DNA from: Brachybacterium paraconglomeratum
GTDB lineage: Bacteria > Actinomycetota > Actinomycetes > Actinomycetales > Dermabacteraceae
Reading direction: 5' to 3'
DNA length: 64,000 nucleotides
Assembly (NCBI RefSeq): GCF_003994255.1
Contig: NZ_ML133856.1
Location: 124,001-188,000, forward strand
Below the pieces are notes generated by a model. The model was given only the letters and a program-made list of their open reading frames with translations. It was not told where the DNA came from and did not search any database. A program made the position numbers and the translations under genes. Position 1 is the first letter of the stretch, and each line of letters begins with the position of its first letter. Positions 1 through 64,000 of the stretch are shown here, piece after piece.

Positions 1-644
1 TCGGGCGCCGCCGCGGCGAGTCGGCCCGGCAGATCCGGGGCGCGGTGGTCGAGCGCCGCGTCGACGCCGAGCTCCTCGAGCAGCGCGACCTTCCGCTCGC
101 CGCCGGCGATCGCGATCGTGCGGGCACCGCGCAGGCGGGCGATCTGCGCGACCGCGGAGCCGACGGGGCCGGCCGCCGCGGCGACGGCGAGGGTCTCGCC
201 GGGCTGCACCTTCCCGATCGCGGTGAGCCCCGCGTAGGCGGTGAAGCCGGGCATCCCGAGCACGCCGAGGGCGGTGGTGACCGGCGCGGCCGCGGGGTCG
301 AGGCGGTGCAGCCCCGCGACCTCCTCGACGCTGTACTCCTGCCAGCCGCCGTAGCCGAGGACTACGTCGCCCGGGGCGAGGGACTCGTCGGCGGACTCGA
401 CGACCTCCGAGACGGTGCCGCCGACGATCACGTCGCCGACCTCCATCGGAGCGGCGTAGGACTTCGCATCGTTCATCCGGCCGCGCACGTACGGGTCCAG
501 GGAGATGTGGAGCGTGCGCAGCAGCGCCTCGCCCGGACCGGGGGAGGGGACGGGTGCGGTGTCGTGGAGGAAGTCGGAGGGGACCGGCTCGCCGTGCGGG
601 CGGGAGGCGAGGCGGATCCGGCGGTTCTGCAGGTCGGTGCTCAT
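1..644 (-). CDS. NADP-dependent zinc-free alcohol dehydrogenase-like oxidoreductase (3' end outside window)
   Basis: The start is MSTDLQNRRIRLASRPHG at 644; the gene runs off the left edge after about 214 codons. The order is an N-terminal GroES-like region (DPYVRGRM, then GDVIVGGTVSEVV), a GYGGWQEY segment, and the start of the Rossmann fold with LGMPGFTAYAGL and AAAGPVGSAVAQIARLRG. This matches the CurA/leukotriene B4 dehydrogenase-like branch of medium-chain reductases, which reduce enones or quinones with NADPH and carry no zinc. The substrate cannot be told. It is host DNA, upstream of the tRNA-Asp terminator and on the same strand. Confidence 0.85.
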   Translation of the reverse strand, partial: MSTDLQNRRIRLASRPHGEPVPSDFLHDTAPVPSPGPGEALLRTLHISLDPYVRGRMNDAKSYAAPMEVGDVIVGGTVSEVVESADESLAPGDVVLGYGGWQEYSVEEVAGLHRLDPAAAPVTTALGVLGMPGFTAYAGLTAIGKVQPGETLAVAAAAGPVGSAVAQIARLRGARTIAIAGGERKVALLEELGVDAALDHRAPDLPGRLAAAAP

Positions 645-680
645 GCCTCGAGCGTACGCAGTTCCGCAGGGGCACGAAGA

Positions 681-710
681 AAGCCCCGGAGCGATGCTCC
701 GGGGCCTTCT
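681..710 (-). terminator. Rho-independent terminator of tRNA-Asp
   Basis: Perfect 10-bp stem (683-692 with 696-705) and a three-base loop; on the minus strand it is followed by a CTTTCTTC tract. It lies just downstream of the tRNA-Asp 3' end. Confidence 0.8.
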
Positions 711-717
711 CGAGGGG

Positions 718-791
718 CGACCCTGACCGGGCTTGAACCGGCGACCTCCGCCGTGACAGGGCGGCACTCTAACCAACTGAGCTACAGGGCC
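718..791 (-). tRNA. tRNA-Asp (GTC)
   Basis: Cloverleaf of 74 nt: acceptor GGCCCTG pairs with CAGGGTC (one G-U), D arm, anticodon stem CCGCC/GGCGG with loop CTGTCAC giving anticodon GTC, T arm with GGTTCAAGCC, and discriminator G as usual for tRNA-Asp. CCA is not encoded. It lies 107 bp from attL, so before phage entry it would have been next to tRNA-Glu on the same strand, a common actinobacterial pairing. Confidence 0.95.
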
Positions 792-897
792 TCTCGTGTC
801 TTCCGGCTTCTCGCCTTCCGACTCGGATAACTCTACCGGAGGTTCTGGGCTCTCACGACCACTTTCGCTGTGAGCCGCCTCGCACCTCGGCGGAGCA

Positions 898-922
898 GTA
901 CCCCCAACGGGATTCGAACCCG
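898..922. other. attL core (displaced tRNA-Glu 3' end)
   Basis: 25 bp identical to 46671-46695, starting gtacccccaacgg and ending gaacccg. It contains the T-arm and acceptor sequence of tRNA-Glu, but nothing to its right resembles the rest of a tRNA, so it is the displaced bacterial copy. Host DNA lies to the left and phage DNA to the right. Confidence 0.93.
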
Positions 923-1123
923 ACCGGAGAGTCGGCAGATTCGGTGCCTGACCTGGGCGTGCGCCCGATCTGACCCCGATGCTACCGCGAGCACCCGGAC
1001 GCACCCCACCTGCACCGATAGCGCAGGGGTGAAGCCAGGACTACAGCGGCCGTTCGAAAGGCCGGGAATGGAGGCCGCTCTCCCGCACGCCAGCTGTCAC
1101 GCTGCCCTGCGAGACTCTGCGCC

Positions 1124-1474
1124 ATGGACGCCAGCGGCCACGAGCTCTACTTCGCGCACCAGCGCGCCGTGCAGACGGTCCACGGCATCGCGATCCGGTA
1201 CCGGCTCGCGCTCATCGGCCCGCGCGTCGACGTCGCCCACTCCGAGCTCGACCCGACCCTCCCCGAGCACTCGATCCAGGTCCGCGCCGGCGACGCCGAG
1301 CTGCTCATCCGGCCGGGCGACTGGGTCGGGCGCCGCGCCGAGCTCGACGCGCACGTCCTCGCGTGGCTGCTCGAGCATGTCGACCTCCGCGCCGCCCGGC
1401 CCCGCCCCGCCGCGCGCCGGTACGACGAGGTATGGATGCGGGCATGGAGGGACGCGAACCCTGGGCGCCGCTGA
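1124..1474 (+). CDS. hypothetical protein, accessory gene beside attL
   Basis: Encodes 116 residues starting MDASGHELYFAHQRAV. It lies between attL and the end of the lysis cassette and runs opposite to the late genes. No domain is recognised; the protein is soluble with a mixed composition and no membrane segment or signal. A strong hairpin (1494-1530) lies 20 bp after the stop, which supports a real plus-strand transcription unit. No clear ribosome binding site precedes the ATG. Genes next to an att site are often host-benefit cargo; that role is only an inference here. Confidence 0.5.
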   Translation: MDASGHELYFAHQRAVQTVHGIAIRYRLALIGPRVDVAHSELDPTLPEHSIQVRAGDAELLIRPGDWVGRRAELDAHVLAWLLEHVDLRAARPRPAARRYDEVWMRAWRDANPGRR

Positions 1475-1493
1475 CCCTGGGCACGACGAAAGC

Positions 1494-1530
1494 GCCCCCA
1501 CCGCAGACCTCGAGGGTCCACGGTGGGGGC
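1494..1530. terminator. Bidirectional terminator hairpin
   Basis: Perfect 10-bp GC-rich stem (1494-1503 with 1521-1530). It ends the 1124-1474 transcript on the plus strand, and its minus-strand side is followed by GCTTTCGTC, so it can also stop the late operon. Confidence 0.7.
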
Positions 1531-1540
1531 TTCAGTTCGT

Positions 1541-1613
1541 CGTCACTGCGCGTCAGTGATCGTCAGTGAGGGCGTCACTCTATCGAGTGAGGGGGTCAGT
1601 GAGCAGAGTGACG
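1541..1613. repeat. Cluster of short GTCAGTGA/TCACTGAC repeats with a hairpin
   Basis: gtcagtga occurs at about 1552, 1562 and 1595, with related gtcactg/gtcactc copies at 1542 and 1574 and gagtga at 1585 and 1607. A 6-bp stem (tcactc tatc gagtga) sits in the middle. The cluster straddles the end of the last late gene. Function unknown. Confidence 0.5.
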
Positions 1614-1748
1614 GCGGCGGGCGTCGCGGTCGTCCTCGTGGTGCTCGCGCTCGCACTGGTCGCGCTGCCACTCGTCCGCGTACGTGGCCGGGCAGAGCCG
1701 ACAGGGCCAGGTGAGGCCGCCGGCCCACTCAGGCGTCGTGGACATCCC
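1596..1748 (-). CDS. small Cys/His-rich phage protein
   Basis: About 50 residues starting [11 protein letters not shown]. The start overlaps the end of the holin-like gene (stop at 1729). It carries CRLC, then C and a His-rich stretch (CEREHHEDD), a possible metal-binding knuckle, and a basic tail. It is the last gene of the minus-strand late operon. An upstream start at 1787 in the same frame adds 13 Arg-rich residues and looks less natural. Function unknown. Confidence 0.55.
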   Translation of the reverse strand, partial: GMSTTPEWAGGLTWPCRLCPATYADEWQRDQCEREHHEDDRDARRRHSAH

Positions 1749-2049
1749 GGATCGCCTCTCCCTCCGCGATGGTGTCGTGCCCAGCACCGGCGACGACCAG
1801 GTCGCCGACGCGCTGCTCGACGACGGACGCGGTCGGGGTGACCTTCCGGCGGGCCACGATCAGCGGCAGCACGGCGGCGGCGATCGCGAGGACCGCACCG
1901 GCGAGGCCGATGATCGCGGTGTGCTGCTCCGGCGTGATCGCCACACCGAAGGAGGTGAGGGCGACGATGATCGCCTCGATGAGCGCGATGATCGCGCCGG
2001 CCGACAGGACCGGCTCGTTGGCCGGGGTCGTCTTGCGGTGGGTGTTCAC
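1729..2049 (-). CDS. putative holin (two membrane segments)
   Basis: A 106-residue protein. Residues about 15-38 ([20 protein letters not shown]) and 44-66 form two hydrophobic helices, followed by [15 protein letters not shown] and a polar C-terminal tail. This two-helix layout fits small actinophage holins that let endolysin reach the wall. The gene overlaps the upstream collagen-like gene by 4 bases (ATGA) and lies three genes after the endolysin. The 2951-3220 product, with a single helix, is an alternative or partner holin. Confidence 0.65.
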
Positions 2050-2954
2050 GGGGTCTCCTCGGTCGGGGTGGGTGTCGGGTCAGGGGTCTCGGGGGTGACG
2101 AGGCACGGGCCGCCGTCCTGAACGGCCCCGTCGGTGTAGGTGATGTCCCAGCGGCCGTCGCTGCCGCACTGCGCGTCGGCGATGCCGCGGCCGTCCACGC
2201 CGTCGGTGCCGTCAGCCCCTGCGGGGCCACGTTCACCGGACGGCCCGGGGTCTCCCTTCGGGCCCTGTTCACCGGTCGCGCCGGGAGGCCCGGCCGTGCC
2301 GGGGTCGCCCTTCGCTCCGGTCGCCCCCTGGGCGCCCGTCGAGCCGGGCTTGCCGTCGGATCCCGCCTTGCCGGGGTCGCCGGCCGGGCCGGCCTCGCCC
2401 TGCTCGCCAGGAGCGCCCGCTGAGCCGTCGTCGCCGTCGGCACCATCGGTGCCCGGTGCGCCGTCGGCGCCCGCGCTGCCGGGAGCACCCTGCTGACCAG
2501 CCTCGCCGGCAGCACCGTCCTGCCCGTCCGCTCCATCACTGCCGGGACGGCCAGGTGGCCCGGGTGGGCCAGGAGGACCGGACTTCGCCTGCGCGACCGT
2601 CTGGGCGGGATCCTGTTCCGCAGCCTGCTCAGCCTCCGCGCACGCGGCCTTCCCTGCGTCGTCCTGTTCGATCGCGCCGGACTCGCACAGCTCGAGCACG
2701 GTGCGGGCCTGCTGCTGTCGCTGCTCCGCGACCTCGACGGCGGCCTTGTCCGTGTCGGACAGCTGCTCCTCGAGCGCATCGACCTGCTCCTGGCGCTGCC
2801 CGCCCGCGATCAGCACATAGGCGAGCACGCCGGACAGCACCGCGAGCACGGCGACGAGCGCCCACACGCCGAGTCGTCGTCGGCGGCTCGACCGCTCCTC
2901 GACCTCCTCGATCAGGTGGGCCTCGTCCTGGGCGTCATGCTCTTCCTGGGTCAC
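2046..2954 (-). CDS. collagen-like type II membrane protein in the lysis cassette
   Basis: A 302-residue protein with a GTG start overlapping the upstream stop (GTGA). Residues 1-28 are acidic then Arg-rich and cytoplasmic; 29-50 form one membrane helix; 52-85 look like a coiled coil; about 126-257 are some 43 uninterrupted Gly-X-Y triplets, starting [13 protein letters not shown]; the last 45 residues hold two Cys around a WDITYTDG segment, then a TP-rich end. Collagen-like segments in phage usually trimerise fibres, but those lack a membrane helix. Here the helix would project the collagen rod outward from the cell membrane. Possible roles are a spanin-like or lysis-timing factor, or a surface protein of the lysogen. 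Confidence 0.8.
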
Positions 2955-3220
2955 AGGTCGTCACCGTCCTCGATCGGGGGGACCGGGTCGATCCCGTGCT
3001 CCACCAGCAGACGCCAGTAGGCGCGGGCCTTCGCCCACGCCCGCTCTTCGCGCGCCTCGGCATCGGCTGCGCGCTTCTCGGCCTTCTCGGCCAGCTCTTT
3101 GTAGATCACGCGCAGTCGCTCCTGTCGCTCGTCGGAGCGGCGGTAGGACTGGATGACCAGCCAGCCGATCCCGGCGCCCGCGAGAGGGATGATCGCGAGC
3201 AGTACCGCGTTCCAGTCCAT
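2951..3220 (-). CDS. small membrane protein of the lysis cassette (possible holin)
   Basis: An 89-residue protein. Residues 5-25 ([20 protein letters not shown]) form one helix, followed by a long charged alpha-helical tail rich in Arg, Glu and Ala. This resembles single-helix class III holins or LysB-side accessory proteins of actinophages. It directly follows the endolysin gene (38-bp gap) and overlaps the next gene by 4 bases. Confidence 0.65.
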
Positions 3221-3258
3221 GCCACAGTCCTCACCGCCTCACCGGGCACTGCATCGAG

Positions 3259-5037
3259 TCACTGGACGGGGAGCAGCCACAGCGCGTACCAGGTCACCGG
3301 GCCGAGCTTCCGGTCCACCGTGAGCCCGGCGAGGCGCTGGACGTTCCCGACCGCGTTGTCCATCTGCGCGCCCCAGCGGCCATCGACGTCCACGTCGTAG
3401 CCGCGGGCCTTCAGCTGCTGCTGCGCGGTGACGATCCCCCTCGAGCGGGTCTTGCCGCCCTCGGTGTAGATCTCGCCCGGGTTCAGGGAGTTCGCCGACT
3501 TCCCCGACACGGACTCGATCGGTCCAGACGCGTCGCCGTAGTAGCAGAGGTGCCCCGGCGTGCGCAGGAGCGGGAAGTCGGGCACGTTCTTGAGCTGCAT
3601 GAGAGCTGCCTTTCCGGAGGGAAGCTTCGACGAGGAAGAGGAACCGCCGCCGGGCGGCGTGGCGATCACGGCCGTGGGGTCGCCGCCGGCGGCCGCGAGG
3701 ATCTCCGCGACGGGGATGTCGCCGGGGTCGCCGTGGTCGTTCTCCGGGGCGTGCTGGTGGCCGAGCCACCCCGTGTACGCCTCCCACTGCACGCCGGTGA
3801 GCCGCTGCGCGGCCTTCTCCCCGTACGAGCCCGGGTAGGCCGCCCAGACCACCGAGGACATCAGCGGGATGCCCAGCGACTCCGAGACCGCGGCGAGCAC
3901 AGCGGCGAGCGCGTCGCGCGCCCACGCCTCCTCGAGGACGTCGGGGAGGTAGAGGTAGCCGTGCTTCTTCGCGAAGGCGAGGTCGCACGAGCCGATCAGC
4001 TCGATCTGGAAGACCCGGGAGTTGTTGGTCTGGACGCCGCCGGCCTTGTTCACGAGCGCGCGGGAGGGGCGGGTCGTGGAGAAGTGCTGCCGCGCCGAGA
4101 TCGTCCGCGCGGTCGGGTCGAAGCGGACCGTGAGGTGCGGGGCGGACGAGCCGCCCCCGTAGCCCGGCCAGGTGCCGGTCTCGGTGGAGTGCAGCAGCCC
4201 GATCGGCTTGCCGCCGGTGTAGGTCTGGGTCGAGTACTTCTCGTCCCAGAACTGGGTGGTGGCGTCGGCCCAGGGGAAGATCCCGTCGACCGCGGCGGCG
4301 AGCGGCACCGGCTTCGGCAGCGCGGCCGGTGCCGGGGCGGGGACGCTCGTGCCGCCGCCAACGGTCACCGGGACCGCGGGGGCGGCGTCACCTTTTCCCG
4401 TCAGTCCCAGGCCCTTCTTCGTCGCGGGGCCGACCTTGCCGTCGGGCTCGAGGCCGAGCTGCTTCTGCTTCGCCTTGATCAGCTGGACGGTGCCGGTGCC
4501 GATCTTCCCGTCGACGGTGGCGCCCACGGCGCGCTGCACGGCGGCATGATCGAGCCACCCCTCGGCGGTGTACCGGTCGGTTCCGTTGTAGACGAAGTGC
4601 CACGGCTCGCCGTTCCGCCGGCCCTCGTCCCAGGTCCAGCCGAAGCGCGACCCGTTGGCCTGGATCCAGGTCTGGATCGCGGCGGGGGCGATGTCGATCG
4701 CGATGCCGCGGGTGTGGTTCGCGCCCGTGCCCGTGCCGTAGAGGTCGGGGGACGCGACAGCGACCGAGTCGGGGCGGCGCGCCCAGTAGGTCCCGCCGTA
4801 CATGCGATCCGAGGATGCCTTCTTCGCCCGGGTGCCGCGGTTGCGGTAGTTCGCCTCGAACAGAGCGATCTGCTCGGCCTTCGATCGGTAGGCGTCGTTG
4901 AGCTGGAAGTTCACGCTCGTCTCGGCGACCGCGCGGGCGATCATCCTGGACAGCGAGCTGGCGGCCGCGGGAGTGAGCTTCTCGATCTGGTCTCGGCTGC
5001 CCCAGGACGCGGGGAGCGCTTGCAGGGTGGGTGTCAT
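3259..5037 (-). CDS. endolysin with M15 peptidase and amidase domains
   Basis: A 592-residue modular lysin. Residues about 20-155 form an M15 D-Ala-D-Ala carboxypeptidase/endopeptidase domain with zinc ligands H108 and D115 (ANHTRGIAIDI) and H147 (EPWHF). Residues about 165-212 form a peptidoglycan-binding helical repeat. A Pro/Ala/Gly linker covers 213-250. Residues about 253-460 are amidase-like (LLHSTETG with H283, then GHQHAPENDHGDPGD). A second peptidoglycan-binding repeat ends the protein. It would cut both peptide cross-links and the muramoyl-alanine bond. No signal peptide is seen, so it needs a holin. It lies between the tail-tip genes and the holin candidates. Confidence 0.9.
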   Translation of the reverse strand: MTPTLQALPASWGSRDQIEKLTPAAASSLSRMIARAVAETSVNFQLNDAYRSKAEQIALFEANYRNRGTRAKKASSDRMYGGTYWARRPDSVAVASPDLYGTGTGANHTRGIAIDIAPAAIQTWIQANGSRFGWTWDEGRRNGEPWHFVYNGTDRYTAEGWLDHAAVQRAVGATVDGKIGTGTVQLIKAKQKQLGLEPDGKVGPATKKGLGLTGKGDAAPAVPVTVGGGTSVPAPAPAALPKPVPLAAAVDGIFPWADATTQFWDEKYSTQTYTGGKPIGLLHSTETGTWPGYGGGSSAPHLTVRFDPTARTISARQHFSTTRPSRALVNKAGGVQTNNSRVFQIELIGSCDLAFAKKHGYLYLPDVLEEAWARDALAAVLAAVSESLGIPLMSSVVWAAYPGSYGEKAAQRLTGVQWEAYTGWLGHQHAPENDHGDPGDIPVAEILAAAGGDPTAVIATPPGGGSSSSSKLPSGKAALMQLKNVPDFPLLRTPGHLCYYGDASGPIESVSGKSANSLNPGEIYTEGGKTRSRGIVTAQQQLKARGYDVDVDGRWGAQMDNAVGNVQRLAGLTVDRKLGPVTWYALWLLPVQ

Positions 5038-5102
5038 GGGGTGCCTCCTCGGGCATGAGAAAGGCCCCCGCGGTGTGCGAGGGCCAGGCTATGTTTCGGG
5101 GC

Positions 5103-5306
5103 ATGAGCATCGATCCGTTCGCCCTCTTCGGCGCACTCGTAACCGCAATCGGAGTCATCCTGGTTGGGGCGGGATCAACCGGGGGCTACCTGCTCCCCTG
5201 GAGCGAGAAGCCACTCGGTGGGAAATGTCTTTGGGACTGGATCAATCTCTTTGGCACCGCTTCCGGGATCGTTGGTGCCGGGCTTCTGCTCATCGCAGTC
5301 TTCTAG
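5103..5306 (+). CDS. small two-helix membrane protein, plus-strand cargo
   Basis: A 67-residue protein starting MSIDPFALFGALVTAIGV. Two hydrophobic helices flank a central LPWSEKPLGGKCLWDW loop. A TATGTT -10-like box at 5090-5095 ends 7 bases before the ATG, suggesting a leaderless transcript from its own promoter. A longer start at 5031 exists but would overlap the endolysin start on the other strand. It lies 27 bp before the SGNH hydrolase gene and probably forms a cargo unit with it. Function unknown. Confidence 0.65.
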   Translation: MSIDPFALFGALVTAIGVILVGAGSTGGYLLPWSEKPLGGKCLWDWINLFGTASGIVGAGLLLIAVF

Positions 5307-5333
5307 CCGCGTTTCCGCGAGTATGGTTCGTGC

Positions 5334-5978
5334 GTGAAGCGTTCCCTGGTGCTCGTGCTGTCCCTGCTGCTCAACGTCGCGCTGCTCGCCGCCGGCGGCT
5401 GGTACCTCTCCGAGCGCGGCGCCCGACCGATCGCCGAGGACCTCGGCATCGTTGAGGAGCGCCGCCCCGCCTACGACGTGTACGCCTCCGAGCGGTTCAC
5501 CGAGCTCGAGGGCGAGCCCACGGTGCTGATCGGTGACTCGCAGATCGAGCGGGGGCCGTGGTCCGAGGTGCTCGACACCCCGGTCGCGGTTCGTGGTCAG
5601 GGCGGGATGCTGATCGCGGAGGTGACCGCGACCGTGCCCGACACGGTGCCCGGTGATGCAGCGCGCGTGATCGTCTGGGCGGGCTCGAACGACGCCCTGC
5701 ACGAACGCACGCCGGCCGAGGCAGGCGAGGACATGGCCGAGCTGCTCGCCGCTGTCGAGGTCGCGGCCCCGGGCGCTGAGATCGTCGTGCTGTCCCTGCC
5801 GCCCCTGGAATGGGTCGACGTGACCGACACGAACACCGCGCTCGAGACTGCCACCGAGGGGGCCGGGGCGACGTGGGTGGACGTCACCCCGGCACTCGAC
5901 GGGCTGCTCACCGACGACGGCGTGCACCTCACCGGGCAGGGCTACGAGGCCGTCGCGGAGGCGCTCAGAACCCCATGA
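5334..5978 (+). CDS. membrane-anchored SGNH/GDSL hydrolase, plus-strand cargo
   Basis: A 214-residue protein with a GTG start 6 bases after a TATGGT box (5322-5327), again consistent with leaderless expression. Residues 3-24 form a signal anchor. The SGNH blocks are GDSQIE (nucleophile Ser, block I), RGQGG (block II), GSND (block III) and DDGVHLT (Asp/His pair, block V). The family removes acyl or acetyl groups from lipids, glycans or wall polymers. Running against the late operon, it is a good candidate for expression in the lysogen, for example to trim O-acetyl groups on the host surface; that is inference. Its 3' end overlaps the tail gene on the other strand by 14 bp. Confidence 0.82.
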   Translation: MKRSLVLVLSLLLNVALLAAGGWYLSERGARPIAEDLGIVEERRPAYDVYASERFTELEGEPTVLIGDSQIERGPWSEVLDTPVAVRGQGGMLIAEVTATVPDTVPGDAARVIVWAGSNDALHERTPAEAGEDMAELLAAVEVAAPGAEIVVLSLPPLEWVDVTDTNTALETATEGAGATWVDVTPALDGLLTDDGVHLTGQGYEAVAEALRTP

Positions 5979-7317
5979 GGGCCAGGTCCCGTCCCAGCAG
6001 GACGGCCTGGATGTCCTGCCCGGCCTGCACGTAGTGCGTCAGGTCTCCGGGGTTGTAGACGCGGGGCTCGTCCTGCCTGTACTCGCCGGACCCGACCGAT
6101 GATTCGAGCACCCCGCCCGTGTCGCTCACCCAACCCGTCCCGAGGGGATGCGCGGGATCGCCCGGCACGACGTCACCTGCGAGGGTGATGACCGTGGCCC
6201 GGACCGCCCCGGCAGTGCCCGGGGTGACGGGCGCCCCGCCGATGATCGGTGCGCCGTCGCGCAGCCACGGATTCAGCACGTCCCCCGGCTTGTACACGCC
6301 GCTGGTCGTGCCGTCCCCGTTGTCGATCGCGCGGGGCGCGACAGTGCCCTGCACCCAGCGCACCACCCCCGCAGCGCGGGCAGTCTCCCATGCGGTGACC
6401 ATGTTGGCCCGCAGGTCCGCACCGACGCTGTTTCCGTCGTTCGTGCCGAGCGCGGAGAACACCGAGTCGGCGTACTTCAGCTGCTCGCCGAGCTGGAAGT
6501 CCCACCACCCCTCGGCGAGGTGGTAGGTGCCGAGTCCGTGCTTCCCGTTCAGAATGTGGGGGAGTGCCCGGGCGCGGAACGCCTGCGCGAGGTAGGACCG
6601 GGCCGGGTTCACGGAGTTGGAGTCCCCGATCAGCGCCCACGACGACGACTGCGCCGACGGGGCGAGGACCACCGACGGGCGCGCGCCTGTTCCGGTAGCG
6701 GAGAACGCCGACGCAGGGGCCTGCTCGACCGTGGCGGGGTCGCCGCTGGTCTTGCCGAGATCGTAGGTGCCGTCGAGGTCGCCCTGCACGCCCATCGTCC
6801 CCGTCGCGGCCTGGCCCCACGTCATGACCTCGATGGTGTCACCGAGATAGAACGGGCCGGGGATGGGGTCGGCGTAGACGTTCTGGGCATCGGAGGGCAG
6901 GAGCGCCTCTTCGCTGACTGCGCCGTGGAGGCTGACCTCCGTGGCCCCGTCGAACGTGCACTCGACCCAAGGTTCGCCCGGGCGTCGGACCCAGGCGCGG
7001 AGAGGGGTGTCTGCCCCGGCCCCGAACTTCGGGTTCGGGCGGGCGAACCAGCCGAGGGTGATCTCCGCGGCGTTGGCGTACAGCATGTGCCGGGTCGCGG
7101 ACGCGGCACCCGTCGTGCCGGGTGTCCACTGGTTCTGCAGGACGCCCGTGTTCGTGGCGATGTTCTGGACGGGCCCGTCATCGGGGGTGAACTCGGGCGG
7201 GGTGTACGAGCCCCCGCCGCCCAGGACGGGCACCCATTCCCCGCCCACGTGGCGGGCGACAGTCACACCCTCCCATGAGCCGCTGGTGTGGATCGCGAGG
7301 TTGTCCATGCCGGTCAC
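5965..7317 (-). CDS. tail-tip/fibre protein with SGNH hydrolase-like domain
   Basis: About 450 residues from a GTG start that overlaps the upstream stop (GTGA) with AAGG ten bases ahead; an ATG lies at 7308. The N-terminal part (VARHVGGEWVPVLGGGGSY) is typical of minor tail proteins. The middle has a beta-rich region, then an SGNH-like domain with WALIGDSNSVN and SALGTNDGNS. A clear block V Asp-x-x-His is less certain (LTHYVQAGQD near the end). Tail esterases of this kind deacetylate or cleave surface glycans during adsorption. The last structural gene before the lysis cassette. Confidence 0.72.
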   Translation of the reverse strand: MTGMDNLAIHTSGSWEGVTVARHVGGEWVPVLGGGGSYTPPEFTPDDGPVQNIATNTGVLQNQWTPGTTGAASATRHMLYANAAEITLGWFARPNPKFGAGADTPLRAWVRRPGEPWVECTFDGATEVSLHGAVSEEALLPSDAQNVYADPIPGPFYLGDTIEVMTWGQAATGTMGVQGDLDGTYDLGKTSGDPATVEQAPASAFSATGTGARPSVVLAPSAQSSSWALIGDSNSVNPARSYLAQAFRARALPHILNGKHGLGTYHLAEGWWDFQLGEQLKYADSVFSALGTNDGNSVGADLRANMVTAWETARAAGVVRWVQGTVAPRAIDNGDGTTSGVYKPGDVLNPWLRDGAPIIGGAPVTPGTAGAVRATVITLAGDVVPGDPAHPLGTGWVSDTGGVLESSVGSGEYRQDEPRVYNPGDLTHYVQAGQDIQAVLLGRDLALMGF

Positions 7318-8348
7318 GGGATGAACACCTTGAAGTCGCGCAGCAGGTTCGCCTGCGTGCGGAAGTCCGCGCGGATCTCCGTGATGTCCGCCGTGATCTG
7401 GCCGACGGTGGCCGACGCCTGGGTGGCGGATACACCGGTGGTGACGTTCTGGATCGACCACGTGCCCGCAGTGCGGTTGATGGTCATCCGGACCGTGTCC
7501 CCGTTCGTCATGGCGAGGCCGTTGAACGCCTTGGTCTGGCCACCTCCGGCGGGCCAAAGGAACGCCTCCTTCGACGCGAGGAAGCCGAGCGACCCGCCCG
7601 GTCCCCAGAGCTCCATCACCGAGAAGTTCTGGGACGTGCCGAGGTCGCATGTGAACTCGACCGCGATCGCCGAGAACGAAGCCGGAAGCACCAGTCGCGG
7701 CCACGCCATGGACTGACCCGAGGCGACCGTGATCTTCCCCCCGAGGATCGTCGTCGCCCCCGCAGCGTCCGGTGACCACGTGATCGCCTCACCGCCCGCG
7801 TACGCATCCGTCGTCGTGCCCGCGAGAGGCCCATCCGCCCGCTCGAACGAATCCGACGTGACCACATCCCCGGACTGGTAGGAGCGTGCAGGCCACGCCA
7901 TCTCGCCCGATGTCACCGCGCCAGGAGCGAACGTGTAGCCGGGCTTCGGCTCCGCCGACCAGGAAAGCGTCGTCTCGCCCGCAGAGTTGATGGGGTACGT
8001 CCCCGCACCCTTCACCTGCCCACCCACTCGGTACGTCGCCCCATCATCCGACGGGACTGTGTACGAGCGGCCGGACAGGCTCGCCGTCACCAGCTTCGGC
8101 ACCCACGCATTCGGATCCGGCGGAGAGGTCTGGATCCACCACACCTCGTAGATGCGATCCCCGATCACGATCGTCGGCTCCGGTTCCTCCACCGAAGCGA
8201 CCATCACGTACGGAACCTGTTCACCGTCCTCGTTGATGTAGAACCCGCCCGCGGCCCCGCCGCCGGCGATCTCCTGGACGTGCGCGACGGCGTCCGAGGG
8301 GAGCCGCCCATCGGGCAGCAGGGCCCGGAACGTGTTCGCCATGGTCAT
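7314..8348 (-). CDS. minor tail protein (probable receptor-binding or fibre protein)
   Basis: A 344-residue protein with an ATGA overlap with the preceding small gene. The N-terminus (LLPDGRLPSDAVAHVQEIAGG) is followed by a module with Fibronectin/CBM-like features (YPINSAGETTLSWSAEPKPGYTF) and a C-terminal beta-sandwich-like part (FERADGPLAG, then AVEFTCDLGTSQNF) that resembles lectin/laminin-G-type domains used for sugar binding. The position between the tail hub and the SGNH tail protein fits a host-recognition role. Confidence 0.65.
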   Translation of the reverse strand: MTMANTFRALLPDGRLPSDAVAHVQEIAGGGAAGGFYINEDGEQVPYVMVASVEEPEPTIVIGDRIYEVWWIQTSPPDPNAWVPKLVTASLSGRSYTVPSDDGATYRVGGQVKGAGTYPINSAGETTLSWSAEPKPGYTFAPGAVTSGEMAWPARSYQSGDVVTSDSFERADGPLAGTTTDAYAGGEAITWSPDAAGATTILGGKITVASGQSMAWPRLVLPASFSAIAVEFTCDLGTSQNFSVMELWGPGGSLGFLASKEAFLWPAGGGQTKAFNGLAMTNGDTVRMTINRTAGTWSIQNVTTGVSATQASATVGQITADITEIRADFRTQANLLRDFKVFIP

Positions 8349-8593
8349 GCTCCAATCGAGTAGGTGCCGTCACCGAGGTCATTGACCGGGACCGGCTCGG
8401 CGAGGCCGTCCGTCACCGCCCACGACCCGTCACCGGCATGCGTGATGGTGAGGAGCTCTCGCGCCGAGACCCGGTCAGCGAGGTCCTGCACGTCTGCGTC
8501 GATCTGCTCGAGCGGGACCCGCAGATCAGCAGGCACCGTCGCGGGCGACGACGTGAGGGGGTAGGTGTAGCCCCGGGACGGGGTAGCGGGCAT
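8345..8593 (-). CDS. small tail protein
   Basis: An 82-residue protein. MPATPSRGYTYPLTSSPATVPADL and the following helical stretch (LEQIDADVQDLADRV) recur in small actinophage genes placed between hub and fibre genes; the C-terminus is short and beta-rich. It overlaps the following gene by ATGA. A structural adaptor or fibre-trimer nucleation role is plausible but unproven. Confidence 0.6.
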   Translation of the reverse strand: MPATPSRGYTYPLTSSPATVPADLRVPLEQIDADVQDLADRVSARELLTITHAGDGSWAVTDGLAEPVPVNDLGDGTYSIGA

Positions 8594-8603
8594 GATCGGC
8601 TCC

Positions 8604-10811
8604 TCACCGCGCCCCGGGGAGCGCGTCGTAGACCTGCTGATACGTGCCGGTCATCCCGGCATAAGTGGCGTAGGCGGAGGAGAGGTGGTCGTAGGTCTTC
8701 CCCGCGATGGGGTCGGTCCACGCGATCACTCGCACGTCCACGGACTGCTCCGGGACCTGCCCCGTCCACGCCTCCGAGTACCCGGTGACGAGGACGCGGG
8801 CCCGCCACGACTCGTCACCGTTCTTGTCGTGCGCGACCCACTCCTCGACGTCACCGATCTGCCGCGTCGGATCCCACAGGACCTGCACCCCGGACAGAGT
8901 CGGGATCGGAGACGTGACCTCGGCAGCGAGGACGTCGGCGACGGCCTGCGCCTCGGTGGGGGTGAGCCACGACCCGGCCTCGAGCACGAGCGGCTCGGCC
9001 CACGCCGGGCCCCGCTGCTCGGACCTGACCTGGTAGTCCGCCCACGTCGACTTCCAGAACCCGCGGATCGTCGGCGAGGCGACGCCGCGGAACGTGTAAT
9101 GGATCTGCGTCCCCTCTAGCGGGGTCTTCAAGTACACCGTCCGGCCGCCAGTGATGTTCGCGACCGTCTCCGTGACCTTGATCGTCCGCTGCCCGAGCCG
9201 TTCGAACTGTGCGGTGTAGGTGATGTTGTTCTGGTGCACCCACGTCTCCGGATCCTCAGACGAGTTGCTGAGCGACGACACGGCAGCGATCCACGTCCCA
9301 ATCGCGGGGAGAGACCCCAGCATCGGGTCGATCCCGAACTTCGACGGGACCAGGTCGACGGGACCCCACTCCTCCTCTGACGGGACGGAGAGGAACCGCT
9401 CAGTCACCTCCGGCGCATCGAGCGACCGCGCCGACGACTCCTGGTACAGCGTCGCTCGGGGCTGGATGTCGGAGGGATAGTCCAGCAGCCCCTCCTCACC
9501 GTTCACGATCACGCCTGAGCGGACCTGGTCGTCGCCGACGGACCATCTCCCGTCGAGCACCCGCTCCCGCACATGCACGGTCCGCGCCGTCGACGCAGCG
9601 AGGAGGTGATCGCGCGGACGAGTCGTCGGCACGCCGTGCTCGTCCATCCAGATTGCGTTCAGCGTCGCTTCACCCCAGGCGTCCACCACCTGGCGGGCGC
9701 GCACGTTCTCGACCCCGCGGGTCGCGCGTACCGATGCCCCCGACAGGGACGACCGGAACCAGCGCAGCGGGTGCTTCGGCGTCGACGCGACCACGTCCGT
9801 GCCGGTCGCGGCGTAGGTCAGGTAGCGGGCCGAGAACCCCGACCCAGCCCCCGTCACCTCCGCGATCGTCGCGGTGCGGGAGATCGTCGCCGGGATCACC
9901 TGCCGGAACCGCGAGAGGCTCGTCCAGACGCGCACCCCGGTCGTCGTCAGCTGGAATGCGAGCACCGGGACGGGGGTGTCGTCCGCCCACTGTGCCGTCC
10001 CGATGACGGTCCCGTTGTGAGTCACCGTCATCTCCCCAGCGGTGGTCATGTCCAGACGGACCCTCGTCCCGTCGGAGAGGGCGACCTGCACCCACGACGC
10101 CCATAGCGGGGCACCGCGGGCGATCACGAGAACGTCCCGCCCCGAGCGGGCGGGAGACGACGCCGGAGTGAGCCGGGGGTTCCGATGCCAGAGCCCGTAG
10201 TACGGGTCGCCAGACATGCCCCCCGGCGCAGCAACCGTCCCGGCGACAGCCGAAGTCTCGCCCTGCCCCGTGTAGTGCACGACCACGTCATCATCCGGCG
10301 GAGGGAGATGCCCCAGCCCAGCCGCCTCGAATGCCCGGTACGCGACCGCCCACGCCGAAGGGTCAGCGCCCGGCCTCCACGCCATAGGCGGGACCGTCAC
10401 CATCTCCTGCAGTGCATCACCGAGCGTGTCCGTGATCTGCGAGGAGAGAGTTCCATCGATGAGAGACCCCGTGGTGCGGCCGAGACGGCCCGTGAAGCGA
10501 CGGTACTGGTACGGGCCCTGCCCGGTGTCGACGGTCGCATCGATCACGACCCCGTCGCCCTCACGGGGCGGCCAGCCACCCGCCTGGCGCAGAGGGTGCG
10601 GCGGCTCCGCCTGAACATCCTCCTGAGCCCAGAGGATCGTGCCGGTGCGGGATCGCATCCCGGTCCCGGCCGAGACGACCTGGTCCGGGAGACCTCCGGT
10701 CGTGTCCCCAGCCCAGTCCATGGAGACGTGCTCGCGCACGATCCCGTTGACTCGGATGGTCACGTCTGCGTCGATCACCGGCCCGGGAGCGTAGACACCG
10801 GACTGAGCCAT
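8604..10811 (-). CDS. minor tail protein, baseplate hub-like
   Basis: A 735-residue protein directly after the distal tail gene, the usual place of the tail-associated hub in actinophages. The N-terminal segment (ADVTIRVNGIVREHVSMDW, followed by RFTGRLGRTTGS) resembles hub beta-domains. The middle holds a lectin-like insertion (LWHRNPRLTPASSPARSGRD through VRVWTSLSRF), and the C-terminal part (EWVAHDKNGDESWRARVLVTG) again resembles hub domains. No lytic motif was found. It probably forms the central ring below the distal tail protein. Confidence 0.72.
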   Translation of the reverse strand: MAQSGVYAPGPVIDADVTIRVNGIVREHVSMDWAGDTTGGLPDQVVSAGTGMRSRTGTILWAQEDVQAEPPHPLRQAGGWPPREGDGVVIDATVDTGQGPYQYRRFTGRLGRTTGSLIDGTLSSQITDTLGDALQEMVTVPPMAWRPGADPSAWAVAYRAFEAAGLGHLPPPDDDVVVHYTGQGETSAVAGTVAAPGGMSGDPYYGLWHRNPRLTPASSPARSGRDVLVIARGAPLWASWVQVALSDGTRVRLDMTTAGEMTVTHNGTVIGTAQWADDTPVPVLAFQLTTTGVRVWTSLSRFRQVIPATISRTATIAEVTGAGSGFSARYLTYAATGTDVVASTPKHPLRWFRSSLSGASVRATRGVENVRARQVVDAWGEATLNAIWMDEHGVPTTRPRDHLLAASTARTVHVRERVLDGRWSVGDDQVRSGVIVNGEEGLLDYPSDIQPRATLYQESSARSLDAPEVTERFLSVPSEEEWGPVDLVPSKFGIDPMLGSLPAIGTWIAAVSSLSNSSEDPETWVHQNNITYTAQFERLGQRTIKVTETVANITGGRTVYLKTPLEGTQIHYTFRGVASPTIRGFWKSTWADYQVRSEQRGPAWAEPLVLEAGSWLTPTEAQAVADVLAAEVTSPIPTLSGVQVLWDPTRQIGDVEEWVAHDKNGDESWRARVLVTGYSEAWTGQVPEQSVDVRVIAWTDPIAGKTYDHLSSAYATYAGMTGTYQQVYDALPGAR

Positions 10812-10815
10812 GAGC

Positions 10816-11586
10816 TCACCCCACTTCGATCAGATTCAGCGATCCCGACCAGTACCCACCTGCCGGGTTGATGACGAGGGGGTCAGCGACCCCGGACTGG
10901 ATGATGACCTGCTCAGCGCCCCTGCCCGGCACCCACGGCCGCGCCTCCCGCGTCCACGACACCTGCGGACGAGATGCCCGGATGTGCCCGGACACCTCGA
11001 TGTCGACCGAGCGCGAGGACCACATCACCGACGGGGCCGAGTAGACGAGCCGCTGCGCGAGCGTGCCCGACGCAGAGACGGTCCGCGTCGAGTCGATAGC
11101 CCCCGCCGCAGACCGGAACGTCACCGTCAGCGTCGCCGCCCCGGTCGTGTCCACCGCGACGGTGACGGGCTTCCCTGGGATCACCGGCACCCGCTCCGCG
11201 AGCACCACCCGGCCCGGGCCCAGCACCGACCGCGGGGACCAGCCCGTGGCGGTGTCCATCCCCGTCCCCGCATCCAGCGCGGCGAGGATCGACTGCCCGG
11301 GCGTGAGCACGTTCGAGTCATGCGCAGCGCAGGACACCCACCGGAACGGGCCCGGCCCCCACGCACCCTGCACGAACTCATCCACCGCCGACATCTCGGC
11401 AGCGTCGAGCAGGCCGAGCTCCACGGCCCACTCCCTGCCCTGCACGCCGCCGCGCCGCGCAGTGTCGAACGCCCACCTGCGCGACGCGGCCGCCTGGACC
11501 ACGAACCGCTCGGGCCGGGCCTCCGACTGCGCGGACGCCGGCGCGACCGGCACCATCCTCGCCGTCGTGCCCAGGTATCCCGTCAC
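10816..11586 (-). CDS. distal tail protein (Dit-like)
   Basis: A 256-residue protein that overlaps the tape measure stop by 4 bases. Its N-terminal half (WAFDTARRGGVQGREWAVELGLLDAAE) and the later beta-rich half (PVTVAVDTTGAATLTVTF) fit distal tail proteins, which cap the tail tube and carry the hub. The assignment rests mainly on gene order (tape measure, Dit, hub). Confidence 0.65.
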   Translation of the reverse strand: MTGYLGTTARMVPVAPASAQSEARPERFVVQAAASRRWAFDTARRGGVQGREWAVELGLLDAAEMSAVDEFVQGAWGPGPFRWVSCAAHDSNVLTPGQSILAALDAGTGMDTATGWSPRSVLGPGRVVLAERVPVIPGKPVTVAVDTTGAATLTVTFRSAAGAIDSTRTVSASGTLAQRLVYSAPSVMWSSRSVDIEVSGHIRASRPQVSWTREARPWVPGRGAEQVIIQSGVADPLVINPAGGYWSGSLNLIEVG

Positions 11587-14500
11587 TTCGCACCGAGCCT
11601 TCCTGCGCGACGCATCACGCCGACGAACTCACGGTCACCGATCGCGACGATCGGCTCGTAGGCCGAGATCGCCCCGGCGACCGCACCAGCGATCACCCGG
11701 GAGTCCACCTCCGCGGCCACGGTCTGCGGACGCATCGACGACGCCGACACCATGGCCGGCGCCGCCGCGTACCCGCCCGACTCGACCCCACCGCCCTCCG
11801 CGAAGCGCAGCGCGCCCGCACGGATCGCGGCTCGCATCCGGAAGATGGAGTCGTGCCCGCCGGCGAGCGCGACCTCGGCCGCGGTGAGGACGTGCTCGCC
11901 GTTGGAGAGCAGCGCTGCGATGGAGTCGGAGGTGCTGGTGCCGGGGCCGTGCACGGGGCCACCGGTGGCGAAGCGCGAGCCGCCACCGCTTCCGCGGAAT
12001 CCGGGGTCGGAGTACCCGACGTAGATTGTCATGCTGCGGTTCCGGGCGGCGTTGTTGATGCGGGAGTTCGCGCCGCCGGAGTTGTCGTTGACGTCGATGT
12101 GGCTGCTGCGGTTGCGGGCAGTCGAGTTGAGAGACGACTCAGCTCCGCCGGTATGGGATCGGGCGGTGACGTCCGAGGTGCGGTCCCTGGACGTGGAGTT
12201 GAGGTCGCTCTCGGCGCGGCCGTCGTTCGCGTGCACGTCGATCGTGGAGTCCCGGTCGCGGGCTGCGCGGTTCGCCGCGGATTCGGCGGTGTCGGTGTCA
12301 GCGAGGACATCGATGGTGCCATCCGTCTCGTTCACGACGCCGATGAGCGTGTGGAGTGCCTCGTCGGCGGGGACCGTGCGTCCGTTGATGTCGACGGTTC
12401 CGTCGGACTCGTTGATCGTGCCCTGCAGGATGGAGAGGGCCTGCTCGGCGGTGACCGTGGAGCCGTTGATGGTGACGGTTCCACCGGCGAGTCCGATCGC
12501 CTCGTTGAGGGCGTTGACCTCCCACATCGCGAACTCGGTGTCCGCGTTGATGGTGGCGGTCTGGTCCTGGGTCTCGCTCTCGAGGACGTCTCCGAAGCCG
12601 TAGGTCTTCTGGATCGCCTCGTCGGTCTGGACGCCGACGGCGGTGTTCTTCTCCGGCGGGATGTCGGAGAGGAGCCCGGTGAACTGGGGGACCTTGCCCT
12701 CGGGGTCGACGGTGGGGTCGATGACGAGGGGCGGGTGGTAGCCGAGGTCCTCCCAGAGGGCGTTCCACCGCTCACGGGCCAGCTGGTCCTCGAGCTCGAT
12801 GAGCGTCGTGATGTTCTCCGGGGTGAGCCCCAGAGCGTCGACGTACGCCTCGGCTTGTTCGGTGGTCGCGCCCATCTCGATCGCGACGTCGTAGATCGCC
12901 TTGCGCTGCTCCTCGAGGTAGCCGCCGACGTCCTCGCCGTTGCGCTGCATCGCCTCGGCGTTGTCGAGCGCGGCCTGGGACAGCTCGTCGATGGCCTCGG
13001 CGTTGCTGCGTGCACCCTCGGTGCCGTTCTCCCAGGCCTTGCCGTTCTCGTCGATGGCCTCCTTCGCGGCCTTGAGCGCGTCCTCGTAGTCGCGGGCTGC
13101 CTGGCGGGCGTTGAGAAACCCGTCGGCGAGGGAGAACATCTTCTCCTGCAGGTCGCCGACGGCGTCCGCGGTGGTCTCCGTGGCCTCGCCTGCGCCCTCG
13201 ATCGCGTCGGAGTACCCCTCGACTGCGCCCGTGGTCTCGTTGACCACGGGGGAGAGCTCGCCCATCGCGATGCGATAGAGCACGGCGGAGTCGGTTCCGT
13301 CGAGACCCATCTGGGTCGCGATCCCGGCGAGCTCGTCGCGGAACGACGGCATGACCTTCATGACGTCGTCGAACGTCGCGCCGGACTTCTCGGCCTCCGC
13401 CATGAACGCGGCGAACGTCGACTGGGCCTTCGACAGGTCGGTCTGGGAGAGGAGCACGAACGCGTCGGACAGCTCGAGGAGCCGGTCCTTCGCGTCGTTG
13501 ACGCCCGAGGCGGCGAGAGGGCCGACCAGCTTCTGGAACCAGTTGATGTCCGCGACCTGGGAGACGGTGCTGCCGAGGTCGGCGAACATCTGCTTGTTCA
13601 GCGCGCCCGAGTCGTACATGTCGCCCAGGACGGCGTCGAACATGCGCCCGGTCCGCTCGCCCTCGAGGAGGCCCGCGGTGAGCTCGCCCATCCCGAGGTC
13701 GAACTCGGCATCGTCGATGCCGCGCATCGCGTCGGTGACCGAGTTCAGGATCGGCGGGACAGCGGCGAGCGCAGCGAAGGCCAGTCCGGCCTTGCCGACG
13801 GCGAGGGTGGCGCTGCCGAGCTTCCCGGCCATCGAGTCGCTGAGGATCCCCATCTCGCGGAACGCGGAGACGGTGTCCATGACGCGGGGGAACAGCAGCA
13901 GGAACGAGCCGGCGCCGAGCGCGGCGACGCCGGCGAGGCCGCCGAGCGCCGCGACGGTGCCCTGGACAGGGCCGGGGAGGTCTGCGAACCCGCCGGCGAG
14001 GTTGACGACGCCGTCGGCGAGGCCGGCGACGGCCGGCAGCACGACGCCGCCGATGCTGATGGCGGAGTCGACGAGGGCGTTCCGCGCCATCGCGATGCGG
14101 GACTCGGCGGTCTCGTACCGCTTGGACGCCTCCTCGATGAGGGCGGTGCCCTTGTCGAACTCGGAGTTGCCGGTCTGGACGGCGTCGGCAAGGAGGCTCA
14201 TCCCGTTCGCGCCCTGCTCGGACGCGGCCGAGAGGCGCAGCAGCGAGTCGGCCTCGCGGATGCCGGTGATGCCGAGCTCGGCGAGGACGCCGTTGGTGGT
14301 CATGCCCTGCGACTCGACACCGGACAGGCCGGTGATGAACGCGTCGAGCGCGGTGGTCGGGTCGTTGCGCCACGCGTCGGAGAACTCCTGCGCGGACATG
14401 CCGGACACCTGGGAGAACAGCTCGAGCGAGCTGCCGCCCTCGTCGACGGCCTTGCCGATGCGCTTCATCGTCTGCGACATCGCGGAGCCGCCGGCCTCCG

Positions 14501-15215
14501 CCTCGATGCCCACGGAGGACATGGCGGTGGCGATGCCGAGGATGTCGCCCTCGGACATGTTCGCCTGCGCGCCCGCGCCAGCGAGGCGCATCGACATCGC
14601 GAGGATCTCGGACTCCGTCGTCGCGAAGTTGTTGCCGAGGCCGACGATGGACGCGCCGAGCAGACCGATCTGGTTCTGCGAGGTGCCGGTGATGTTCACG
14701 AACCGGGCGAGGGAGGTTGCGGCCTCGTCAGCGGAGAGGTTCGTGGCCTCGCCCATGTTGATCATCGTGCGGGTGAAGCTCAGGATGTTCGGCGTCGCGA
14801 TGCCGAGCTGACCAGCCGCCTCGGCGACGGCCGCGATCTCCTGGTGCGAGGCCGGCAGCTCCCGCGCCATACTGCGCAGGCCCTGCTCGAGCGCGGCCAT
14901 CTGCGGGGCCGTGCCGTCGACGGTCTTCTGGACGCCGGCCCACGCCGACTCCCAGTCCATCGCGGCCTTCACCGCGAGCGCGAGCCCACCCACAGCCGCG
15001 GCACCGAAGCCGGTGAGGGTGGTGCCGACGGTGTCCCACGCCGCGCGGTTCTTCTGCGCGGACTGGACCATGCGGCCCATCGCGGTGTCGGCCTGCTTCG
15101 CCGCGGTCTCGGTGCCCTTCGCGGTCTGATCGACAGCCCGAGTCGCCTCGGCCATCTCCCGCTTGAACCCATCAACCTCGGCACGGAGGCGGACTACGAT
15201 TGAACGGTCAGCCAC
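11583..15215 (-). CDS. tail tape measure protein
   Basis: A 1210-residue protein, GTG start with GAGGGGG seven bases ahead. The order is an N-terminal coiled coil (RAEVDGFKREMAEATRAVDQ), the TP901-type core (AVAEAAGQLGIATPNILSFTR onward), hydrophobic segments at about 390-480, a long helical middle, then two repeat sets. One set is GTVTINGSTVTAEQALSILQ / GTVDINGRTVPADEALHTLI. The other is four units of about 26 residues built on NDGRAESDLNSTSRDRT / TGGAESSLNSTARNRS. The C-terminus has GGPVHGPGTSTSDSIAALLS, typical of tape measures. The length predicts a tail of roughly 180 nm if 0.15 nm per residue holds. No lysozyme or peptidase domain seen. Confidence 0.93.
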   Translation of the reverse strand: MADRSIVVRLRAEVDGFKREMAEATRAVDQTAKGTETAAKQADTAMGRMVQSAQKNRAAWDTVGTTLTGFGAAAVGGLALAVKAAMDWESAWAGVQKTVDGTAPQMAALEQGLRSMARELPASHQEIAAVAEAAGQLGIATPNILSFTRTMINMGEATNLSADEAATSLARFVNITGTSQNQIGLLGASIVGLGNNFATTESEILAMSMRLAGAGAQANMSEGDILGIATAMSSVGIEAEAGGSAMSQTMKRIGKAVDEGGSSLELFSQVSGMSAQEFSDAWRNDPTTALDAFITGLSGVESQGMTTNGVLAELGITGIREADSLLRLSAASEQGANGMSLLADAVQTGNSEFDKGTALIEEASKRYETAESRIAMARNALVDSAISIGGVVLPAVAGLADGVVNLAGGFADLPGPVQGTVAALGGLAGVAALGAGSFLLLFPRVMDTVSAFREMGILSDSMAGKLGSATLAVGKAGLAFAALAAVPPILNSVTDAMRGIDDAEFDLGMGELTAGLLEGERTGRMFDAVLGDMYDSGALNKQMFADLGSTVSQVADINWFQKLVGPLAASGVNDAKDRLLELSDAFVLLSQTDLSKAQSTFAAFMAEAEKSGATFDDVMKVMPSFRDELAGIATQMGLDGTDSAVLYRIAMGELSPVVNETTGAVEGYSDAIEGAGEATETTADAVGDLQEKMFSLADGFLNARQAARDYEDALKAAKEAIDENGKAWENGTEGARSNAEAIDELSQAALDNAEAMQRNGEDVGGYLEEQRKAIYDVAIEMGATTEQAEAYVDALGLTPENITTLIELEDQLARERWNALWEDLGYHPPLVIDPTVDPEGKVPQFTGLLSDIPPEKNTAVGVQTDEAIQKTYGFGDVLESETQDQTATINADTEFAMWEVNALNEAIGLAGGTVTINGSTVTAEQALSILQGTINESDGTVDINGRTVPADEALHTLIGVVNETDGTIDVLADTDTAESAANRAARDRDSTIDVHANDGRAESDLNSTSRDRTSDVTARSHTGGAESSLNSTARNRSSHIDVNDNSGGANSRINNAARNRSMTIYVGYSDPGFRGSGGGSRFATGGPVHGPGTSTSDSIAALLSNGEHVLTAAEVALAGGHDSIFRMRAAIRAGALRFAEGGGVESGGYAAAPAMVSASSMRPQTVAAEVDSRVIAGAVAGAISAYEPIVAIGDREFVGVMRRAGRLGAK

Positions 15216-15244
15216 GTCAGCCCCCTCTCATCTCAGGAGTCGCC

Positions 15245-15562
15245 ATGAACGGGCCGCGCGGGAGCCTCGTGATCGGTCTGCTGTTCCTCATCGCGGGACA
15301 GCTCGGGTTCATCGCCGCGGCGCTGACCGGGCAGCCGCTCCACGGACTCGTGGGGTTCGTGATGACCGTGTTCTTCGTGCTCGCGGTGGTGCGCGTGCTC
15401 GTCGAGCTGTTCCGCGAGGGGCGTGCGGAGGCCGCCGCCGAGGCGCGGGCGGAACGCGCCGCACGGGACCGGATTCCGATCGCCGTGCGCCGGCAGCAGG
15501 AGGCGCGGCGCGCCGAGGTGCCTGACCTCGACCCGCAGAAGCGGCGCCCGCCTCACTCCTGA
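15245..15562 (+). CDS. small membrane protein inserted in the tail operon on the opposite strand
   Basis: A 105-residue protein starting MNGPRGSLVIGLLFLIAG, with AGGAG seven bases before the ATG. Two hydrophobic helices (about 8-25 and 37-56), then a highly charged Arg/Glu/Ala tail. It lies between the tape measure (divergent, 29-bp gap) and the tail chaperone (convergent, 10-bp overlap). Tail chaperone and tape measure are normally adjacent, so this looks like a gene gained within the late operon. A role in the lysogen, such as superinfection exclusion at the membrane, is possible but not shown. Confidence 0.72.
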   Translation: MNGPRGSLVIGLLFLIAGQLGFIAAALTGQPLHGLVGFVMTVFFVLAVVRVLVELFREGRAEAAAEARAERAARDRIPIAVRRQQEARRAEVPDLDPQKRRPPHS

Positions 15563-16493
15563 GCGGCACCGTCCTTGAACCCGACCAGGACGCCCTTCTC
15601 GGGGTTCTTGTCCTGGTCGCGCTCGGCCTGCCACTCCTCGCGGGCGACGAGGTAGACGCACGTCGCCTCGACGGCCTCGGGTTCGATGTCCGTGGTGTCG
15701 GCGTCGCACTCGTCGCGGTAATGCTCCGGTCCCGCACCCGAGGGGCACAGGTCCATGTCATGCAGAGGCTGCGCGAGCACCAGCAGCCGGTCCCACAGCT
15801 GCCAGCCCGGCACGCCCGTGAGCAGATGCGACAGCGTCGTCCCCCAGGACTTCGCCGCGTCGAGCTGCGCACGGACGTGCGGGAAGCGCCTCAGTGCTCG
15901 CGCGAGGAAGGGACCGAGGGGATGACCTGGCCGGCCTGCGCCAGCTCGGTCACGGCCCGGTAGAGCCCGTAGGTGGGCCCGTCGCCGAGGGTGACGCGCA
16001 GCTTCCGCAGCTGCTTCTCCGAGATGGTGGACTTCGACTTCCCGGTCGCGCCGTCGGTCACCTTGATCACCGCGGCCGCCGCGGTCATGTCGCCGAGCGT
16101 CACCTGGTCCACGCGCTTGCGAGGCTTCCCGTCGGTGCCCAGCATCGGCTTGCCGTCGTCGTCGAGGATCGGCTTCGTCGGCGCCTTCTCGGCGAGCGCC
16201 TTCAGCTCCTCGCCGGTGAGGGCCTGGACGGTGAAGACGAGGCGCGACGCTTCCATGCGGGCGATCACGTCCTCGATCTGCTCGCGGATGCTCACCTCGC
16301 CCATGGACTCGTCGTCCGCGGCGGCGTCCTCGTCGAGCTGCTTCACGAGCCGCTCGTACTCCTCGAGCAGGTCCCAGCTGCGGTACACGGTGACCTCGCG
16401 ACGCGGCCGGGCGCCCTGGTCGATCCAGGCGTCGATGTCGAAGCCGTCGGGGTCGGCGCCGAAGTCCTCGATGTCCTCGGGAATGCTGGTCAT
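15553..16493 (-). CDS. tail assembly chaperone, -1 frameshift product (gpGT-like)
   Basis: The downstream reading frame is open from well upstream to 15553. In its own part (LRRFPHVRAQLDAAKSWGTTL, then GVPGWQLWDRLL) it has no start codon before HDMDLC, so it can only be reached by frameshifting from the gpG frame. The shift is -1 and must fall before the stop at 15891; candidates are the CCCC run at 15918-15921 and CCCTTCC near 15908-15914. No canonical XXXYYYZ site in the right frame was found. The fused product would be about 313 residues. The last 10 bp overlap the convergent plus-strand gene. Confidence 0.8.
15891..16493 (-). CDS. tail assembly chaperone, short form (gpG-like)
   Basis: A 200-residue protein between tail tube and tape measure, starting MTSIPEDIEDFGADPDGFDI. 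Acidic and helical, with the typical early part (DIDAWIDQGARPRREVTVYR), and ending VPSSREH. By position it is the product made when no frameshift occurs; it coats the tape measure and recruits tube subunits during tail assembly. Confidence 0.82.
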   Translation of the reverse strand: MTSIPEDIEDFGADPDGFDIDAWIDQGARPRREVTVYRSWDLLEEYERLVKQLDEDAAADDESMGEVSIREQIEDVIARMEASRLVFTVQALTGEELKALAEKAPTKPILDDDGKPMLGTDGKPRKRVDQVTLGDMTAAAAVIKVTDGATGKSKSTISEKQLRKLRVTLGDGPTYGLYRAVTELAQAGQVIPSVPSSREH

Positions 16494-16551
16494 GATGGTG
16501 GTGCTCCTGTTCTCCTGATGCTCCTGGGCTCCTGTGGTTCCCCCGGAGGGG

Positions 16552-16593
16552 GCCGGGCGGGGGAGCGCAGGAGCACGCTCGACCCCGCCCGGC
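16552..16593 (-). terminator. Hairpin after the tail tube gene
   Basis: An 11-bp GC stem (16552-16562 with 16583-16593) with a 20-base loop. It has no T tract, so it may only weaken read-through or protect the 3' end of the tail tube mRNA. Confidence 0.5.
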
Positions 16594-16601
16594 GGTCTGT
16601 G

Positions 16602-16625
16602 GCCCGCACCCCGAAGGGTGCGGGC
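16602..16625 (-). terminator. Second hairpin after the tail tube gene
   Basis: A perfect 10-bp stem GCCCGCACCC/GGGTGCGGGC with a CGAA loop, 9 bp after the tail tube stop. Together with the next hairpin it probably lowers expression of the chaperone and tape measure relative to tube protein. Confidence 0.6.
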
Positions 16626-16634
16626 GGTGGAGGG

Positions 16635-17159
16635 TCAGCCGCCGATGGGGCCGACGGTGACGTCGAGGTGGCCCTCCTGGATCGCCGGCGCGATCGTGTT
16701 CTTGATGTAGCCGGTGCGGTCGGAGGCCTTCTGCGGGTTGTCCAGCAGGGCGCGGTAGACGTTCACGACGTCGCCGGCCTCCCACGGGTCGGTGGACTTC
16801 TTCAGCGACTCGCGCTCGACGAGCCACACTTCGGTGCCCTTCTCCTTCAGCGCCTGGTAGACCTCGTCGCCCTCCTCGTCCACGAGGTTCGTGGTGTCGT
16901 CGAAGTAGCGGAAGACGGGGATCGTCGACTCGAAGTTCGAGGCGCCCCAGACCGAGGAGTTCACGTCCTCGCACAGGGCGGGATCCGCGAAGGTCTCCGA
17001 CGCGGTCGGGCCGAGCGCGTACCCGTTCTTCGCGATCCGGCAGGACGCGTCGAGGCCGGCGTCGAGCTCGGAGAGCGTGATCGCGGCGGGGTCGGCGGGA
17101 GCGGTCGCGAGGACCGCGAGCTTGGTGTGGCCGTCGGCGAGCGACTTGACAGTGGCCAT
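16635..17159 (-). CDS. major tail (tube) protein
   Basis: A 174-residue protein starting MATVKSLADGHTKLAVLA. It has the beta-rich pattern of actinophage tube subunits: the ADPAAITLSELDAGLDASCR segment, then STIPVFRYFDD, DEVYQALKEKGTEVWLVER and DVVNVYRALLDNPQKA. Position after the tail terminator and before the chaperones fits, and the 140-bp gap with two hairpins behind it is typical for a highly expressed gene. Confidence 0.88.
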   Translation of the reverse strand: MATVKSLADGHTKLAVLATAPADPAAITLSELDAGLDASCRIAKNGYALGPTASETFADPALCEDVNSSVWGASNFESTIPVFRYFDDTTNLVDEEGDEVYQALKEKGTEVWLVERESLKKSTDPWEAGDVVNVYRALLDNPQKASDRTGYIKNTIAPAIQEGHLDVTVGPIGG

Positions 17160-17161
17160 GG

Positions 17162-17392
17162 TCAGGACTCCTTCTGGGGGGTCTGGCGGCCGCGACGAGC
17201 CGTCTTCGGGGTGGAGGCGACGCCCTCGGCCGGGGCGGCCGCGGGAGCGTCATCGGAGGCGGCGCTCTGGGCCGCCTTCGTCTTCGGGGTGAGGGAGAGG
17301 TGCGGGAAGATTCGCAGCCAGTTCTCGGGGACGCGATGCGGGAGCTTCGCGCCGGTCCGGGTGTCGTACGCCTCGACGCGCTTCTGCGGCAT
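17162..17392 (-). CDS. small head-tail region protein
   Basis: A 76-residue protein starting MPQKRVEAYDTRTGAKLP; AAAGGCGG lies about ten bases before this ATG, so it is preferred to the GTG at 17401. The first 40 residues are compact (HRVPENWLRIFPHLSLTPKTK) and the rest is a disordered Ala/Pro/Lys tail. Similar short proteins occur beside tube genes in actinophages. Two bases separate it from the tube gene. Function unknown. Confidence 0.65.
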   Translation of the reverse strand: MPQKRVEAYDTRTGAKLPHRVPENWLRIFPHLSLTPKTKAAQSAASDDAPAAAPAEGVASTPKTARRGRQTPQKES

Positions 17393-17472
17393 GGCGTGCA
17401 CCGCCTTTCATGACGAAGCCCCCGGCACGGGACCGAGGGCGAGAGGGGATGGATGGAACAGCGGGCCGGCCA

Positions 17473-17904
17473 TCAGCCGTACCGGGTCGATCCCAGCCGG
17501 TAGATGTCCACCGCGAAGTACGGGAACGCCGACGTGCCCGCGCCGTTCAGGCGCACGTCCCGGTCGATCTCGATGTCCTGCGAGTCGTCCAGGGCGAGCT
17601 CCCAGCCGTACCGGCCCGGCACGGCGAGAGCAGCGCCCTCGAGCGCGGCGCGGGAGATCTCCACGAGCTCGCGCACGGCGGCCGGTGCGAGGGCGGTGTG
17701 CGTGACCCGGACGAGGGCCTGCGCGCCGTCCTCGCAGCCGCCGAGCGACTCCGAGAAGCCGCGCACCGTCCCGCCCGAGAGGACGAAGAACGGGTACTCG
17801 TCGGGGTCGCCGACGATCTCGGAGGCGTCCGTGTCGTAGACCGGGATGTCGGCTGCCGCCTCGGCGAGCAGGTCGCGGACCGCGGTGAAGTGCGCCGCGA
17901 TCAC
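17473..17904 (-). CDS. tail terminator / tail completion protein
   Basis: A 143-residue protein. The layout (FTAVRDLLAEAAADIPVYDTD at the start, then PFFVLSGGT, LVRVTHTAL and FAVDIYRLGS) follows gpU-like tail terminators, which stop tube growth and join the tail to the head. It overlaps the HK97 gp10-like gene by 4 bases (ATGA) and precedes the tube gene. Confidence 0.72.
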   Translation of the reverse strand: MIAAHFTAVRDLLAEAAADIPVYDTDASEIVGDPDEYPFFVLSGGTVRGFSESLGGCEDGAQALVRVTHTALAPAAVRELVEISRAALEGAALAVPGRYGWELALDDSQDIEIDRDVRLNGAGTSAFPYFAVDIYRLGSTRYG

Positions 17905-18284
17905 AGCAGCCCCTTGAAGAGGTCGCCGAGAGCGGTCTCGAACCGGTCCGCCTCCGCCATCAAGGCGATGGACGGGTCGGGGACGGTGCCGCCGCCTCGG
18001 CTGGTGCCGAAGATCGCGACGTTCGCGAGCGCGCCGCCGTACTTGTCCTTGTCGGGGCCGATCTCCGCCTCGACGCCGCCGGCGGTGACCTTCACGTCGT
18101 AGTTCACCGAGAACGTGATCCCGCGGAAGCTCTGCGAGGACGCGAGGTCCATCTGCAGCTCCTGCTTGATGTTCAGGGCGCCCTTCGACACGACGGGGCG
18201 GACGCCGCGCTGCACCTTGTCCGGGATCCGGGCCATGGCCGTCGAGAGCGTGCGGAGCTCGGAGACGTCAACTCGGACCGCCAC
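17901..18284 (-). CDS. HK97 gp10-like head-tail component
   Basis: A 127-residue protein with a GTG start: VDVSELRTLSTAMARIPDK, then NIKQELQMDLASSQSFRGI and VEAEIGPDKDKYGGALANVAIFG. This is the usual gp10-family pattern of an amphipathic N-terminal helix followed by a beta part with EIGPDK-like motif. It overlaps the preceding gene by 17 bp. Confidence 0.78.
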   Translation of the reverse strand: MAVRVDVSELRTLSTAMARIPDKVQRGVRPVVSKGALNIKQELQMDLASSQSFRGITFSVNYDVKVTAGGVEAEIGPDKDKYGGALANVAIFGTSRGGGTVPDPSIALMAEADRFETALGDLFKGLL

Positions 18285-18702
18285 GGAGCACCTCCTGCAC
18301 GTTCATGCGCACCGCGGTGGTGTGCGTCTTGTCCTCGTCGGCGCGGAGCCGCATCCGAGAGCCGGGCAGGCGGGGGTTCTTCGAGGAGACGAACTCCGCG
18401 ATGTCCCCGGTCTGCACTTCGGTGGTGCCGTAGGGGAAGTGGACCTGCGCGACGCGGAGCGTGGCCCGGCCGACGGCGCCCACGTCCGGGGAGGACGGGT
18501 AGGACGCGTCGTTCTGCGCCTTCGCCGGCGAGCCCTCGTCGCGGTCGCCCCAGATGAGCACGAGCTCGTCCACGACCTTCCCGCGGCCGTCCGTGGTGGA
18601 GCGACCCGTGGGCCGCCACACCCGCACCCGATCGGTCATGAGCGAGGCGGCACGTGCACGGCCGCGCTCGAGCACGGCCTCGATCTCCGCAGGGGACTTC
18701 AT
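18268..18702 (-). CDS. head-tail stopper-like protein
   Basis: A 144-residue protein. The ATG at 18702 overlaps the upstream stop (ATGA), so it is preferred to the in-frame ATG at 18720. The body (LMTDRVRVWRPTGRSTTDGRG, then RATLRVAQVHFPYGTTEVQTGD) resembles the DUF6093/head-tail stopper group of actinophages, which seals DNA in the capsid at the neck. Confidence 0.68.
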   Translation of the reverse strand: MKSPAEIEAVLERGRARAASLMTDRVRVWRPTGRSTTDGRGKVVDELVLIWGDRDEGSPAKAQNDASYPSSPDVGAVGRATLRVAQVHFPYGTTEVQTGDIAEFVSSKNPRLPGSRMRLRADEDKTHTTAVRMNVQEVLRGGPS

Positions 18703-19085
18703 GACGGGATCACCGTCCATGCGCCGCGGCGGTTCTCCCGCAGCATGACCAGCATGCTGTCGGTCGGGTAGAGCAGGCCCTCCGAGCGGGCCTGGTCAAT
18801 CGTGAGCTGATCGGTCTCGGTGTAGTCGTCGATCGTGACCGTGGTGTTCCGGGAGCGGGCGCCCTCGGGGTTGCGGAGCACGTTCGCGACCATCTCCCCG
18901 ATCACGGAGGCGACGACGTCGCGGTCAAGCTTCCCGGCCTCGATCCGGGCCACGATCCGCAGCCCGGGGATCGCCTTCAGGCGGACCCAGGCCACGGCGA
19001 TCAGCCGCTCGGCCTGGGCCTCCTGCTCGGTGGTGAGGCCGGGGTAGAAGGCCTTCACATCGTCGATGTTCGCCGGATTCTCCAT
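18699..19085 (-). CDS. head-tail connector (Gp19/Gp15/Gp42-like adaptor)
   Basis: A 128-residue mostly helical protein: MENPANIDDVKAFYPGLTTE, then ERLIAVAWVRLKAIPGL, GEMVANVLRNPEG and a C-terminal SMLVMLRENRRGAW. This fits the adaptor family found directly after the capsid block of actinophages, which binds the portal. Confidence 0.75.
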   Translation of the reverse strand: MENPANIDDVKAFYPGLTTEQEAQAERLIAVAWVRLKAIPGLRIVARIEAGKLDRDVVASVIGEMVANVLRNPEGARSRNTTVTIDDYTETDQLTIDQARSEGLLYPTDSMLVMLRENRRGAWTVIPS

Positions 19086-19105
19086 CCCGGCCTCACCTCC
19101 TCAGC

Positions 19106-19510
19106 TCAGTCGTCGGCGGGCTGCTCGTCGACGTCCTCCGGGGAGTCCGCCTCGGGCACGTCCGCGTCGGCCGCGTCCTCGCCCTCGTCGTCTCCCTCGG
19201 GGCCGGCGTGGCCGGCGTCGGCGAGCACCGCGAGGATCTGGTCCTTCGCGCGGGCGTCGCCGAGGGCGATGCCCTCCGCCTTCGCGAAGTCCTTCAGCTC
19301 GCGCACGGTCCACTCCGCGCTCGGCGGTTCGTCCGCCGCGCGTTCGGCGGCGGTGGCCGGCACGACCCCGGCCGGGGCCGGCGCGGGAGCATCCGCGTCG
19401 GCCCAGGCCTTCGGGTTCGTGATCCGCTTCGCCACGTCCTCCGGGATCGCCGAGGCGGGCCCGTAGGCCACGCCGTCGACGTACACGGTCCGGGTCAGCG
19501 TCTTCGCCAT
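19106..19510 (-). CDS. capsid-region protein with disordered acidic tail
   Basis: A 134-residue protein starting MAKTLTRTVYVDGVAYGP with GGAGGAT ahead of the ATG. Residues 1-40 form a small domain (SAIPEDVAKRITNPKAW), then an Ala/Pro linker, a SAP/HeH-like helix pair (WTVRELKDFAKAEGIALGDA) and an acidic tail. It lies right after the capsid gene. HeH-like motifs are common in small head-to-tail proteins; function unknown. Confidence 0.7.
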   Translation of the reverse strand: MAKTLTRTVYVDGVAYGPASAIPEDVAKRITNPKAWADADAPAPAPAGVVPATAAERAADEPPSAEWTVRELKDFAKAEGIALGDARAKDQILAVLADAGHAGPEGDDEGEDAADADVPEADSPEDVDEQPADD

Positions 19511-19521
19511 GGAGATCCTCC

Positions 19522-20553
19522 TCAGATCACGTCGGCGACCAGCAGCTTGCGCGGGTCGTAGATGACGGGCATGACCACGCCGCCGACCTTGGTCCACGTG
19601 TGGACGGGGTCGAAGGTCTTCATGACCACGCCGACGAGGCCGGGGAGCTGCTGGTAGGTCAGCTCCGGGTTGGACATGCCGGCGAGCTCGAGCGCCTCGG
19701 CGGTGATGCCCCAGACGGTCTCGCCGAGCGAGGCCGGGTCCGAGGGGCCGAACACGACCTTCTCGGACGGGAGCACTCGGGTGTCGGCGCCGCCGATCTC
19801 CACGCGGGTCTCGTAGACCGTGATCGCGGGGAGCTCGAAGCTCTCGAGCAGGGTGCTCAGCTCGGCGGGAGCGATCGCGGTCGGGAGCGCGGTGCCGGGA
19901 CGGGCCGCGGCCTTCACCTCGGCCGACTGCAGCATGTGCGAACGCGCGGTCCGCGACATGATGATCGAGCCGGGCATCTCGCCGGTCGCGTCGCTGTAGC
20001 GCTGCGCCCAGGTGACGAGGTCGGAGAGCGGCGTCGCGTTCGCGTGGTCGCTCCACAGCACGGTCGGGGCGACCAGGTTGTCGGTCGGGACGCCGAAGTC
20101 GGCCTCGAGGGTCAGCCCGTTCTCCCCGGCGAGGGTGAACTTGCCGTCCGCGAGGACGTCGCCGCGCGCGAGCTCGACGCGGGCCAGGGTGGCGCGCGCG
20201 TTCAGCTCGACGTCGTCGTACACCTGGTCGGCGATCGCCGCGGTGTTCCCGCCGCCGTTGCGGATCTTCTCGAGCTGCAGGCGCTCGAGCTCACCGATCA
20301 CGGTCTTCTGACCCACCGGGGGCAGCATGACCTTGCGGCGCGAGAACCCGTCGCGCTGCCCGATGGGGGTCTCCGCGTCGTACGAGCGGAAGCTCGCGGC
20401 GCGGTTCGTGCGGGTCACCGAGTCGATGGTCGCCTCGATGTCCTGCACGGCCTTGTCGGGCAGGAACTGGTTCAGGATGTAGTTCGCCGGGGTGGGCACC
20501 TCACGCGCGAACGCGGTCAGCGCGCCACCGGGGACGATGTCGTTCATGAGCAT
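19522..20553 (-). CDS. major capsid protein (gpE-like family)
   Basis: A 343-residue protein. Its pattern follows the lambda gpE-type capsid family: ANYILNQFLPDKAVQDIEAT, then RSYDAETPIGQRDGFSRRKV, MLPPVGQKTVIGELERLQLE, SIIMSRTARSHMLQSAEVKA, and a C-terminal MKTFDPVHTWTKVGGVVMPV. Preceded by a decoration protein gene and a scaffold gene, the gpD/gpE order of this capsid class. Confidence 0.92.
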   Translation of the reverse strand: MLMNDIVPGGALTAFAREVPTPANYILNQFLPDKAVQDIEATIDSVTRTNRAASFRSYDAETPIGQRDGFSRRKVMLPPVGQKTVIGELERLQLEKIRNGGGNTAAIADQVYDDVELNARATLARVELARGDVLADGKFTLAGENGLTLEADFGVPTDNLVAPTVLWSDHANATPLSDLVTWAQRYSDATGEMPGSIIMSRTARSHMLQSAEVKAAARPGTALPTAIAPAELSTLLESFELPAITVYETRVEIGGADTRVLPSEKVVFGPSDPASLGETVWGITAEALELAGMSNPELTYQQLPGLVGVVMKTFDPVHTWTKVGGVVMPVIYDPRKLLVADVI

Positions 20554-20564
20554 GGCGCTCCTCC

Positions 20565-20957
20565 TCAGCGGTAGCGGATCTGACCAGCGAGGTCAGCCTT
20601 GGCGGTCGCATCCAGGCCGGAGTCGGCCGGGAGCTTGGACTCGACGACAGCGCCGTGGTCGAGCAGCGGCGCACCGAGGTTGGTGGCGCCCGCGCTGACC
20701 GGGATGCTGTTGAAGAGGTGGCCGGCCGCGGTGTCGCGGCCGTCCTCGGCGTTCGGATCGAACGGCCCGAACAGGCCGGTCGCGGTGATCTCGCCCAGCA
20801 CGGTCCCGGACGGGATGAAGCCGTCGGGGTAGTGGGTCGCCTCGGTGAACGTCGAGACGTCGAGGGTGATCGAGCGGTTGCTCTCGGTGCCGTGCTGCGA
20901 CCCGAGCCACGCCCGGTTGTCGCCGCCGAACACCTGGTCACGGACGGAGATGTCCAT
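20565..20957 (-). CDS. head decoration protein (gpD-like)
   Basis: A 130-residue protein with ITLDVSTFTEATHYPDGFIP, SGTVLGEITATGLFGPFDP and GHLFNSIPVSAGATNLG, the pattern of lambda gpD-like capsid stabilisers. It lies 11 bp before the capsid gene. Confidence 0.85.
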   Translation of the reverse strand: MDISVRDQVFGGDNRAWLGSQHGTESNRSITLDVSTFTEATHYPDGFIPSGTVLGEITATGLFGPFDPNAEDGRDTAAGHLFNSIPVSAGATNLGAPLLDHGAVVESKLPADSGLDATAKADLAGQIRYR

Positions 20958-21011
20958 GGTTCTCCTCCTTCAGGAGTGGTGGTTCCGGCCGCCCCGGGCG
21001 GGGTCGACCGC

Positions 21012-21686
21012 TTACTTCTGCTCGCCGAAGCGGGCCTTGCCGCGCTCGGAGCCCTTCGCGAACGAGGACTCCTGCGCGTCACCGCGCGCGCCCTGGCCGG
21101 GATCACCCCGACGCTCGGACTGCCGCTCCGCACCGCCCAGCAGGGCGATCAGGTCGTCGGCATCGCTCTCGAGCTCCTCGCGCGAGGAGCCCTGCAGGCG
21201 TCGGGCGGCCTTGAGGTCCAGGCCCTTCTCGGCCGCGACCTCGTACCGCTCGATCAGGAGGTCCTTCGCAGCGAGATCGCCGAGCGCCTTTTGGAGGTCG
21301 GCGTCCCGCTTCTCCTGCGCCTCCTGTTGGCGCTGCTCCTCGGACTTGCTGGCGTCCTCGAGCTCCTTCACGCGGGCCTCCGCCGCGGCGAGCGCTGTGG
21401 TCGCGTCCTTCGACGCCTTGCGCTCCGCGGCGAGGGCGGACCTCAGCCCCTTGTTGCCGTCGTCGGCGGTGTCGCCGTCGCCGGAGTCCCCGGCGCCGTG
21501 CTCGCCGTCGGAGTTGCCCCCGTCGCCGCCGTCGCCGCCGGACTCCGTGGAGCCGCCTGCGCTGCCGGCGACGTTCGCGTTCATCTGCCAGTCCCCGAAG
21601 GTGCCGCGATGGAACTCGATCAGCTGGTCGATGCCGCCCGGGGCGGTGATGTCGATGCCGTGGGGGAAGGGGTTCGAGATCTTCAT
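21012..21686 (-). CDS. capsid scaffolding protein
   Basis: A 224-residue protein from ATG 21686 with GAGGAG ten bases ahead; an upstream in-frame ATG at 21737 lacks such a site. The order is a short N-terminal part (GIDQLIEFHRGTFGDWQMN), a Gly/Ser/Asp-rich linker, a long charged coiled coil (about 90-190) and a basic C-terminus. This build and the position before decoration and capsid genes are typical of scaffolds, removed before DNA packaging. No protease gene is obvious nearby. Confidence 0.82.
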   Translation of the reverse strand: MKISNPFPHGIDITAPGGIDQLIEFHRGTFGDWQMNANVAGSAGGSTESGGDGGDGGNSDGEHGAGDSGDGDTADDGNKGLRSALAAERKASKDATTALAAAEARVKELEDASKSEEQRQQEAQEKRDADLQKALGDLAAKDLLIERYEVAAEKGLDLKAARRLQGSSREELESDADDLIALLGGAERQSERRGDPGQGARGDAQESSFAKGSERGKARFGEQK

Positions 21687-21721
21687 GATGTGGTTGCTCC
21701 TCGTCACGAGGTCGCGGCCGC

Positions 21722-21783
21722 CCGCATCACGCGGCACGGCCTGGGATCAGTGGTGTGGGCCGGCCGCATCACGCGGAACGGCC
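21722..21783. repeat. Two 20-bp near-identical direct repeats between MuF and scaffold genes
   Basis: ccgcatcacgcggcacggcc at 21722-21741 recurs at 21764-21783 with one mismatch, and a shorter gcatcacgcc lies at about 21803. They sit in the 184-bp gap after the MuF gene. They may affect scaffold expression, or be remains of a duplication. Confidence 0.6.
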
Positions 21784-21870
21784 CGGGGCGGAGCGGCACC
21801 CGGCATCACGCCGAGAGCCGCCAGGGGATGCCCGCCGTCGGCGAGCGCGACGCCGCCGGTGCGGCAGCGC

Positions 21871-23217
21871 CTAGATTCGGGTCCCCGGTGCGGGGAGGGT
21901 GTGCCGCGTGCCGAGGGCGGCGTCGCCGCCGTCGAGCCCGAGGACGTAGCGGCGGTACGCCGCCTCGGCGTTGGCGCGGTCCTGGTCCGTGAGGGGCCGG
22001 GGGTAGGAGCCGCCGCGGGGTGTGCCGCGGCCCTCGGTGAGGTAGCGCCAGCGCTGGGCGGCGCCGGCCTGGTAGGGGTTCATCCCTGCTCGGACCATCT
22101 GCCAGTCGCGGTCGGCGCGGTAGCGGCGCTTCTCCGCCTCGGTCATGGTGGCCATGCTCGTGGGGTCGCGGAGGCCGGTGAGCCATGCTTCCTTCGTCGC
22201 CTGGGAGGCGTTCTTGGGGAGGCGGAACGGGCCCGCGATCGAGCCGCCGGGCTCCTGGCCGCCGGGGAGGATGTACCCCTCCTCCTCGAGCATGCGGAGC
22301 GCGCGGGTGCGAGTGCCGGCGGTGCGGTAGATCTCGTCGACGGTGAGGCGGGCGCGGGCCGCGCCCCGGCGGCCGAAGTTGCCGTACCTCGACGTGCCCT
22401 CGTAGGTGAGGCGGGCGCGTCGGCCGGGCCGGGCGCCTACGCGGGTCATGCCGCGGCGGGCGTTGACGACCTGGTAGAGGTCGGCGCCGTCGCGGATCGC
22501 GCGCGCCTCCGAGCGGCCGAAGTACTTCGTCTGCTCCTCGGGGGAGAGGCTCTGGAAGTACTCGTACGGGTCGGCGACCAGGCCCTCGTCGAGCATGGCC
22601 GTCGTGTTCTTCGCCGCGACGTGGATGCAGTCGCAGTTCGGGTGGCGGTCGAAGCCCCTGTTCCAGCGGTAGAAGCGGCCGGCGAGCACCACGCAGCGCG
22701 AGCAGCTCGGCGGGTTCAGCATCCGGGTGTAGCCGATGCTGTCCCGCGCGGTGACGTCGACCGAGGCGACGGCGCGGGACGAGTCCCGCACGGCGCCGGC
22801 CACGATCCGGTCGAGCCGGTCCCGGCCGGCGGCGAGCGCCTGCCGCATCGTGAGCCCGCCGGCGAGCGCCTGCTTCGTCGTGATGACGGGCATGTACATC
22901 GCGGCGGTCAGGTCGCCGCCGTCGTCGAGGACGCCGGTGAACGCGGCGGGGTCGGCGAAGGCGCGCGGGAACTCGTACTCGCCGCGCGCCGCGAGCGTCT
23001 CGGCGGTGTAGCCGGCGGCGGCCGTGGTCGCCTCTCCCTGCACCTCGGTGATCCCGGCGGTGAGGAGCGGGAGCTGCTCGCGCCAGGAGGCGGAGAGGTG
23101 GGCGGGGTCGATCTGCACCCAGGCTCGGCGGCCGCGTCGCACGGCGCGCAGCTGCAGGTCCTGCATGCGGCGGTAGTGTCCGGTCGCCGGGCCGGGGACG
23201 TGCTGCTCGGCGGGCAT
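21871..23217 (-). CDS. MuF-like minor head protein
   Basis: A 448-residue protein directly after the portal gene (1-base overlap). Helical N-terminal half; then PPSCSRCVVLAGRFYRWNRG and DRHPNCDCIHV give a C-x2-C...H-x2-C-x-C metal-binding site typical of Mu F-like proteins. The C-terminal part is Arg-rich. These proteins sit inside the head near the portal and help assembly or ejection. No toxin-like C-terminal domain was recognised. Confidence 0.83.
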   Translation of the reverse strand: MPAEQHVPGPATGHYRRMQDLQLRAVRRGRRAWVQIDPAHLSASWREQLPLLTAGITEVQGEATTAAAGYTAETLAARGEYEFPRAFADPAAFTGVLDDGGDLTAAMYMPVITTKQALAGGLTMRQALAAGRDRLDRIVAGAVRDSSRAVASVDVTARDSIGYTRMLNPPSCSRCVVLAGRFYRWNRGFDRHPNCDCIHVAAKNTTAMLDEGLVADPYEYFQSLSPEEQTKYFGRSEARAIRDGADLYQVVNARRGMTRVGARPGRRARLTYEGTSRYGNFGRRGAARARLTVDEIYRTAGTRTRALRMLEEEGYILPGGQEPGGSIAGPFRLPKNASQATKEAWLTGLRDPTSMATMTEAEKRRYRADRDWQMVRAGMNPYQAGAAQRWRYLTEGRGTPRGGSYPRPLTDQDRANAEAAYRRYVLGLDGGDAALGTRHTLPAPGTRI

Positions 23218-24584
23218 CAGACCTCCCCGGCGTCGTCCTCACGGGTGATCCGGGAGATGAACGGGTCGGCGAGGTTCGTGCGGTCCCAGCGCTCCATCTG
23301 CCGGCGCTCCTCCTGGGAGTAGCCGAGGTCCTTGCGGGCCTGCTGCGGCGGGATGATGCCCTGGGAGACGAGCTTCATCGCGTAGTCGCTGAGCTGGCCC
23401 TCGCTGGCCGTGGCCACGGGGCGGAACTGGGTCTCGATGCGCCGCATCTCCGGGGTGTACCGGCCGAGGATGCGGAGGTTGTTGCGCTGCACCTCGGCGT
23501 GGGCGCCGCCGAGCACGGTGACCTTCCGCTCGGCGCGCTTGTTCTTCGTGATCTCCGCGGCCTTGAGTGCCTCGGCGGAGGCGGGGTTGTCGCCGCCGAA
23601 CGCGGTCACGTACGAGGGCAGGGACGCGATGATCGACGCGATCTGGAACAGCAGCTTCACCGAGGAGTGGAAGTTGGTGAGGTCGGCCTCGGGGAACTGG
23701 CCCACCTGCACATCGGTGCCGGGGACCTCGGAGGCCCAGATGCCGCCGGCGAGCTTCTTCCAGTCGCTGATGGGGTTGCCGTTCTCGTCCTCGAAGTCCT
23801 CCTTGCGGAGGCCGAAGGCGTAGCGGCGCGGCATCGCGTGGAACTCGCCGCTGATCATCATGTCGGTGGCCATTTTGTTGATCGCGTCGGCGATCCCGAT
23901 GATGTCCGCGAACTCGGAGCGGCCGTAGGGCTCGAGGAGCCGCTGCTGGTTCGTGAACGGGACGATGAGCGGGGAGCCGTAGCCGTGGCTGAAGCGGCGG
24001 TCCTCGACCCATCCGTCGCCGGTCTTGCGGAACGTGACGCGGGAGTCGGGCAGGTAGAGGTTCCCCCACTCGACCTTCTCGTCGTCGTCGCCCTCGGTCC
24101 AGCGCTTGATGCCGTCGGCGATCTTGCGGGTGCGAGGGTCGCGGCGGGCGTAGGCCTGGAACGGCGACTCCGCGGTCACGATGGGGAGGTCGTCCTTCGA
24201 CTCGCCCTCGCCGGAGATCATGTACGCGTCGCCGAGCCCGATCGACTCGGTGTGCAGCATCGGCGCCTGCTCGTCGAGGTCGTTGTCCTTCCAGATGTCC
24301 CACATCAGGGCGTCGATCTTCTCGTCGGGGCCGCCGTTGCCCGTCGAGGGGGCGCGGAACCCCGTCACGTCGAGGACGTTCTCGTACTGCTCGGTGACGA
24401 TCTTCGGCCAGTTGATCACCAGCTGGGTGACGCGGCCGCCGAACTCCTCCTCGAGAGCCGGCGCCATGTACTTCAGCGGCTGCTCGCCCTTGAGGTACAG
24501 GTCCAGGTGCGTGAGCGCGGGCTGTCGGCCCATGCGGATGCGGTCCAGCTTCTCGAACGTCTCGAGCTCCGTGGCCACGAGCAC
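23217..24584 (-). CDS. portal protein (SPP1 gp6-like)
   Basis: A 455-residue protein with a GTG start 13 bp after the terminase stop. Typical portal features are YLKGEQPLKYMAPALEEEF, the mixed central part with YGRSEFADIIGIADAINKMA, LPSYVTAFGGDNPASAEALK and a helical C-terminus. It forms the dodecameric DNA channel at the capsid vertex. Confidence 0.92.
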   Translation of the reverse strand: MLVATELETFEKLDRIRMGRQPALTHLDLYLKGEQPLKYMAPALEEEFGGRVTQLVINWPKIVTEQYENVLDVTGFRAPSTGNGGPDEKIDALMWDIWKDNDLDEQAPMLHTESIGLGDAYMISGEGESKDDLPIVTAESPFQAYARRDPRTRKIADGIKRWTEGDDDEKVEWGNLYLPDSRVTFRKTGDGWVEDRRFSHGYGSPLIVPFTNQQRLLEPYGRSEFADIIGIADAINKMATDMMISGEFHAMPRRYAFGLRKEDFEDENGNPISDWKKLAGGIWASEVPGTDVQVGQFPEADLTNFHSSVKLLFQIASIIASLPSYVTAFGGDNPASAEALKAAEITKNKRAERKVTVLGGAHAEVQRNNLRILGRYTPEMRRIETQFRPVATASEGQLSDYAMKLVSQGIIPPQQARKDLGYSQEERRQMERWDRTNLADPFISRITREDDAGEV

Positions 24585-24597
24585 CCCCTTCCTGGCG

Positions 24598-26325
24598 TCA
24601 CCGCCGGGAGCCGACGACGACCTTCCTGTGCGTGTTCTGCGTGGCCGTGCGGATCCAGCCGTCCAGGCCCGTCACGGCGGCCTGGATGCCGTCGATGCGG
24701 GTGAGGGCCTGCTGGCGGTTCGGCTTCACGGGCCGGATGTTGTCGGTCTCGTCGCGCTTCACTTCGACGACCGACGCCATCCAGCGGGTCACGGGGTCGT
24801 CGGGGAAGCGGACCGTCTGGGAGCCGAGCAGCCGCTCGAACTCCTTCGCCGGCGCGGACAGGCCGAGGAAGCCCTGGCCGACGGGGTTCACCTCGACGCC
24901 GCGGAGCTCCTGATCGATCTCCTGCACTATCTGGCCCGCGAACATCCGGTCGTAGCTGATTCGGCGCATGTCGAAGTGTCTGGCGTCGCCGATGATCTGC
25001 GACTTGATCGTCGAGTAGTCGATGACGTCGCCGTCGGTCGCGACGACATGGCCGTCGTCGATCCACTGCTGAAGCGGGACGAGCAGCTGCTTCTCGAGGT
25101 CTTCGACCCGCTCGCCCGGCACCCAGTACCGGATCATCAGGTCCAGCTCGAAGCCGGGCCGGTTCGACTCGACCCACACGGCCCAGGCCGAGAAGTCGGA
25201 GACGGCCGACAGGTCCAGTCCGCCCCAGGCGCGCCGGCCGCGCAGCTTGGCGCGGTCGATCGGGGCGCGGAGCTCGTCGAACTTGTCGATGTCCAGCCAG
25301 CGGCTCTGCGCCCGCTTGCGCAAGTTCAGCGAGAGCCGCAGGTACGTCGGGAGGTACGTCGGCGAGGACTTCGCTTTCGTCGCCTCGCCCTCGAGGTAGC
25401 GCTTCGTCGGCGACTTCCCGTAGCCGGGGTTCGCCTTCCGTTGCGTCTCCTCCGAGAACGGGTCGTCGCTCGGCTCCGCCGCCCAGATCACGCCGTAGTG
25501 CGAGGGGTCCGTGAGGATCCCGAGCGCGAGGTTCCGGGTCAGGCGGTGCTTCTCGTCGTAGACCGTCCCCTCCTCGGCCTCGTCGGCCGTGGTGATGAAG
25601 ACGATCAGCGGCTGATCCCGCGCGCCGACGCCGGTCTCGATCGCCTCGACCAGCGCGCGCCGCAGCCGCAGCGTGTGGACCTCGTCGATGATCGCGCCCG
25701 AGACGTTCAGGCCGTGCGCTGTCTCCGCGACGCGGGACAGGACCCGGAGGATGCTGCCGGTGCGCGGCACGCGCACGACGTCCTTCAGCGGCTCCACGCG
25801 GCGCCGCGCCGCCTTCGAGGTCGACAGCATGCGCTTCGCGTCCTCGAACACCCGGCCGGCCTGCGTGGTCGAGCCCGCGGCGTTGTACACCTCGGCGCCC
25901 GGCTCGGAGTCGGCGAGCAGCAGCACCCCGGAGATCCCCGAGGAGAGCGTGGACTTCCCGTTCTTGCGCGGCACCTCGATCCACGCCGAGCGGATCACGC
26001 GCACGACGCGGTCGATCTCGGAGTCGTGGAAGACCCAGCCGAAGATCGGCGCGATCACCCAGACGATCTGCCACGGGTCCAGGCCCTCGCCCAGACGCAT
26101 CCGCACGCCCGCCCAGCGGCCCTTGGTGTGCTTGAACGCGCCGAGGGCCTGCAGGGCCCGGCGAGCGCGCGGCACGTCGTACCAGGCGCCCGGATGGTCC
26201 TTCGCCTGGCAGGCGAGGACGAGGGGCCGGCGGTCGAGCGCGTCGATGATCTGCTCGTGCGAGAGGCCGAGCTCGATCAGCGCGTCGTACGGCACCGGGA
26301 GAGCGTCGTAGTCGGCGGTGGCCAC
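24598..26325 (-). CDS. terminase large subunit
   Basis: A 575-residue protein. ATPase domain with Walker A PRKNGKST (119-126) and Walker B AIIDEVH (211-217), coupling motif around VFITTADEAEEG, then the nuclease domain with GGLDLSAVSDFSAW and DGDVIDYSTIK. It belongs to the HK97/Terminase_1 group, consistent with cos packaging. It cuts and pumps DNA into the prohead with the small subunit encoded just upstream. Confidence 0.95.
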   Translation of the reverse strand: MATADYDALPVPYDALIELGLSHEQIIDALDRRPLVLACQAKDHPGAWYDVPRARRALQALGAFKHTKGRWAGVRMRLGEGLDPWQIVWVIAPIFGWVFHDSEIDRVVRVIRSAWIEVPRKNGKSTLSSGISGVLLLADSEPGAEVYNAAGSTTQAGRVFEDAKRMLSTSKAARRRVEPLKDVVRVPRTGSILRVLSRVAETAHGLNVSGAIIDEVHTLRLRRALVEAIETGVGARDQPLIVFITTADEAEEGTVYDEKHRLTRNLALGILTDPSHYGVIWAAEPSDDPFSEETQRKANPGYGKSPTKRYLEGEATKAKSSPTYLPTYLRLSLNLRKRAQSRWLDIDKFDELRAPIDRAKLRGRRAWGGLDLSAVSDFSAWAVWVESNRPGFELDLMIRYWVPGERVEDLEKQLLVPLQQWIDDGHVVATDGDVIDYSTIKSQIIGDARHFDMRRISYDRMFAGQIVQEIDQELRGVEVNPVGQGFLGLSAPAKEFERLLGSQTVRFPDDPVTRWMASVVEVKRDETDNIRPVKPNRQQALTRIDGIQAAVTGLDGWIRTATQNTHRKVVVGSRR

Positions 26326-26384
26326 GGCCTGTCACCTCCCGTCGGGTCGCGCGCAGCGCCCTCTCGGGGGTCGTGGCGGGCAGA

Positions 26385-26990
26385 TCAGTCGAAGATGTCG
26401 TCCTCGTCGTCGCCGTCGTCGCCCATCCCGGCAGGGAGGCCGGTGCGGGCGCTGGGGGAGAGGCCCAGCTCGCGGATGTACGTCTTCAGCTGCACGCGGT
26501 ACTGGCCGGCGACGGTCGTCAGCGGGTTCTTCGAGGGGCCGCGCTGGCCCATCACGATCAGGCCGACGCGGGCGAGCTCGTGCTCGCACCATTCGAGGCG
26601 GGCGACGCACACGCACATGTCCACGACGATGGACCAGTCCGGATCCGAGAGGCCGATGGAGTTGCGGAGGATCGGGACGACCCGCCTCCACTCCTCCGCG
26701 GCGCGGCGCCGCACGAAGCGGGTGCCGTTGATCGCCTGCCGGCGGAGCTCGTACGCCTCGAGCTGCTTGTCGAAGCGGTACTGCCGCTGCGTGAAGTGCT
26801 CGATCGACTCGCCCTGCTCGCGCTCCGGCTCCTTCGGACGCCGCGGCGCCTTCGCCTCCGGGAACTCCCGCGACCAGTTCGGCTCGGGGAACTCCGCCGG
26901 CGGGAGCTTCACGCCCTCCTCGACGGGCCGGTGACTCGGGTTGCCCTCGCGGAGCACGGCGAGCGCCGGGCGCGCAGCGGGGCCGGCCAT
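26385..26990 (-). CDS. terminase small subunit (P27-like)
   Basis: A 201-residue protein. The ATG at 26990 follows GGAGGTGCCCG, a strong ribosome binding site, so the longer frame to 27116 is rejected. The central part (FVRRRAAEEWRRVVPILRNS, IVVDMCVCVARLEWCEHE) and the GPSKNPLTTVAGQYRVQLKTY block are typical of the P27 family, which recognises the packaging site. A patterned repeat array lies just upstream. Confidence 0.87.
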   Translation of the reverse strand: MAGPAARPALAVLREGNPSHRPVEEGVKLPPAEFPEPNWSREFPEAKAPRRPKEPEREQGESIEHFTQRQYRFDKQLEAYELRRQAINGTRFVRRRAAEEWRRVVPILRNSIGLSDPDWSIVVDMCVCVARLEWCEHELARVGLIVMGQRGPSKNPLTTVAGQYRVQLKTYIRELGLSPSARTGLPAGMGDDGDDEDDIFD

Positions 26991-27000
26991 CGGGCACCTC

Positions 27001-27430
27001 CTCGGTGGTCGGAAGATCCCGAAGGGGACCCCCTGATCAGAACTGTCCAACCTGCGGGGCCACGAGTTCTCCTCCCCGGCGGTCCCGGAGGGGGCGGGGG
27101 GAGGGGGTCCCCCCACCCATCACCGCAGGTCAGAGCGTCGCGGCGAGCGGCGAGCGCGCGGCGCGACGCGCGGCGCGGCCGACAAACCCGCAGGTCAGCG
27201 GCTCGTCGCTTCGACGGTCCTTCGTGATGCGAGCGACGAAAGCGCAGGTCAGAACGTCGAGCGCGACGAGCGAGCGCGCCGAGCGCTCAGCAAACCCGCA
27301 GGTCACAGCGTCGAAGGCTGAGCGCACGAGCCGTCGATCAGCGCTGCATCGCGCGAGGTCAGCGCGTCGAGCTCGGGACCGAAGCTGGTCCTTCGCGGGT
27401 CCGACGCGCGACGGTCAGCGAGCGTTGCCC
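27001..27430. repeat. Non-coding packaging-site candidate with six ~55-bp spaced repeats
   Basis: This gap holds no gene. Repeats of the type CGCAGGTCAnnGCGTCG start at 27124, 27189, 27243, 27297, 27354 and 27409 (the last two weaker), so the spacing is 65, 54, 54, 57 and 55 bp. Two copies are preceded by AAACCC. An inverted AACCTGCGGG lies at 27049-27058, and a G-rich stretch able to fold back lies at about 27086-27118. The place between an HNH endonuclease and the terminase small subunit fits a cos site with terminase-binding repeats. The cut position cannot be read from the sequence. Confidence 0.7.
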
Positions 27431-27759
27431 CGCCATCGCACAGCACGACCGGCAGCCCGGAGGTTGCACCGGCGGTGTGCCGGACCGAGGTACCCGGTGC
27501 GGTCGTCCGTGTGGTCCGGGGACCACTCCGCATCGGGGGCGATGTACTCCCCGCACCGCACACACCGGGCGGTGCCGGTAGCCACGATGGGCGCCCACCG
27601 TGCACGCTCCACCTCGTGCTCCCGGCCGTAGCCGCGCTGCTGCCGTGTGCCTCGCACGCGCTCATGCCGAGAGGCGTGCTCGGTGCAGTACCGCTCGCCC
27701 ACCCCGATGGTGTCGGGGCATCCCGGCACGGGGCACGGGCGGCGGGGTGCGCGGGGCAT
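27415..27759 (-). CDS. HNH endonuclease next to terminase
   Basis: A 114-residue protein; the ATG at 27759 follows GGAGG. Zinc pairs CPVPGC and CVRCGE, then WSPDHTDDR and HRRCNLRAAG give the beta-beta-alpha-metal HNH fold. HNH proteins next to terminase are known to help terminase cut cos DNA in HK97-like phages, and this gene borders the repeat array. Its last bases overlap the weakest repeat. Confidence 0.88.
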   Translation of the reverse strand: MPRAPRRPCPVPGCPDTIGVGERYCTEHASRHERVRGTRQQRGYGREHEVERARWAPIVATGTARCVRCGEYIAPDAEWSPDHTDDRTGYLGPAHRRCNLRAAGRAVRWRGNAR

Positions 27760-27953
27760 GGCCACCTCCCACGATGTGCACGCCGGCGGGCCACCCCGGG
27801 GGAGTGGGCCGCGGGTGGACCCGCCGGCGGCAAGGGGGCTCGGGTGAGGGGTCAGCGCCGGGGCGGAGCACCGACGCTCCCGGCAGCACGAGGCGCGGTC
27901 ACATCAGGACCACCACCTCGGTCAAGGGCATGCACCACCAGCCCCGAGCATGC

Positions 27954-27993
27954 GAGAACCCCGGGAGCCTCGAGGGGCTCGACCGGGGTTCTC
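27954..27993. terminator. Strong bidirectional hairpin between early and packaging genes
   Basis: Stem GAGAACCCCGG (27954-27964) with CCGGGGTTCTC (27983-27993), extended by an inner GAGCC/GGCTC stem. It follows the early operon's last gene (stop 28034) in the minus direction and probably separates early from late transcription. The gap 27766-28033 otherwise shows only GC-rich sequence where a late promoter may lie. Confidence 0.72.
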
Positions 27994-28033
27994 GACCAGG
28001 ATCAGGGCATGCTGAACACGCGCCTGCAGGTTA

Positions 28034-28837
28034 CTACACGGCGGGCTCCGATGTGCACGACCCCTCCTCCTCTCGGCGTGTCCGCACATGCCCACGCACA
28101 CGATGGAAGTCCGCGAGCTCGTCGGCGCCGTACCGGCCCCGCTCGTCCGGCAGCGCGAAGTACACCGGCTCGACGTGCACGTGCTCGCCCGCCGCGCGGG
28201 TCTCACGCTTCGACTCCTCCCGCGCTCGAGCCTTCGCCCTCGAGCGATGCGCCTTGATCCGATCCGAGATCCCCGGCCAGAAGTGATCCGCCTCCGCCGG
28301 CGTCATCCGGTACGAGCCCGGCGCCTCGTCGAGCAGCGCACGCATGTGGTCCTCGATCAGCGACGGGTCCACCGTCCTCGGCTCGACCCGCTCGACATCA
28401 CCGACCAGCGACCGCAGCAGACCGAGCGTCTGCCCGAGCCGCAGCTCGACCCACCGAGCCAGCTCCTCATGCGCCACGACCCACCGCGCCGCACCCTTCA
28501 CGAACTCGACCGCCGCCGCCATCGACTCGCCCGCCACCGACCGCTCGCCCTGCCACTCCCGCACCGCGTCGGCGATCTCCCGCAGCACCGTCACCGGATG
28601 CGGCAGATCATCACCCTCGGTCGCATGCTCCGACACCGGACCCAGCAGAGCCAACGCCCGCCCACCCGGCAACGGCCGCTCGCTCGACCTCGCCGGCGCC
28701 ATCGACAGCGACGACCGCCCGATCGACAGCATCACGTCCGACACCTCGCCCAGCAGCCGCGGCACCTCGTCGAGCTCGTTCCGCAGACGGTTCACCCGGT
28801 TCTCGAAGTCCCAGGCCTCATGCAGTCCCTCGCTCAC
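28034..28837 (-). CDS. hypothetical protein, coupled to the replication gene
   Basis: A 267-residue, strongly helical and charged protein starting MSEGLHEAWDFENRVNRLRN. It overlaps the replication-type gene by 4 bases (ATGA). The C-terminal half has TPAEADHFWPGISDRIKAHR, then a basic stretch (SRAKARAREESKRETRA) and YGADELADFHRVRGH. No domain recognised. Position and coupling suggest a partner in replication, for example a DNA-binding or loader protein. Confidence 0.7.
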   Translation of the reverse strand: MSEGLHEAWDFENRVNRLRNELDEVPRLLGEVSDVMLSIGRSSLSMAPARSSERPLPGGRALALLGPVSEHATEGDDLPHPVTVLREIADAVREWQGERSVAGESMAAAVEFVKGAARWVVAHEELARWVELRLGQTLGLLRSLVGDVERVEPRTVDPSLIEDHMRALLDEAPGSYRMTPAEADHFWPGISDRIKAHRSRAKARAREESKRETRAAGEHVHVEPVYFALPDERGRYGADELADFHRVRGHVRTRREEEGSCTSEPAV

Positions 28838-30171
28838 CGCTCCTCCTCACACTTCCAGCACGGGGCGTTGATCCCATGCTCCATACACGTCGTCTCCTCA
28901 CCCAGCGAAGAGGGCGGCCCATGATGGCGATACCAGGCAGACCCGAACCTCCCAGGCACAGACCCCGGATCCACCACCGGAGGATCACCCACCTCCACAC
29001 GACTCCCAGCCCCAGAAGCACCACCGCTCCCAGCACCACGAGACCTCTTCCGCCGACGACGCCGACGGTGACCCGAGCCGGAACCCTGGCCCTGCCCAGA
29101 ACCCTCTCCCTGACCCTGACCCTGGCCATGCCCGGGCGCGTCCACGCGCGGGCGCGCACCCGCACGGGACAGCGGATCAGGCTGATTTCCGGTCTGATCC
29201 GGCCTGATCTGATCTGATCCAGGACGTTCCCGCTGGTAGATCAAGCGCGGATCAGATCCGATCAGATCTGATCCAGCCTGATCGGGGGCCGCGGGAGCCG
29301 GGGCCGGTGCGGCGGAGCCGGATCCGGGAGGGGTGGAGCTGCCCTGCGTCCGCTCGGGGCGAGCCTGCTCCACCTCCTCCGGATCGACAGCCCATGCCGG
29401 CGGCGGGCCCGGGTCCTCCTCGAGGCTGCTGGGCGACCCTGCGTCCATACGGAGCGAGTCCACCCAGGGATCCGTCGACGGCGACCCTTCGTCCCTGCGG
29501 GGCGAGTCCACCATGTCGACGAGATCCTCGTGCCTCGGCGCCGGGCGCAGGACCATGCCCGCTTCCTCCGGCGTGCGGCGGCCCTTCTTGCGGTTGCACG
29601 ACCGGCAGGACAGCACGACGTTCCGGGCCCCGTAGGCCTTCGTGGGATCGACGTGGTCCATCTCCGGTGCGCGGTCGGACTTCCTGTCCTGCCGGCGTAC
29701 CGTCTCGCCGCAGTAGCGGCACTTCCCGATCGTCGGGTTCTGCGGATCCGTGCAGTCGCGCATCCAGACGGACTGGACGAGCACGGGGTCCTGCAGCTCC
29801 TTGCGCTTGCGGCGCGTGGTCTTCACCTGCTCGCCGCGGTCGTAGCGCAGATCGAACCAGTCGTGGAAGAGGAACGTGCCGCCCTCGACCGCCGGGCAGC
29901 GCGGGCAGTCGTGGTCCGGCGCATGCCAGAACCCGGCCTCGACCAGAAGCGACGCGAGCATGTCCGCCGAGCGAGGATCCAGCGTTGCGCGGATCAACTC
30001 CACCCGGGACACGACCCCGTCGGTCAGGGAAGCCTGCACCGAGGCGCCGGCGATCGTCCACAGCCCCATCGCGGCTAACCCCGTCAGGTCACCCGCCGCG
30101 GCGCGCTCGTAGGCAAGCGTCCTCACCTTCGAGCTCGTGGGTAAATCGTCGTCCACCTGGAAGAACGGCAC
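28834..30171 (-). CDS. replication-organiser-like protein with internal HNH domain
   Basis: A 445-residue protein, GTG start after GGAGGAGGGAC. Residues 1-115 resemble phage replisome organisers (MPFFQVDDDLPTSSKVRTL, LTGLAAMGLWTIAGASVQ, FLFHDWFDLRY). Residues about 150-205 form an HNH domain: C151, C154, D172-H173, C189, C192, N193. From 210 on the chain is disordered (Pro/Gly/Arg-rich), with a Cys pair at the end (APCWKC). The segment at about 295-333 is encoded by a dense GATC repeat cluster. The layout, initiator with repeats inside its own gene, recalls lambda O and its origin. The fusion with HNH is unusual. Confidence 0.72.
   Translation of the reverse strand: MPFFQVDDDLPTSSKVRTLAYERAAAGDLTGLAAMGLWTIAGASVQASLTDGVVSRVELIRATLDPRSADMLASLLVEAGFWHAPDHDCPRCPAVEGGTFLFHDWFDLRYDRGEQVKTTRRKRKELQDPVLVQSVWMRDCTDPQNPTIGKCRYCGETVRRQDRKSDRAPEMDHVDPTKAYGARNVVLSCRSCNRKKGRRTPEEAGMVLRPAPRHEDLVDMVDSPRRDEGSPSTDPWVDSLRMDAGSPSSLEEDPGPPPAWAVDPEEVEQARPERTQGSSTPPGSGSAAPAPAPAAPDQAGSDLIGSDPRLIYQRERPGSDQIRPDQTGNQPDPLSRAGARPRVDAPGHGQGQGQGEGSGQGQGSGSGHRRRRRRKRSRGAGSGGASGAGSRVEVGDPPVVDPGSVPGRFGSAWYRHHGPPSSLGEETTCMEHGINAPCWKCEEER
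29173..29285. repeat. GATC-rich iteron cluster, candidate phage replication origin
   Basis: Twelve GATC tetramers in 113 bp, several spaced exactly five bases apart, including a perfect 14-bp palindrome GATCAGATCTGATC at 29260-29273 and a run CTGATCTGATCTGATCC at about 29204-29220. It lies inside the replication-type gene, in a part encoding a disordered linker. This fits an origin embedded in its initiator gene. Confidence 0.6.
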
Positions 30172-30204
30172 GTCCCTCCTCCTCTCCTTCGTTCACCAGC
30201 GCGG

Positions 30205-30393
30205 TCAGTCCGAGCACCGGCACTCACCGGTCGTCGGGTTGATCAGCCCGTCACAGGACGGGCAGGTCTCTCCAGCCATCGACATCACCTCCCCTCCGTC
30301 GGGACACGGCCGCGGCGGCGCGGCGCGGACAGGGCACGGCGCAGCAGCGCCGAGCCAGCTCGGGGCGCGCCGACGGCAGCGGACAGCGCTCAT
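30205..30393 (-). CDS. small zinc-ribbon-like protein
   Basis: 62 residues from an ATG that overlaps the upstream stop (ATGA). The recognisable part is the last 26 residues, MSMAGETCPSCDGLINPTTG plus CRC, a C-x2-C...C-x-C metal-binding pattern. An internal ATG at 30285 is preceded by GGAGGGGAGGTG and may be the true start, as the first 36 residues are Arg/Pro/Ala-rich without clear fold. Function unknown. Confidence 0.5.
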   Translation of the reverse strand: MSAVRCRRRAPSWLGAAAPCPVRAAPPRPCPDGGEVMSMAGETCPSCDGLINPTTGECRCSD

Positions 30394-30761
30394 GCCTGAT
30401 CCCCGCAGTCGGCGAGCGCCTCGGCGTCGTCGCCGGGTTCGGTGGTGCCGGTGAGGGGCTGCCAGGGCGTGACGTAGACGGTCTTCTGGCGGCCGCCGGC
30501 GCGGTGGCGGAGGGTCTCGGCCTCGACCTCGACGGGGAGCAGCGCGACCCAGCGGGCGCCCCAGGCCATCAGGCGGGACTCGAACTCGAAATCCGGGCTG
30601 CCGGTCACTTCCCAGACCTGGGTGCCACCGATCTCTCCTCCGCGCACCAGCGCGATGGGAGGCTCGCCCGGTTCGGTGCCGACGAGGATTGCGGTGTCGG
30701 GCAGGAGGCTGATCTGCTCGGCCGACTCGATCGGGGTGGGGACCCAGATGGTGGTGGTCAT
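30390..30761 (-). CDS. phage protein, paralogue of the 30758-31138 product
   Basis: 123 residues from ATG 30761, which overlaps the upstream stop (ATGA). It shares IESAEQ...LP..T, then M.W...LP.E.E..T and VTPW with its upstream neighbour, so the pair arose by tandem duplication. Beta-rich, no known domain or membrane segment. Found in early operons of related phages as small unknowns; role not known. Confidence 0.68.
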   Translation of the reverse strand: MTTTIWVPTPIESAEQISLLPDTAILVGTEPGEPPIALVRGGEIGGTQVWEVTGSPDFEFESRLMAWGARWVALLPVEVEAETLRHRAGGRQKTVYVTPWQPLTGTTEPGDDAEALADCGDQA

Positions 30762-31138
30762 CGCTCCTCCCACGGGGTAACGAGCCGCTTCACGTGCCGG
30801 ACCTGCAGATCGCCGGGCGGAAGCGCGTAGGCCGCCTGTGTGTACGCGATCCTGGCGTCGAGCTCGGCGAACACCTGGGGGTCGATCTGCGTCTGCTCCT
30901 CGGCTTCGATGGGCACGAGAGCCGTCCAGCCGACCATGCGAGCGTCATCTGCTGTGCCCTGCGAGTGGACCAGCCACAGGGGCACGCCCTCTGAGGTCTC
31001 CTCGGGGCCGACCTTGACCGCGGCCGCGTTCTCGAAGGCCTCGGGCCTCTCCGGTCCGAGGAGCGCGATCGTTCCGACCGGGAGCGCTTCGGCCTGCTCG
31101 GCGGACTCGATCAGGACGGGGCGGTACAGGGTGGTCAT
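30758..31138 (-). CDS. phage protein, paralogue of the 30390-30761 product
   Basis: 126 residues starting MTTLYRPVLIESAEQAEALP. ATGA overlaps join it to both neighbours. Shares the IESAEQ, MVGWTALVPIEAEEQT and VTPW blocks with the next gene but has an extra helical segment (VFAELDARIAYTQAAYALPP). Function unknown. Confidence 0.68.
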   Translation of the reverse strand: MTTLYRPVLIESAEQAEALPVGTIALLGPERPEAFENAAAVKVGPEETSEGVPLWLVHSQGTADDARMVGWTALVPIEAEEQTQIDPQVFAELDARIAYTQAAYALPPGDLQVRHVKRLVTPWEER

Positions 31139-31392
31139 GCGATCACCTCGCAGGGGTGCTCGCGGCGGAGGCCGGCGATGGTGATCGAGCCGAGCGTGAT
31201 AGACACCCGCACGTCTGCAACGATCGTGCGGCTCGGCTCGGCCCACGTGCCGTCCACCAGGACGTCGGAGTCGATACTGAGGTCGACCAGCAGTCCCGAG
31301 AGGGTGCTCCCCTCGTGCTGGACGATGATGCGGTCGCGGCCGATCGCGTCGGCGGCGAGCGCGCCGACGGTCGAGGGGGAGGTCTGGGTCAT
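31135..31392 (-). CDS. hypothetical phage protein
   Basis: 85 residues starting MTQTSPSTVGALAADAIG, with AAGGAAG ahead of the ATG (GGGGACGGGCCGC lies further back). Beta-rich body: DRIIVQHEGSTLSGLLVDLS then RTIVADVRVSITLGSITIAG. Overlaps both neighbours by 4 bases. The pattern of regular strands suggests a small beta-barrel; no family recognised. Confidence 0.65.
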   Translation of the reverse strand: MTQTSPSTVGALAADAIGRDRIIVQHEGSTLSGLLVDLSIDSDVLVDGTWAEPSRTIVADVRVSITLGSITIAGLRREHPCEVIA

Positions 31393-31601
31393 CGGTTCTT
31401 CCTTCGGGGACGGGCCGCGGGCCGGGTGTAGCAGCCCTGGCAGTCGGGATCGGTGTCGAGCGCGGCGCGGTCGTCCAGGAGGACGGGCATGCCGCAGAGG
31501 GTGAAGCGGGAGCCGTCGTCCGGCGTGCCGATCGAGGCGACGACGTGGGCGACGCGGCCGCGGCGCAGCCGGACCCTCGTGCCGGGACGGTGGCGGCTCA
31601 T
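31389..31601 (-). CDS. small Cys-containing phage protein
   Basis: 70 residues starting MSRHRPGTRVRLRRGRVA. A beta-strand segment with FTLCGMPVLL is followed by DPDCQGCYTR, giving a C...C-x2-C set that may bind metal, and a basic tail. Four-base overlaps with both neighbours. This composition (…CGM...D..C..C) recurs in small actinobacterial phage genes; function unknown. Confidence 0.62.
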   Translation of the reverse strand: MSRHRPGTRVRLRRGRVAHVVASIGTPDDGSRFTLCGMPVLLDDRAALDTDPDCQGCYTRPAARPRRKNR

Positions 31602-31978
31602 GCGTCGGCCTCCGCGGTGTAGCAGGTGGTCCGCACGCTCGTGACGCGGTAGTCCGTCCCGTCGATCGAGAGCACCGCCTGGTCGAGGTCCCGGCCGTTC
31701 GTGGCGACGATGCCCTGGCCGCCGTCTTGCGCACCGCCGATGAAGTGGACGCACTGCACGCCGCGCGACGGCGGGGTCGGCTCGGCCGGCGCGGGCGGGG
31801 GCGGGCAGGAGTGCGCGGCGTAGAGGAACGTCCACAGAGCGGCAACGCCGGCCCAGAGCGCGAGGATCCAGTCCTGGGCGAGCAGCGCGGGGATCACGTA
31901 GCCACCGGCCGCGATCCCGAACACGCACGGCGCGACGAGGCGCAGCACAGCGCGGGCACGACGAGGTAAGCGGATCAC
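31598..31978 (-). CDS. membrane protein with small C-terminal domain
   Basis: 126 residues. Two hydrophobic helices at about 12-32 (LRLVAPCVFGIAAGGYVIP) and 35-55, a Pro-rich linker (CPPPPAPAEPTPPSRG), then a compact domain (VQCVHFIGGAQDGGQGIVAT and LSIDGTDYRVTSV). Overlaps both neighbours by 4 bases. Function unknown. Confidence 0.65.
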   Translation of the reverse strand: MIRLPRRARAVLRLVAPCVFGIAAGGYVIPALLAQDWILALWAGVAALWTFLYAAHSCPPPPAPAEPTPPSRGVQCVHFIGGAQDGGQGIVATNGRDLDQAVLSIDGTDYRVTSVRTTCYTAEADA

Positions 31979-32544
31979 CGACCCTCACCGCCTCCGGCGA
32001 GCGCGCGCACGGTCTCGCACGGCGCGGGGACGGGGTAGACGCGGCCGCGAGTGCAGTGGCCGCAGTTCCCGTCCGCGTCGATGGCGTGGACGTCGCGGAC
32101 GCGCTGTGCAGCCCGCACCTCCTCACCCACGAGCGGCGCGAGGGCTTCGAGCACCTTCTCCGCGATGCGATAGCGGAGCGAGAGCGGCACCCATTCGCCA
32201 TGCGCGTCCATGACCGCACCCGCGACCAGGTTGCGCAGGTGGGGGTCTTCGGGGTTCATTGCTCCTCCTCGTGCCGTGCCCCGTCGAGCGGCGGACAGGC
32301 CTCGCTTCACCCGTTCGATGGTGTCCGGCGTCCACTCGGTGTCGGGCGGCAGGTCCGCGCTGAACGCGGCGAGGTACGCCTGCACCTCGGCGTCGGTCGG
32401 CTCCTGTGCGGCGAGGTGGGTGCGCGCCCACTTGGAGCCCGAGAGCCACGCTGTGAGCGGGTCGAGTCCGTCGGGGAAGGTGGCAAGGTCCGCGCGCGCG
32501 GCGGCGTACTGCTGCTCGTCGGTGATGCCGTCGTTGCGCTTCAT
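31975..32544 (-). CDS. hypothetical phage protein, possible fusion of two small domains
   Basis: 189 residues from ATG 32544 after GAAGGAGAACG. The first half (DGITDEQQYAAARADLATF to RVKRGLSAAR) and the second half (MNPEDPHLRNLVAGAVMDAH, then CGHCTRGRVYP) look like separate domains; the second begins with an internal ATG preceded by GAGGAGCA, so it may also be made alone. The second half has a C-x2-C pair. Function unknown. Confidence 0.62.
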   Translation of the reverse strand: MKRNDGITDEQQYAAARADLATFPDGLDPLTAWLSGSKWARTHLAAQEPTDAEVQAYLAAFSADLPPDTEWTPDTIERVKRGLSAARRGTARGGAMNPEDPHLRNLVAGAVMDAHGEWVPLSLRYRIAEKVLEALAPLVGEEVRAAQRVRDVHAIDADGNCGHCTRGRVYPVPAPCETVRALAGGGEGR

Positions 32545-32714
32545 CGTTCGTTCTCCTTCTCGGTGAGGCCGACCTCGGCCAGGGCGGCGAGGATCTTCGC
32601 CTCGGCGGTGAGGAGCGGCTTCGACGGACGGACACCCCATCCGCGAGGTGCCGCGAGTTCCCGTTCGAGAGCGGTGGCCTCGGTGTCGGTGAGGCTGACT
32701 CGGATGTGCTTCAC
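32541..32714 (-). CDS. small hypothetical protein
   Basis: 57 residues, GTG start: VKHIRVSLTDTEATALEREL, followed by a helical end (LTAEAKILAALAEVGLTEKE). The strand-helix-helix pattern recalls a ribbon-helix-helix DNA-binding protein, though the match is weak. ATGA overlap with the next gene and 4-base overlap with the previous. Confidence 0.58.
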   Translation of the reverse strand: MKHIRVSLTDTEATALERELAAPRGWGVRPSKPLLTAEAKILAALAEVGLTEKENER

Positions 32715-32887
32715 GGTGCCTCCCGGTGCTCGGCGGGCTTGGCGAGGCCGACGGCGACGAGCGGCGCGTCCAGGGCCTCCTGGTGGGTGGGGTATCCGGC
32801 TCGGCCCACGAGCACGATTCCGTAGCGGTAGAGGGAGGCGCACCACACGCCGGGGGCGGCGCGGAACACCTCGGCGCGGTGCCTCAT
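32711..32887 (-). CDS. small hypothetical protein
   Basis: 58 residues: MRHRAEVFRAAPGVWCASLY then VLVGRAGYPTHQEALDAPLV. A short beta-hairpin and helix of the double-stranded RNA-binding or DUF1508-like shape is possible but not certain. Joined to its neighbours by 4-base overlaps. Confidence 0.58.
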   Translation of the reverse strand: MRHRAEVFRAAPGVWCASLYRYGIVLVGRAGYPTHQEALDAPLVAVGLAKPAEHREAP

Positions 32888-33561
32888 GCGGCACCGTCCT
32901 CGGGGGCGCGGGCGCCGCCCTTCGAGAGGCCCTCCGCGAGGTAGTCGGCGAGGCGGGTGTAGCCGTCGGTGCGGTACACCTCCCCGCCGTCGCGGTCGGC
33001 GTCCATGAGCAGCCGCTCGATCTCCTCGGCTCCTTCGGGCCGCTTCGGGGGCTCGGTCAGCGCGGCGGCAAGAGCACGGCGGAAGTCTTCTGCCCGGTCG
33101 GCGTCCCATCGAGCCGTGGTGGTCTCGATGTTGTAGTAGGCGGACAGGCCCCGGTAGAGCATCTCGTCGGTGATCGCGTCCGGGGTGAGGGGACGGGACT
33201 CGGCGAGGCGTGTCGCCCCCGCGCCCAGCTCCTCCTGCAACACCAGATGAGCGCGGAGCAGGTCATCCCGGACGTCACGGAAGTAGTTCCGCCAGCGGAT
33301 CGCCCGCCGGGCCGTCTCCTTCCACAGCGCGGCCCGCTTCTCGGCCTTCTCCGCGCGGGCGACGGCCTGGTCTCGCTGCTGCTGGACGAGGGCGAGGGTG
33401 AGCTCGTCCTTCTCGTGGCGGATGTACGATCCGGGCTCGCCCCACTCGAGGCCGGAGGGCAGTCGATGCGGCCCCTCGTGGCCGAGCTCGCGGCCGCAGT
33501 GGCGGGAGTCGTCGAGGACGCCTCCGGGAGAGATGGGGCATCGGGGCTTGCGACTGGTCAT
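32884..33561 (-). CDS. hypothetical phage protein with coiled coil
   Basis: 225 residues starting MTSRKPRCPISPGGVLDDSR. The N-terminus has C8...C22 and His residues (HCGRELGHEGPH), likely a small metal site; residues about 52-100 form a coiled coil ([20 protein letters not shown]); the C-terminal part is helical (EMLYRGLSAYYNIE, GAEEIERLLMDADRDG). No family recognised. Confidence 0.65.
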   Translation of the reverse strand: MTSRKPRCPISPGGVLDDSRHCGRELGHEGPHRLPSGLEWGEPGSYIRHEKDELTLALVQQQRDQAVARAEKAEKRAALWKETARRAIRWRNYFRDVRDDLLRAHLVLQEELGAGATRLAESRPLTPDAITDEMLYRGLSAYYNIETTTARWDADRAEDFRRALAAALTEPPKRPEGAEEIERLLMDADRDGGEVYRTDGYTRLADYLAEGLSKGGARAPEDGAA

Positions 33562-33572
33562 GTCGTGTCTCC

Positions 33573-33689
33573 TCAGAGGGCGAGGCCGACCGCGACGAGC
33601 ACGGCGGTCAGCGGGTACAGGACGAGGCAGATGGTCAGGTGGGCGTGATCCACGGCGGCGGCGTACAGGCGGCGGTCGGTGAGGGTCAT
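33573..33689 (-). CDS. very small membrane protein
   Basis: 38 residues: MTLTDRRLYAAAVDHAHLTI followed by a single hydrophobic helix. ATGA overlap with the secreted-protein gene upstream and 11 bp before the next ATG. Too short for most gene finders, but the overlap supports it. Confidence 0.5.
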   Translation of the reverse strand: MTLTDRRLYAAAVDHAHLTICLVLYPLTAVLVAVGLAL

Positions 33690-34108
33690 CGGGTCTGCTC
33701 CTTCTCCCACCACGCGGGCGGGGTGACGGTGACCGTGCCGGAGATGGGCTGCACGCCCGGCGCCTCCGCACGGAACTGCACGACGATCGGGTGATCGGCC
33801 GGCTGGTCCTCGAACACGACGGAGACGAGGTCCGTCGCGCCCCAGGGATCGAGGCGATGAGTCGTGGTGCGGGCATCCGCCCCGACCGCGACCGTGACCA
33901 CCAGTCCCGGCACCGGGTCGCCGCCGCGGGTCATGACCTTCGTGTTCGCGTAGACGGCGAGCGCCTCCGCGCCGACGGTCGCGGTGAGGTTCGTGAAGAC
34001 CAGGACGTCGCGGAGCTGCGAGGTCGCGATCGCGGGCGCGGCCACCGCGACGAGCGCAGCTGGTGCCGTCCATGCCGCGGCGCGGAGGAGGGTCCGTCGC
34101 GTGGTCAT
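33686..34108 (-). CDS. exported protein with twin-arginine-like signal
   Basis: 140 residues. MTTRRTLLRAAAWTAPAALV begins with Arg-Arg and a hydrophobic core ending APAIATS, a Tat-type signal peptide. The mature part (about 105 residues) is all-beta and Ig-like: VLVFTNLTATVGAEALAVYA, GDPVPGLVVTVAVGAD, SGTVTVTPPAW. Export from a phage early operon is unusual. It could act on the cell surface of the lysogen or newly infected cell. Overlaps both neighbours by 4 bases. Confidence 0.68.
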   Translation of the reverse strand: MTTRRTLLRAAAWTAPAALVAVAAPAIATSQLRDVLVFTNLTATVGAEALAVYANTKVMTRGGDPVPGLVVTVAVGADARTTTHRLDPWGATDLVSVVFEDQPADHPIVVQFRAEAPGVQPISGTVTVTPPAWWEKEQTR

Positions 34109-34260
34109 CGGGTCTCCTTCGGGAGCGCGTGGTGGGTGATGGTCACGGCAGGCTGCTCGCCCGGCCGCTTCATGACGGTCTGCGAGGGGCCGCAGGGGCA
34201 GTCGAGGGTCCTGTCGTGCCGGCGGGTCTGCCGAGCGGGGATCTGGTGGAGGACGTGCAT
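34105..34260 (-). CDS. small hypothetical protein
   Basis: 51 residues: MHVLHQIPARQTRRHDRTLD, a CPCGP pair, then VTITHHALPKETR. Its stop overlaps the next start (ATGA) and its start overlaps the WhiB stop. Cys pair with several His suggests metal binding. Not recognised. Confidence 0.6.
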   Translation of the reverse strand: MHVLHQIPARQTRRHDRTLDCPCGPSQTVMKRPGEQPAVTITHHALPKETR

Positions 34261-34502
34261 CACGCGGCCTCCGCGCTGGTCTTCATGCGGCGGCGTTCGT
34301 TCTCGGACGTGCCGCCCCAGATCCCGGTCTCGCCCTGCTCGAGCGCGAGGGCGAGGCACTGGGCACGGACCGGGCAGCGGCGGCAGATCGCCTTCGCCTC
34401 CCTCGTCGAGCCGCCCTTGTCGGGGAACCAGAGGTCCCCGTCGACCTGGGCGCACAGCGCGTTGGCCATCCACGGCTCGGGCCGGGCCAGGGTTCCGTCC
34501 AT
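34260..34502 (-). CDS. whiB: phage WhiB-family iron-sulfur regulator
   Basis: 80 residues from ATG 34502, which overlaps the upstream stop; a start at 34538 is possible. The four cluster ligands are C17, C40, C43 and C49 (LCAQVD, ICRRCPVRAQC), followed by the turn GIWGGTS and a basic end (NERRRMK). WhiB proteins bind a 4Fe-4S cluster and sigma factor SigA. Phage copies, such as that of mycobacteriophage TM4, can block the host WhiB2 and hinder septation. Here it may redirect host transcription early in infection. Confidence 0.93.
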   Translation of the reverse strand: MDGTLARPEPWMANALCAQVDGDLWFPDKGGSTREAKAICRRCPVRAQCLALALEQGETGIWGGTSENERRRMKTSAEAA

Positions 34503-34852
34503 CACGACGCCACCTCCTGCAGGTGCTTGCTGATCCACTTCGCGAGCAGGGGATGGGCCTGCTCGTGCTCGTACGCCATCTCCGCCGCGCGGCGGCGCAC
34601 CTCCGCGACGGGGCGGCGGGACACCGCGGCCTGCGAGACGACGACGAAGTCGCCGGCGCCGGTCCGGTCGATCCGGACCGTGGGGTCGCCGGGCAGCAGC
34701 TCCACGCCCTCCGCCTCAGCGAGCTCGAGGAACGGCCACCGCACATGCCGGGCCAGCCGCTCCCTCGTCAAGCCGCCGTAGTACGGGAACGTCGCCACGA
34801 ACCGGCCACGCGCCGTGATCGCTCCGGACACGGCCTGCTGGGCCGCGCTCAT
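34502..34852 (-). CDS. hypothetical phage protein
   Basis: 116 residues starting MSAAQQAVSGAITARGRFVA with GGAGGTG six bases ahead, so it is a separate gene even though its frame is open far upstream. Later parts: WPFLELAEAEGVELLPGDP, AEVRRRAAEMAYEHEQAHPL. Mixed alpha/beta; no known domain. Its stop overlaps the WhiB start (TGATG). Confidence 0.68.
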   Translation of the reverse strand: MSAAQQAVSGAITARGRFVATFPYYGGLTRERLARHVRWPFLELAEAEGVELLPGDPTVRIDRTGAGDFVVVSQAAVSRRPVAEVRRRAAEMAYEHEQAHPLLAKWISKHLQEVAS

Positions 34853-35767
34853 GCCGCCACCTCCGAGACCTCGGGGGAGCGGAGCTTGCCCGCGCGGTGA
34901 CCGCGGACCACCGCGCGATACCGCGCCGACTCCCACGCCCCCCCAGCCCAGACGGCGCGCCGCCCGGTCGAGGTCCTCACCCGTGGACGCGAGGAACACG
35001 AGCTCATCCAGGCGGGCGTCCATGTCGTCGCCTTCGGGCTCGAGAACAGTCGGCTCCGCGGCCGGGTCGTCGATCAGCTCGTCATCCCAGGCGGCCGGCG
35101 GCGCCCACTGCTGCTGCTCCGCCTCGCGGAGGATGCGGGAGACCGCCGAGCGCTCGGCGCGCGTCGCCGACGGCGGCGCCTGATCCCACAGCTCCTCGTA
35201 CAGCGCATGCACGCGCCGCGCCGAGCTGAGCGAGCACCACTCGGCGACCATCAGCCGGCCCGCCGTCGTCGGCGTGAACCCGCCACGGCGCGAGAGCTCC
35301 GCACGGCACCAGCCCATCGCCGCGAGAGCCTGCATGCGGCGCCGCGTCCCCGTCGCATCGAGCTGCCGCTGCGGAGCGACGGCAGCGGCCGACGGCGCGA
35401 CAGCGAGGAGCGCCTCGGCCGTCGCCCGGCGCACCGACCGCAGCTCCCCATCACGAGGCCCCCGGGACCCGACGACGATCGCCTGGATCATCCGCGCATG
35501 GACACCCGACAGCTCCGCGAGGCGGCGCGTGCCGATCCCGCGACCGCGCAGCACCTTGATGTGCTCCTGCACCGGCCCGATCGGCAGGAACGACGCCCCC
35601 TCCCGGGCGAGACGGATCCGCGACTCCGCGCGGTATCGGCGCGCCGCGTCCATGCACGGCGGGCAGCCACAGCCGCACGACGCGTAGCAGGTGTACTCGC
35701 CGTGGACGTGCCGCACCCGCGGGCACTCGCACACCACCGGCACACTCGACCGAGACCGGGCCGGCAT
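34849..35767 (-). pseudogene. HTH DNA-binding protein, apparent frameshift in a G7 run
   Basis: The gene starts MPARSRSSVPVVCECPRVRH at 35767 (TGATG overlap with the exonuclease stop). It has Cys-rich CYASCGCGCPPC, an HTH (GIGTRRLAELSGVHARMIQA) and a second HTH (RAELSRRGGFTPTTAGRLMV). At the C-terminus, RAARRLGW would continue WESARYRAVVRGHRAGKLRS and stop with ATGA overlap onto the next start at 34852 if the run of seven C (34938-34944, G on the coding strand) had six. As given, the frame instead runs into Gly/Arg/Pro-rich sequence with poor third-position GC and fuses with the next gene. Either a sequence error, a real mutation, or +1 frameshifting. Confidence 0.75.
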
Positions 35768-36345
35768 CAGACCGTCACCGCCGTCTCGGTCAGCGCGTCC
35801 CACCAGGCACGCGCCCACATCGCATCACCCATCGCGGTGTGCGCGACGTCCGCCGCGGGCGGCTGCACCCCAGCGATCCGGGACAGCTCGTAGGAGCCCG
35901 CGGTCAGGCCGACCGTCGCGAACGGGGACCCGGCCTCGCGAGCCTGCGTCCACGTCACGAGGTCGATCGGATGGTGATGCCAGGCCGGAGAGTGGCCCCA
36001 GCGGCCGAGCATCGCGGCGAGGATCGGCAGGTCGTAGCCCGCGACGTTCGAGCCGACGACGGTGCAGCCCGGCGTGAGGCGACGCGACAGCCACAGCGCC
36101 GCCATCTCCTCCGACAGCCAGCGAGCACGGCCATCCCGCACCCGTCGCTCCTCGAAGCGACCCACGGCGAGCGCACGCGGATCCGCGTCGGTGAGGTCGA
36201 CGTCGGAGACCATGATCCAGGTGCGCTGCTCGGTGCCGTCGATGCGGCGTTCGATCGTGGCGATCTCCCACGGCCTCGCCGAGTGCACGTCCAGGGACGT
36301 CGCCTCGATGTCGAGGAACACCAGCTTCCTGTCGATGCGGAGCAT
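35767..36345 (-). CDS. DnaQ-like 3'-5' exonuclease
   Basis: 192 residues. DEDDh motifs: FLDIEATSLD (Asp and Glu, Exo I), VVGSNVAGYDLPIL (Asp, Exo II) and AHTAMGDAMW (His and Asp, Exo III). RNase T/DnaQ-type enzymes trim 3' ends of DNA or RNA. One-base overlap with the clamp-like gene ahead suggests a joint role in phage replication or repair. Confidence 0.87.
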   Translation of the reverse strand: MLRIDRKLVFLDIEATSLDVHSARPWEIATIERRIDGTEQRTWIMVSDVDLTDADPRALAVGRFEERRVRDGRARWLSEEMAALWLSRRLTPGCTVVGSNVAGYDLPILAAMLGRWGHSPAWHHHPIDLVTWTQAREAGSPFATVGLTAGSYELSRIAGVQPPAADVAHTAMGDAMWARAWWDALTETAVTV

Positions 36346-37091
36346 CAGAGCGCCCCCTCATCGATGACCTCGCGCAGACGCTCCCGCCACTCGGCGAGGG
36401 ACCGCTCATCGATCCACGGCGCCCGGTGCTCGTCGTCCTCGCGGTGCTCGCTCGAGGGGACGTAGGCAACGAAGTCCTCCGCGAGGGGGAACACCGCCGT
36501 GCGGCCCAGCATCCGCAGATGCAGCTCGACGCCGAGCGCCGTCGCGGCCCGCGCCACCCGACCCCACTGCGCCGGCGAGAAGAAGATCCCCGAGTCCAGC
36601 GCGATAGCAGGGCGCGGGTCCAGGCCGCGCTGCACCACCTCGAACGCCTGCAGCGCGAGGTCGAACGACGACTTGTCGCCGCGCTCGAGCGTCATTGGGT
36701 CCTCCGCGACGTCGACCGTCAGCGACGACCCATCGATCAGGCCCGACACGTCCCGGATCGTCATCTGCCGATCCGACACCTCGACCGCGAGGCGGTACTC
36801 CTGCGCGGAGACCTCCTTCGGGAGCGTCACCTTGAACACCGAGAGGATCGCCTTCACCTGCGCGGCCGGGATCGAGAACGCCCCGAACCCGTCGTCGTCC
36901 TCGGTCTGCACCAGGCCGGCCGCCGCCGCGCCGCCGTTCAGCGCCGCCAGGGACAGCCCGTCGTGCCGGGATAAGCAGCGCACCGCCGCGTAGGACGGGA
37001 AGTCCTGCGGCCGCGCCTGGAACAGCCCCACGGCGCCGAGCATCCGGCAGAACTCGAGGCCGTACACCTCGAACGAGATCGACGTGCTCAC
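36345..37091 (-). CDS. sliding clamp-like protein (DnaN-like, tentative)
   Basis: 248 residues. FEVYGLEFCRMLGAVGLFQ, SLAALNGGAAAAGLVQTED, FSIPAAQVKAILSVFKV, YRLAVEVSDRQMTIRDVSGL follow the helix-strand rhythm of a beta-clamp domain, and related actinophage proteins are called DNA polymerase III clamp-like. It is shorter than host DnaN (about 370-390), so would form two domains at most. Coupled to the exonuclease gene. No polymerase gene is found in the prophage, so it would act with host polymerase. Confidence 0.55.
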   Translation of the reverse strand: MSTSISFEVYGLEFCRMLGAVGLFQARPQDFPSYAAVRCLSRHDGLSLAALNGGAAAAGLVQTEDDDGFGAFSIPAAQVKAILSVFKVTLPKEVSAQEYRLAVEVSDRQMTIRDVSGLIDGSSLTVDVAEDPMTLERGDKSSFDLALQAFEVVQRGLDPRPAIALDSGIFFSPAQWGRVARAATALGVELHLRMLGRTAVFPLAEDFVAYVPSSEHREDDEHRAPWIDERSLAEWRERLREVIDEGAL

Positions 37092-37390
37092 GCTGCCTCA
37101 CCGCCCTCGGCGAGCTCGTAGGTCGCCTCGAAGATGTCGGGCTTGCATGGGTAGAACTCGCCCTGCACGCCGCGGATCACGTAGTCGCCCAGCGCCGCGA
37201 TCATGTCGCCTTCGAGCGTGCGGATCAGCAGATGGGACTCACCGTCGCCGCAGTTCAGATGCAGGTAGGCAGTCCCGCCTTCACGGCGAATCCAACGGAG
37301 GACCGTCTCGATGCTGTCGACGGGGTTGATGACCCGCATCGCCACGATCTCGACGGGCTTCTTCCGGAACCTGGTGGGTCGGATGTTCAT
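37088..37390 (-). CDS. conserved phage protein (GDYVIRGVQGEFYPCK family)
   Basis: 100 residues: RFRKKPVEIVAMRVINPVDS, then GDYVIRGVQGEFYPCKPDIF and ATYELA. This is a very widespread small phage protein family of unknown function, easily known by its G-[DE]-[YW]-[IV]-[IV]-R-G...GEFYPCKPDIFE block. ATGA overlaps on both sides. Confidence 0.85.
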   Translation of the reverse strand: MNIRPTRFRKKPVEIVAMRVINPVDSIETVLRWIRREGGTAYLHLNCGDGESHLLIRTLEGDMIAALGDYVIRGVQGEFYPCKPDIFEATYELAEGGEAA

Positions 37391-38859
37391 GCCGCCTCAC
37401 CGCCCTCGGCGAGCGCAGCGTCGCCCTCGGCGCTGTCGGCCGGGTCGGCGTCGTGGGGGATGCCGGTGGCGAGGAGGATGGCCTGCTGCTCGACGGGGGT
37501 CCACTCGTAGCCGCTGAGCTCGAGGAGCTGGCGGAGCTTCGAGGTGGCGGTCCAGTAGGAGGAGCCGGCACGGCCGAGGGTCATGGCGCGGTGGTCGGAC
37601 TTGAGCGTCCACCAGTGCGTCTCGAGCCAGGACAGGACGGGGAGCGGCCAGGTGGTGAGCGCCTTGGTCACCTTGGGCTTGCCCTCGGCGCCGGTGAGCG
37701 CCTCGAGGAGCGCGATGGCGTCCTTGTCGTCGCCGTAGCCGTTCCAGCCCTGCTTGGCGAGCCTGGCGGCGGTGGCGTCGGTGGCTTCCTTCGTGAGGTC
37801 GAGGCCGGGGAGGGTGGCGGCGAGGTGACGTTCACGGTGGACCTTCGCGGTGGCGAAGTCCTCGGCGTCGAGGTCGTCCCACGGGTCGGCGGGCTCGGGC
37901 TCCGGGGCGGGGGCTTCGGCGGGGCTGTCGTTGGGGTGGAGGGTCTTCTGCTGGTCGCAGCCGACGACGAGCGTGCCGACGGGGACGTGGCCCAGGACCG
38001 GGACGCGGATGCCGGATTGGGTGATGATCACGCCGCAGTGCCCGGGGCAGTCGGCGTGTTCGTCAGCGAGGAGCGAGACCCACTCGCCAGGGTCGGTCTG
38101 GCCGTCCTTGGCCGCCTCCTCGATTGCGGGGGTGGCCCAGACGCCTGCCTCCACGAGATCGGTGAGGCCGACGGCCGCCTCGGCGATGCGGAGGCCGCGC
38201 TTCTTCGCCTCCTTACGGGAAGTGGCGGCGCGGTCGCGGTCCTCGCGGCGGCGTCGCGCTGCGGAGACCTCCCAGTCGAACTGGTAGGTGCCGGCCGTGC
38301 GCTCGAGCTCTTCCACGGCCTCGGGGTCGTCGCTGTACTCCGCGATCACGAGCGCGTCGTCGACGGTGATCTGGCCGCGGTGGACCTTGTCCCCGGTGTC
38401 GTCGGCGAGCTTCGAGAGTTTCGCCCGCTCCTTCACGCGCTGCTTGCCGAGCGCGGTCTGCTTCGCGACCTCGGCCTGGGTCATGCCCAGGTCGAGCATG
38501 TCCTGGACGAGGCGGGCCTCCTCCACGGCGGTGAGCTGGTCGCGGAGGATGTTCTCCGTCGCGATGAACGCGAGCTGCGCCTTCGGGTCTGTGAGGTCGC
38601 CGCGGATCTGCACCGGGACTTCGGTGAGGCCGAGGGCGTGCGCGGCGGTGAGGCGGCGGTGGCCGCCGAGGACGACGAAGTCGGTCCAGCTGTCGTCCCG
38701 CGGTGCGGCGACGAGGGGGACTTCGATGCCGTGCTCCCGGATCGACTCGGTCAGGTCCTCCACCTGCGCGGCGTCGATGCGGGGGTTCTGCTCATGCGGG
38801 TGGAGCACGTCGACGTGCACCATCTGCACCTGCTCCATGACTCCCTGGATCTGCTCCAT
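37387..38859 (-). CDS. ParB-like protein
   Basis: 490 residues from ATG 38859 (TGATG overlap). N-terminal ParB/Srx fold: LHPHEQNPRIDAAQVEDLTE, VVLGGHRRLTAAHALGLTEV, then the HTH part FIATENILRDQLTAVEEARL and DLGMTQAEVAKQTALGKQRV. A long helical, Pro-rich C-terminal half has a C-x3-C pair and no clear domain. No ParA or parS is seen, and the prophage is integrated, so a role in regulation or as a CTPase/nuclease during replication is more likely than partition. Confidence 0.85.
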   Translation of the reverse strand: MEQIQGVMEQVQMVHVDVLHPHEQNPRIDAAQVEDLTESIREHGIEVPLVAAPRDDSWTDFVVLGGHRRLTAAHALGLTEVPVQIRGDLTDPKAQLAFIATENILRDQLTAVEEARLVQDMLDLGMTQAEVAKQTALGKQRVKERAKLSKLADDTGDKVHRGQITVDDALVIAEYSDDPEAVEELERTAGTYQFDWEVSAARRRREDRDRAATSRKEAKKRGLRIAEAAVGLTDLVEAGVWATPAIEEAAKDGQTDPGEWVSLLADEHADCPGHCGVIITQSGIRVPVLGHVPVGTLVVGCDQQKTLHPNDSPAEAPAPEPEPADPWDDLDAEDFATAKVHRERHLAATLPGLDLTKEATDATAARLAKQGWNGYGDDKDAIALLEALTGAEGKPKVTKALTTWPLPVLSWLETHWWTLKSDHRAMTLGRAGSSYWTATSKLRQLLELSGYEWTPVEQQAILLATGIPHDADPADSAEGDAALAEGGEAA

Positions 38860-39308
38860 CACTCCTGCTCCTCCTGGTCTTCGCCGGCCTCCATGGCCCG
38901 GCGCCTGATCTGTCCGGAGATCTCGTCTCCGAGCCCGCGCAGCCGATGGCCGAGCGCGAGCAAGTCCCTGTCCTCCATCACTGGGAGCGCCGCAGCGACT
39001 TCCCGTACGAGCCCCGCCGTGACCTCGTCTCGCCACCGCCCGCACTTCGCGTTGTGGTGGTTCCCGCGCCACGACTGGTCCATGTCGCCCCGCTCACCGG
39101 GCGCGCGGTACTTGCACAGCAGCCCGCCGTGCGCGTCCCGCCACACCTCGTAGGTCCCGACCCCGCCGTCGAGCTGGTAGCGCACCGGCTCGAGCGGCGT
39201 CCAGACCTTCCCGTGCAGCCCCCACGCCCACCACACATCCGCACCGCAGTCCTCACAGACCGGTGCCGGACGCGCGGGGCGCGGAGTTCCGGGGCGACGA
39301 CTCCTCAC
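38859..39308 (-). CDS. zinc-ribbon-like phage protein
   Basis: 149 residues. The GTG at 39308 overlaps the upstream stop (GTGA). VCEDCGADVWWAWGLHGKVW gives a C-x2-C knuckle, followed by GTYEVWRDAHGGLLCKYRAP and HHNAKCGRWRDEV that supply two further Cys; the C-terminus is helical and acidic. A four-Cys zinc ribbon is likely. Role unknown. Confidence 0.65.
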   Translation of the reverse strand: MRSRRPGTPRPARPAPVCEDCGADVWWAWGLHGKVWTPLEPVRYQLDGGVGTYEVWRDAHGGLLCKYRAPGERGDMDQSWRGNHHNAKCGRWRDEVTAGLVREVAAALPVMEDRDLLALGHRLRGLGDEISGQIRRRAMEAGEDQEEQE

Positions 39309-39478
39309 CGGCCGGCCACCTCCCGGCGAGCGCGGCGCCGCACCTCGGCGGCGAGCGCGGCCGAGTCGCCGAGCGTGCAGTCGAGGAGCGCCCAGACCAC
39401 GAAGCTGATCGCGCCGATGATCACGCCGGCGAGCACGACCCGCGCGGCCAGGGTCAGAAGGATCAGGAGCGCGCTCAT
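39305..39478 (-). CDS. small membrane protein
   Basis: 57 residues: MSALLILLTLAARVVLAGVI then IGAISFVVWALLDCTLGD, two close hydrophobic segments, and a basic tail (EVRRRARREVAGR). ATGA overlap with the gene ahead and GTGA with the gene behind. Short, but both overlaps and the preserved frame support it. Confidence 0.6.
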   Translation of the reverse strand: MSALLILLTLAARVVLAGVIIGAISFVVWALLDCTLGDSAALAAEVRRRARREVAGR

Positions 39479-39717
39479 GCCCCCTCACCCCCGCCCGGTC
39501 GGGCCTTGCCCGCGGGGTGTGCGGCCTCGGCGCGGCGGTGTTCGGCGTCGTGGTCGCGCTTCACGCGGGACGCCTCGGCCTTCACGTGCTCGACGCGGGA
39601 GAACCCGCACGAGCAGCCGACGATGAACCGCAGGTCCTCGTCCCGGAACCCCGCCTTCGTCACCTGGGCGCGGGGGAGACGGCGGCCGGTGGGGAAGGGG
39701 AGCAGGTGGCCGGTCAT
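39475..39717 (-). CDS. small Cys/His-containing phage protein
   Basis: 80 residues: MTGHLLPFPTGRRLPRAQVT, DLRFIVGCSCGFSRVEHVKA and RVKRDHDAEHRRAEAAHP. The C-S-C...H...H arrangement resembles a classical C2H2-type finger (C-x-C, then His 20-25 residues later), known from small actinophage proteins. Four-base overlaps on both sides. Confidence 0.65.
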   Translation of the reverse strand: MTGHLLPFPTGRRLPRAQVTKAGFRDEDLRFIVGCSCGFSRVEHVKAEASRVKRDHDAEHRRAEAAHPAGKARPGGGEGA

Positions 39718-39998
39718 GCCGCACGCCCCCGTCGTCGGCCGGCCTGCGCCGAGGAGCGCGCGTTGCGCGGCGAGAACATCAGCGGGCCCGCGGGCTCGAG
39801 CTCGACGGCCTCGGGCTCCGGGTGCTGGACGTGCTCGGCGAGGAGCGCGTCGACGGCGTCCGCGGGGATGAGGTACGTCGTGCCGGGCATGATCTGCACA
39901 GCCGGCAGCAGGCCGCGCTGCACGTACCGGCGCACCGAGTACTTGGAGCAGCGGAGGATCTCCGCGACCTCCACGGTCGTGAGGTGTTTCGTGGTCAT
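39714..39998 (-). CDS. MerR-like helix-turn-helix protein (excisionase-type)
   Basis: 94 residues: HLTTVEVAEILRCSKYSVRR, then YVQRGLLPAVQIMPGTTYLI and ADAVDALLAEH form a winged HTH of the excisionase/HTH_17 family, then a disordered basic tail. It may be the excisionase of this phage, although it lies 5.5 kb from the integrase; a transcription role is equally possible. Confidence 0.78.
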   Translation of the reverse strand: MTTKHLTTVEVAEILRCSKYSVRRYVQRGLLPAVQIMPGTTYLIPADAVDALLAEHVQHPEPEAVELEPAGPLMFSPRNARSSAQAGRRRGRAA

Positions 39999-40123
39999 GA
40001 CGGGTCCTTCCTGTGCTTCGGGGCGGTCTCCGCAAGGGCGCGGAACAGGTCGCGGGCGCGGCGGCGGGGGCCTCGGTGCCGGCCACTAGGGCGGGGGAGC
40101 GCTCGATGGCGCGGGGCGGTCAT
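39995..40123 (-). CDS. very small basic protein
   Basis: 42 residues: MTAPRHRALPRPSGRHRGPR, then ARDLFRALAETAPKHRKD. ATGA overlap with both neighbours, which is the only strong support. Arg/Pro/His-rich start; could be nucleic-acid binding or translational spacer. Confidence 0.42.
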   Translation of the reverse strand: MTAPRHRALPRPSGRHRGPRRRARDLFRALAETAPKHRKDPS

Positions 40124-40905
40124 GCCGCGGCCTGGGGGAGGAGCGGCTGCGGGAGTCCGAGCTTCCGGGCGACGAACCCGAGCCCGGAGGGCTGAACCCG
40201 CGTGGTGTACGAGGTGCCCGTCGTCCCGTCCTGCCGCTCGTAGGAGTGGGCCTTGACCACGAAGTGGTGCATGTACTGCTGATACGGGGTGTTCGCCATC
40301 GCGCCCTTCGCGATCAGGACCCGGGCGTTGCGCAGTTCGGTGAAGAGCTTGTTCTGGGAGAGGCCGAGCATCTTCGCGGCCGAGCCCACGCTGTACGTGC
40401 CGTCCCCTGCGATGAAGCGGTCGTAGCCGTCGGCACGCGGCTCGAGATCCCGGGCATAGGACTCGACCGCCTCGCGTGCCTTCTGCTCGCGCAGCTGCGC
40501 GGCCCGCGCCTCCTTCAGCTGCGTCGCGAGATGGATCAGCGTGTCCGGGTCGGTGAGCACCTCCTCGATCTTCTGCTCGGTGAGGTACCCGCCGTACTGG
40601 CGGATCGCAGGGAGCACGTCGTGCGTGACCCAGCGCTTGAACGCCTTCGCGCCGGCGACCTTCGAGCCAAGCACCGCGGCGTACAGCCCCGGCTCGGAGA
40701 TGACAGTCATCTCCTGATCACCTGAGGGGGTACGCACTGAGCGCGTACCCCTGTCGTCCTCGTCGAGGCGGCGGGTCATGTCCGATGCCATGCGATAGCC
40801 GAGGATCTTCGCGACGTCGGAGGCGACGAACCACGGCTCGCCCTCCACATCGAGCGCACGAACTTCGCGGTCCTCGAACTGGAATGGGATGATGCTGGTG
40901 CTCAC
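40120..40905 (-). CDS. phage antirepressor (Bro-N and KilAC-type domains)
   Basis: 261 residues. Bro-N domain: FQFEDREVRALDVEGEPWFV, ASDVAKILGYRMASDMTRRL, VISEPGLYAAVLGSKVAGAK, FKRWVTHDVLPAIRQYGGYL. C-terminal ANT/KilAC domain: TYSVGSAAKMLGLSQNKLFT, ELRNARVLIAKGAMANTPYQ. Such proteins bind and inactivate the phage repressor. It is the first gene of the dense early operon and lies behind a strong hairpin. Confidence 0.9.
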   Translation of the reverse strand: MSTSIIPFQFEDREVRALDVEGEPWFVASDVAKILGYRMASDMTRRLDEDDRGTRSVRTPSGDQEMTVISEPGLYAAVLGSKVAGAKAFKRWVTHDVLPAIRQYGGYLTEQKIEEVLTDPDTLIHLATQLKEARAAQLREQKAREAVESYARDLEPRADGYDRFIAGDGTYSVGSAAKMLGLSQNKLFTELRNARVLIAKGAMANTPYQQYMHHFVVKAHSYERQDGTTGTSYTTRVQPSGLGFVARKLGLPQPLLPQAAA

Positions 40906-40941
40906 GATCGTTCCTTTCGATAGAGCGGCACTTCGGTGTCA

Positions 40942-40967
40942 GCGCCCCGCCCTGGCCGGCGGGGCGC
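40942..40967. terminator. Hairpin between antirepressor and plus-strand cargo gene
   Basis: Perfect 10-bp stem GCGCCCCGCC/GGCGGGGCGC with loop ctggcc, without a T tract. On the minus strand it lies 37 bp before the antirepressor start and may attenuate transcription arriving from the Cro-like promoter. Confidence 0.5.
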
Positions 40968-41013
40968 ACTTCATGCGCTGAGCCGACGTGGGCTCGATGA
41001 GGAGGGGGAGAAG

Positions 41014-41718
41014 TTGGCAACGAACGCTGCGAAGGAGCTGTTGGCTCTCATCGACACGTGGAAGCACGAAGTGAGCGGAGCGAATCCGTCAGTACTCACG
41101 CAACGCGGCACCTCTACGCGGCTCGGAGATTCCTTGTGGAAGAACGAGCTCGCCGCGGTGCGGCTGCTCCTAGAGATCGAGGCGTTCATCGAAGCGGAGG
41201 AGGACACGCACGAGTACGCGGAGTTCGTCAACGAGCTCCGGCACTTCGTCTTCGTTCCAGAGCAGGGATGGGCGCAGGGACCCGTGAAGCTGAGGGGTTC
41301 GACGCGCCTGGGACTCGTGCAGCTGGGAAAGCTCATGACGCACTCACCGGCCCGATCCCTGAGCCTGACGCCGCTTCAGATCGAGGCCATTCAGGAGGCC
41401 CTTGATGAGTGCGAGAAGATCCTCGACCCGGTGACGGTCGGACAGGACTACGGGCTCCAGCACCTCCGCGAGGTCATTCGCCATCTCAAGCAGCTCCTCG
41501 AAGGAGACGACGTCGACTTCGAGGCCGTCCGCGCTGCGTCGTACGAGGCCGTCGGACTCGTCGCCATCCACGCGAGAGACCTCCCCACGGAAAAGAGAGA
41601 TCGGCTCGCGAGCGCGGTCTGGTCGGTAATCGTCCCGTTCGCCTCGGGCACCGCTGCCGGCGCGTCCGGAAACCTGATCAGCGCGGCCCTCTCGGGAATC
41701 CTGCAGATCGGCGCCTGA
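41014..41718 (+). CDS. protein of unknown function, lower-GC plus-strand cargo
   Basis: 234 residues from TTG 41014, chosen because GGAGGGGGAG lies four bases ahead; an in-frame GTG at 40936 has no such site. Helical protein: AAKELLALIDTWKHEVSGAN, a middle part (HEYAEFVNELRHFVFVPEQG) and LTPLQIEAIQEALDECEKIL, ending in a Gly/Ala/Ile-rich stretch (AVWSVIVPFASGTAAGASGN then LISAALSGILQIGA) that may enter a membrane. It uses many A/T third positions unlike its neighbours, so is likely recent. It points against the early operon and overlaps an antisense frame. A defence or immunity role is only a hypothesis. Confidence 0.75.
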   Translation: MATNAAKELLALIDTWKHEVSGANPSVLTQRGTSTRLGDSLWKNELAAVRLLLEIEAFIEAEEDTHEYAEFVNELRHFVFVPEQGWAQGPVKLRGSTRLGLVQLGKLMTHSPARSLSLTPLQIEAIQEALDECEKILDPVTVGQDYGLQHLREVIRHLKQLLEGDDVDFEAVRAASYEAVGLVAIHARDLPTEKRDRLASAVWSVIVPFASGTAAGASGNLISAALSGILQIGA

Positions 41719-41952
41719 CGACCCAACCGCTTCAGCGGCGCCTCCGTTGACACCTGCGAGCGCGGCGCCGAGCGCGGCGTGGAGGTTGCGCGCCTCGGTG
41801 GGCGTGAGCATGACCAGGACGTCGCCCTCGGGGATCTCGTCCAGGACGTCGAGGGGGATGCCGATGACGTTCTCGCCCCGGACCTTCGCGGCATGGGCCG
41901 TGCCGTCGGTGGGGAAGTCGATGGCCCAGACGGGAGTGCGCTCGGCGCTCAT
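41344..41952 (-). CDS. small early protein whose C-terminus runs antisense into the cargo gene
   Basis: The first 70 residues look native: MSAERTPVWAIDFPTDGTAH, GENVIGIPLDVLDEIPEGDV, MLTPTEARNLHAALGAALAG. After about residue 75, past 41720, the frame stays open only as the complement of the plus-strand gene and turns into low-quality sequence. The natural stop was probably lost when the cargo gene entered. ATGA overlap with the gene ahead supports the start. Function unknown. Confidence 0.5.
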   Translation of the reverse strand: MSAERTPVWAIDFPTDGTAHAAKVRGENVIGIPLDVLDEIPEGDVLVMLTPTEARNLHAALGAALAGVNGGAAEAVGSSGADLQDSREGRADQVSGRAGSGARGERDDYRPDRAREPISLFRGEVSRVDGDESDGLVRRSADGLEVDVVSFEELLEMANDLAEVLEPVVLSDRHRVEDLLALIKGLLNGLDLKRRQAQGSGR

Positions 41953-42266
41953 CGGGAGGCACCGCCTCGGGTGAGCTCGGCGTCGATCGCAGAGTCGAGC
42001 TCCCGGCGGAGATCGGCGAGCGCGCGATCCGCGTACGGGAAGGCGTCGCCGAAGTCGCGGGCGAGGATCTGGCGAGCGCGGTCCACCGCGGTGATGTCGC
42101 GGGAGATGTGCTCGACCGTGCGGGCGCCGGCGGCGAGGTCGCCGCAGTAGCGGCAGTGCTGCCGCGGCTCGGTGCGGATCGGGCGGACGCGGGCGTCGAG
42201 GCCGCGCTGCACCGCGGCGCGCACGTGACGCGCTCGGCGCTCGGTGGTGAGAGGCGTGATCGTCAT
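41949..42266 (-). CDS. hypothetical early protein with Cys pair
   Basis: 105 residues: MTITPLTTERRARHVRAAVQ, then RQHCRYCGDLAAGARTVEHI and a helical end (YADRALADLRRELDSAIDAE). The HCRYC knuckle with a later His may bind zinc. Start overlaps the Cro-like stop (TGATG). Confidence 0.65.
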   Translation of the reverse strand: MTITPLTTERRARHVRAAVQRGLDARVRPIRTEPRQHCRYCGDLAAGARTVEHISRDITAVDRARQILARDFGDAFPYADRALADLRRELDSAIDAELTRGGASR

Positions 42267-42610
42267 CAGGCCACCGCCTTCGCCGGCGAGACGGTACGGG
42301 TACCACTTGTCATCGTGGGCACGGCTTCGACCTTCGGGTCGATGAACAGGTCCTCCAGGTCGCGCTCGACTCGCCGACAGAGGATCTTCGCGAGGTCGGC
42401 GCTGCAGGACTTCATCGTCCCGGTCTCCAGTGCGGAGATCGCCGCCTGCGTGCACTTGCAGAGCGCGGCGAGGTCGCGCTGCGAGAAGCCGCGCGCCTTC
42501 CTGGCCCGCCGTATGGCTGCGGGGTCCTTGACCAGCATCCATGCCTCCCGTTGGTATCGGATCTTCGGGCGCCCGTATCCATAGGTGCGCCTCTGGGTGA
42601 TGAGGTACAT
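42266..42610 (-). CDS. Cro-like XRE-family regulator
   Basis: 114 residues from ATG 42610 with AAAGGAG eight bases ahead. N-terminal basic strand part (YLITQRRTYGYGRPKIRYQR), then an XRE HTH: AAIRRARKARGFSQRDLAAL, CKCTQAAISALETGTMK. It is the first gene leftward from the immunity operator and faces the repressor, the place of cro. Its last codons contain a copy of the operator sequence (42291-42312). Confidence 0.82.
   Translation of the reverse strand: MYLITQRRTYGYGRPKIRYQREAWMLVKDPAAIRRARKARGFSQRDLAALCKCTQAAISALETGTMKSCSADLAKILCRRVERDLEDLFIDPKVEAVPTMTSGTRTVSPAKAVA
42291..42312 (-). promoter_or_regulatory. Operator-like copy inside the 3' end of the Cro-like gene
   Basis: 22 bases identical, in inverted orientation, to 42632-42653 in the main operator. 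It includes the arm CCACTTGTCA and the GGTACC..TACC core. It encodes the TSGTRTV residues. It may bind the repressor to form a loop or stop transcription. Confidence 0.65.
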
Positions 42611-42629
42611 CCTGCACTCCTTTCGAGTC

Positions 42630-42678
42630 GGTGACAAGTGGTACCCGTACCGTAAGGCATCCACTTGTCACCGCGCAA
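42630..42678 (-). promoter_or_regulatory. Early promoter with perfect inverted-repeat operator
   Basis: On the minus strand -35 TTGCGC (42678-42673), an 18-base spacer and -10 TACGGT (42654-42649). A perfect 12-bp inverted repeat surrounds it: GGTGACAAGTGG at 42630-42641 and CCACTTGTCACC at 42661-42672. One arm fills the spacer and the other lies downstream of the -10, so bound repressor would block the promoter. Confidence 0.78.
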
Positions 42679-42781
42679 GAGCCAACTTCCCTGCATGTGA
42701 GGCGCTTCCCGGTAATCTGGTTGTCGGCCTGGCCTTTCACGGCAGGTGTAGAAGCTTGACCAGACTCCTGAGGATCTCCAC

Positions 42782-43642
42782 ATGGCCCGATCGAAGCTCA
42801 CGCTGCAGGACGTCGCCCGGACCGCCTCCGACAGGAACGGCGGCAAGGGTGGACGTGCACTCCAGCGCATCGCGAAGAGCAAGGGCCTGACGCTGTCGTA
42901 CGCGACGGTGGACCGGATCCTCGCCGGCAAGTACGAGAGCACGCCCCAGCGCCAGACCATCGAGGCGCTGGCCGTGCTCGCGGAGATGCCTGTCGACGAG
43001 GTGTACGAAGCCGCAGGCCTCCCGCTGCCGATGGCCTCGCTCGCCGAGGCGCTGCCTGAAGGGTCCGACCAGCTCACCGTCCACCAGCGACGCGTCGTCC
43101 TAGATGTGATCCGCGGCTTCGTCCGCGACAACGCGAGGATGGCCGACCTTGAGCACGAGCTCCACCAACGACCCCTGCACCCCAACGAGATGCTCCGCCG
43201 GCTCAACGAGCTCTCGATCCCGGACATGGACACCGAGGCCCTGCACGAGCTGCTCGACCAGCTCGCGCTCCTCATCCCCGACGACGCCGACGAGGGAGTC
43301 TTCGTGCGTGCCGAGGCTCGCGCTCGCGAGGTGCTCGAGCGCCGAGAGGCCGGCGGCAGCGACCTGGAGGATCCGCCTCAGCCAGATGGGGTTACGCCGG
43401 CCGCCGGCGAGCTCCGGGTGCCCGTCAACCCTCGCCACGCAGTCGGGCCGCTCAGCCAAGGCTGGGTTCCGCCGGGCCTCACCGAGTCGGGCGAGGCCCG
43501 GTATAGCGAGCGCCGGCCGCGGCAGTCGGACTACGACCGCGCGGCCGACGACTCCGGCCCCTCGCTCCTCGAGGCAGACGACGCCCGCGCCGCGGCGCTT
43601 GGCGAGGAGTCCCAGGACCCAGGGAATGAAGAGCCGGCGTGA
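42782..43642 (+). CDS. immunity repressor (HTH)
   Basis: 286 residues, GAGG nine bases before the ATG. N-terminal HTH of XRE type: RALQRIAKSKGLTLSYATVD, RILAGKYESTPQRQTIEALA, VLAEMPVDEVYEAAG. A helical middle (LTVHQRRVVLDVIRGFVRDN, MDTEALHELLDQLALLIPDD) may dimerise; the last 90 residues are disordered and acidic. There is no LexA-type Ser/Lys autoprotease domain, which fits removal by the ImmA-like protease or antirepressor. Overlaps the next gene by 4 bases. Confidence 0.83.
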   Translation: MARSKLTLQDVARTASDRNGGKGGRALQRIAKSKGLTLSYATVDRILAGKYESTPQRQTIEALAVLAEMPVDEVYEAAGLPLPMASLAEALPEGSDQLTVHQRRVVLDVIRGFVRDNARMADLEHELHQRPLHPNEMLRRLNELSIPDMDTEALHELLDQLALLIPDDADEGVFVRAEARAREVLERREAGGSDLEDPPQPDGVTPAAGELRVPVNPRHAVGPLSQGWVPPGLTESGEARYSERRPRQSDYDRAADDSGPSLLEADDARAAALGEESQDPGNEEPA

Positions 43643-44517
43643 ACCTGGATCTCAGCGGGATTATCAACGGGACGCCCGCTCCGAAGTTCGCTGTGCCCGA
43701 CGGCTTCGGTGCGTTGAAGCTTGTCGAGGTGTTCTGCGACGAGACCGGTGATCGGGGGTGGACGTCGCAGTCCAGCACCTGGTTCGGCATGTGTGCCGTG
43801 ATGGTCCCGCAGGAGTCCGTTCCGCAGCTTCGCGCGACCGTAAGCGGGCTGCGCGCCGAGATTGGCACCGACAGGCCGCTGCACTGGATCGAGCACTTCA
43901 AGAAGGCCCGGCACGAGCAGCGGCGCGACATGGCGTCCAACATGGTTGCAGCCATTCCGGGGGTAAAGGTGATCTACGTCGTCGCCGACAAGGCAACGAT
44001 GGTGGCGTCACCCGAGCTGCGCAGCAACGGGGACCTGTTCTACCACTGGACGATGCGGCTCATGCTGGAACGTGTCGCTCTCGCTCTTCAGGAGTGGGAG
44101 GGAGGGCAGCGCCGCGGAATGGTGCGGCTCGGGGCGGTGAAGGGAATGGATCACGCGGAGAGCATTGGGTACCTGGCGAACGTGCGTAGGAAGGCGTCCC
44201 CGTGGTCTACTCCGTGGCATCTGATGCACTGGCCGCCGCGCTGGGTCGGCACCAACGAGTACGACGGCGTCCAGGCGGCAGATCTCTACCTCGGCATGTT
44301 TCGTCGAGCCGTAGAGCGAGGGGGAGATGACATCCGGGAAGCTCGGCACCTGTTACGGCACTGGCACCAAGTGCGAAGCAGCTCCCGTGGGCGCGTGATG
44401 GGCTACGGAGTGAAGGTGCACGGCGACCCCTCGTTCCTGACCACCCGAGGGTGGTGGCAGGCAACGAACCGGCCCCTCGAGGGGGGCCCCGGGGGCCACA
44501 GTCACCTCAGCGGGTGA
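43639..44517 (+). CDS. DUF3800-like protein co-expressed with the repressor
   Basis: 292 residues, GTG overlapping the repressor stop (GTGA). Motifs: VEVFCDETGDRG (Asp/Glu), KVIYVVADKATMV, and YDGVQAADLYLGMFRRAVE near the end, the pattern of DUF3800 proteins with an RNase H-like fold and conserved acidic residues. They occur widely in phages and defence islands, but their substrate is not settled. Third codon positions are less GC-rich than in neighbours. As part of the repressor operon it should be made in the lysogen. Confidence 0.75.
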   Translation: MNLDLSGIINGTPAPKFAVPDGFGALKLVEVFCDETGDRGWTSQSSTWFGMCAVMVPQESVPQLRATVSGLRAEIGTDRPLHWIEHFKKARHEQRRDMASNMVAAIPGVKVIYVVADKATMVASPELRSNGDLFYHWTMRLMLERVALALQEWEGGQRRGMVRLGAVKGMDHAESIGYLANVRRKASPWSTPWHLMHWPPRWVGTNEYDGVQAADLYLGMFRRAVERGGDDIREARHLLRHWHQVRSSSRGRVMGYGVKVHGDPSFLTTRGWWQATNRPLEGGPGGHSHLSG

Positions 44518-44755
44518 AAGGATCCAGTCACCTGGTTCCGGCCAATCCCGGCAACCCTCCTCGAGGGGCCGATCGAGGACCTTCAGCTCGGCGCCGAGAT
44601 CCTCTGGTGCCTATTTTCGCACCCCCGGGCGTCCTGCGTCTACTCGTGGTAGACGGCTGGGCGTGTCGGGGCATGTCGGCTCAGCTCGGCAGACGTCCCG
44701 CCATGTCAGTTCCTTCGAGTCGGTCCGTCAGCCCTCCTCACTATGGTCCAGGACC

Positions 44756-45220
44756 ATGCGCGAGCACTCGGCACCGGCCCCGATCTACCACCCGTGGCGC
44801 GTCCTCGGCCGGCACTGGCCCCACGTCATCCTCGAGCACACAGACGACCTCCCGCCCGGGCGCCGCGCGGACACCAACGGCGTCGACGAGATCCGGATGC
44901 GCCGTCGACTCCTTCAGGTTGAGCGGCGCTGCTCCCTCACCCACGAGCTGATCCATCTCGAGCACGGCCACACCGGTGCGTGCAGCCCCGGCCACGAGGC
45001 CGAGGTCGACCGTGAAGTCGCGCGCCGGCTCATCCCGTGGGAGCGGCTCCTCGCCGCCGTGCGATGGGCACGGTCCGAGTCGGAGCTCGCCGACGAGCTC
45101 TGGGTGACCGTGCACGTGCTCCGCGCCCGCGTCGCCGAGCTCCGTGCCGATGAGCTGCTCGAGATCGCGCGCGCCGCCCACGACGCCCACCACACCATGC
45201 CCCCGGAGGACCTCCCATGA
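44756..45220 (+). CDS. ImmA/IrrE-type metalloprotease
   Basis: 154 residues from ATG 44756; a TATGGT box (44742-44747) ends eight bases before it, so the transcript may be leaderless. SLTHELIHLEHGH has the HExxH zinc site; HEAEVDREVARRLIPWERLL supplies the third ligand region; the C-terminal part (LADELWVTVHVLRARVAELR) resembles an HTH. ImmA of ICEBs1 cleaves its repressor. Between the immunity genes and the integrase this is its usual place in actinophages. The 238-bp gap before it shows no further gene. Confidence 0.85.
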   Translation: MREHSAPAPIYHPWRVLGRHWPHVILEHTDDLPPGRRADTNGVDEIRMRRRLLQVERRCSLTHELIHLEHGHTGACSPGHEAEVDREVARRLIPWERLLAAVRWARSESELADELWVTVHVLRARVAELRADELLEIARAAHDAHHTMPPEDLP

Positions 45221-45351
45221 CCGACCGCCAAGAAGCCGAGCAGCTCGAGCTCGCTCTCGAGTTGCGGGAGCCGGTGCCGGCGCCGTGGTGGGCCGAGGTC
45301 ATTGAGCACGAGACCGAGGGGAGCCAGGACACGGGATGGTGGGGAGCGTGA
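45217..45351 (+). CDS. small acidic protein coupled to the ImmA-like gene
   Basis: 44 residues: MTDRQEAEQLELALELREPV, then PAPWWAEVIEHETEGSQDTG and WWGA. ATGA overlap with the protease gene and a strong terminator 46 bp later. A helper or inhibitor of the protease is possible; unknown. Confidence 0.5.
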   Translation: MTDRQEAEQLELALELREPVPAPWWAEVIEHETEGSQDTGWWGA

Positions 45352-45396
45352 GCGTGGCGGCGCGCTGAGGCGCACGTCGCGTCTGGACGCACGAGA

Positions 45397-45433
45397 ACGC
45401 CCCCAGGGCCGCGGTGAGCGGGCCTGGGGGCGT
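45397..45433. terminator. Bidirectional terminator between ImmA operon and integrase
   Basis: ACGCCCCCAGG (45397-45407) pairs with CCTGGGGGCGT (45423-45433) with a short GCC/GGC extension. It serves two converging transcripts. Confidence 0.78.
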
Positions 45434-45443
45434 CGTGGTGGGG

Positions 45444-46592
45444 TCAGGCGGCCTGCGAGCCTCTCGGGGGCTTCATGAGGTGCTCGAGGTCGCGGGAGTG
45501 CGTGACCGTCGGGCGGGTCTTCGTCGGGACGAGGTGGCCGTAGACGTCGGTGGTGGTCTTGATCGAGCGGTGGCCGAGGGCGCGGGAGACCTCGAAGAGG
45601 TCGGCGCCGGCGGCGAGCATGTGCGAGGCGGCGTAGTGGCGGAGGTCGTGCACGCGCGGGCGCGGGTCGAGCTTCGCCGCGGTGCAGGCGCTGGTCCAGT
45701 GGTATTGGTGGAAGGTGTGGTGCTGGACCTGGCGGCCGTGCCGGTTGCGGAACACCAGCTGCTCGGGCTTCCCGCGGGCGCCGAGCGCGGCGATGATCCC
45801 GGGCGTGGTCTCGATCGTGCGGTACGCCGTGCGGGTCTTCGGCGCGCCGAGCTCGCGGCCACCGGAGTCGGCGTGCTTCCACGCCTGCCGAACGCGGATT
45901 CGGGCGCCGGCGGCGTCGACGTCGCGCCACGTGAGCGCGGTCGCCTCGCCCCACCGCATGCCCGTCGCGGCGAGCAGCAGCACCAGCGGCCGGTACAGCG
46001 GGGAGATCGCGGCGACGATGCGGCCCAGCTCCTCGGTCGTCGGGATCTGCAGCTCGTGGTGCTCGGCCGAGGGAAGGCGCACCTTCTCGCACGGGTTCGT
46101 CGTCGCCCAGCCGCGATCCACCGCGTGCTGCAGCAGCGAGGAGAGGAGCCCGTGCTCGTTCCGGATCGTCTTCGGCGCGATCGGCCGCTTCGTCTTCGCC
46201 GAGACCTTGGTGCGCCTCGCCTGGACCCACTGCTCCACGTCGACCCGATCGATCATCGAGACCGGGAACGCGCCGAGCCGTTCCTCGAGCCCCGACCGGG
46301 CGAGGACCCGCCGGTACTCCGCCGCGGTGCCGGCCGTGATGTCCGGGGCCGCGGCGATGTAGTCCTCGAGCACCTCGGACAGCAACGGCGTCGTCGGCCC
46401 GCCCTCGGCGAGCGCGAGCCGCTTCGCGCGGGCTGCGGCGCCGCCGATCGTGTCGACGAGCTTCGCGAAGGCGCCGGCCTCACGTGCGGTGTCGAAGGTC
46501 TCGGTCGTCGGCGGGCCGCCGCGGGCCAGCCTGAACTGGACCCTGTACGCGACCGTGCCGTCCGCCCTCGGACGTGCTGAAACCGATGCCAT
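45444..46592 (-). CDS. int: tyrosine integrase
   Basis: 382 residues from ATG 46592 with AGGAG six bases ahead. N-terminal arm-binding strands (SVSARPRADGTVAYRVQFRL), core-binding SAM-like part (SEVLEDYIAAAPDITAGTAA) and catalytic domain with R213 (GMRWGEAT), K252, H315 and R318 (HDLRHYAASHML), H341 (LGHRSIKTTT) and Y351 (DVYGHL). All catalytic residues are present. It recombines attP with the tRNA-Glu 3' end; the gene lies 79 bp from attR and reads away from it. Confidence 0.95.
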   Translation of the reverse strand: MASVSARPRADGTVAYRVQFRLARGGPPTTETFDTAREAGAFAKLVDTIGGAAARAKRLALAEGGPTTPLLSEVLEDYIAAAPDITAGTAAEYRRVLARSGLEERLGAFPVSMIDRVDVEQWVQARRTKVSAKTKRPIAPKTIRNEHGLLSSLLQHAVDRGWATTNPCEKVRLPSAEHHELQIPTTEELGRIVAAISPLYRPLVLLLAATGMRWGEATALTWRDVDAAGARIRVRQAWKHADSGGRELGAPKTRTAYRTIETTPGIIAALGARGKPEQLVFRNRHGRQVQHHTFHQYHWTSACTAAKLDPRPRVHDLRHYAASHMLAAGADLFEVSRALGHRSIKTTTDVYGHLVPTKTRPTVTHSRDLEHLMKPPRGSQAA

Positions 46593-46613
46593 GCCCACTC
46601 CTGAGACTCGGAT

Positions 46614-46635
46614 GTAGTCCGGACCGTAGTCCGGA
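46614..46635. repeat. Tandem 10-bp repeats between integrase and attR (possible arm sites)
   Basis: GTAGTCCGGA occurs at 46614-46623 and 46626-46635. A related inverted copy (GGACTACA) lies inside attL at 1038-1046. Distances of 36 and about 116 bp from the cores fit arm-type integrase sites; a role in the int promoter is an alternative. Confidence 0.5.
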
Positions 46636-46670
46636 GCCGTGACAATCGAGCGTCAGTGCAGGTCAGAAGC

Positions 46671-46744
<74 letters not shown>

Positions 46745-46897
46745 CCGGGGCGGTCGGAACCGCCCGTGCCAGAGCATACCTGCGGGCCGGGCACCGACGC
46801 TCGCGGGTTCGGGCGAGGTGCGTCCTATCCGACACGGATCCGACCGGCGCGGAGACCGACGGCCCCACGGCGCGGGCGGGCGTGGTTCGATGACCGC

Positions 46898-47263
46898 ATG
46901 ATCCACATCAGCCGAGCGGAGTTCGAGGAGGCGGTCGACGACGCCCTGGACTCGCTGCCGGACGAGGTCGCCCGGGCGATCGCGGAGGCGAACGTCGCGA
47001 TCCTCGTCGAGGAGGAGCCGACGCCCGAGCAGTCCCGCGGCGCCGAGCTGCTGGGCCTGTACGAGGGGGTGCCGCTGGATCGGCGCTCCGTGTTCGACGG
47101 CTTCCGCCAGCCGGACCGGATCTTCGTCTTCCGCGGACCGCTGCAGCGCCACGCCCGCTCCCGCGAGTACCTGGTCCGCGAGATCGCGGTGACCGTGCTC
47201 CACGAGCTCGGCCACCTCTTCGGCATCAGCGACGAGCGCCTCCACGAGCTGGGCTGGGGCTGA
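46898..47263 (+). CDS. small metallopeptidase (zincin-like)
   Basis: 121 residues starting MIHISRAEFEEAVDDALDSL. Family pattern: VAILVEEEPTPEQSRGAELL, GLYEGVPLDRRS and the zinc site AVTVLHELGHLFGISDERLH (HExxH with a third ligand in the GISD region). This short MMP-like family is common in actinobacteria and of unknown substrate. First host gene beyond tRNA-Glu. Confidence 0.83.
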   Translation: MIHISRAEFEEAVDDALDSLPDEVARAIAEANVAILVEEEPTPEQSRGAELLGLYEGVPLDRRSVFDGFRQPDRIFVFRGPLQRHARSREYLVREIAVTVLHELGHLFGISDERLHELGWG

Positions 47264-47342
47264 TCGACGTACTGGCGAGGGACGAGCCGGTAGGAGATCA
47301 GCCGATCGAGCTGGGGGTAGGGCGCGTACCGCCCCGCTTCCT

Positions 47343-48026
47343 TCAGAGCTGGTCGGCGTCGAGGTCCGTCAGCCCGGCCTCGTGGGCGATGATCGCGATC
47401 TGCACGCGGTTGGTGCAGTCGAGCTTCGCGAAGATCTTCGAGACGTGCGCCTTCACCGTCGCCTCGCTCATGAACAGCCGCATCCCGATCTGGGCGTTGG
47501 ACAGCCCCGCCCCGACGGCGCCGAGCACCTCGGTCTCGCGCTCGGTGAGCTGGTCGAGTCCCGGGTGGCGCTCCTGCCGGGAGCCCGGGTTCGCGTCCGA
47601 GAAGTGGGAGAGCATCCGGCGGGTCACAGTCGGGGAGAGCATCGCCTCGCCGCCGGCGACCACGTGCACGGCTCGGGCGAGGTCCTGCGGCGGGGTGTCC
47701 TTGAGCAGGAACCCGCTGGCGCCGGCCTCGAGCGCCTGGAAGACGTACTCGTCCATGTCGAAGGTGGTCAGCATGATGATCTTCGGCGCGCCGGTCAGCG
47801 CGGTGACCGCCTTCGTCGCCGCGATCCCGTCGAGGGTGGGCATGCGCACGTCCATCAGCAGCACGTCGGGCCGGTGCTTCTGCACCAGCGGCACCGCCTC
47901 GGAGCCGTCCGCCCCCTGACCTACCACCTCGATCCCCGGATCGGCGCCGAGGATCATCGCCAGCCCGGCCCGGACCAGGGAGTCGTCGTCGATCAGTCCC
48001 ACGCGCGTCACGTCGCCGTCGGCCAC
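47343..48026 (-). CDS. NarL/LuxR-family response regulator
   Basis: 227 residues. Receiver domain: LIDDDSLVRAGLAMILGADP, phospho-acceptor D59 (LLMDVRMPTLDG), LLKDTPP with the conserved Lys. Output LuxR HTH: LTERETEVLGAVGAGLSNAQ, ATVKAHVSKIFAKL. It overlaps the sensor kinase gene by 19 bp and is co-transcribed with it. The likely target is the divergent ABC exporter. Confidence 0.93.
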   Translation of the reverse strand: MADGDVTRVGLIDDDSLVRAGLAMILGADPGIEVVGQGADGSEAVPLVQKHRPDVLLMDVRMPTLDGIAATKAVTALTGAPKIIMLTTFDMDEYVFQALEAGASGFLLKDTPPQDLARAVHVVAGGEAMLSPTVTRRMLSHFSDANPGSRQERHPGLDQLTERETEVLGAVGAGLSNAQIGMRLFMSEATVKAHVSKIFAKLDCTNRVQIAIIAHEAGLTDLDADQL

Positions 48027-49162
48027 GGGATCACCGCCCTCACTTCGAATCGTCCGTCGTCGGTCGGGCCCGAGGTGATGGACCCGCCCGCATGGGTCAC
48101 CCGCGTCTCGATGCCGGACAGGCCCATCCTGGCCCCCGGCAGATCCGTCGTGAACCCCTTGGGGAGCACATTACTGACCTCGATCACGAGGTCGGTGCCG
48201 GGCTCGCCGATCAGCGCCACCCGGGCCCGGGTGTGCACGGCGTGCTTGTGGATGTTGGTCAGGCCCTCCTGGACCACGCGGAAGGCGGTGCGCGCCAGGG
48301 GATCGGGGACCGGGTCGTCGATGAAGTCGAACAGGTCCACCGACACCCCCGCCTCCTGCGAGGTGGTCACCAGGCGCCGCACGTCCTCCCAGGTGGGCTG
48401 CGGGGCCAGCGGCGCCTGCTCCTCGTCCCCGCGCAGCACCCCCAGCACCTCCCGCAGCTCGGACAGCGCCGTGGTCGCGGTGCCGCGGATCAGGGAGGCG
48501 GACTGCTGGACCTGCTCGCGGCCCATGTCGGGGTTCACCTCGAGCGCCCCGGCCTGCAGGGCGACCAGCGAGATCTTGTGCGCGACGATGTCGTGCATCT
48601 CGCGGGCGATGCGGGTGCGCTCGGCGCGTCGGGCCTGCTCCTCGGCCGCGGCCCGTCCGGACTCGGCCTGCTCGGCCCGCTCCCGCAGCTCCGCCAGCAG
48701 CGCTCGCCGCACCGCCGTGTAGAGGCCGATCGAGGTCGACGCCGCCACGACCAGCGTGGTCAGCACGATCGTCATCAGCGCCGCCTCGGGCTGGTCGCCC
48801 ATCAGCAGCAGCGGGGTGAGCGTGGCGGTGCCCGCCGCGAGCAGCGCGAACAGCAGCGTCAGCACGCGGTTCGGGCAGCGGGTGGAGAAGGTGTACGTGG
48901 CGATGATCAGCACGGTGATCGAGCCCGAGAAGGCATTGGCGATCTGCACCAGCGGCAGCAGCCACGGCCAGTGCCGGTGCCGGGCGAGCAGCGCGACGCC
49001 CAGCAGCAGCGCGACGACGCCCTGCCAGCGGCCGATCGCGGAGGTGGCGAGCAGCGTCGTCGCCGCCGCCTCCGCGGCGACGGCGACGACGATCAGCCCT
49101 TCCTGCCAGCGACGACGGGCGGGCGCTCCTGGGTGGTCCACCCGGTCACTGTAGCGGCGCAT
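48008..49162 (-). CDS. sensor histidine kinase (NarL-partner, HisKA_3)
   Basis: 384 residues. Five or six membrane helices between about 22 and 150 with no large outer domain, so it senses within the membrane. H190 lies in RIAREMHDIVAHKISLVALQ; the ATPase part has FRVVQEGLTNIHKHA, a short GLSGIETRVTHAGGSI G-box. Pairs with the regulator downstream. This kinase type often controls ABC exporters responding to cell-envelope stress or antimicrobial peptides. Confidence 0.92.
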   Translation of the reverse strand: MRRYSDRVDHPGAPARRRWQEGLIVVAVAAEAAATTLLATSAIGRWQGVVALLLGVALLARHRHWPWLLPLVQIANAFSGSITVLIIATYTFSTRCPNRVLTLLFALLAAGTATLTPLLLMGDQPEAALMTIVLTTLVVAASTSIGLYTAVRRALLAELRERAEQAESGRAAAEEQARRAERTRIAREMHDIVAHKISLVALQAGALEVNPDMGREQVQQSASLIRGTATTALSELREVLGVLRGDEEQAPLAPQPTWEDVRRLVTTSQEAGVSVDLFDFIDDPVPDPLARTAFRVVQEGLTNIHKHAVHTRARVALIGEPGTDLVIEVSNVLPKGFTTDLPGARMGLSGIETRVTHAGGSITSGPTDDGRFEVRAVIPWPTAT

Positions 49163-49297
49163 ACGGGCCGCGCAGCCGCTCGGGACGGGGCCGGCGACCA
49201 TCGTCGGACGGGGACCGTCAAGGAGCCGACGATCGTCGCCCGCGCACGGACCCGTGGTCGCTGTCGCCGCGCCGCGGCGGGGGAGGAGCGTGAGGCC

Positions 49298-50233
49298 ATG
49301 ACCTCCACCACCGCCACCGCCCCGACCCTCGAGGTGCGTGCGCTGAGCAAGCGCTACGGCGCCCGCGCCGCCGTCGACGCCCTCTCCTTCTCCTGCAGCC
49401 CCGGCACCGTCACCGGCTTCCTCGGCCCCAACGGGGCGGGGAAGTCCACCACCCTGCGGATCCTCACCGGTCTCGCGGAGGCCGACGAGGGCATGGCCCT
49501 GATCGGCGGCCGCCGCTACCGCGCGCTGGAGCATCCCGCCCGCACCGTCGGCGTGATGCTCGATGCGCGCGCTCTCCACGGCGGCCGCACCGGGATCGAG
49601 ACCCTGCGCCTGACCGCCCGCACCCTCGGGATGCCGCGCGACCGCGCCGAGGAGGTGCTCGAGACCGTCGGCCTCGAGCAGGCCGCGACCAAGCGCGTGG
49701 GCGGCTACTCCTACGGCATGCGCCAGCGGCTCGGGATCGGCGTCGCGCTCATGGGCGATCCCTCGGTGCTCGTGCTCGACGAGCCCGCCAACGGCCTGGA
49801 CCCCGAGGGGATCCGCTGGATGCGCCGCCTGCTGCGCTCCTTCGCCGACGCCGGCGGCATCGTACTCCTCTCCAGCCACCAGCTGCGCGAGGTCGAGGCG
49901 ACCGTGGACCGGCTGGTCGTGATCTCCGAGGGGCGCCTGGTGCGCGAGGGCCCGCTCGAGGAGCTCACCGCCGTGACCGGCACCCGCGTCGCCGCGCTGG
50001 ACCAGGCGGCGCTGCGCCGCGCCCTGGACGCCCACGGCATCGCCTTCGAGCTGCGCGCCGGCGGCGAGCTCGCCGTCAGCCTCGCCCCCGAGGACATGGG
50101 CCGCCTCGCCCTGCGCGAGCAGCTCGTGCTCACCTCCCTCGGCGCGGGCGCCGGCACCGGCCTGGAGGAGGTGTTCTTCGCCCTGACCGGGCACGAGGAG
50201 CCCTCCGCCGACGAACCCGCCCCCGCCCTCTGA
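49298..50233 (+). CDS. ABC transporter ATP-binding protein
   Basis: 311 residues. Walker A GPNGAGKST (43-51), signature YSYGMRQRLGIGVALMGDP, Walker B VLVLDEPANGLDPEG and switch His in LLSSHQLREVEATVD. DrrA/CcmA-type with a C-terminal extension (EDMGRLALREQLVL...GTGLEEVFFALTG). It lies 135 bp from the divergent kinase gene and 30 bp before its permease. Likely exports a lipid, peptide or drug. Confidence 0.93.
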   Translation: MTSTTATAPTLEVRALSKRYGARAAVDALSFSCSPGTVTGFLGPNGAGKSTTLRILTGLAEADEGMALIGGRRYRALEHPARTVGVMLDARALHGGRTGIETLRLTARTLGMPRDRAEEVLETVGLEQAATKRVGGYSYGMRQRLGIGVALMGDPSVLVLDEPANGLDPEGIRWMRRLLRSFADAGGIVLLSSHQLREVEATVDRLVVISEGRLVREGPLEELTAVTGTRVAALDQAALRRALDAHGIAFELRAGGELAVSLAPEDMGRLALREQLVLTSLGAGAGTGLEEVFFALTGHEEPSADEPAPAL

Positions 50234-50263
50234 CCTCCGCCCTCCGACCGCCAGGAGACCCCC

Positions 50264-50998
50264 GTGCGACCCGACATCGACCTGCGCGCCTTCCTCGACA
50301 CCCGAGGCGCGAAGATCCTGCTGACCCTGTCCCTGCTCGCCGTGGCCGGCTTCGCCGCGCTCGGCGGCCTGATCCAGCCCGCGCTGGTCCCCGACCGCAC
50401 CGCCGATCTCGAGATGACCTTCTTCGTGATCTCGCTGCCGCTGACCCTGATCATCCCCGCCCTGACCGTGTGGATCACGGCGGGGGAGTGGTCCGACGGC
50501 TCGATCCAGATCACCCTCCTGCAGCGCCCGGGGCGCCTCGCCGTCCTGACCTCCAAGGCGATCGCGGCGCTGGTGGTGTTCGTCGCGCTGGCGGCGGTGA
50601 GCATCGGCCTGGCCGCCGCGAGCACCTGGATCGGCGGGGAGCTGATCGGCGAGGGGGCGGTTCTCTCGAGCATCGAGGGGGTGCTGACCACGCAGCTCGC
50701 GAACCTCGGTGCGACCTTCCTGTTCTCCCTCGCGATGGGCATGCTGCTGCAGTCCACCGTGCTGGGTCTGGTCGCCGCGATCGGCATCCCCTTCGTCATC
50801 GGGACCGCCTCGAACCTGGCCATGGCCTTCGGCTCGCAGACCCTGGCCGACGTCATCGCCGCGGTGGACCTGACCGGCGCGTCGCTCGCCCTGGCGAACG
50901 GGGAGGCCGGCGCGTTCGAGCTGCTGCCGATGGTCCTGCTCGTCCTGCTCCCCGCCGCGCTCGGGACGCAGAGGTGGCGGCACCGGGAGATCGGCTGA
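50264..50998 (+). CDS. ABC transporter permease (ABC-2 type)
   Basis: 244 residues, GTG start after CAGGAGA. Six hydrophobic segments: ILLTLSLLAVAGFAALGGLI, TFFVISLPLTLIIPALTVWI, LVVFVALAAVSIGLAAASTW, TFLFSLAMGMLLQSTVLGLV, and two more ending LLPMVLLVLLPAALG. GEWSDGSIQITLLQRPGR is typical of ABC-2 permeases. Forms the exporter with the ATPase encoded upstream. Confidence 0.9.
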   Translation: MRPDIDLRAFLDTRGAKILLTLSLLAVAGFAALGGLIQPALVPDRTADLEMTFFVISLPLTLIIPALTVWITAGEWSDGSIQITLLQRPGRLAVLTSKAIAALVVFVALAAVSIGLAAASTWIGGELIGEGAVLSSIEGVLTTQLANLGATFLFSLAMGMLLQSTVLGLVAAIGIPFVIGTASNLAMAFGSQTLADVIAAVDLTGASLALANGEAGAFELLPMVLLVLLPAALGTQRWRHREIG

Positions 50999-51127
50999 CG
51001 GCGGACGCTCCGCCGAGGCCGTACGCTCCGCGGACGACGACGGGGCCCTGACGTCGGGAGATCGGCCGGGAAGCGTCCTAGGATGGCCGGGCCCCACGGA
51101 TGCTTCCCCCATGGACAAGGACCCCGC

Positions 51128-52801
51128 ATGACGCCCCTCCCCGGCACTCGACGCCCCCTCGCCCGCCTCGCCGCCGCGGCGGCCGTCGCGACGATGCTCC
51201 TGGCGGGCTGCACGGAGGGTGCCGGTCCGGAGGGGGACGCCCCGGCCGGCAGTGAGGCGAGCGACTCCGGCGGCGCGGGCGATGCCGGCGGCGCGGGCGA
51301 TGCCGGCGGCGCCGGCGAGGACTCCGCCGACGAGGGCCCGGCGCTCGAGGAGACCGGGACCTCCGCGGCGGTCGACCTGCCGACGGACCCGGCCGAGGAC
51401 CCCGCCTACGAGGCCTACTACTCGCAGCAGATCGAGTGGGGCCCCTGCGAGGACGTGGACGCCGAGGGCGCCGAGTGCGGGACGATCACGGTGCCGCTGG
51501 TCTGGAACGACCCCGAGGCCGGGGACATCGAGATCGCCGTCGGCCGCCTCGCCGCCGACGGCGAGTCGAAGGGCTCGCTCGTGACCAACCCGGGCGGCCC
51601 CGGCGGCTCGGGCGTGAACTTCCTGCCCTCGGCGGAGATCCTGATCTCGCCCGAGGTGCGTGCGAGCTACGACGTCATCGGCTTCGACCCCCGCGGCGTG
51701 AACCGCTCGGAGGGGATCGAATGCCTCGACGACTCGGAGACCGACGAGTACCTCGCCGCGACCGGGGACCCCGCCGCGGAGGACGCGAGCGCGCTCGCCG
51801 AGGAGTGGGGTGCGCGCGTGGCCGAGGCCTGCGAGGCGAACTCCGGCGACGTCCTGCCCTATCTCGACAGCTACTCCGCGGCCCGCGACATGGACGTGCT
51901 GCGCGCGGCGCTCGGCGACGAGGAGCTCGACTACCTCGGCTACTCCTACGGCACCTATCTCGGCGCGAGCTACGCCGAGCTGCACCCCGGTCGGGTGGGA
52001 CGCTTCGTCCTGGACGGCGCGATCGACCCCGACATGTCCATGGACGAGTTCTCCGCCGGCCAGGCCGAGGGCTTCGAGCACGCGACCGAGGCCTTCCTGG
52101 CCCGCTGCCTCGAGGCCGGCGACTCCTGCCCCTTCCGCGGCGACGAGGCCGAGGCGAAGGAGCAGCTGCTGAGCTTCTTCGGGAGCGTGGACGAGACCCC
52201 GCTGGACACCGGCGACCCCGAGCGGCCGCTGACCGGGGCCCTCGCCCGCTCCGCGGTGCTGACGCTGCTGTACGACGACGCGCAGTGGGAGTACGGGCGC
52301 GAGGCGCTCGCCGCCGCGATGAACGGCGACGGCTCCCAGCTGCTGTACATCGCGGACCTCTCCTCCGAGCGCCGCTACGACGGGACCTACCGCACCAACG
52401 CCGCCTTCGCGATCACGGCCGTGAACTGCCTGGACCACCCCGGGGTCGCCGACGAGCAGTGGGTCGAGCAGGAGGCCGAGCGCCTCGCCGAGGAGTTCCC
52501 GACCTTCGGCCCGATGCTCGGCGGGGACGGCTGCGCCCAGTGGCCCGAGGAGCCCGTGCGCGAGCCCGCGCCGATCACCGCCGAGGGCGCCGGCCCGATC
52601 CTGGTCGTCGGCACCACCGGCGATCCCGCCACCCCCTACGCCTGGTCGGAGGAGCTCGCCTCCCAGCTCGGCGACGCGACGCTGCTGACCTACGAGGGGG
52701 AGGGCCACACCGCCTACGGCCGCTCGGGCGGGTGCATCGAGGAGCAGGTCGACGCCTATCTCCTCGAGGGCACCGTGCCCGAGGAGGGGCTGCGCTGCTG
52801 A
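51128..52801 (+). CDS. exported alpha/beta hydrolase, tripeptidyl-aminopeptidase family lipoprotein
   Basis: 557 residues. Lipoprotein signal ending LLAGC; a Gly/Ala/Asp-rich linker (GGAGDAGGAGDAGGAG); then the hydrolase: oxyanion region NPGGPGGSGVNF, nucleophile Ser273 in YLGYSYGTYL, C-terminal TAP-like part with VVGTTGDPATPYAWSEEL (Asp) and GEGHTAYGRSGGC (His). Like SlpD/SlpE and Tap of Streptomyces, it would cut short peptides outside the membrane. A 130-bp gap separates it from the exporter genes. Confidence 0.92.
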   Translation: MTPLPGTRRPLARLAAAAAVATMLLAGCTEGAGPEGDAPAGSEASDSGGAGDAGGAGDAGGAGEDSADEGPALEETGTSAAVDLPTDPAEDPAYEAYYSQQIEWGPCEDVDAEGAECGTITVPLVWNDPEAGDIEIAVGRLAADGESKGSLVTNPGGPGGSGVNFLPSAEILISPEVRASYDVIGFDPRGVNRSEGIECLDDSETDEYLAATGDPAAEDASALAEEWGARVAEACEANSGDVLPYLDSYSAARDMDVLRAALGDEELDYLGYSYGTYLGASYAELHPGRVGRFVLDGAIDPDMSMDEFSAGQAEGFEHATEAFLARCLEAGDSCPFRGDEAEAKEQLLSFFGSVDETPLDTGDPERPLTGALARSAVLTLLYDDAQWEYGREALAAAMNGDGSQLLYIADLSSERRYDGTYRTNAAFAITAVNCLDHPGVADEQWVEQEAERLAEEFPTFGPMLGGDGCAQWPEEPVREPAPITAEGAGPILVVGTTGDPATPYAWSEELASQLGDATLLTYEGEGHTAYGRSGGCIEEQVDAYLLEGTVPEEGLRC

Positions 52802-52848
52802 GCGGGACGCGGATCCGACGAGCGTGACGCGGATCGCGCCGGGACGCT

Positions 52849-52878
52849 TTGCGCCTGGCCAGCCAGGTCACGTACAGT
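52849..52878 (+). promoter_or_regulatory. tRNA-Thr promoter
   Basis: -35 TTGCGC (52849-52854), 18-base spacer, -10 TACAGT (52873-52878), 29 bp before the tRNA. Confidence 0.65.
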
Positions 52879-52907
52879 GAACCGGTCCGCCGCGCGTGCG
52901 CGGCGAC

Positions 52908-52980
52908 GCCGCCTTAGCTCAGTCGGTAGAGCGATTCACTCGTAATGAATAGGTCGCCGGTTCGATTCCGGCAGGCGGCT
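52908..52980 (+). tRNA. tRNA-Thr (CGT)
   Basis: 73 nt: acceptor GCCGCCT/AGGCGGC, D arm with AGCTCAGTCGGTAGAGC, anticodon stem ATTCA/TGAAT with loop CTCGTAA (anticodon CGT), T arm CCGGTTCGATTCCGG and discriminator T. CCA not encoded. Confidence 0.95.
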
Positions 52981-52987
52981 CCGGATC

Positions 52988-53025
52988 ACGGGCCCGGCCC
53001 CTCGCAGGGGGCCGGGCCCGTTCTC
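52988..53025 (+). terminator. Terminator after tRNA-Thr
   Basis: 11-bp stem ACGGGCCCGGC (52988-52998) with GCCGGGCCCGT (53011-53021), then TTCTC. Confidence 0.75.
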
Positions 53026-53068
53026 GTCGGCGGGGGAGGAGCCGGCGTGGACGGCCCCGCTCGTTTTC

Positions 53069-53097
53069 TTGAGATTGTCCAGATAGAGGGCTAGGGT
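53069..53097 (+). promoter_or_regulatory. furA promoter (leaderless)
   Basis: -35 TTGAGA (53069-53074), 17-base spacer, -10 TAGGGT (53092-53097), ending seven bases before the furA ATG. The local AT-rich stretch attgtccagatag could hold the Fur site for autoregulation. Confidence 0.65.
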
Positions 53098-53104
53098 GGG
53101 GGCC

Positions 53105-53539
53105 ATGACGACCACCGACCACACCTCCGCCCTGCGGAGCGTCGGCCTGCGCGTGACCGCTCCGCGGCTCGCGACCCTGGCCGCGGTCGAGGCCCACCCG
53201 CACTCCGATGCGGAGGCGATCGCCCAGGCCGTGCGCGAGAACCTCGGCACGGTCTCCCGCCAGGCCGTCTACGACGTGCTCAACGCCCTCTCCGACGCCG
53301 AGCTGCTGCGACGCGTCTCTGTCGGCGGGCGCTCCATGCGCTACGAGATGCACCGCCACGACAACCACCACCACCTGGTGTGCCGCAGCTGCGGACGTCT
53401 CGAGGACGTCCCCTGCGCCGTCGGCGCCGCGCCCTGCCTGATCCCGCACGAGGACCACGGCTTCTCGATCGAGATGGCCGACGTCGTCTACCGCGGGACG
53501 TGCAGCGACTGCCGCGAGCGCGAGGCCGCCACCCCCTGA
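53105..53539 (+). CDS. furA: Fur-family regulator (FurA/PerR-type)
   Basis: 144 residues. Winged HTH: VGLRVTAPRLATLAAVEAHP, TVSRQAVYDVLNALSDAELL. Metal sites: H-rich RHDNHHHLVCRSCGRLEDV and two Cys pairs (C93/C96, C133/C136) for the structural zinc. A furA directly before a catalase gene is a standard actinobacterial peroxide-response unit in which the regulator represses both genes until oxidised. Confidence 0.92.
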   Translation: MTTTDHTSALRSVGLRVTAPRLATLAAVEAHPHSDAEAIAQAVRENLGTVSRQAVYDVLNALSDAELLRRVSVGGRSMRYEMHRHDNHHHLVCRSCGRLEDVPCAVGAAPCLIPHEDHGFSIEMADVVYRGTCSDCREREAATP

Positions 53540-53641
53540 ACCCCCTGACCCGGCTCCGGCCGGATCAGGGTCCTTGACCGCCCACGACTGTCAGAACGTT
53601 TCGTCACGACCTGTCAGAAAAACCACCCCGAGGAGAACTCC

Positions 53642-55153
53642 ATGACCCACCTGGATCCCACGGCCCATCACGACTCGACGATCCCGTCGACCACCGAGTC
53701 CGGCGCCCCCCGCGAGTCCGATGCGCACTCGCTGAGCGTCGGCGCCGACGGCCCGCTGCTGCTCCACGACGTCGCCCTGGTCGAGAAGCTCGCCCGCTTC
53801 GATCGCGAGCGCGTCCCGGAGCGCAGCCCCCACGCGAAGGGCTCCGGCGCCTTCGGCGAACTCGAGGTGACCGAGGACGTCTCGCAGTACACCAAGGCGG
53901 ACCTGTTCCAGCCGGGTCGGAAGACCCCGCTGCTGCTGCGCTTCTCGACCGTCGCCGGCGAGCTCGGCTCGCCCGACACCTGGCGCGACGTGCGCGGCTT
54001 CGCGCTGAAGTTCTACACCCAGCAGGGCAACTACGACCTGGTCGGCAACAACACGCCGATCTTCTTCCTGCGCGACCCGATGAAGTTCCCCGACTTCATC
54101 CACTCCCAGAAGCGCACCCCGGACTCCGGCCTGCGCGACAACACCATGCAGTGGGACTTCTGGACCAACTCCCCCGAGAGCGCCCACCAGGTCACCTACC
54201 TCATGGGCGAGCGCGGCCTGCCGAAGTCGTGGCGACACATGAACGGCTACGGCTCCCACACCTACATGTGGATCAACGCCTCCGGCGAGAAGTTCTGGGT
54301 CAAGTACCACTTCCACACCGATCAGGGCATGGAGTTCCTCTCGAACGAGGAGGCGGACCGTCTCGCGGGCGTGGACGGCGACTACCACCGCCGCGACCTG
54401 TTCGAGTCGATCGAGAACGGCGACTTCCCGAGCTGGACCGTCTCCGTCCAGGTGATCCCGTACGAGGACGCGAAGACCTACCGCTTCAACATCTTCGACC
54501 TCACCAAGACGGTCTCCCACCAGGACTACCCGCTGATCAAGGTCGGCCGGATCACGCTGAACAAGAACCCCCGGAACCACTTCGCGCAGATCGAGCAGGC
54601 CGCCTTCAGCCCCTCGAACACCGTGCCCGGCATCGGGCTGTCCCCGGACAAGATGCTGCTGGGGCGCTCGTTCTCCTACCCGGACGCCCAGCGCCACCGC
54701 ATCGGGACCAACTTCAACCAGCTGCCGGTCAACCAGCCGGTCGTGCCCACCAACTCCTACGACAAGGAGGGGCACATGGAGTTCCTGCACTCCGGCGATG
54801 CGCCGGTCTACGCCCCGAACTCCTACGGTCGCGGCTACCAGGACGCCCAGGGTCCGGTCGAGAACGGCTGGGAGTCCGACGGCGAGATGGTCCGCGCGGC
54901 CTACACCCTCCACGCCGAGGACGGGGACTTCGTCCAGCCGGGCATCCTCGTGCGAGAGGTCTTCGACGACGCTCAGCGTGAGGGGCTGGTCGAGACGGTC
55001 TCCGGTGCGCTGAGCACCGTCGAGGAGCCGGTGCTGTCCAAGGCCTTCCAGTACTGGAAGAACGTGGACCAGGCGATCGGTGAGCGCATCGTGCAGGCCG
55101 TCATGGCCGGCCAGGGCGATGACCAGCCGGGCGGCGACCCCAAGAACGCCTGA
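53642..55153 (+). CDS. katA: catalase (monofunctional haem type)
   Basis: 503 residues, normal for small-subunit clade 3 catalases. Active-site H64 ([15 protein letters not shown]), N137 (VGNNTPIFF), haem-ligand Tyr near 346 ([15 protein letters not shown]), and the [20 protein letters not shown] stretch. Breaks hydrogen peroxide to water and oxygen. 102 bp after furA; AGGAGA precedes the ATG. No export signal. Confidence 0.96.
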
Positions 55154-55190
55154 GGGTCCGGCCTCCAGGGCCGTCCGCGGGGCGACCCCT

Positions 55191-55238
55191 GACGCCGACG
55201 CGGCCCGTCCCCTGCGGGGGGCGGGCCGCGTCGGCGTC
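55191..55238. terminator. Strong terminator between katA and the stress protein gene
   Basis: 16-bp stem GACGCCGACGCGGCCC (55191-55206) with its complement at 55223-55238; it serves two converging genes. Confidence 0.8.
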
Positions 55239-55249
55239 CGGGGGAGGGA

Positions 55250-55633
55250 TCAGACGACGAGCACGTCGCTGGGGGAGGAGAGCAGGAGCTTCTGCACGGT
55301 CAGGCCCAGCAGGTGGCGGGCGAGGTCGTTCTGACGGCGCACGCCGAGAACGAGCAGCTCGGCCCTCTCCTCCTCGACCACCTGCAGCAGGACGTCGGCG
55401 ATGTCGTCCTCCGTGGTCTCCTGGCGGAAGGCGACGCGCACGGTGGTGCGGCGGAGCTCGTCACGGGCTATCTCGAGCTGCTGCTCGTCGGCGTGGCGGG
55501 GATCCTCCTCGACGCCCGCGCGCAGCACGTTGACCACGACCAGCGGCCCGCCGCGCTGCTCGGCCTCCTCACGTGCCGCGGCCAGCGCCTTGAAGCCCAC
55601 TTCGGTGGGGATGAATCCGACGACGACGGCCAT
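55250..55633 (-). CDS. universal stress protein (UspA family)
   Basis: 127 residues, a single Usp domain: MAVVVGFIPTEVGFKALAAA, PLVVVNVLRAGVEED, and the C-terminal LLVLGVRRQNDLARHLLGLT, VQKLLLSSPSDVLVV. The nucleotide loop G-x2-G-x9-G-[ST] is changed (GVRRQND), so ATP binding is doubtful. Confidence 0.85.
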   Translation of the reverse strand: MAVVVGFIPTEVGFKALAAAREEAEQRGGPLVVVNVLRAGVEEDPRHADEQQLEIARDELRRTTVRVAFRQETTEDDIADVLLQVVEEERAELLVLGVRRQNDLARHLLGLTVQKLLLSSPSDVLVV

Positions 55634-55698
55634 CTGCTCTCCTGGCTGGGGTGCTCTCGGGCGACGGCCGCGACCTCGGTGTGCGGCCTGGTGCGATC

Positions 55699-56370
55699 CT
55701 ACTGGTCCCGGGACCGTGCCGAGGGACCGTCGGCCCGGCGCTGACCGGACAGCGCCTGGATCTCATCCATGATCCGGGCGGTCAGGAGGCGTCTGCGCGC
55801 CCCCTTGGAGGCGGAGGGGTCGATCTCCTCGAGGGTGATCGGGGTGCCCACCCGGATCGTCATCTCGCCGCGGCGGGGGATCAGGGAGGAGAACATGTGC
55901 TGTGTGCCCTTGACCCCGACCGGGATCACGGGGCAGCCCGACTCGAGCGCGAGCCAGGCCGCGCCCTGCTTGCCCGGATGCAGCAGCCCGTCCTTGGAGC
56001 GGTGCCCCTCGGGGTAGACGGCGAAGCCCTCCCCGTTGCGCAGCACCTCGAGCCCGGCCTGCAGCGCGCCCTTGCCGGAGGAGAGCGCCTCGCGGTCCAC
56101 CGGCACCGCGCCGACGGCGTCGAAGAACCAGCGCAGCACCACGCCGTGCGGGCCCTTCTGCGTCCACAGCGACTCCTTGGCCACGAAGCGGATCGCTCGA
56201 GGCAGGACCACCGGGATCATGAAGCTGTCGATGTTGGCGAGGTGGTTCGAGGCGATCACGAAGCCGCCCTCGGGCGGCACGTTCTCCAGCCCGCTGACCC
56301 GCGGGTTCCACAGCAGCCTCACGATCGGGCGCACGAATCCCCGCACACCGGTGTAGAAGCGTCCGACCAC
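55699..56370 (-). CDS. 1-acyl-sn-glycerol-3-phosphate acyltransferase-like (PlsC family)
   Basis: 223 residues. Catalytic H43-x4-D48 (SNHLANIDSF), FVAKESLW, glycerophosphate-binding YPEGHRSKDG, and VIPVGVKGTQ. Transfers an acyl chain to lysophosphatidate or a related lipid at the inner membrane face. No N-terminal membrane helix is obvious; anchoring by the amphipathic start is likely. Confidence 0.9.
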   Translation of the reverse strand: MVGRFYTGVRGFVRPIVRLLWNPRVSGLENVPPEGGFVIASNHLANIDSFMIPVVLPRAIRFVAKESLWTQKGPHGVVLRWFFDAVGAVPVDREALSSGKGALQAGLEVLRNGEGFAVYPEGHRSKDGLLHPGKQGAAWLALESGCPVIPVGVKGTQHMFSSLIPRRGEMTIRVGTPITLEEIDPSASKGARRRLLTARIMDEIQALSGQRRADGPSARSRDQ

Positions 56371-56578
56371 GGGTCCTCCTCAGGGTTCGATCAGCGCCCC
56401 ACGATAGCGCCGCGGGCGGGGGCGACGGAGCGGCGTCCCTGTGATCGTCGTCCCTGCCCGTGTGGTAGAACAGGCGTGCGATCGTGCCCGGTCCAGGTGC
56501 GATGCCGGAGACGGCCCGGCGCCCGTCGTCCCGACGGCGCAGCCGCCCCTCCCTGCCGAGCCCCCGAGGAGCCTGTCG

Positions 56579-58159
56579 ATGCCGAAGATCCTGAACATCG
56601 CCGTGGTCGGCGCCGGAACCATGGCGCAGGCCGTGCACCTGCCGGTGCTGCGCCGGCGCTGGGACCGCTTCAGCGTGGCCGCGCTGGTGGACCACTCGCC
56701 CCGTCGGCGCCGCGAGGCCTCCGAGGTGTGGGGCATCGAGGAGGAGCGCCGCTACGAGACCGTCGCAGATCTCGTCGCCGCGGTGCGCGCGCGGACCCTC
56801 TCCCTGGACGGCGTGCTGCTGTCGACCGACGGGCTCCACGTCGACGACCTGCTCGCGATCGTGCGCCGCGGCATCCCGGTGATGGTCGAGCCACCGCTGG
56901 GCTACTCCGAGGAGGAGATCGCGAAGGTCGCCGAGTTCGAGCGGATCGCGGGACGGCGCCTGGTGATGCTGGCCCATCCCCAGCAGTACGACGACTCCGT
57001 GGCCCGGATGTCCGAGCACATCGCGACCAAGGACCTGCGGATGGTGGACCACGAGGTCCTCATGCCCGCGAGCCAGCCCCTGTTCGGCCAGGCCCACGTC
57101 ACCACCTCCTCCTACGACCTGCCCACGGAGCAGCGCACGGCGCGGCGCAAGGCGCTCCAGGCCGCCGTCGAGGCGGGCACCGGCGACGGCGCCACCCAGC
57201 GCGACCGGGACCTGTACGTCAAGGGTCTGCTCACCGGCGTCGCCCATCAGATGGCGGTCACCGAGGCGGCCTACGGCCCGATCGAGAAGCTCGTCGCGGT
57301 GCGGCACTGGCCCAAGGGAGTGATCCCCGGATCGATCGAGCTGCTCGGCGAGCTCGGCAGCGGGGCGCAGGTGCGCCTGGTGTGGCACTACCTCCCCTTC
57401 GCCCCCGAGTACTCCGAGACGCTCCAGGTGCTCTCCGCCCGGCGCCGCATGCGCCTGGACCTGCCCGCGCCCTCCCACGGCGACGCCCGCTCGACGGTCT
57501 CTCTGCGGGAGAAGAAGTCGGGCGTGGTCCAGGAGGTCGCGACCACCGCGCCGAAGGGCTCGGCCGAGCTGATGTGGGAGGCCTTCCACGCCTTCGTCGA
57601 GAAGGGTGAGGCGCCGCTGGCCGGCGCCGCCGAGGCGCTGCGCCAGGTGGTGCTGCTGCGCGAGGTGCTCGCCACCATCGTGGAGGCCGACGGCCGCAGC
57701 CTCGAGGCGGAGCCGGAGGAGGGGTCCGAGGCCGAGGCGACGTCCGGGGCAGAGGAGTCGACCGAGGCGGCGACCATGGGCGCGGTCCGCGCGGACGAGG
57801 AGCCCGCCGACGGGGCGTCCGCCCCCTCCGCGACCATCGAGGTCGAGCTGCCCGGGGCGGAGCCCGCGCCCGAGACCCTCGAGCAGCCCGTGACCGACCC
57901 TTCCGGCGAGCGGCCTGCCGCGGCGCACGCCCTCGCGGAGCCGGCCGCCGAGCCGTCGTCCGATCCGACTCCCGGACGGGCCCCGGAGGCGACGCCCGTC
58001 GCGGAGCCCGCGCGCGAGACCCTCGAGCAGCCTGCGGCGCCGAGCACCGAGGAGGTCGTCGACGCCTGGTCCGGCGGCGCCGAGGGCGCACCGGCCGCGG
58101 CCGAGGACGTACCGCCCGCGACCGCGGACCCCGCCGTCCCGGAGGACCCGCGCCGCTGA
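56579..58159 (+). CDS. Gfo/Idh/MocA-like oxidoreductase with long disordered C-terminus
   Basis: 526 residues. Residues 1-120 form a Rossmann domain (LNIAVVGAGTMAQAVHLPVL; MVEPPLGYSEEEI in place of the usual EKP, so the catalytic Lys is missing). The middle domain ends near residue 380 (LREVLATIVEADGRSLE). The last 150 residues are Glu/Ala/Pro-rich with a repeated unit (PAPETLEQPVTDPSGE and PARETLEQPAAPSTEE). Family members reduce or oxidise sugars with NAD(P). Loss of the catalytic Lys and the tail suggest a non-standard role. CGAGGAG lies before the ATG. Confidence 0.82.
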   Translation: MPKILNIAVVGAGTMAQAVHLPVLRRRWDRFSVAALVDHSPRRRREASEVWGIEEERRYETVADLVAAVRARTLSLDGVLLSTDGLHVDDLLAIVRRGIPVMVEPPLGYSEEEIAKVAEFERIAGRRLVMLAHPQQYDDSVARMSEHIATKDLRMVDHEVLMPASQPLFGQAHVTTSSYDLPTEQRTARRKALQAAVEAGTGDGATQRDRDLYVKGLLTGVAHQMAVTEAAYGPIEKLVAVRHWPKGVIPGSIELLGELGSGAQVRLVWHYLPFAPEYSETLQVLSARRRMRLDLPAPSHGDARSTVSLREKKSGVVQEVATTAPKGSAELMWEAFHAFVEKGEAPLAGAAEALRQVVLLREVLATIVEADGRSLEAEPEEGSEAEATSGAEESTEAATMGAVRADEEPADGASAPSATIEVELPGAEPAPETLEQPVTDPSGERPAAAHALAEPAAEPSSDPTPGRAPEATPVAEPARETLEQPAAPSTEEVVDAWSGGAEGAPAAAEDVPPATADPAVPEDPRR

Positions 58160-58214
58160 GACGTCCCGTCGGCGCTGCCGCGCCGTCGGCCCCGGCGGCC
58201 CGCAGACCGTCGCC

Positions 58215-58256
58215 GAGAGCCCCCGTCGTCCCCTGCCGGGGAGGGCGGGGGCTCTC
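58215..58256 (+). terminator. Terminator after the oxidoreductase gene
   Basis: 11-bp stem GAGAGCCCCCG (58215-58225) with CGGGGGCTCTC (58246-58256) and an inner ccctgccgggg fold. Confidence 0.65.
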
Positions 58257-58608
58257 CGCGTCGGCCCCCTGTGTGCGGACCCCGGTCCGGTGGTCCGCGC
58301 CCCGGATCCGGCGCCCCGGCGGGGGACGGCCGGGGGATGGACGGGGGACGGCGGGGGACACGCCGACGACACGCCCGGGACACGCCGGGGCGCGCGCGGG
58401 ACACGCCGGGAGACACCTCACTCGGAGGCCTGTTCCGACCGCTCCGGGAGGGCTGCGGAGGGTGCCTGTCCACCGTCGGCGTCGGCCGCCCGGAGCGCCG
58501 TCCACAGCGGGTTGTGCACGTATCAGCGGTGCTCGCACGGGAGGCGGCCGCTCCGTCCCCAGCGAGCACCCCTCCATCCACATGCTGTCAACAACGCATT
58601 GTGGATGA

Positions 58609-58667
58609 CACTCCTGTAGTTCAGTACATCTTGTGGTCGTCGCGCCGAGTCACCACTAGGTGTAGTG
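58609..58667 (+). promoter_or_regulatory. Two NrdR-box-like elements upstream of nrdH
   Basis: CACTAGGTGTAGTG (58654-58667) is a perfect CACTA-N4-TAGTG inverted repeat and cactcctgtagt (58609-58620) a weaker copy 45 bp upstream. They fit the NrdR consensus acaCwAtATaTwGtgt in its outer bases. NrdR represses ribonucleotide reductase genes when dATP is high. Confidence 0.65.
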
Positions 58668-58798
58668 TTGACGTTGTCGCGGCGCACAGGGCTCCTGCGG
58701 GAGTCCACAGCCTCGCGACACGGTCCTCGGACCTCCTGAACATCTCCTTCTCGCCCCTGTCCTGCGCCTCGGCGCGACGCTCCTGAAAGGCACTTCCC

Positions 58799-59056
58799 TT
58801 GGACATCACCGTGTACTCGAAGCCCCTCTGCGTGCAGTGCGATGCCACCAAGCGCGCGCTGAACAAGGCGGGCGTCGCCTACGACGTCGTCGACATCACC
58901 GAGGACGCCGACGCGCTCGCGAAGGTGAAGTCCCTCGGCTACGTCCAGGCGCCCGTCGTCATCACGGGCGAGGACCACTGGTCGGGCTTCCGCCCCGACA
59001 AGATCAAGGCGCTCGCGGGCGTCGGCGCCGAGCAGCGCCGCACCGCCGCGATCTGA
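58799..59056 (+). CDS. nrdH: glutaredoxin-like NrdH
   Basis: 85 residues, TTG start with GAAAGG about nine bases ahead: [20 protein letters not shown] with redox pair C11/C14, then [20 protein letters not shown], the typical NrdH end. It reduces the class Ib ribonucleotide reductase using thioredoxin reductase. First gene of nrdHIE. Confidence 0.95.
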
Positions 59057-59076
59057 GCGGCCGGGGAGGCGTCGGC

Positions 59077-59475
59077 GTGACCCGTCTCGTCTACTTCTCC
59101 TCGGTGTCCGGCAACACCAAGCGCTTCGTCGAGAAGCTCGGCATGCCGGCCCATCGGATCCCGCTCTACCCCAAGGATGAGCCCCTCGTCGTCGACGAGG
59201 ACTTCGTCCTGATGGTCCCGACCTACGGCGGGGGCAACGGCCGGGGCGCCGTGCCCAAGCAGGTCATCAAGTTCCTCAACGACGAACGCAACCGGCGGCA
59301 CATCCGCGGCGTGATCAGCGCGGGGAACACCAACTTCGGGGAGGCCTACTGCTTGGCCGGGGACATCATCTCCGCCAAGTGCCAGGTCCCCCACATGTAC
59401 AAGTTCGAACTGTTCGGCACTCCGCGCGATGTGACGCGGGTCCACGACGGATTGGAAGAGTTTTGGCGACACTGA
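59077..59475 (+). CDS. nrdI: flavodoxin-like NrdI
   Basis: 132 residues, GTG start after GGGGAGG. FMN-binding: [60 protein letters not shown]. NrdI supplies oxidant to build the Mn2-tyrosyl radical in NrdF. 20 bp after nrdH. Confidence 0.95.
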
Positions 59476-61613
59476 CCGAGATGCCCCCGGTCGAGCACAA
59501 CAGGCAGCTCGACTACCACGCGCTGAACGCGATGCTGAACCTGTACGGACCGGACGGCAGCATCCAGTTCGAGAAGGACCGCGAGGCCGCGCGGGAGTAC
59601 TTCCTGCAGCACGTGAACCCCAACACGGTGTTCTTCCACTCGCTGCGCGAGAAGATGGACTACCTCGTCGAGAACAAGTACTACGAGCCGGAGGTGCTCG
59701 AGCAGTACGAGTTCTCCTTCATCGAGTCGCTCTCCGAGCAGGCCTTCGCGAAGAAGTTCCGCTTCCCCACCTTCCTCGGCGCGTTCAAGTACTACACCTC
59801 GTACACGCTGAAGACCTTCGACGGCAAGCGATACCTCGAGCGCTTCGAGGACCGCGTGGTGATGGTCGCCCTGACCCTCGCCCGCGGCGACGAGCAGCTC
59901 GCCCGCAACCTCGTCGACGAGATCCTCGACGGCCGCTTCCAGCCGGCCACCCCCACCTTCCTCAACGCCGGCAAGGCCCAGCGCGGCGAGCTCGTCTCGT
60001 GCTTCCTGCTGCGCATCGAGGACAACATGGAGTCCATCGGCCGCTCCATCAACTCCGCGCTGCAGCTGTCCAAGCGCGGCGGCGGTGTCGCGCTGCTGCT
60101 GTCGAACCTGCGCGAGTACGGTGCGCCGATCAAGCACATCGAGAACCAGTCCAGCGGCGTCATCCCCGTCATGAAGCTGCTCGAGGACTCCTTCTCCTAC
60201 GCCAACCAGCTCGGCGCGCGTCAGGGCGCCGGTGCGGTGTACCTCAACGCCCACCACCCCGACATCCTGCGCTTCCTGGACACCAAGCGCGAGAACGCCG
60301 ACGAGAAGATCCGCATCAAGACCCTCTCCCTCGGCGTCGTGATCCCCGACATCACCTTCGAGCTCGCGAAGAACAACGAGCCGATGTACCTGTTCTCCCC
60401 GTACGACGTGGAGCGCGAGTACGGCAAGCCCTTCGCGGACGTGAACGTCTCGGAGGTCTACCACGAGATGGTGGACAACCCCCGCATCTCGAAGAAGAAG
60501 ATCAAGGCCCGCGACTTCTTCCAGGTCCTCGCCGAGATCCAGTTCGAGTCCGGCTACCCGTACATCATGTTCGAGGACACCGTGAACCGTGCGAACCCCA
60601 TCGCCGGCAAGGTGACCCACTCGAACCTGTGCTCCGAGATCCTGCAGGTCTCCACGCCCTCCACCATGAACGTCGACCTCACGTACGACGAGATGGGCCG
60701 GGACATCTCGTGCAACCTCGGCTCGCTGAACATCGCCAAGGCGATGGACTCCCCGGACTTCGCCCAGACCATCGAGACCGCGATCCGCGGCCTCACCGCG
60801 GTCTCGGACACCTCCGACATCGAGTCCGTGCCCACGATCGCCGAGGGCAACCGGAAGTCCCACGCCATCGGCCTCGGCCAGATGAACCTCCACGGCTATC
60901 TCGCCCGGGAGCGGGTGTTCTACGGCTCGGAGGAGGGCATCGACTTCACCAACATGTACTTCTACGCGGTCACCTATCACGCGATCCTCGCGTCGATGAA
61001 GCTCGCGAAGGAGCGCCAGGAGAGGTTCTACGACTTCGAGAACTCGAAGTACGCCACCGGCGAGTACTTCCAGAAGTACACCGAGCAGGTGTGGGAGCCC
61101 GCGACCGACAAGGTCCGCGAGCTGTTCGCGAACTCGAACGTGCACCTGCCCACCCAGGACGACTGGAAGCAGCTGCAGGCCGAGGTCGCCGAGCACGGGA
61201 TGTACAACGCCTACCTGCAGGCCGTGCCGCCCACCGGCTCGATCTCCTACATCAACCACTCCACCTCCTCGATCCACCCGATCGTCTCCAAGATCGAGAT
61301 CCGCAAGGAGGGCAAGATCGGCCGGGTGTACTACCCCGCGCCGTACATGACCAACGACAACCTCGAGTACTACGAGGACGCGTACGAGATCGGCTACGAG
61401 AAGATCGTCGACACCTACGCCGCGGCCACGCAGCACGTGGACCAGGGCCTGTCGCTGACGCTGTTCTTCAAGGACACCGCCACCACGCGCGACGTCAACC
61501 GGGCGCAGATCTACGCCTGGCGCAAGGGCATCAAGACCCTGTACTACATCCGCCTGCGCCAGATGGCGATCGAGGGCACCGAGGTCGAGGGCTGCGTCAG
61601 CTGCATGCTGTGA
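59463..61613 (+). CDS. nrdE: class Ib ribonucleotide reductase large subunit NrdE
   Basis: 716 residues from TTG 59463, chosen because GGAAGAG lies just ahead and the start overlaps the nrdI end; an ATG at 59481 is possible. Typical blocks: [94 protein letters not shown], and C-terminal CVSCML redox pair. Makes deoxynucleotides for DNA synthesis. nrdF is not next to it; the next genes run the other way. Confidence 0.96.
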
Positions 61614-61631
61614 CGGCCTGACCCGCGGCAC

Positions 61632-61667
61632 ACGGCCCGCTCCCGGAGAGATCCGGGGGCGGGCCGT
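61632..61667. terminator. Bidirectional terminator after nrdE
   Basis: 9-bp stem ACGGCCCGC/GCGGGCCGT with inner CCCGG/CCGGG, followed by TCTTC on the plus side. It also lies just after the stop of the converging membrane protein gene. Confidence 0.75.
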
Positions 61668-61670
61668 TCT

Positions 61671-62687
61671 TCATGCCCGGCGGGTGCGCGAGCGGGTGTC
61701 GTCCGCCGCCGAGCCGAGCGCCGCGCTCGCCGACCAGAGGCCCGCGTAGAGCACGCCGGCGATCGGCCAGACGACCCAGCTGATCCCCCACTCGCCGCCG
61801 AGGAAGCTCCAGGCCAGGTAGATCGCGGCGGCGACGGGCCAGTACACCGCGGCGACCACCCGGATCGCGGGGGAGGTGCTGGTGGCGGAGAGGTCGTCCT
61901 CGTCCTCCTCCTGCAGGAGCGCGGCCGCGGCGGTGTCCGACCAGGCCGACCGCAGCAGGATCCACAGCCCGAGCGCGACCATCGCCAGCGTCGCGCACAC
62001 CCCGTACAGCGGGGCCAGCGAGCCGGAGTCGGTCAGGACGCCCATGAGGATCACCGGCACCGCGGCGAGGATCCACAGCATGATCGCGGCGCCCGTGGCG
62101 AGGGTGCGCTCACGACGGTGCTCCCGGCGCAGGTCGCGGGCGATCTCCCGCACCGCCGGGGTGGGGGAGAAGCGGGCCTCGTCGATGTCCTCGAACTCCT
62201 CCATCCGGCTGCCCTGGAGCACCAGGAGCATCACGCCGACGGCGACGAGGACCAGCAGCGCGGTGAGCCCCGCGCCGAGCGCCCAGCCCGACGGCTCCTC
62301 GCCGCCCACGGCGATCAGGAGCAGCAGCGGGAGCGCGGAGAGCACGAACAGGGGGATCGCGACGGCGGGGATCCACCGTCCGCGGCGCACGGCCTCCACG
62401 TACTCCTCGGCGCGCTCGGTGCTGAGCATCGTCGGTGCCGTCGGAGCCGTGCCCGCCGCGGTGCCGTCCAGCTCCGCGGTGATGCCGAGCTCGGCGGCGA
62501 CCTCGTCGAGGCTGCCGAACTCCGCGATCACGGCGCCGACGGCCTGGGATTCGGTGCGGCCGGCGTCCATCAGCGCCTGCTGCTGGTCCTCCATCAGTGC
62601 TCGCAGCTCGGCGCGTGCCTCGCGCAGACGGGGCGAGTCCGGGTAGGGGGCGAAGAGGGTGTCGAGATAGGAGTCGATGACGGTCAC
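61671..62687 (-). CDS. membrane protein with permease-prefix-like N-terminus
   Basis: 338 residues. The GTG at 62687 overlaps the PadR stop (GTGA). N-terminus: YLDTLFAPYPDSPRLREARA, ELRALMEDQQQALMDAGRTE, GAVIAEFGSLDEVAAELGIT, a helical region like those ahead of permease or DUF1700-type proteins. Then six hydrophobic segments in three pairs. Almost certainly controlled by the PadR regulator encoded in the same unit. Confidence 0.82.
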   Translation of the reverse strand: MTVIDSYLDTLFAPYPDSPRLREARAELRALMEDQQQALMDAGRTESQAVGAVIAEFGSLDEVAAELGITAELDGTAAGTAPTAPTMLSTERAEEYVEAVRRGRWIPAVAIPLFVLSALPLLLLIAVGGEEPSGWALGAGLTALLVLVAVGVMLLVLQGSRMEEFEDIDEARFSPTPAVREIARDLRREHRRERTLATGAAIMLWILAAVPVILMGVLTDSGSLAPLYGVCATLAMVALGLWILLRSAWSDTAAAALLQEEDEDDLSATSTSPAIRVVAAVYWPVAAAIYLAWSFLGGEWGISWVVWPIAGVLYAGLWSASAALGSAADDTRSRTRRA

Positions 62688-63019
62688 GAGGTGTCCTTCC
62701 CGTCCGCGAAGCGGTCCACGAGGGCCCGCGTGCTGCGCCATTCGGTGCGCTTGACGTCGAGCTGCTCGAGGCCGGCGGCAGTGAGCTTGTAGTAGGTGCG
62801 CGGCTTGCCGGAGGTGGAGACGTCCTCGTAGCTGTCCAGGAGACCCTGGGACTGGAGGCGCTTGACCGCGGTGTACAGGGTGGTCTGCTTGATCAGGTAC
62901 TCGCCGCGGGAGCCGTCGGTGATGGTCTTGGAGAGTTCGTAGGCGTAGGAGGGGCGGTCCTCGAGGATCGACAGCAGGATCAGGTCGATGTGCCCGCGGA
63001 TGGCATCGGCTCCGATCAC
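62684..63019 (-). CDS. PadR-family transcriptional regulator
   Basis: 111 residues: GHIDLILLSILEDRPSYAYE, LSKTITDGSRGEYLIKQTTL, YTAVKRLQSQGLLDSYE, GKPRTYYKLTAAGLEQLD. A winged-helix PadR fold with the short C-terminal helix of subfamily 2. Forms a two-gene unit with the membrane protein; an inverted repeat 51 bp upstream is its likely operator. Confidence 0.92.
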   Translation of the reverse strand: MIGADAIRGHIDLILLSILEDRPSYAYELSKTITDGSRGEYLIKQTTLYTAVKRLQSQGLLDSYEDVSTSGKPRTYYKLTAAGLEQLDVKRTEWRSTRALVDRFADGKDTS

Positions 63020-63070
63020 ATCGGGTCCCTGCCTCTCGTCGTGGTGCAGTGGTGCGTACTGCGAAGAAGA

Positions 63071-63089
63071 TACTACGACAGGCGTAGTA
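63071..63089. promoter_or_regulatory. PadR operator candidate
   Basis: Perfect 7-bp inverted repeat TACTACG-acagg-CGTAGTA between the padR gene and the divergent 63198 gene. Confidence 0.65.
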
Positions 63090-63197
63090 CGGCAAGGGGA
63101 CTATGGGGTCATTGTCTCGCTGTGCCGGGGCCCGTGTGTGAGGATGCGGGCGAGGAGCTCGCGGAGGGACCGGAGCGGGGGAGGGGAGCCGAGGGTC

Positions 63198-63887
63198 ATG
63201 ATCGATGCGGGATCGGCTCGTGGCCGGGCATTCGCGAGGTTGAACCGCTCCCTGCGGCGTGCGGCGCGGAGACAAGGGGCTCCCGTGCGCACGATCACCG
63301 AGACCTCCAATGACTCCGTGCGCTACCCGGAGCTGATTCCCACGCTGCTGGACTGGTACGAGAACCTCGATGCGAAGGTCGCCCTCCCGGCTCCCCGTGA
63401 CCGGGCGCAGATGCTCAGCGCTCTCGCGCGCTCGCTGATCACCCCGGAAGCGCCGACGGAGGAGGCCTTCCGGATCTCGGCGATCCATCTCGAGTCCGCG
63501 GAGCCGGGGAGCGCGGTTCACCTGCGTGGCGTGATGCTCCTCCTGTCCACGACCGCCTCGCCGTCGGACCCGGAGCACCGGGCGGTGATGTCACGGCTGG
63601 GGTGCGATCGCAGCCTCGGCGAGGGGCGCGCCCCGATCCTCGAATGGCTCGTGGCGAGGAAGGTGTCCCGACGTCACCCCGAGCTGCTCGAGGTCGCCCT
63701 CGGCGAGCTCGAGGACCCCGCCGTCGCCCCGCACCTCATGCGCCGTGTCCGGCGCCTCCCGCTCGACGCGCTCCCCGTCGGACTCGATGCGGCCGTGAGA
63801 CCGTACCTGGACCACGAGCTCGAGGAGAGCCGTCGGCAGGCGCGACTGCTGCTGGAGCGTGTGGCGGAGGAGCCGGGCGCGCGGTGA
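63198..63887 (+). CDS. hypothetical host protein
   Basis: 229 residues starting MIDAGSARGRAFARLNRSLR (GGGGAG about ten bases ahead). Helical throughout: YPELIPTLLDWYENLDAKVA, AQMLSALARSLITPEAPTEE, WLVARKVSRRHPELLEVALG. Looks like a HEAT-type helical repeat protein as found in some actinobacterial proteins of unknown function. No membrane segment or signal. Confidence 0.65.
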   Translation: MIDAGSARGRAFARLNRSLRRAARRQGAPVRTITETSNDSVRYPELIPTLLDWYENLDAKVALPAPRDRAQMLSALARSLITPEAPTEEAFRISAIHLESAEPGSAVHLRGVMLLLSTTASPSDPEHRAVMSRLGCDRSLGEGRAPILEWLVARKVSRRHPELLEVALGELEDPAVAPHLMRRVRRLPLDALPVGLDAAVRPYLDHELEESRRQARLLLERVAEEPGAR

Positions 63888-63954
63888 GTCGGCCTCCACG
63901 AGGCCCTGTACCAGGGAGGCTGAGCCGGCGGCATGGCGTCAGGGCCGTCCGGCC

Positions 63955-64000
63955 TCACCGCGTCGCCGGCGCCGCGTCGATCTTCCCGTAGGTCATCCGC
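63955..64000 (-). CDS. possible 3' end of a gene entering from the right
   Basis: A frame open from the right edge ends RMTYGKIDAAPATR with TGA at 63955-63957. The run is only 14 codons, so it is weak evidence. The 67 bp between this stop and the preceding gene's stop show nothing else. Confidence 0.3.
   Translation of the reverse strand, partial: RMTYGKIDAAPATR

Follow-up and report, generated by a model that had tools for sequence, protein, structure and literature searches.

Based on comparison with other phage genomes we found, as a new result, that the repeat array between the HNH endonuclease gene and the terminase small subunit (TerS) gene of a prophage-like element is the expanded version of an element that many actinophages have in common at their right ends. 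Judged from sequence comparison, the array may best be explained as the multi-copy form of a widespread right-end cos element that would be bound by a shared accessory (IHF-like) protein, an explanation that we hold tentatively and with slightly less than even confidence. The motif is apparently undescribed, and it looks like a widely shared packaging signal that perhaps serves in integration as well.

The repeat array and the probable cos region of the prophage

The array was found in the window, the whole stretch of 64,000 nucleotides of Brachybacterium paraconglomeratum DNA that was analysed, within an element that resembles a prophage and has a capsid gene at 19522-20553, a tape measure gene at 11583-15215 and an integrase beside a tRNA. 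Its early region holds a large ParB-like gene (37387-39072; phrog_6218, 6.2e-60). The genes next to the array and the integration region are given below.

27415 to 27759, minus strand: HNH endonuclease gene, upstream of the array (phrog_1808, 1.1e-9; phrog_144, 8.1e-9)
26385 to 26990, minus strand: terminase small subunit gene, start codon read by eye (Pfam PF05119, 1.3e-16; phrog_83)
24598 to 26325, minus strand: terminase large subunit gene (PF03354, PF20441; phrog_9, 4.1e-120)
45444 to 46598: integrase gene, adjoining tRNA-Glu (phrog_1, 5.2e-69)
46671 to 46744: tRNA-Glu
46656 to 46665, minus strand: possible degenerate motif copy TTCTGACCTGCAC between tRNA-Glu and the integrase gene (two mismatches to the 10-mer, three to the 13-mer)

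The HNH gene product gave no match to Pfam, and the motif copy beside the tRNA is weak on its own.

On the coding (minus) strand the repeat unit reads TGACCTGCGGNWWYGC, with a 10-bp core TGACCTGCGG. Four clear copies and one degenerate copy lie in the interval from the HNH stop (27415) to the terS start (26990), their cores starting at 27123, 27188, 27242, 27296 and, weakly, 27352, with spacings of 65, 54, 54 and 56 bp. The core TGACCTGCGG is exact at 27123-27132, 27188-27197 and 27296-27305 (minus strand).

27117 to 27132, minus strand: R1 TGACCTGCGGTGATGG, the cut-proximal copy, core end 50 bp from the putative cut
27182 to 27197, minus strand: R2 TGACCTGCGGGTTTGT, exact core
27236 to 27251, minus strand: R3 TGACCTGCGCTTTCGT, core at 27242-27251 with one mismatch
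27290 to 27305, minus strand: R4 TGACCTGCGGGTTTGC, exact core
27346 to 27361, minus strand: R5 TGACCTCGCGCGATGC, degenerate, core at 27352-27361 with three mismatches, TGACC kept

The original prediction had counted six repeats at a regular spacing of about 55 bp. Repeats are present at these positions, but four are clear, one is degenerate and the sixth is doubtful: the ten-mer at 27408-27417 falls in the HNH stop region, contains the stop codon itself and has three mismatches, and the sequence aligned to it in the related contig L015 (TGACCCGCAC) is likewise three mismatches from the core. It is at best a remnant and was not counted. The spacing of about 55 bp fits the intervals of 54, 54 and 56 bp but not that of 65 bp, so that the array is not uniformly spaced.

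When copies with at most one mismatch were counted on one strand, four were observed, whereas 5000 Markov shuffles gave 0.06 on average and never more than 2. As the region is GC-rich and repetitive, any 10-mer family with at least four members was reached in 26 of 300 shuffles of the stretch, and the window alone is therefore suggestive, not decisive. At the level of sequence, it is the comparison with L015 that settles that the repeats are real. Related phages had been proposed as a place to look for a like spacing, and in L015 all four spacings between the five copies proved identical to those of the window. The cores are identical at 45 of 50 positions and the spacers at 148 of 210 (Fisher p = 0.004), and the counterpart of R5 in L015 is a 1-mismatch copy at equal spacing.

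The non-coding block between the array and terS is homologous to the genome ends of the Arthrobacter phages Judy and ChuckDuck, which have the same terminase module as the window. The linear records of these two phages have their first base 50 bp ahead of terS and their last 71 bp past the HNH gene, and their ends ...GACCGCCGGAGA / GGG align with ...GACCGCCGGGGA / GGAG in the window. The sequence CCGCAGG is found at +16 from the cut in the window as well as in Judy and ChuckDuck. From this alignment and the shared CCGCAGG we therefore infer a cut at 27073/27072, with the right end at 27073 and the left end at 27072. The corresponding features are as follows.

27071 to 27084, minus strand: putative cosN GACCGCCGGGGAGG, placed by alignment to the Judy and ChuckDuck linear ends
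27104 to 27114, no strand assigned: inverted repeat GGGGGTCCCCC, between R1 and cosN; similar G-rich inverted repeats are found in relatives
27043 to 27057, minus strand: terS-side site CCGCAGGTTGGACAG, at +16 from the cut and inverted relative to the array

A cos region between the HNH gene and terS had been predicted, and it is borne out, as that of an HK97/Terminase_4-type packaging module, by the homology to the Judy and ChuckDuck ends, as a conserved block is found where these related genomes end. Seen from the cut, the array lies towards the HNH gene, the right-end side, at about 50-290 bp from the right end. The cosN block is 93/95 identical to that of L015 and was found also in L288, L312 and L335. 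A block composed of a G-rich inverted repeat, cosN and CCGCAGGTT is shared by L288, L303, L307, L312, L315, L335 and the L283 lineage; in these relatives CCGCAGGTT stands in the same place, and is usually followed by a T-tract and GATCAGG. The +16 site reads CCGCAGGTTAGAGC...TTTTTGATCAGG in several relatives, with CCGCAGGTTAGAGC in L288 and L315.

The suggestion that proteins bound to the array would sit on one face of the helix did not hold. At 10.5 bp per turn the copies are rotated by 0, 69, 120, 171 and 291 degrees, and 54 bp corresponds to 5.14 turns, which is not a whole number; a helix of 10.8 bp per turn would phase four of the five copies. Over 87 deduplicated motif pairs, which include the window array and its relative, no phasing was detected (Rayleigh p about 0.94 at 10.5), and with seven helical periods tried on the same pairs no Rayleigh p fell below 0.38. 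Helical phasing as a general property was rejected on the basis of these 87 pairs.

The motif at right genome ends and in other contexts

The extended motif unit (13-16 bp) is CTCTGACCTGCGGNWWYGC. In viral contigs the two-copy pattern was found in 104 stretches, many of them beside HNH or terminase genes or at phage genome ends. Two motif 30-mers matched 578 and 767 phage records, mostly of Mycobacterium phages, followed by those of Gordonia, Streptomyces and Rhodococcus, such searches finding only records that resemble these two 30-mers. Evenly spaced samples of 60 rows from each search, including GenBank/RefSeq duplicates and close relatives, had 42/60 and 46/60 rows no more than 150 bp from the right end of the record (measured from the end of the matched piece), compared to 0.36 expected in all. 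The distance was 47-55 bp in 58 of these 88 right-end rows, and the 50 bp of the window fits this range. Among the other 32 of the 120 sampled rows, three were within 200 bp of the left end, and the Streptomyces rows in the two samples were all internal and away from the right end (8/8). Such right-end copies are CTCTGACCTGCGGNWWYGC-like and typically some 45-110 bp from the end, and R1, with its core 50 bp from the putative right end, agrees with them. The Rhodococcus phage Bradshaw has an imperfect copy only. At 22 contig right ends, which were chosen for a motif near the end and give its distance, not its frequency, the motif was forward in 10 and reverse in 12; several of these ends are from close relatives and one is from a metagenome contig (L272), and L242 was left out because its end lies inside its contig.

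Two phages of about 76 kb (L194 and L200) have the same terminal sequence with the right-end motif pair in opposite orientations. The last 210 bp of L103 (G066) is another multi-copy case, with four motif-like copies at spacings of 50, 47 and 39; two of these have two mismatches, and one of the two is on the reverse strand.

The closest relatives of the window were the seven IMG/VR contigs L015-L021, which form one phage lineage with TerS 94% identical and the layout as in the window. In the more distant L335 a copy is located 51 bp from the cut, with a degenerate copy 54 bp further out. In L322, where the cosN block is present, an exact core is found at +42, where it is on the side of terS instead of the right-end side. 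A 1-mismatch version of the core was seen on the terS side in L300. Judy and ChuckDuck have the TerS family of the window, the HNH gene and the +16 site, and the right-end motif copy is absent from both.

Among 80 TerL-family loci that were found without using the motif, 11 carried an exact core in the 1800 bp preceding terL, and seven of these represent the one lineage. Without L015-L021 the number is 4 of 73 loci, of which just 38 have the full 1800 bp upstream present, and the element is therefore occasional, not universal, in this terminase family. Similarly, the 80 loci contained 32 exact cores in 106 kb upstream of terL compared to 3 in 490 kb elsewhere, with 28 of the 32 coming from the lineage, and without it 4 cores in 94 kb upstream compared to 3 in 456 kb elsewhere. 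The correction for the lineage thus weakens the link within the terminase family and leaves the right-end tally of the named phages unaffected.

The one-copy pattern gave at least 120 matches, and 116 loci were analysed. Using HMMs that were grown from a few seeds and would miss other terminases, we placed 42 loci near terminase or portal genes, 16 at contig ends (a tally that leaves out L178 and L227, which are locus ends and not contig ends) and 16 near recombinases or TraB, whereas 42/116 had none of the detectable contexts. TerL was found within 1200 bp of the motif in 35/116 loci, compared to 11% of random positions, and a recombinase gene within 500 bp in 12/116 loci, compared to 1.2% of random positions. 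In Adephagia a copy lies about 15 bp from the tmRNA-like attP core (recognised by eye), which is described in the available part of PMC3203893, and about 125 bp before int; the copy in Taquito is 141 bp before int. The motif is thus found at both cos and attP across phages, the window itself having just the weak copy near the tRNA. Some copies adjoin serine recombinases. A linkage to tRNA genes as such was too weak to be retained, with 6/278 copies within 200 bp of a tRNA compared to 1.2% for random positions. A possible hairpin or RNA element of the form GCG-GNWW-YGC, spotted by eye, was set aside because both motif orientations occur.

In host genomes the motif gave 21 matches in 20 of 396 Actinomycetota genomes, and a reversed-pattern control gave 0. 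Copies without phage context were found after Streptomyces glutamine synthetase genes, in MITE-like repeats of Acidimicrobiia and after parB. Ten Streptomyces/Kitasatospora-type loci (L126:4771, L133:4259, L128, L144, L145, L147, L151, L153, L159 and L163) have two direct copies about 55 bp apart, with an inverted motif copy between the two in several loci of this type; in L126 and L133, the two that were tested, the copies start 12 bp after the glutamine synthetase frame. The MITE-like repeats, recognised by eye in L131, L134, L135, L146, L148, L154, L155 and L161 (Acidimicrobiia and unclassified MAGs), have AGAGGCCGCGCGGATAGG-type inverted ends that flank a pair of motif copies spaced by 45 bp. 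In the Streptomyces contig L149 one open frame (6233-7999), close to a motif pair, matches both Cas_Csd1 and a DDE transposase, and it is perhaps a fusion or an insertion.

Candidate binding proteins

As the motif is found at both cos and attP, one factor acting at both is the simplest explanation, with lambda IHF, which acts at both cos and attP, as precedent. The candidate binder would be a sequence-specific accessory DNA-binding protein common to these phages, most simply a host-encoded one. Such a protein could help to assemble the nucleoprotein complex that acts at cos when terminase cuts or packaging terminates, and it might build a similar complex at attP, as IHF does for lambda. With its four or five copies the array of the window would gather several protomers, which may fold or coat about 240 bp beside the cut. 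Taken further, actinobacteria could have a sequence-specific functional counterpart of IHF with the box CTCTGACCTGCGGNWWYGC, and otherwise different actinophages would have this box in common, both beside attP and at a nearly constant distance inside the right cos end, some of them having multiplied it into an array; this wider proposal is a possibility that we put forward with clear reservation.

Several observations count against an accessory factor. The motif is rare in host genomes, which is odd for a host factor, and for mIHF no common motif was obtained by ChIP-seq according to the accessible part of PMC6155035. Since serine integrases need no host factor (PMC3642061, as far as its available text goes), the copies next to serine recombinases also speak against it. 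Further points are that the element is optional in the terminase family, that the copy of L322 is on the terS side, that the Streptomyces rows are internal, and that there are non-phage copies and the 42/116 loci free of a detectable context.

The main rival is that the repeats are small-terminase sites, with TerS bound to the +16 site and to the inverted right-end copies in a cosB/cosQ-type role, so that the concatemer would be held for cutting or the motor would be stalled as the right end arrives. We regard this as possible but rather doubtful, and it stays live since the +16 site and the inverted repeat unit, CCGCAGGTCAGAGC, are alike. Compared to the inverted 13-mer core, the site has one mismatch in L288 and L315 (by eye), two in Judy and three in the window, while among control 60-mers two or fewer mismatches occurred in 0/3600 and three in 2.4%. 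The location of the array between cosN and the HNH gene also agrees with TerS binding. Since HK97 TerS binds at +15 to +29 next to an A-tract (available part of PMC11331095), the predicted TerS site would likelier be the +16 site than the array.

However, the small terminases of motif-bearing phages belong to phrog_83 (window), phrog_1459 (Rando14 and L043) and phrog_1496 (L104), and the proteins encoded at the place of terS in L022 and Gustav were assigned to phrog_226 (a minor tail protein by its label) and phrog_37254 (function label none). The motif is thus found at right ends or upstream of terL with other TerS families than that of the window, and it occurs also at attP and integrases, whereas Judy and ChuckDuck have the TerS family of the window and the +16 site without a right-end copy. 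A site with two or fewer mismatches was found in the first 60 bp of 0/15 other left ends, and the TerS of the window had no PDB match by sequence. The original prediction had proposed a terminase-wrapping array. This is not favoured, because the motif spans at least three TerS families and an HNH annotation is sometimes absent; the array lies on the HNH side, and Judy and ChuckDuck are without the motif. Compared to R sites of the cosB type, the array is not on the terS side of cosN, and its sites do not track the TerS family. TerS as the universal binder was rejected, the motif being found with several TerS families.

It is unlikely that the motif serves transcription from a site upstream of int and the late operon, as an operator, insulator or promoter accessory. 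Late transcripts of Adephagia begin close to the right end and cross cos, according to the available part of PMC11373665, and several copies are found upstream of integrase starts, most sampled matches being outside annotated genes. Such a role is opposed by the two orientations, which are about equally common, and by Crossroads, LittleE and KatherineG, in which the genes nearest to the right end run leftward, pointing away from it, and the copy is still within about 115 bp of the end.

Recognition by the adjacent HNH endonuclease, which would nick cos together with terminase, is very improbable. The HNH gene is adjacent to the motif in the window, in Che8, in Redi and in many viral contigs, but ChuckDuck and Judy carry the HNH gene without the motif, and motif copies are found also at attP. 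Additionally, no HNH gene is annotated within 1.9-2.0 kb of the right end in Crossroads, LittleE and Fishburne, which have exact cores, or in KatherineG, which has a 1-mismatch core; hypothetical genes in that stretch could still be HNH. HNH recognition and late-operon control were both rejected as the main reading. That the repeats arose by chance within a GC-rich intergenic stretch, as the shuffled 10-mer families and the poor units 5 and 6 might suggest, is hardly credible, being contradicted by the footprint in L015 and by the recurrence of the motif at a similar distance from genome ends.

Relation to known packaging and integration signals

To our knowledge, cos recognition has been little studied outside lambda and HK97. 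In the part of the open literature that was searched, no description of the motif was found, and the available text of the papers on Cluster K, Cluster J, Tweety, Microbacterium, Rhodococcus and Adephagia leaves it unmentioned. In the phiJoe paper it occurs just as part of a primer whose name refers to int-attP. Its presence about 50 bp inside the right ends of Mycobacterium, Gordonia and, imperfectly, Rhodococcus phages with differing small terminases points to a common and unrecognised step in packaging, perhaps also in integration. The motif provides a sequence handle for finding its protein and a means of flagging probable cos ends in contigs and prophages, and is a possible element for cosmid-type vectors in actinobacteria.

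The lambda IHF sites (I1 in cosB and H in attP) are alike in being asymmetric sites of about 13 bp that are used at both cos and attP, and IHF, like the binder proposed here, is a host factor that is not tied to one terminase or integrase. In contrast to the lambda sites, the element described here has another sequence, is located on the right-end side of cos and is present in up to four or five copies, and its binder is putative, mIHF being without a known motif. The R sites of lambda cosB and the pac boxes of SPP1 are also short direct repeats beside a packaging cut next to terS. In lambda the R sites and terminase are on one side of the cut; the array lies on the other, and its motif does not track the TerS family and shows no general phasing. 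Lambda cosQ, on the side at which the end of packaging is sensed, shares that side with the array, but it is one short site with a sequence unrelated to that of the array.

The HK97 TerS site, as given in the accessible part of PMC11331095, resembles the conserved +16 site of the window and its relatives, several of which have a T-tract after it; the array is a separate element, at least 50 bp away on the other side of the cut. The SAS/ESAS of cluster K and the stoperators of actinophages (available parts of PMC3203893 and PMC13313380) are likewise short repeats in intergenic gaps, but they differ in sequence and in position, being found at translation starts or at many genome sites and not fixed to the right end.
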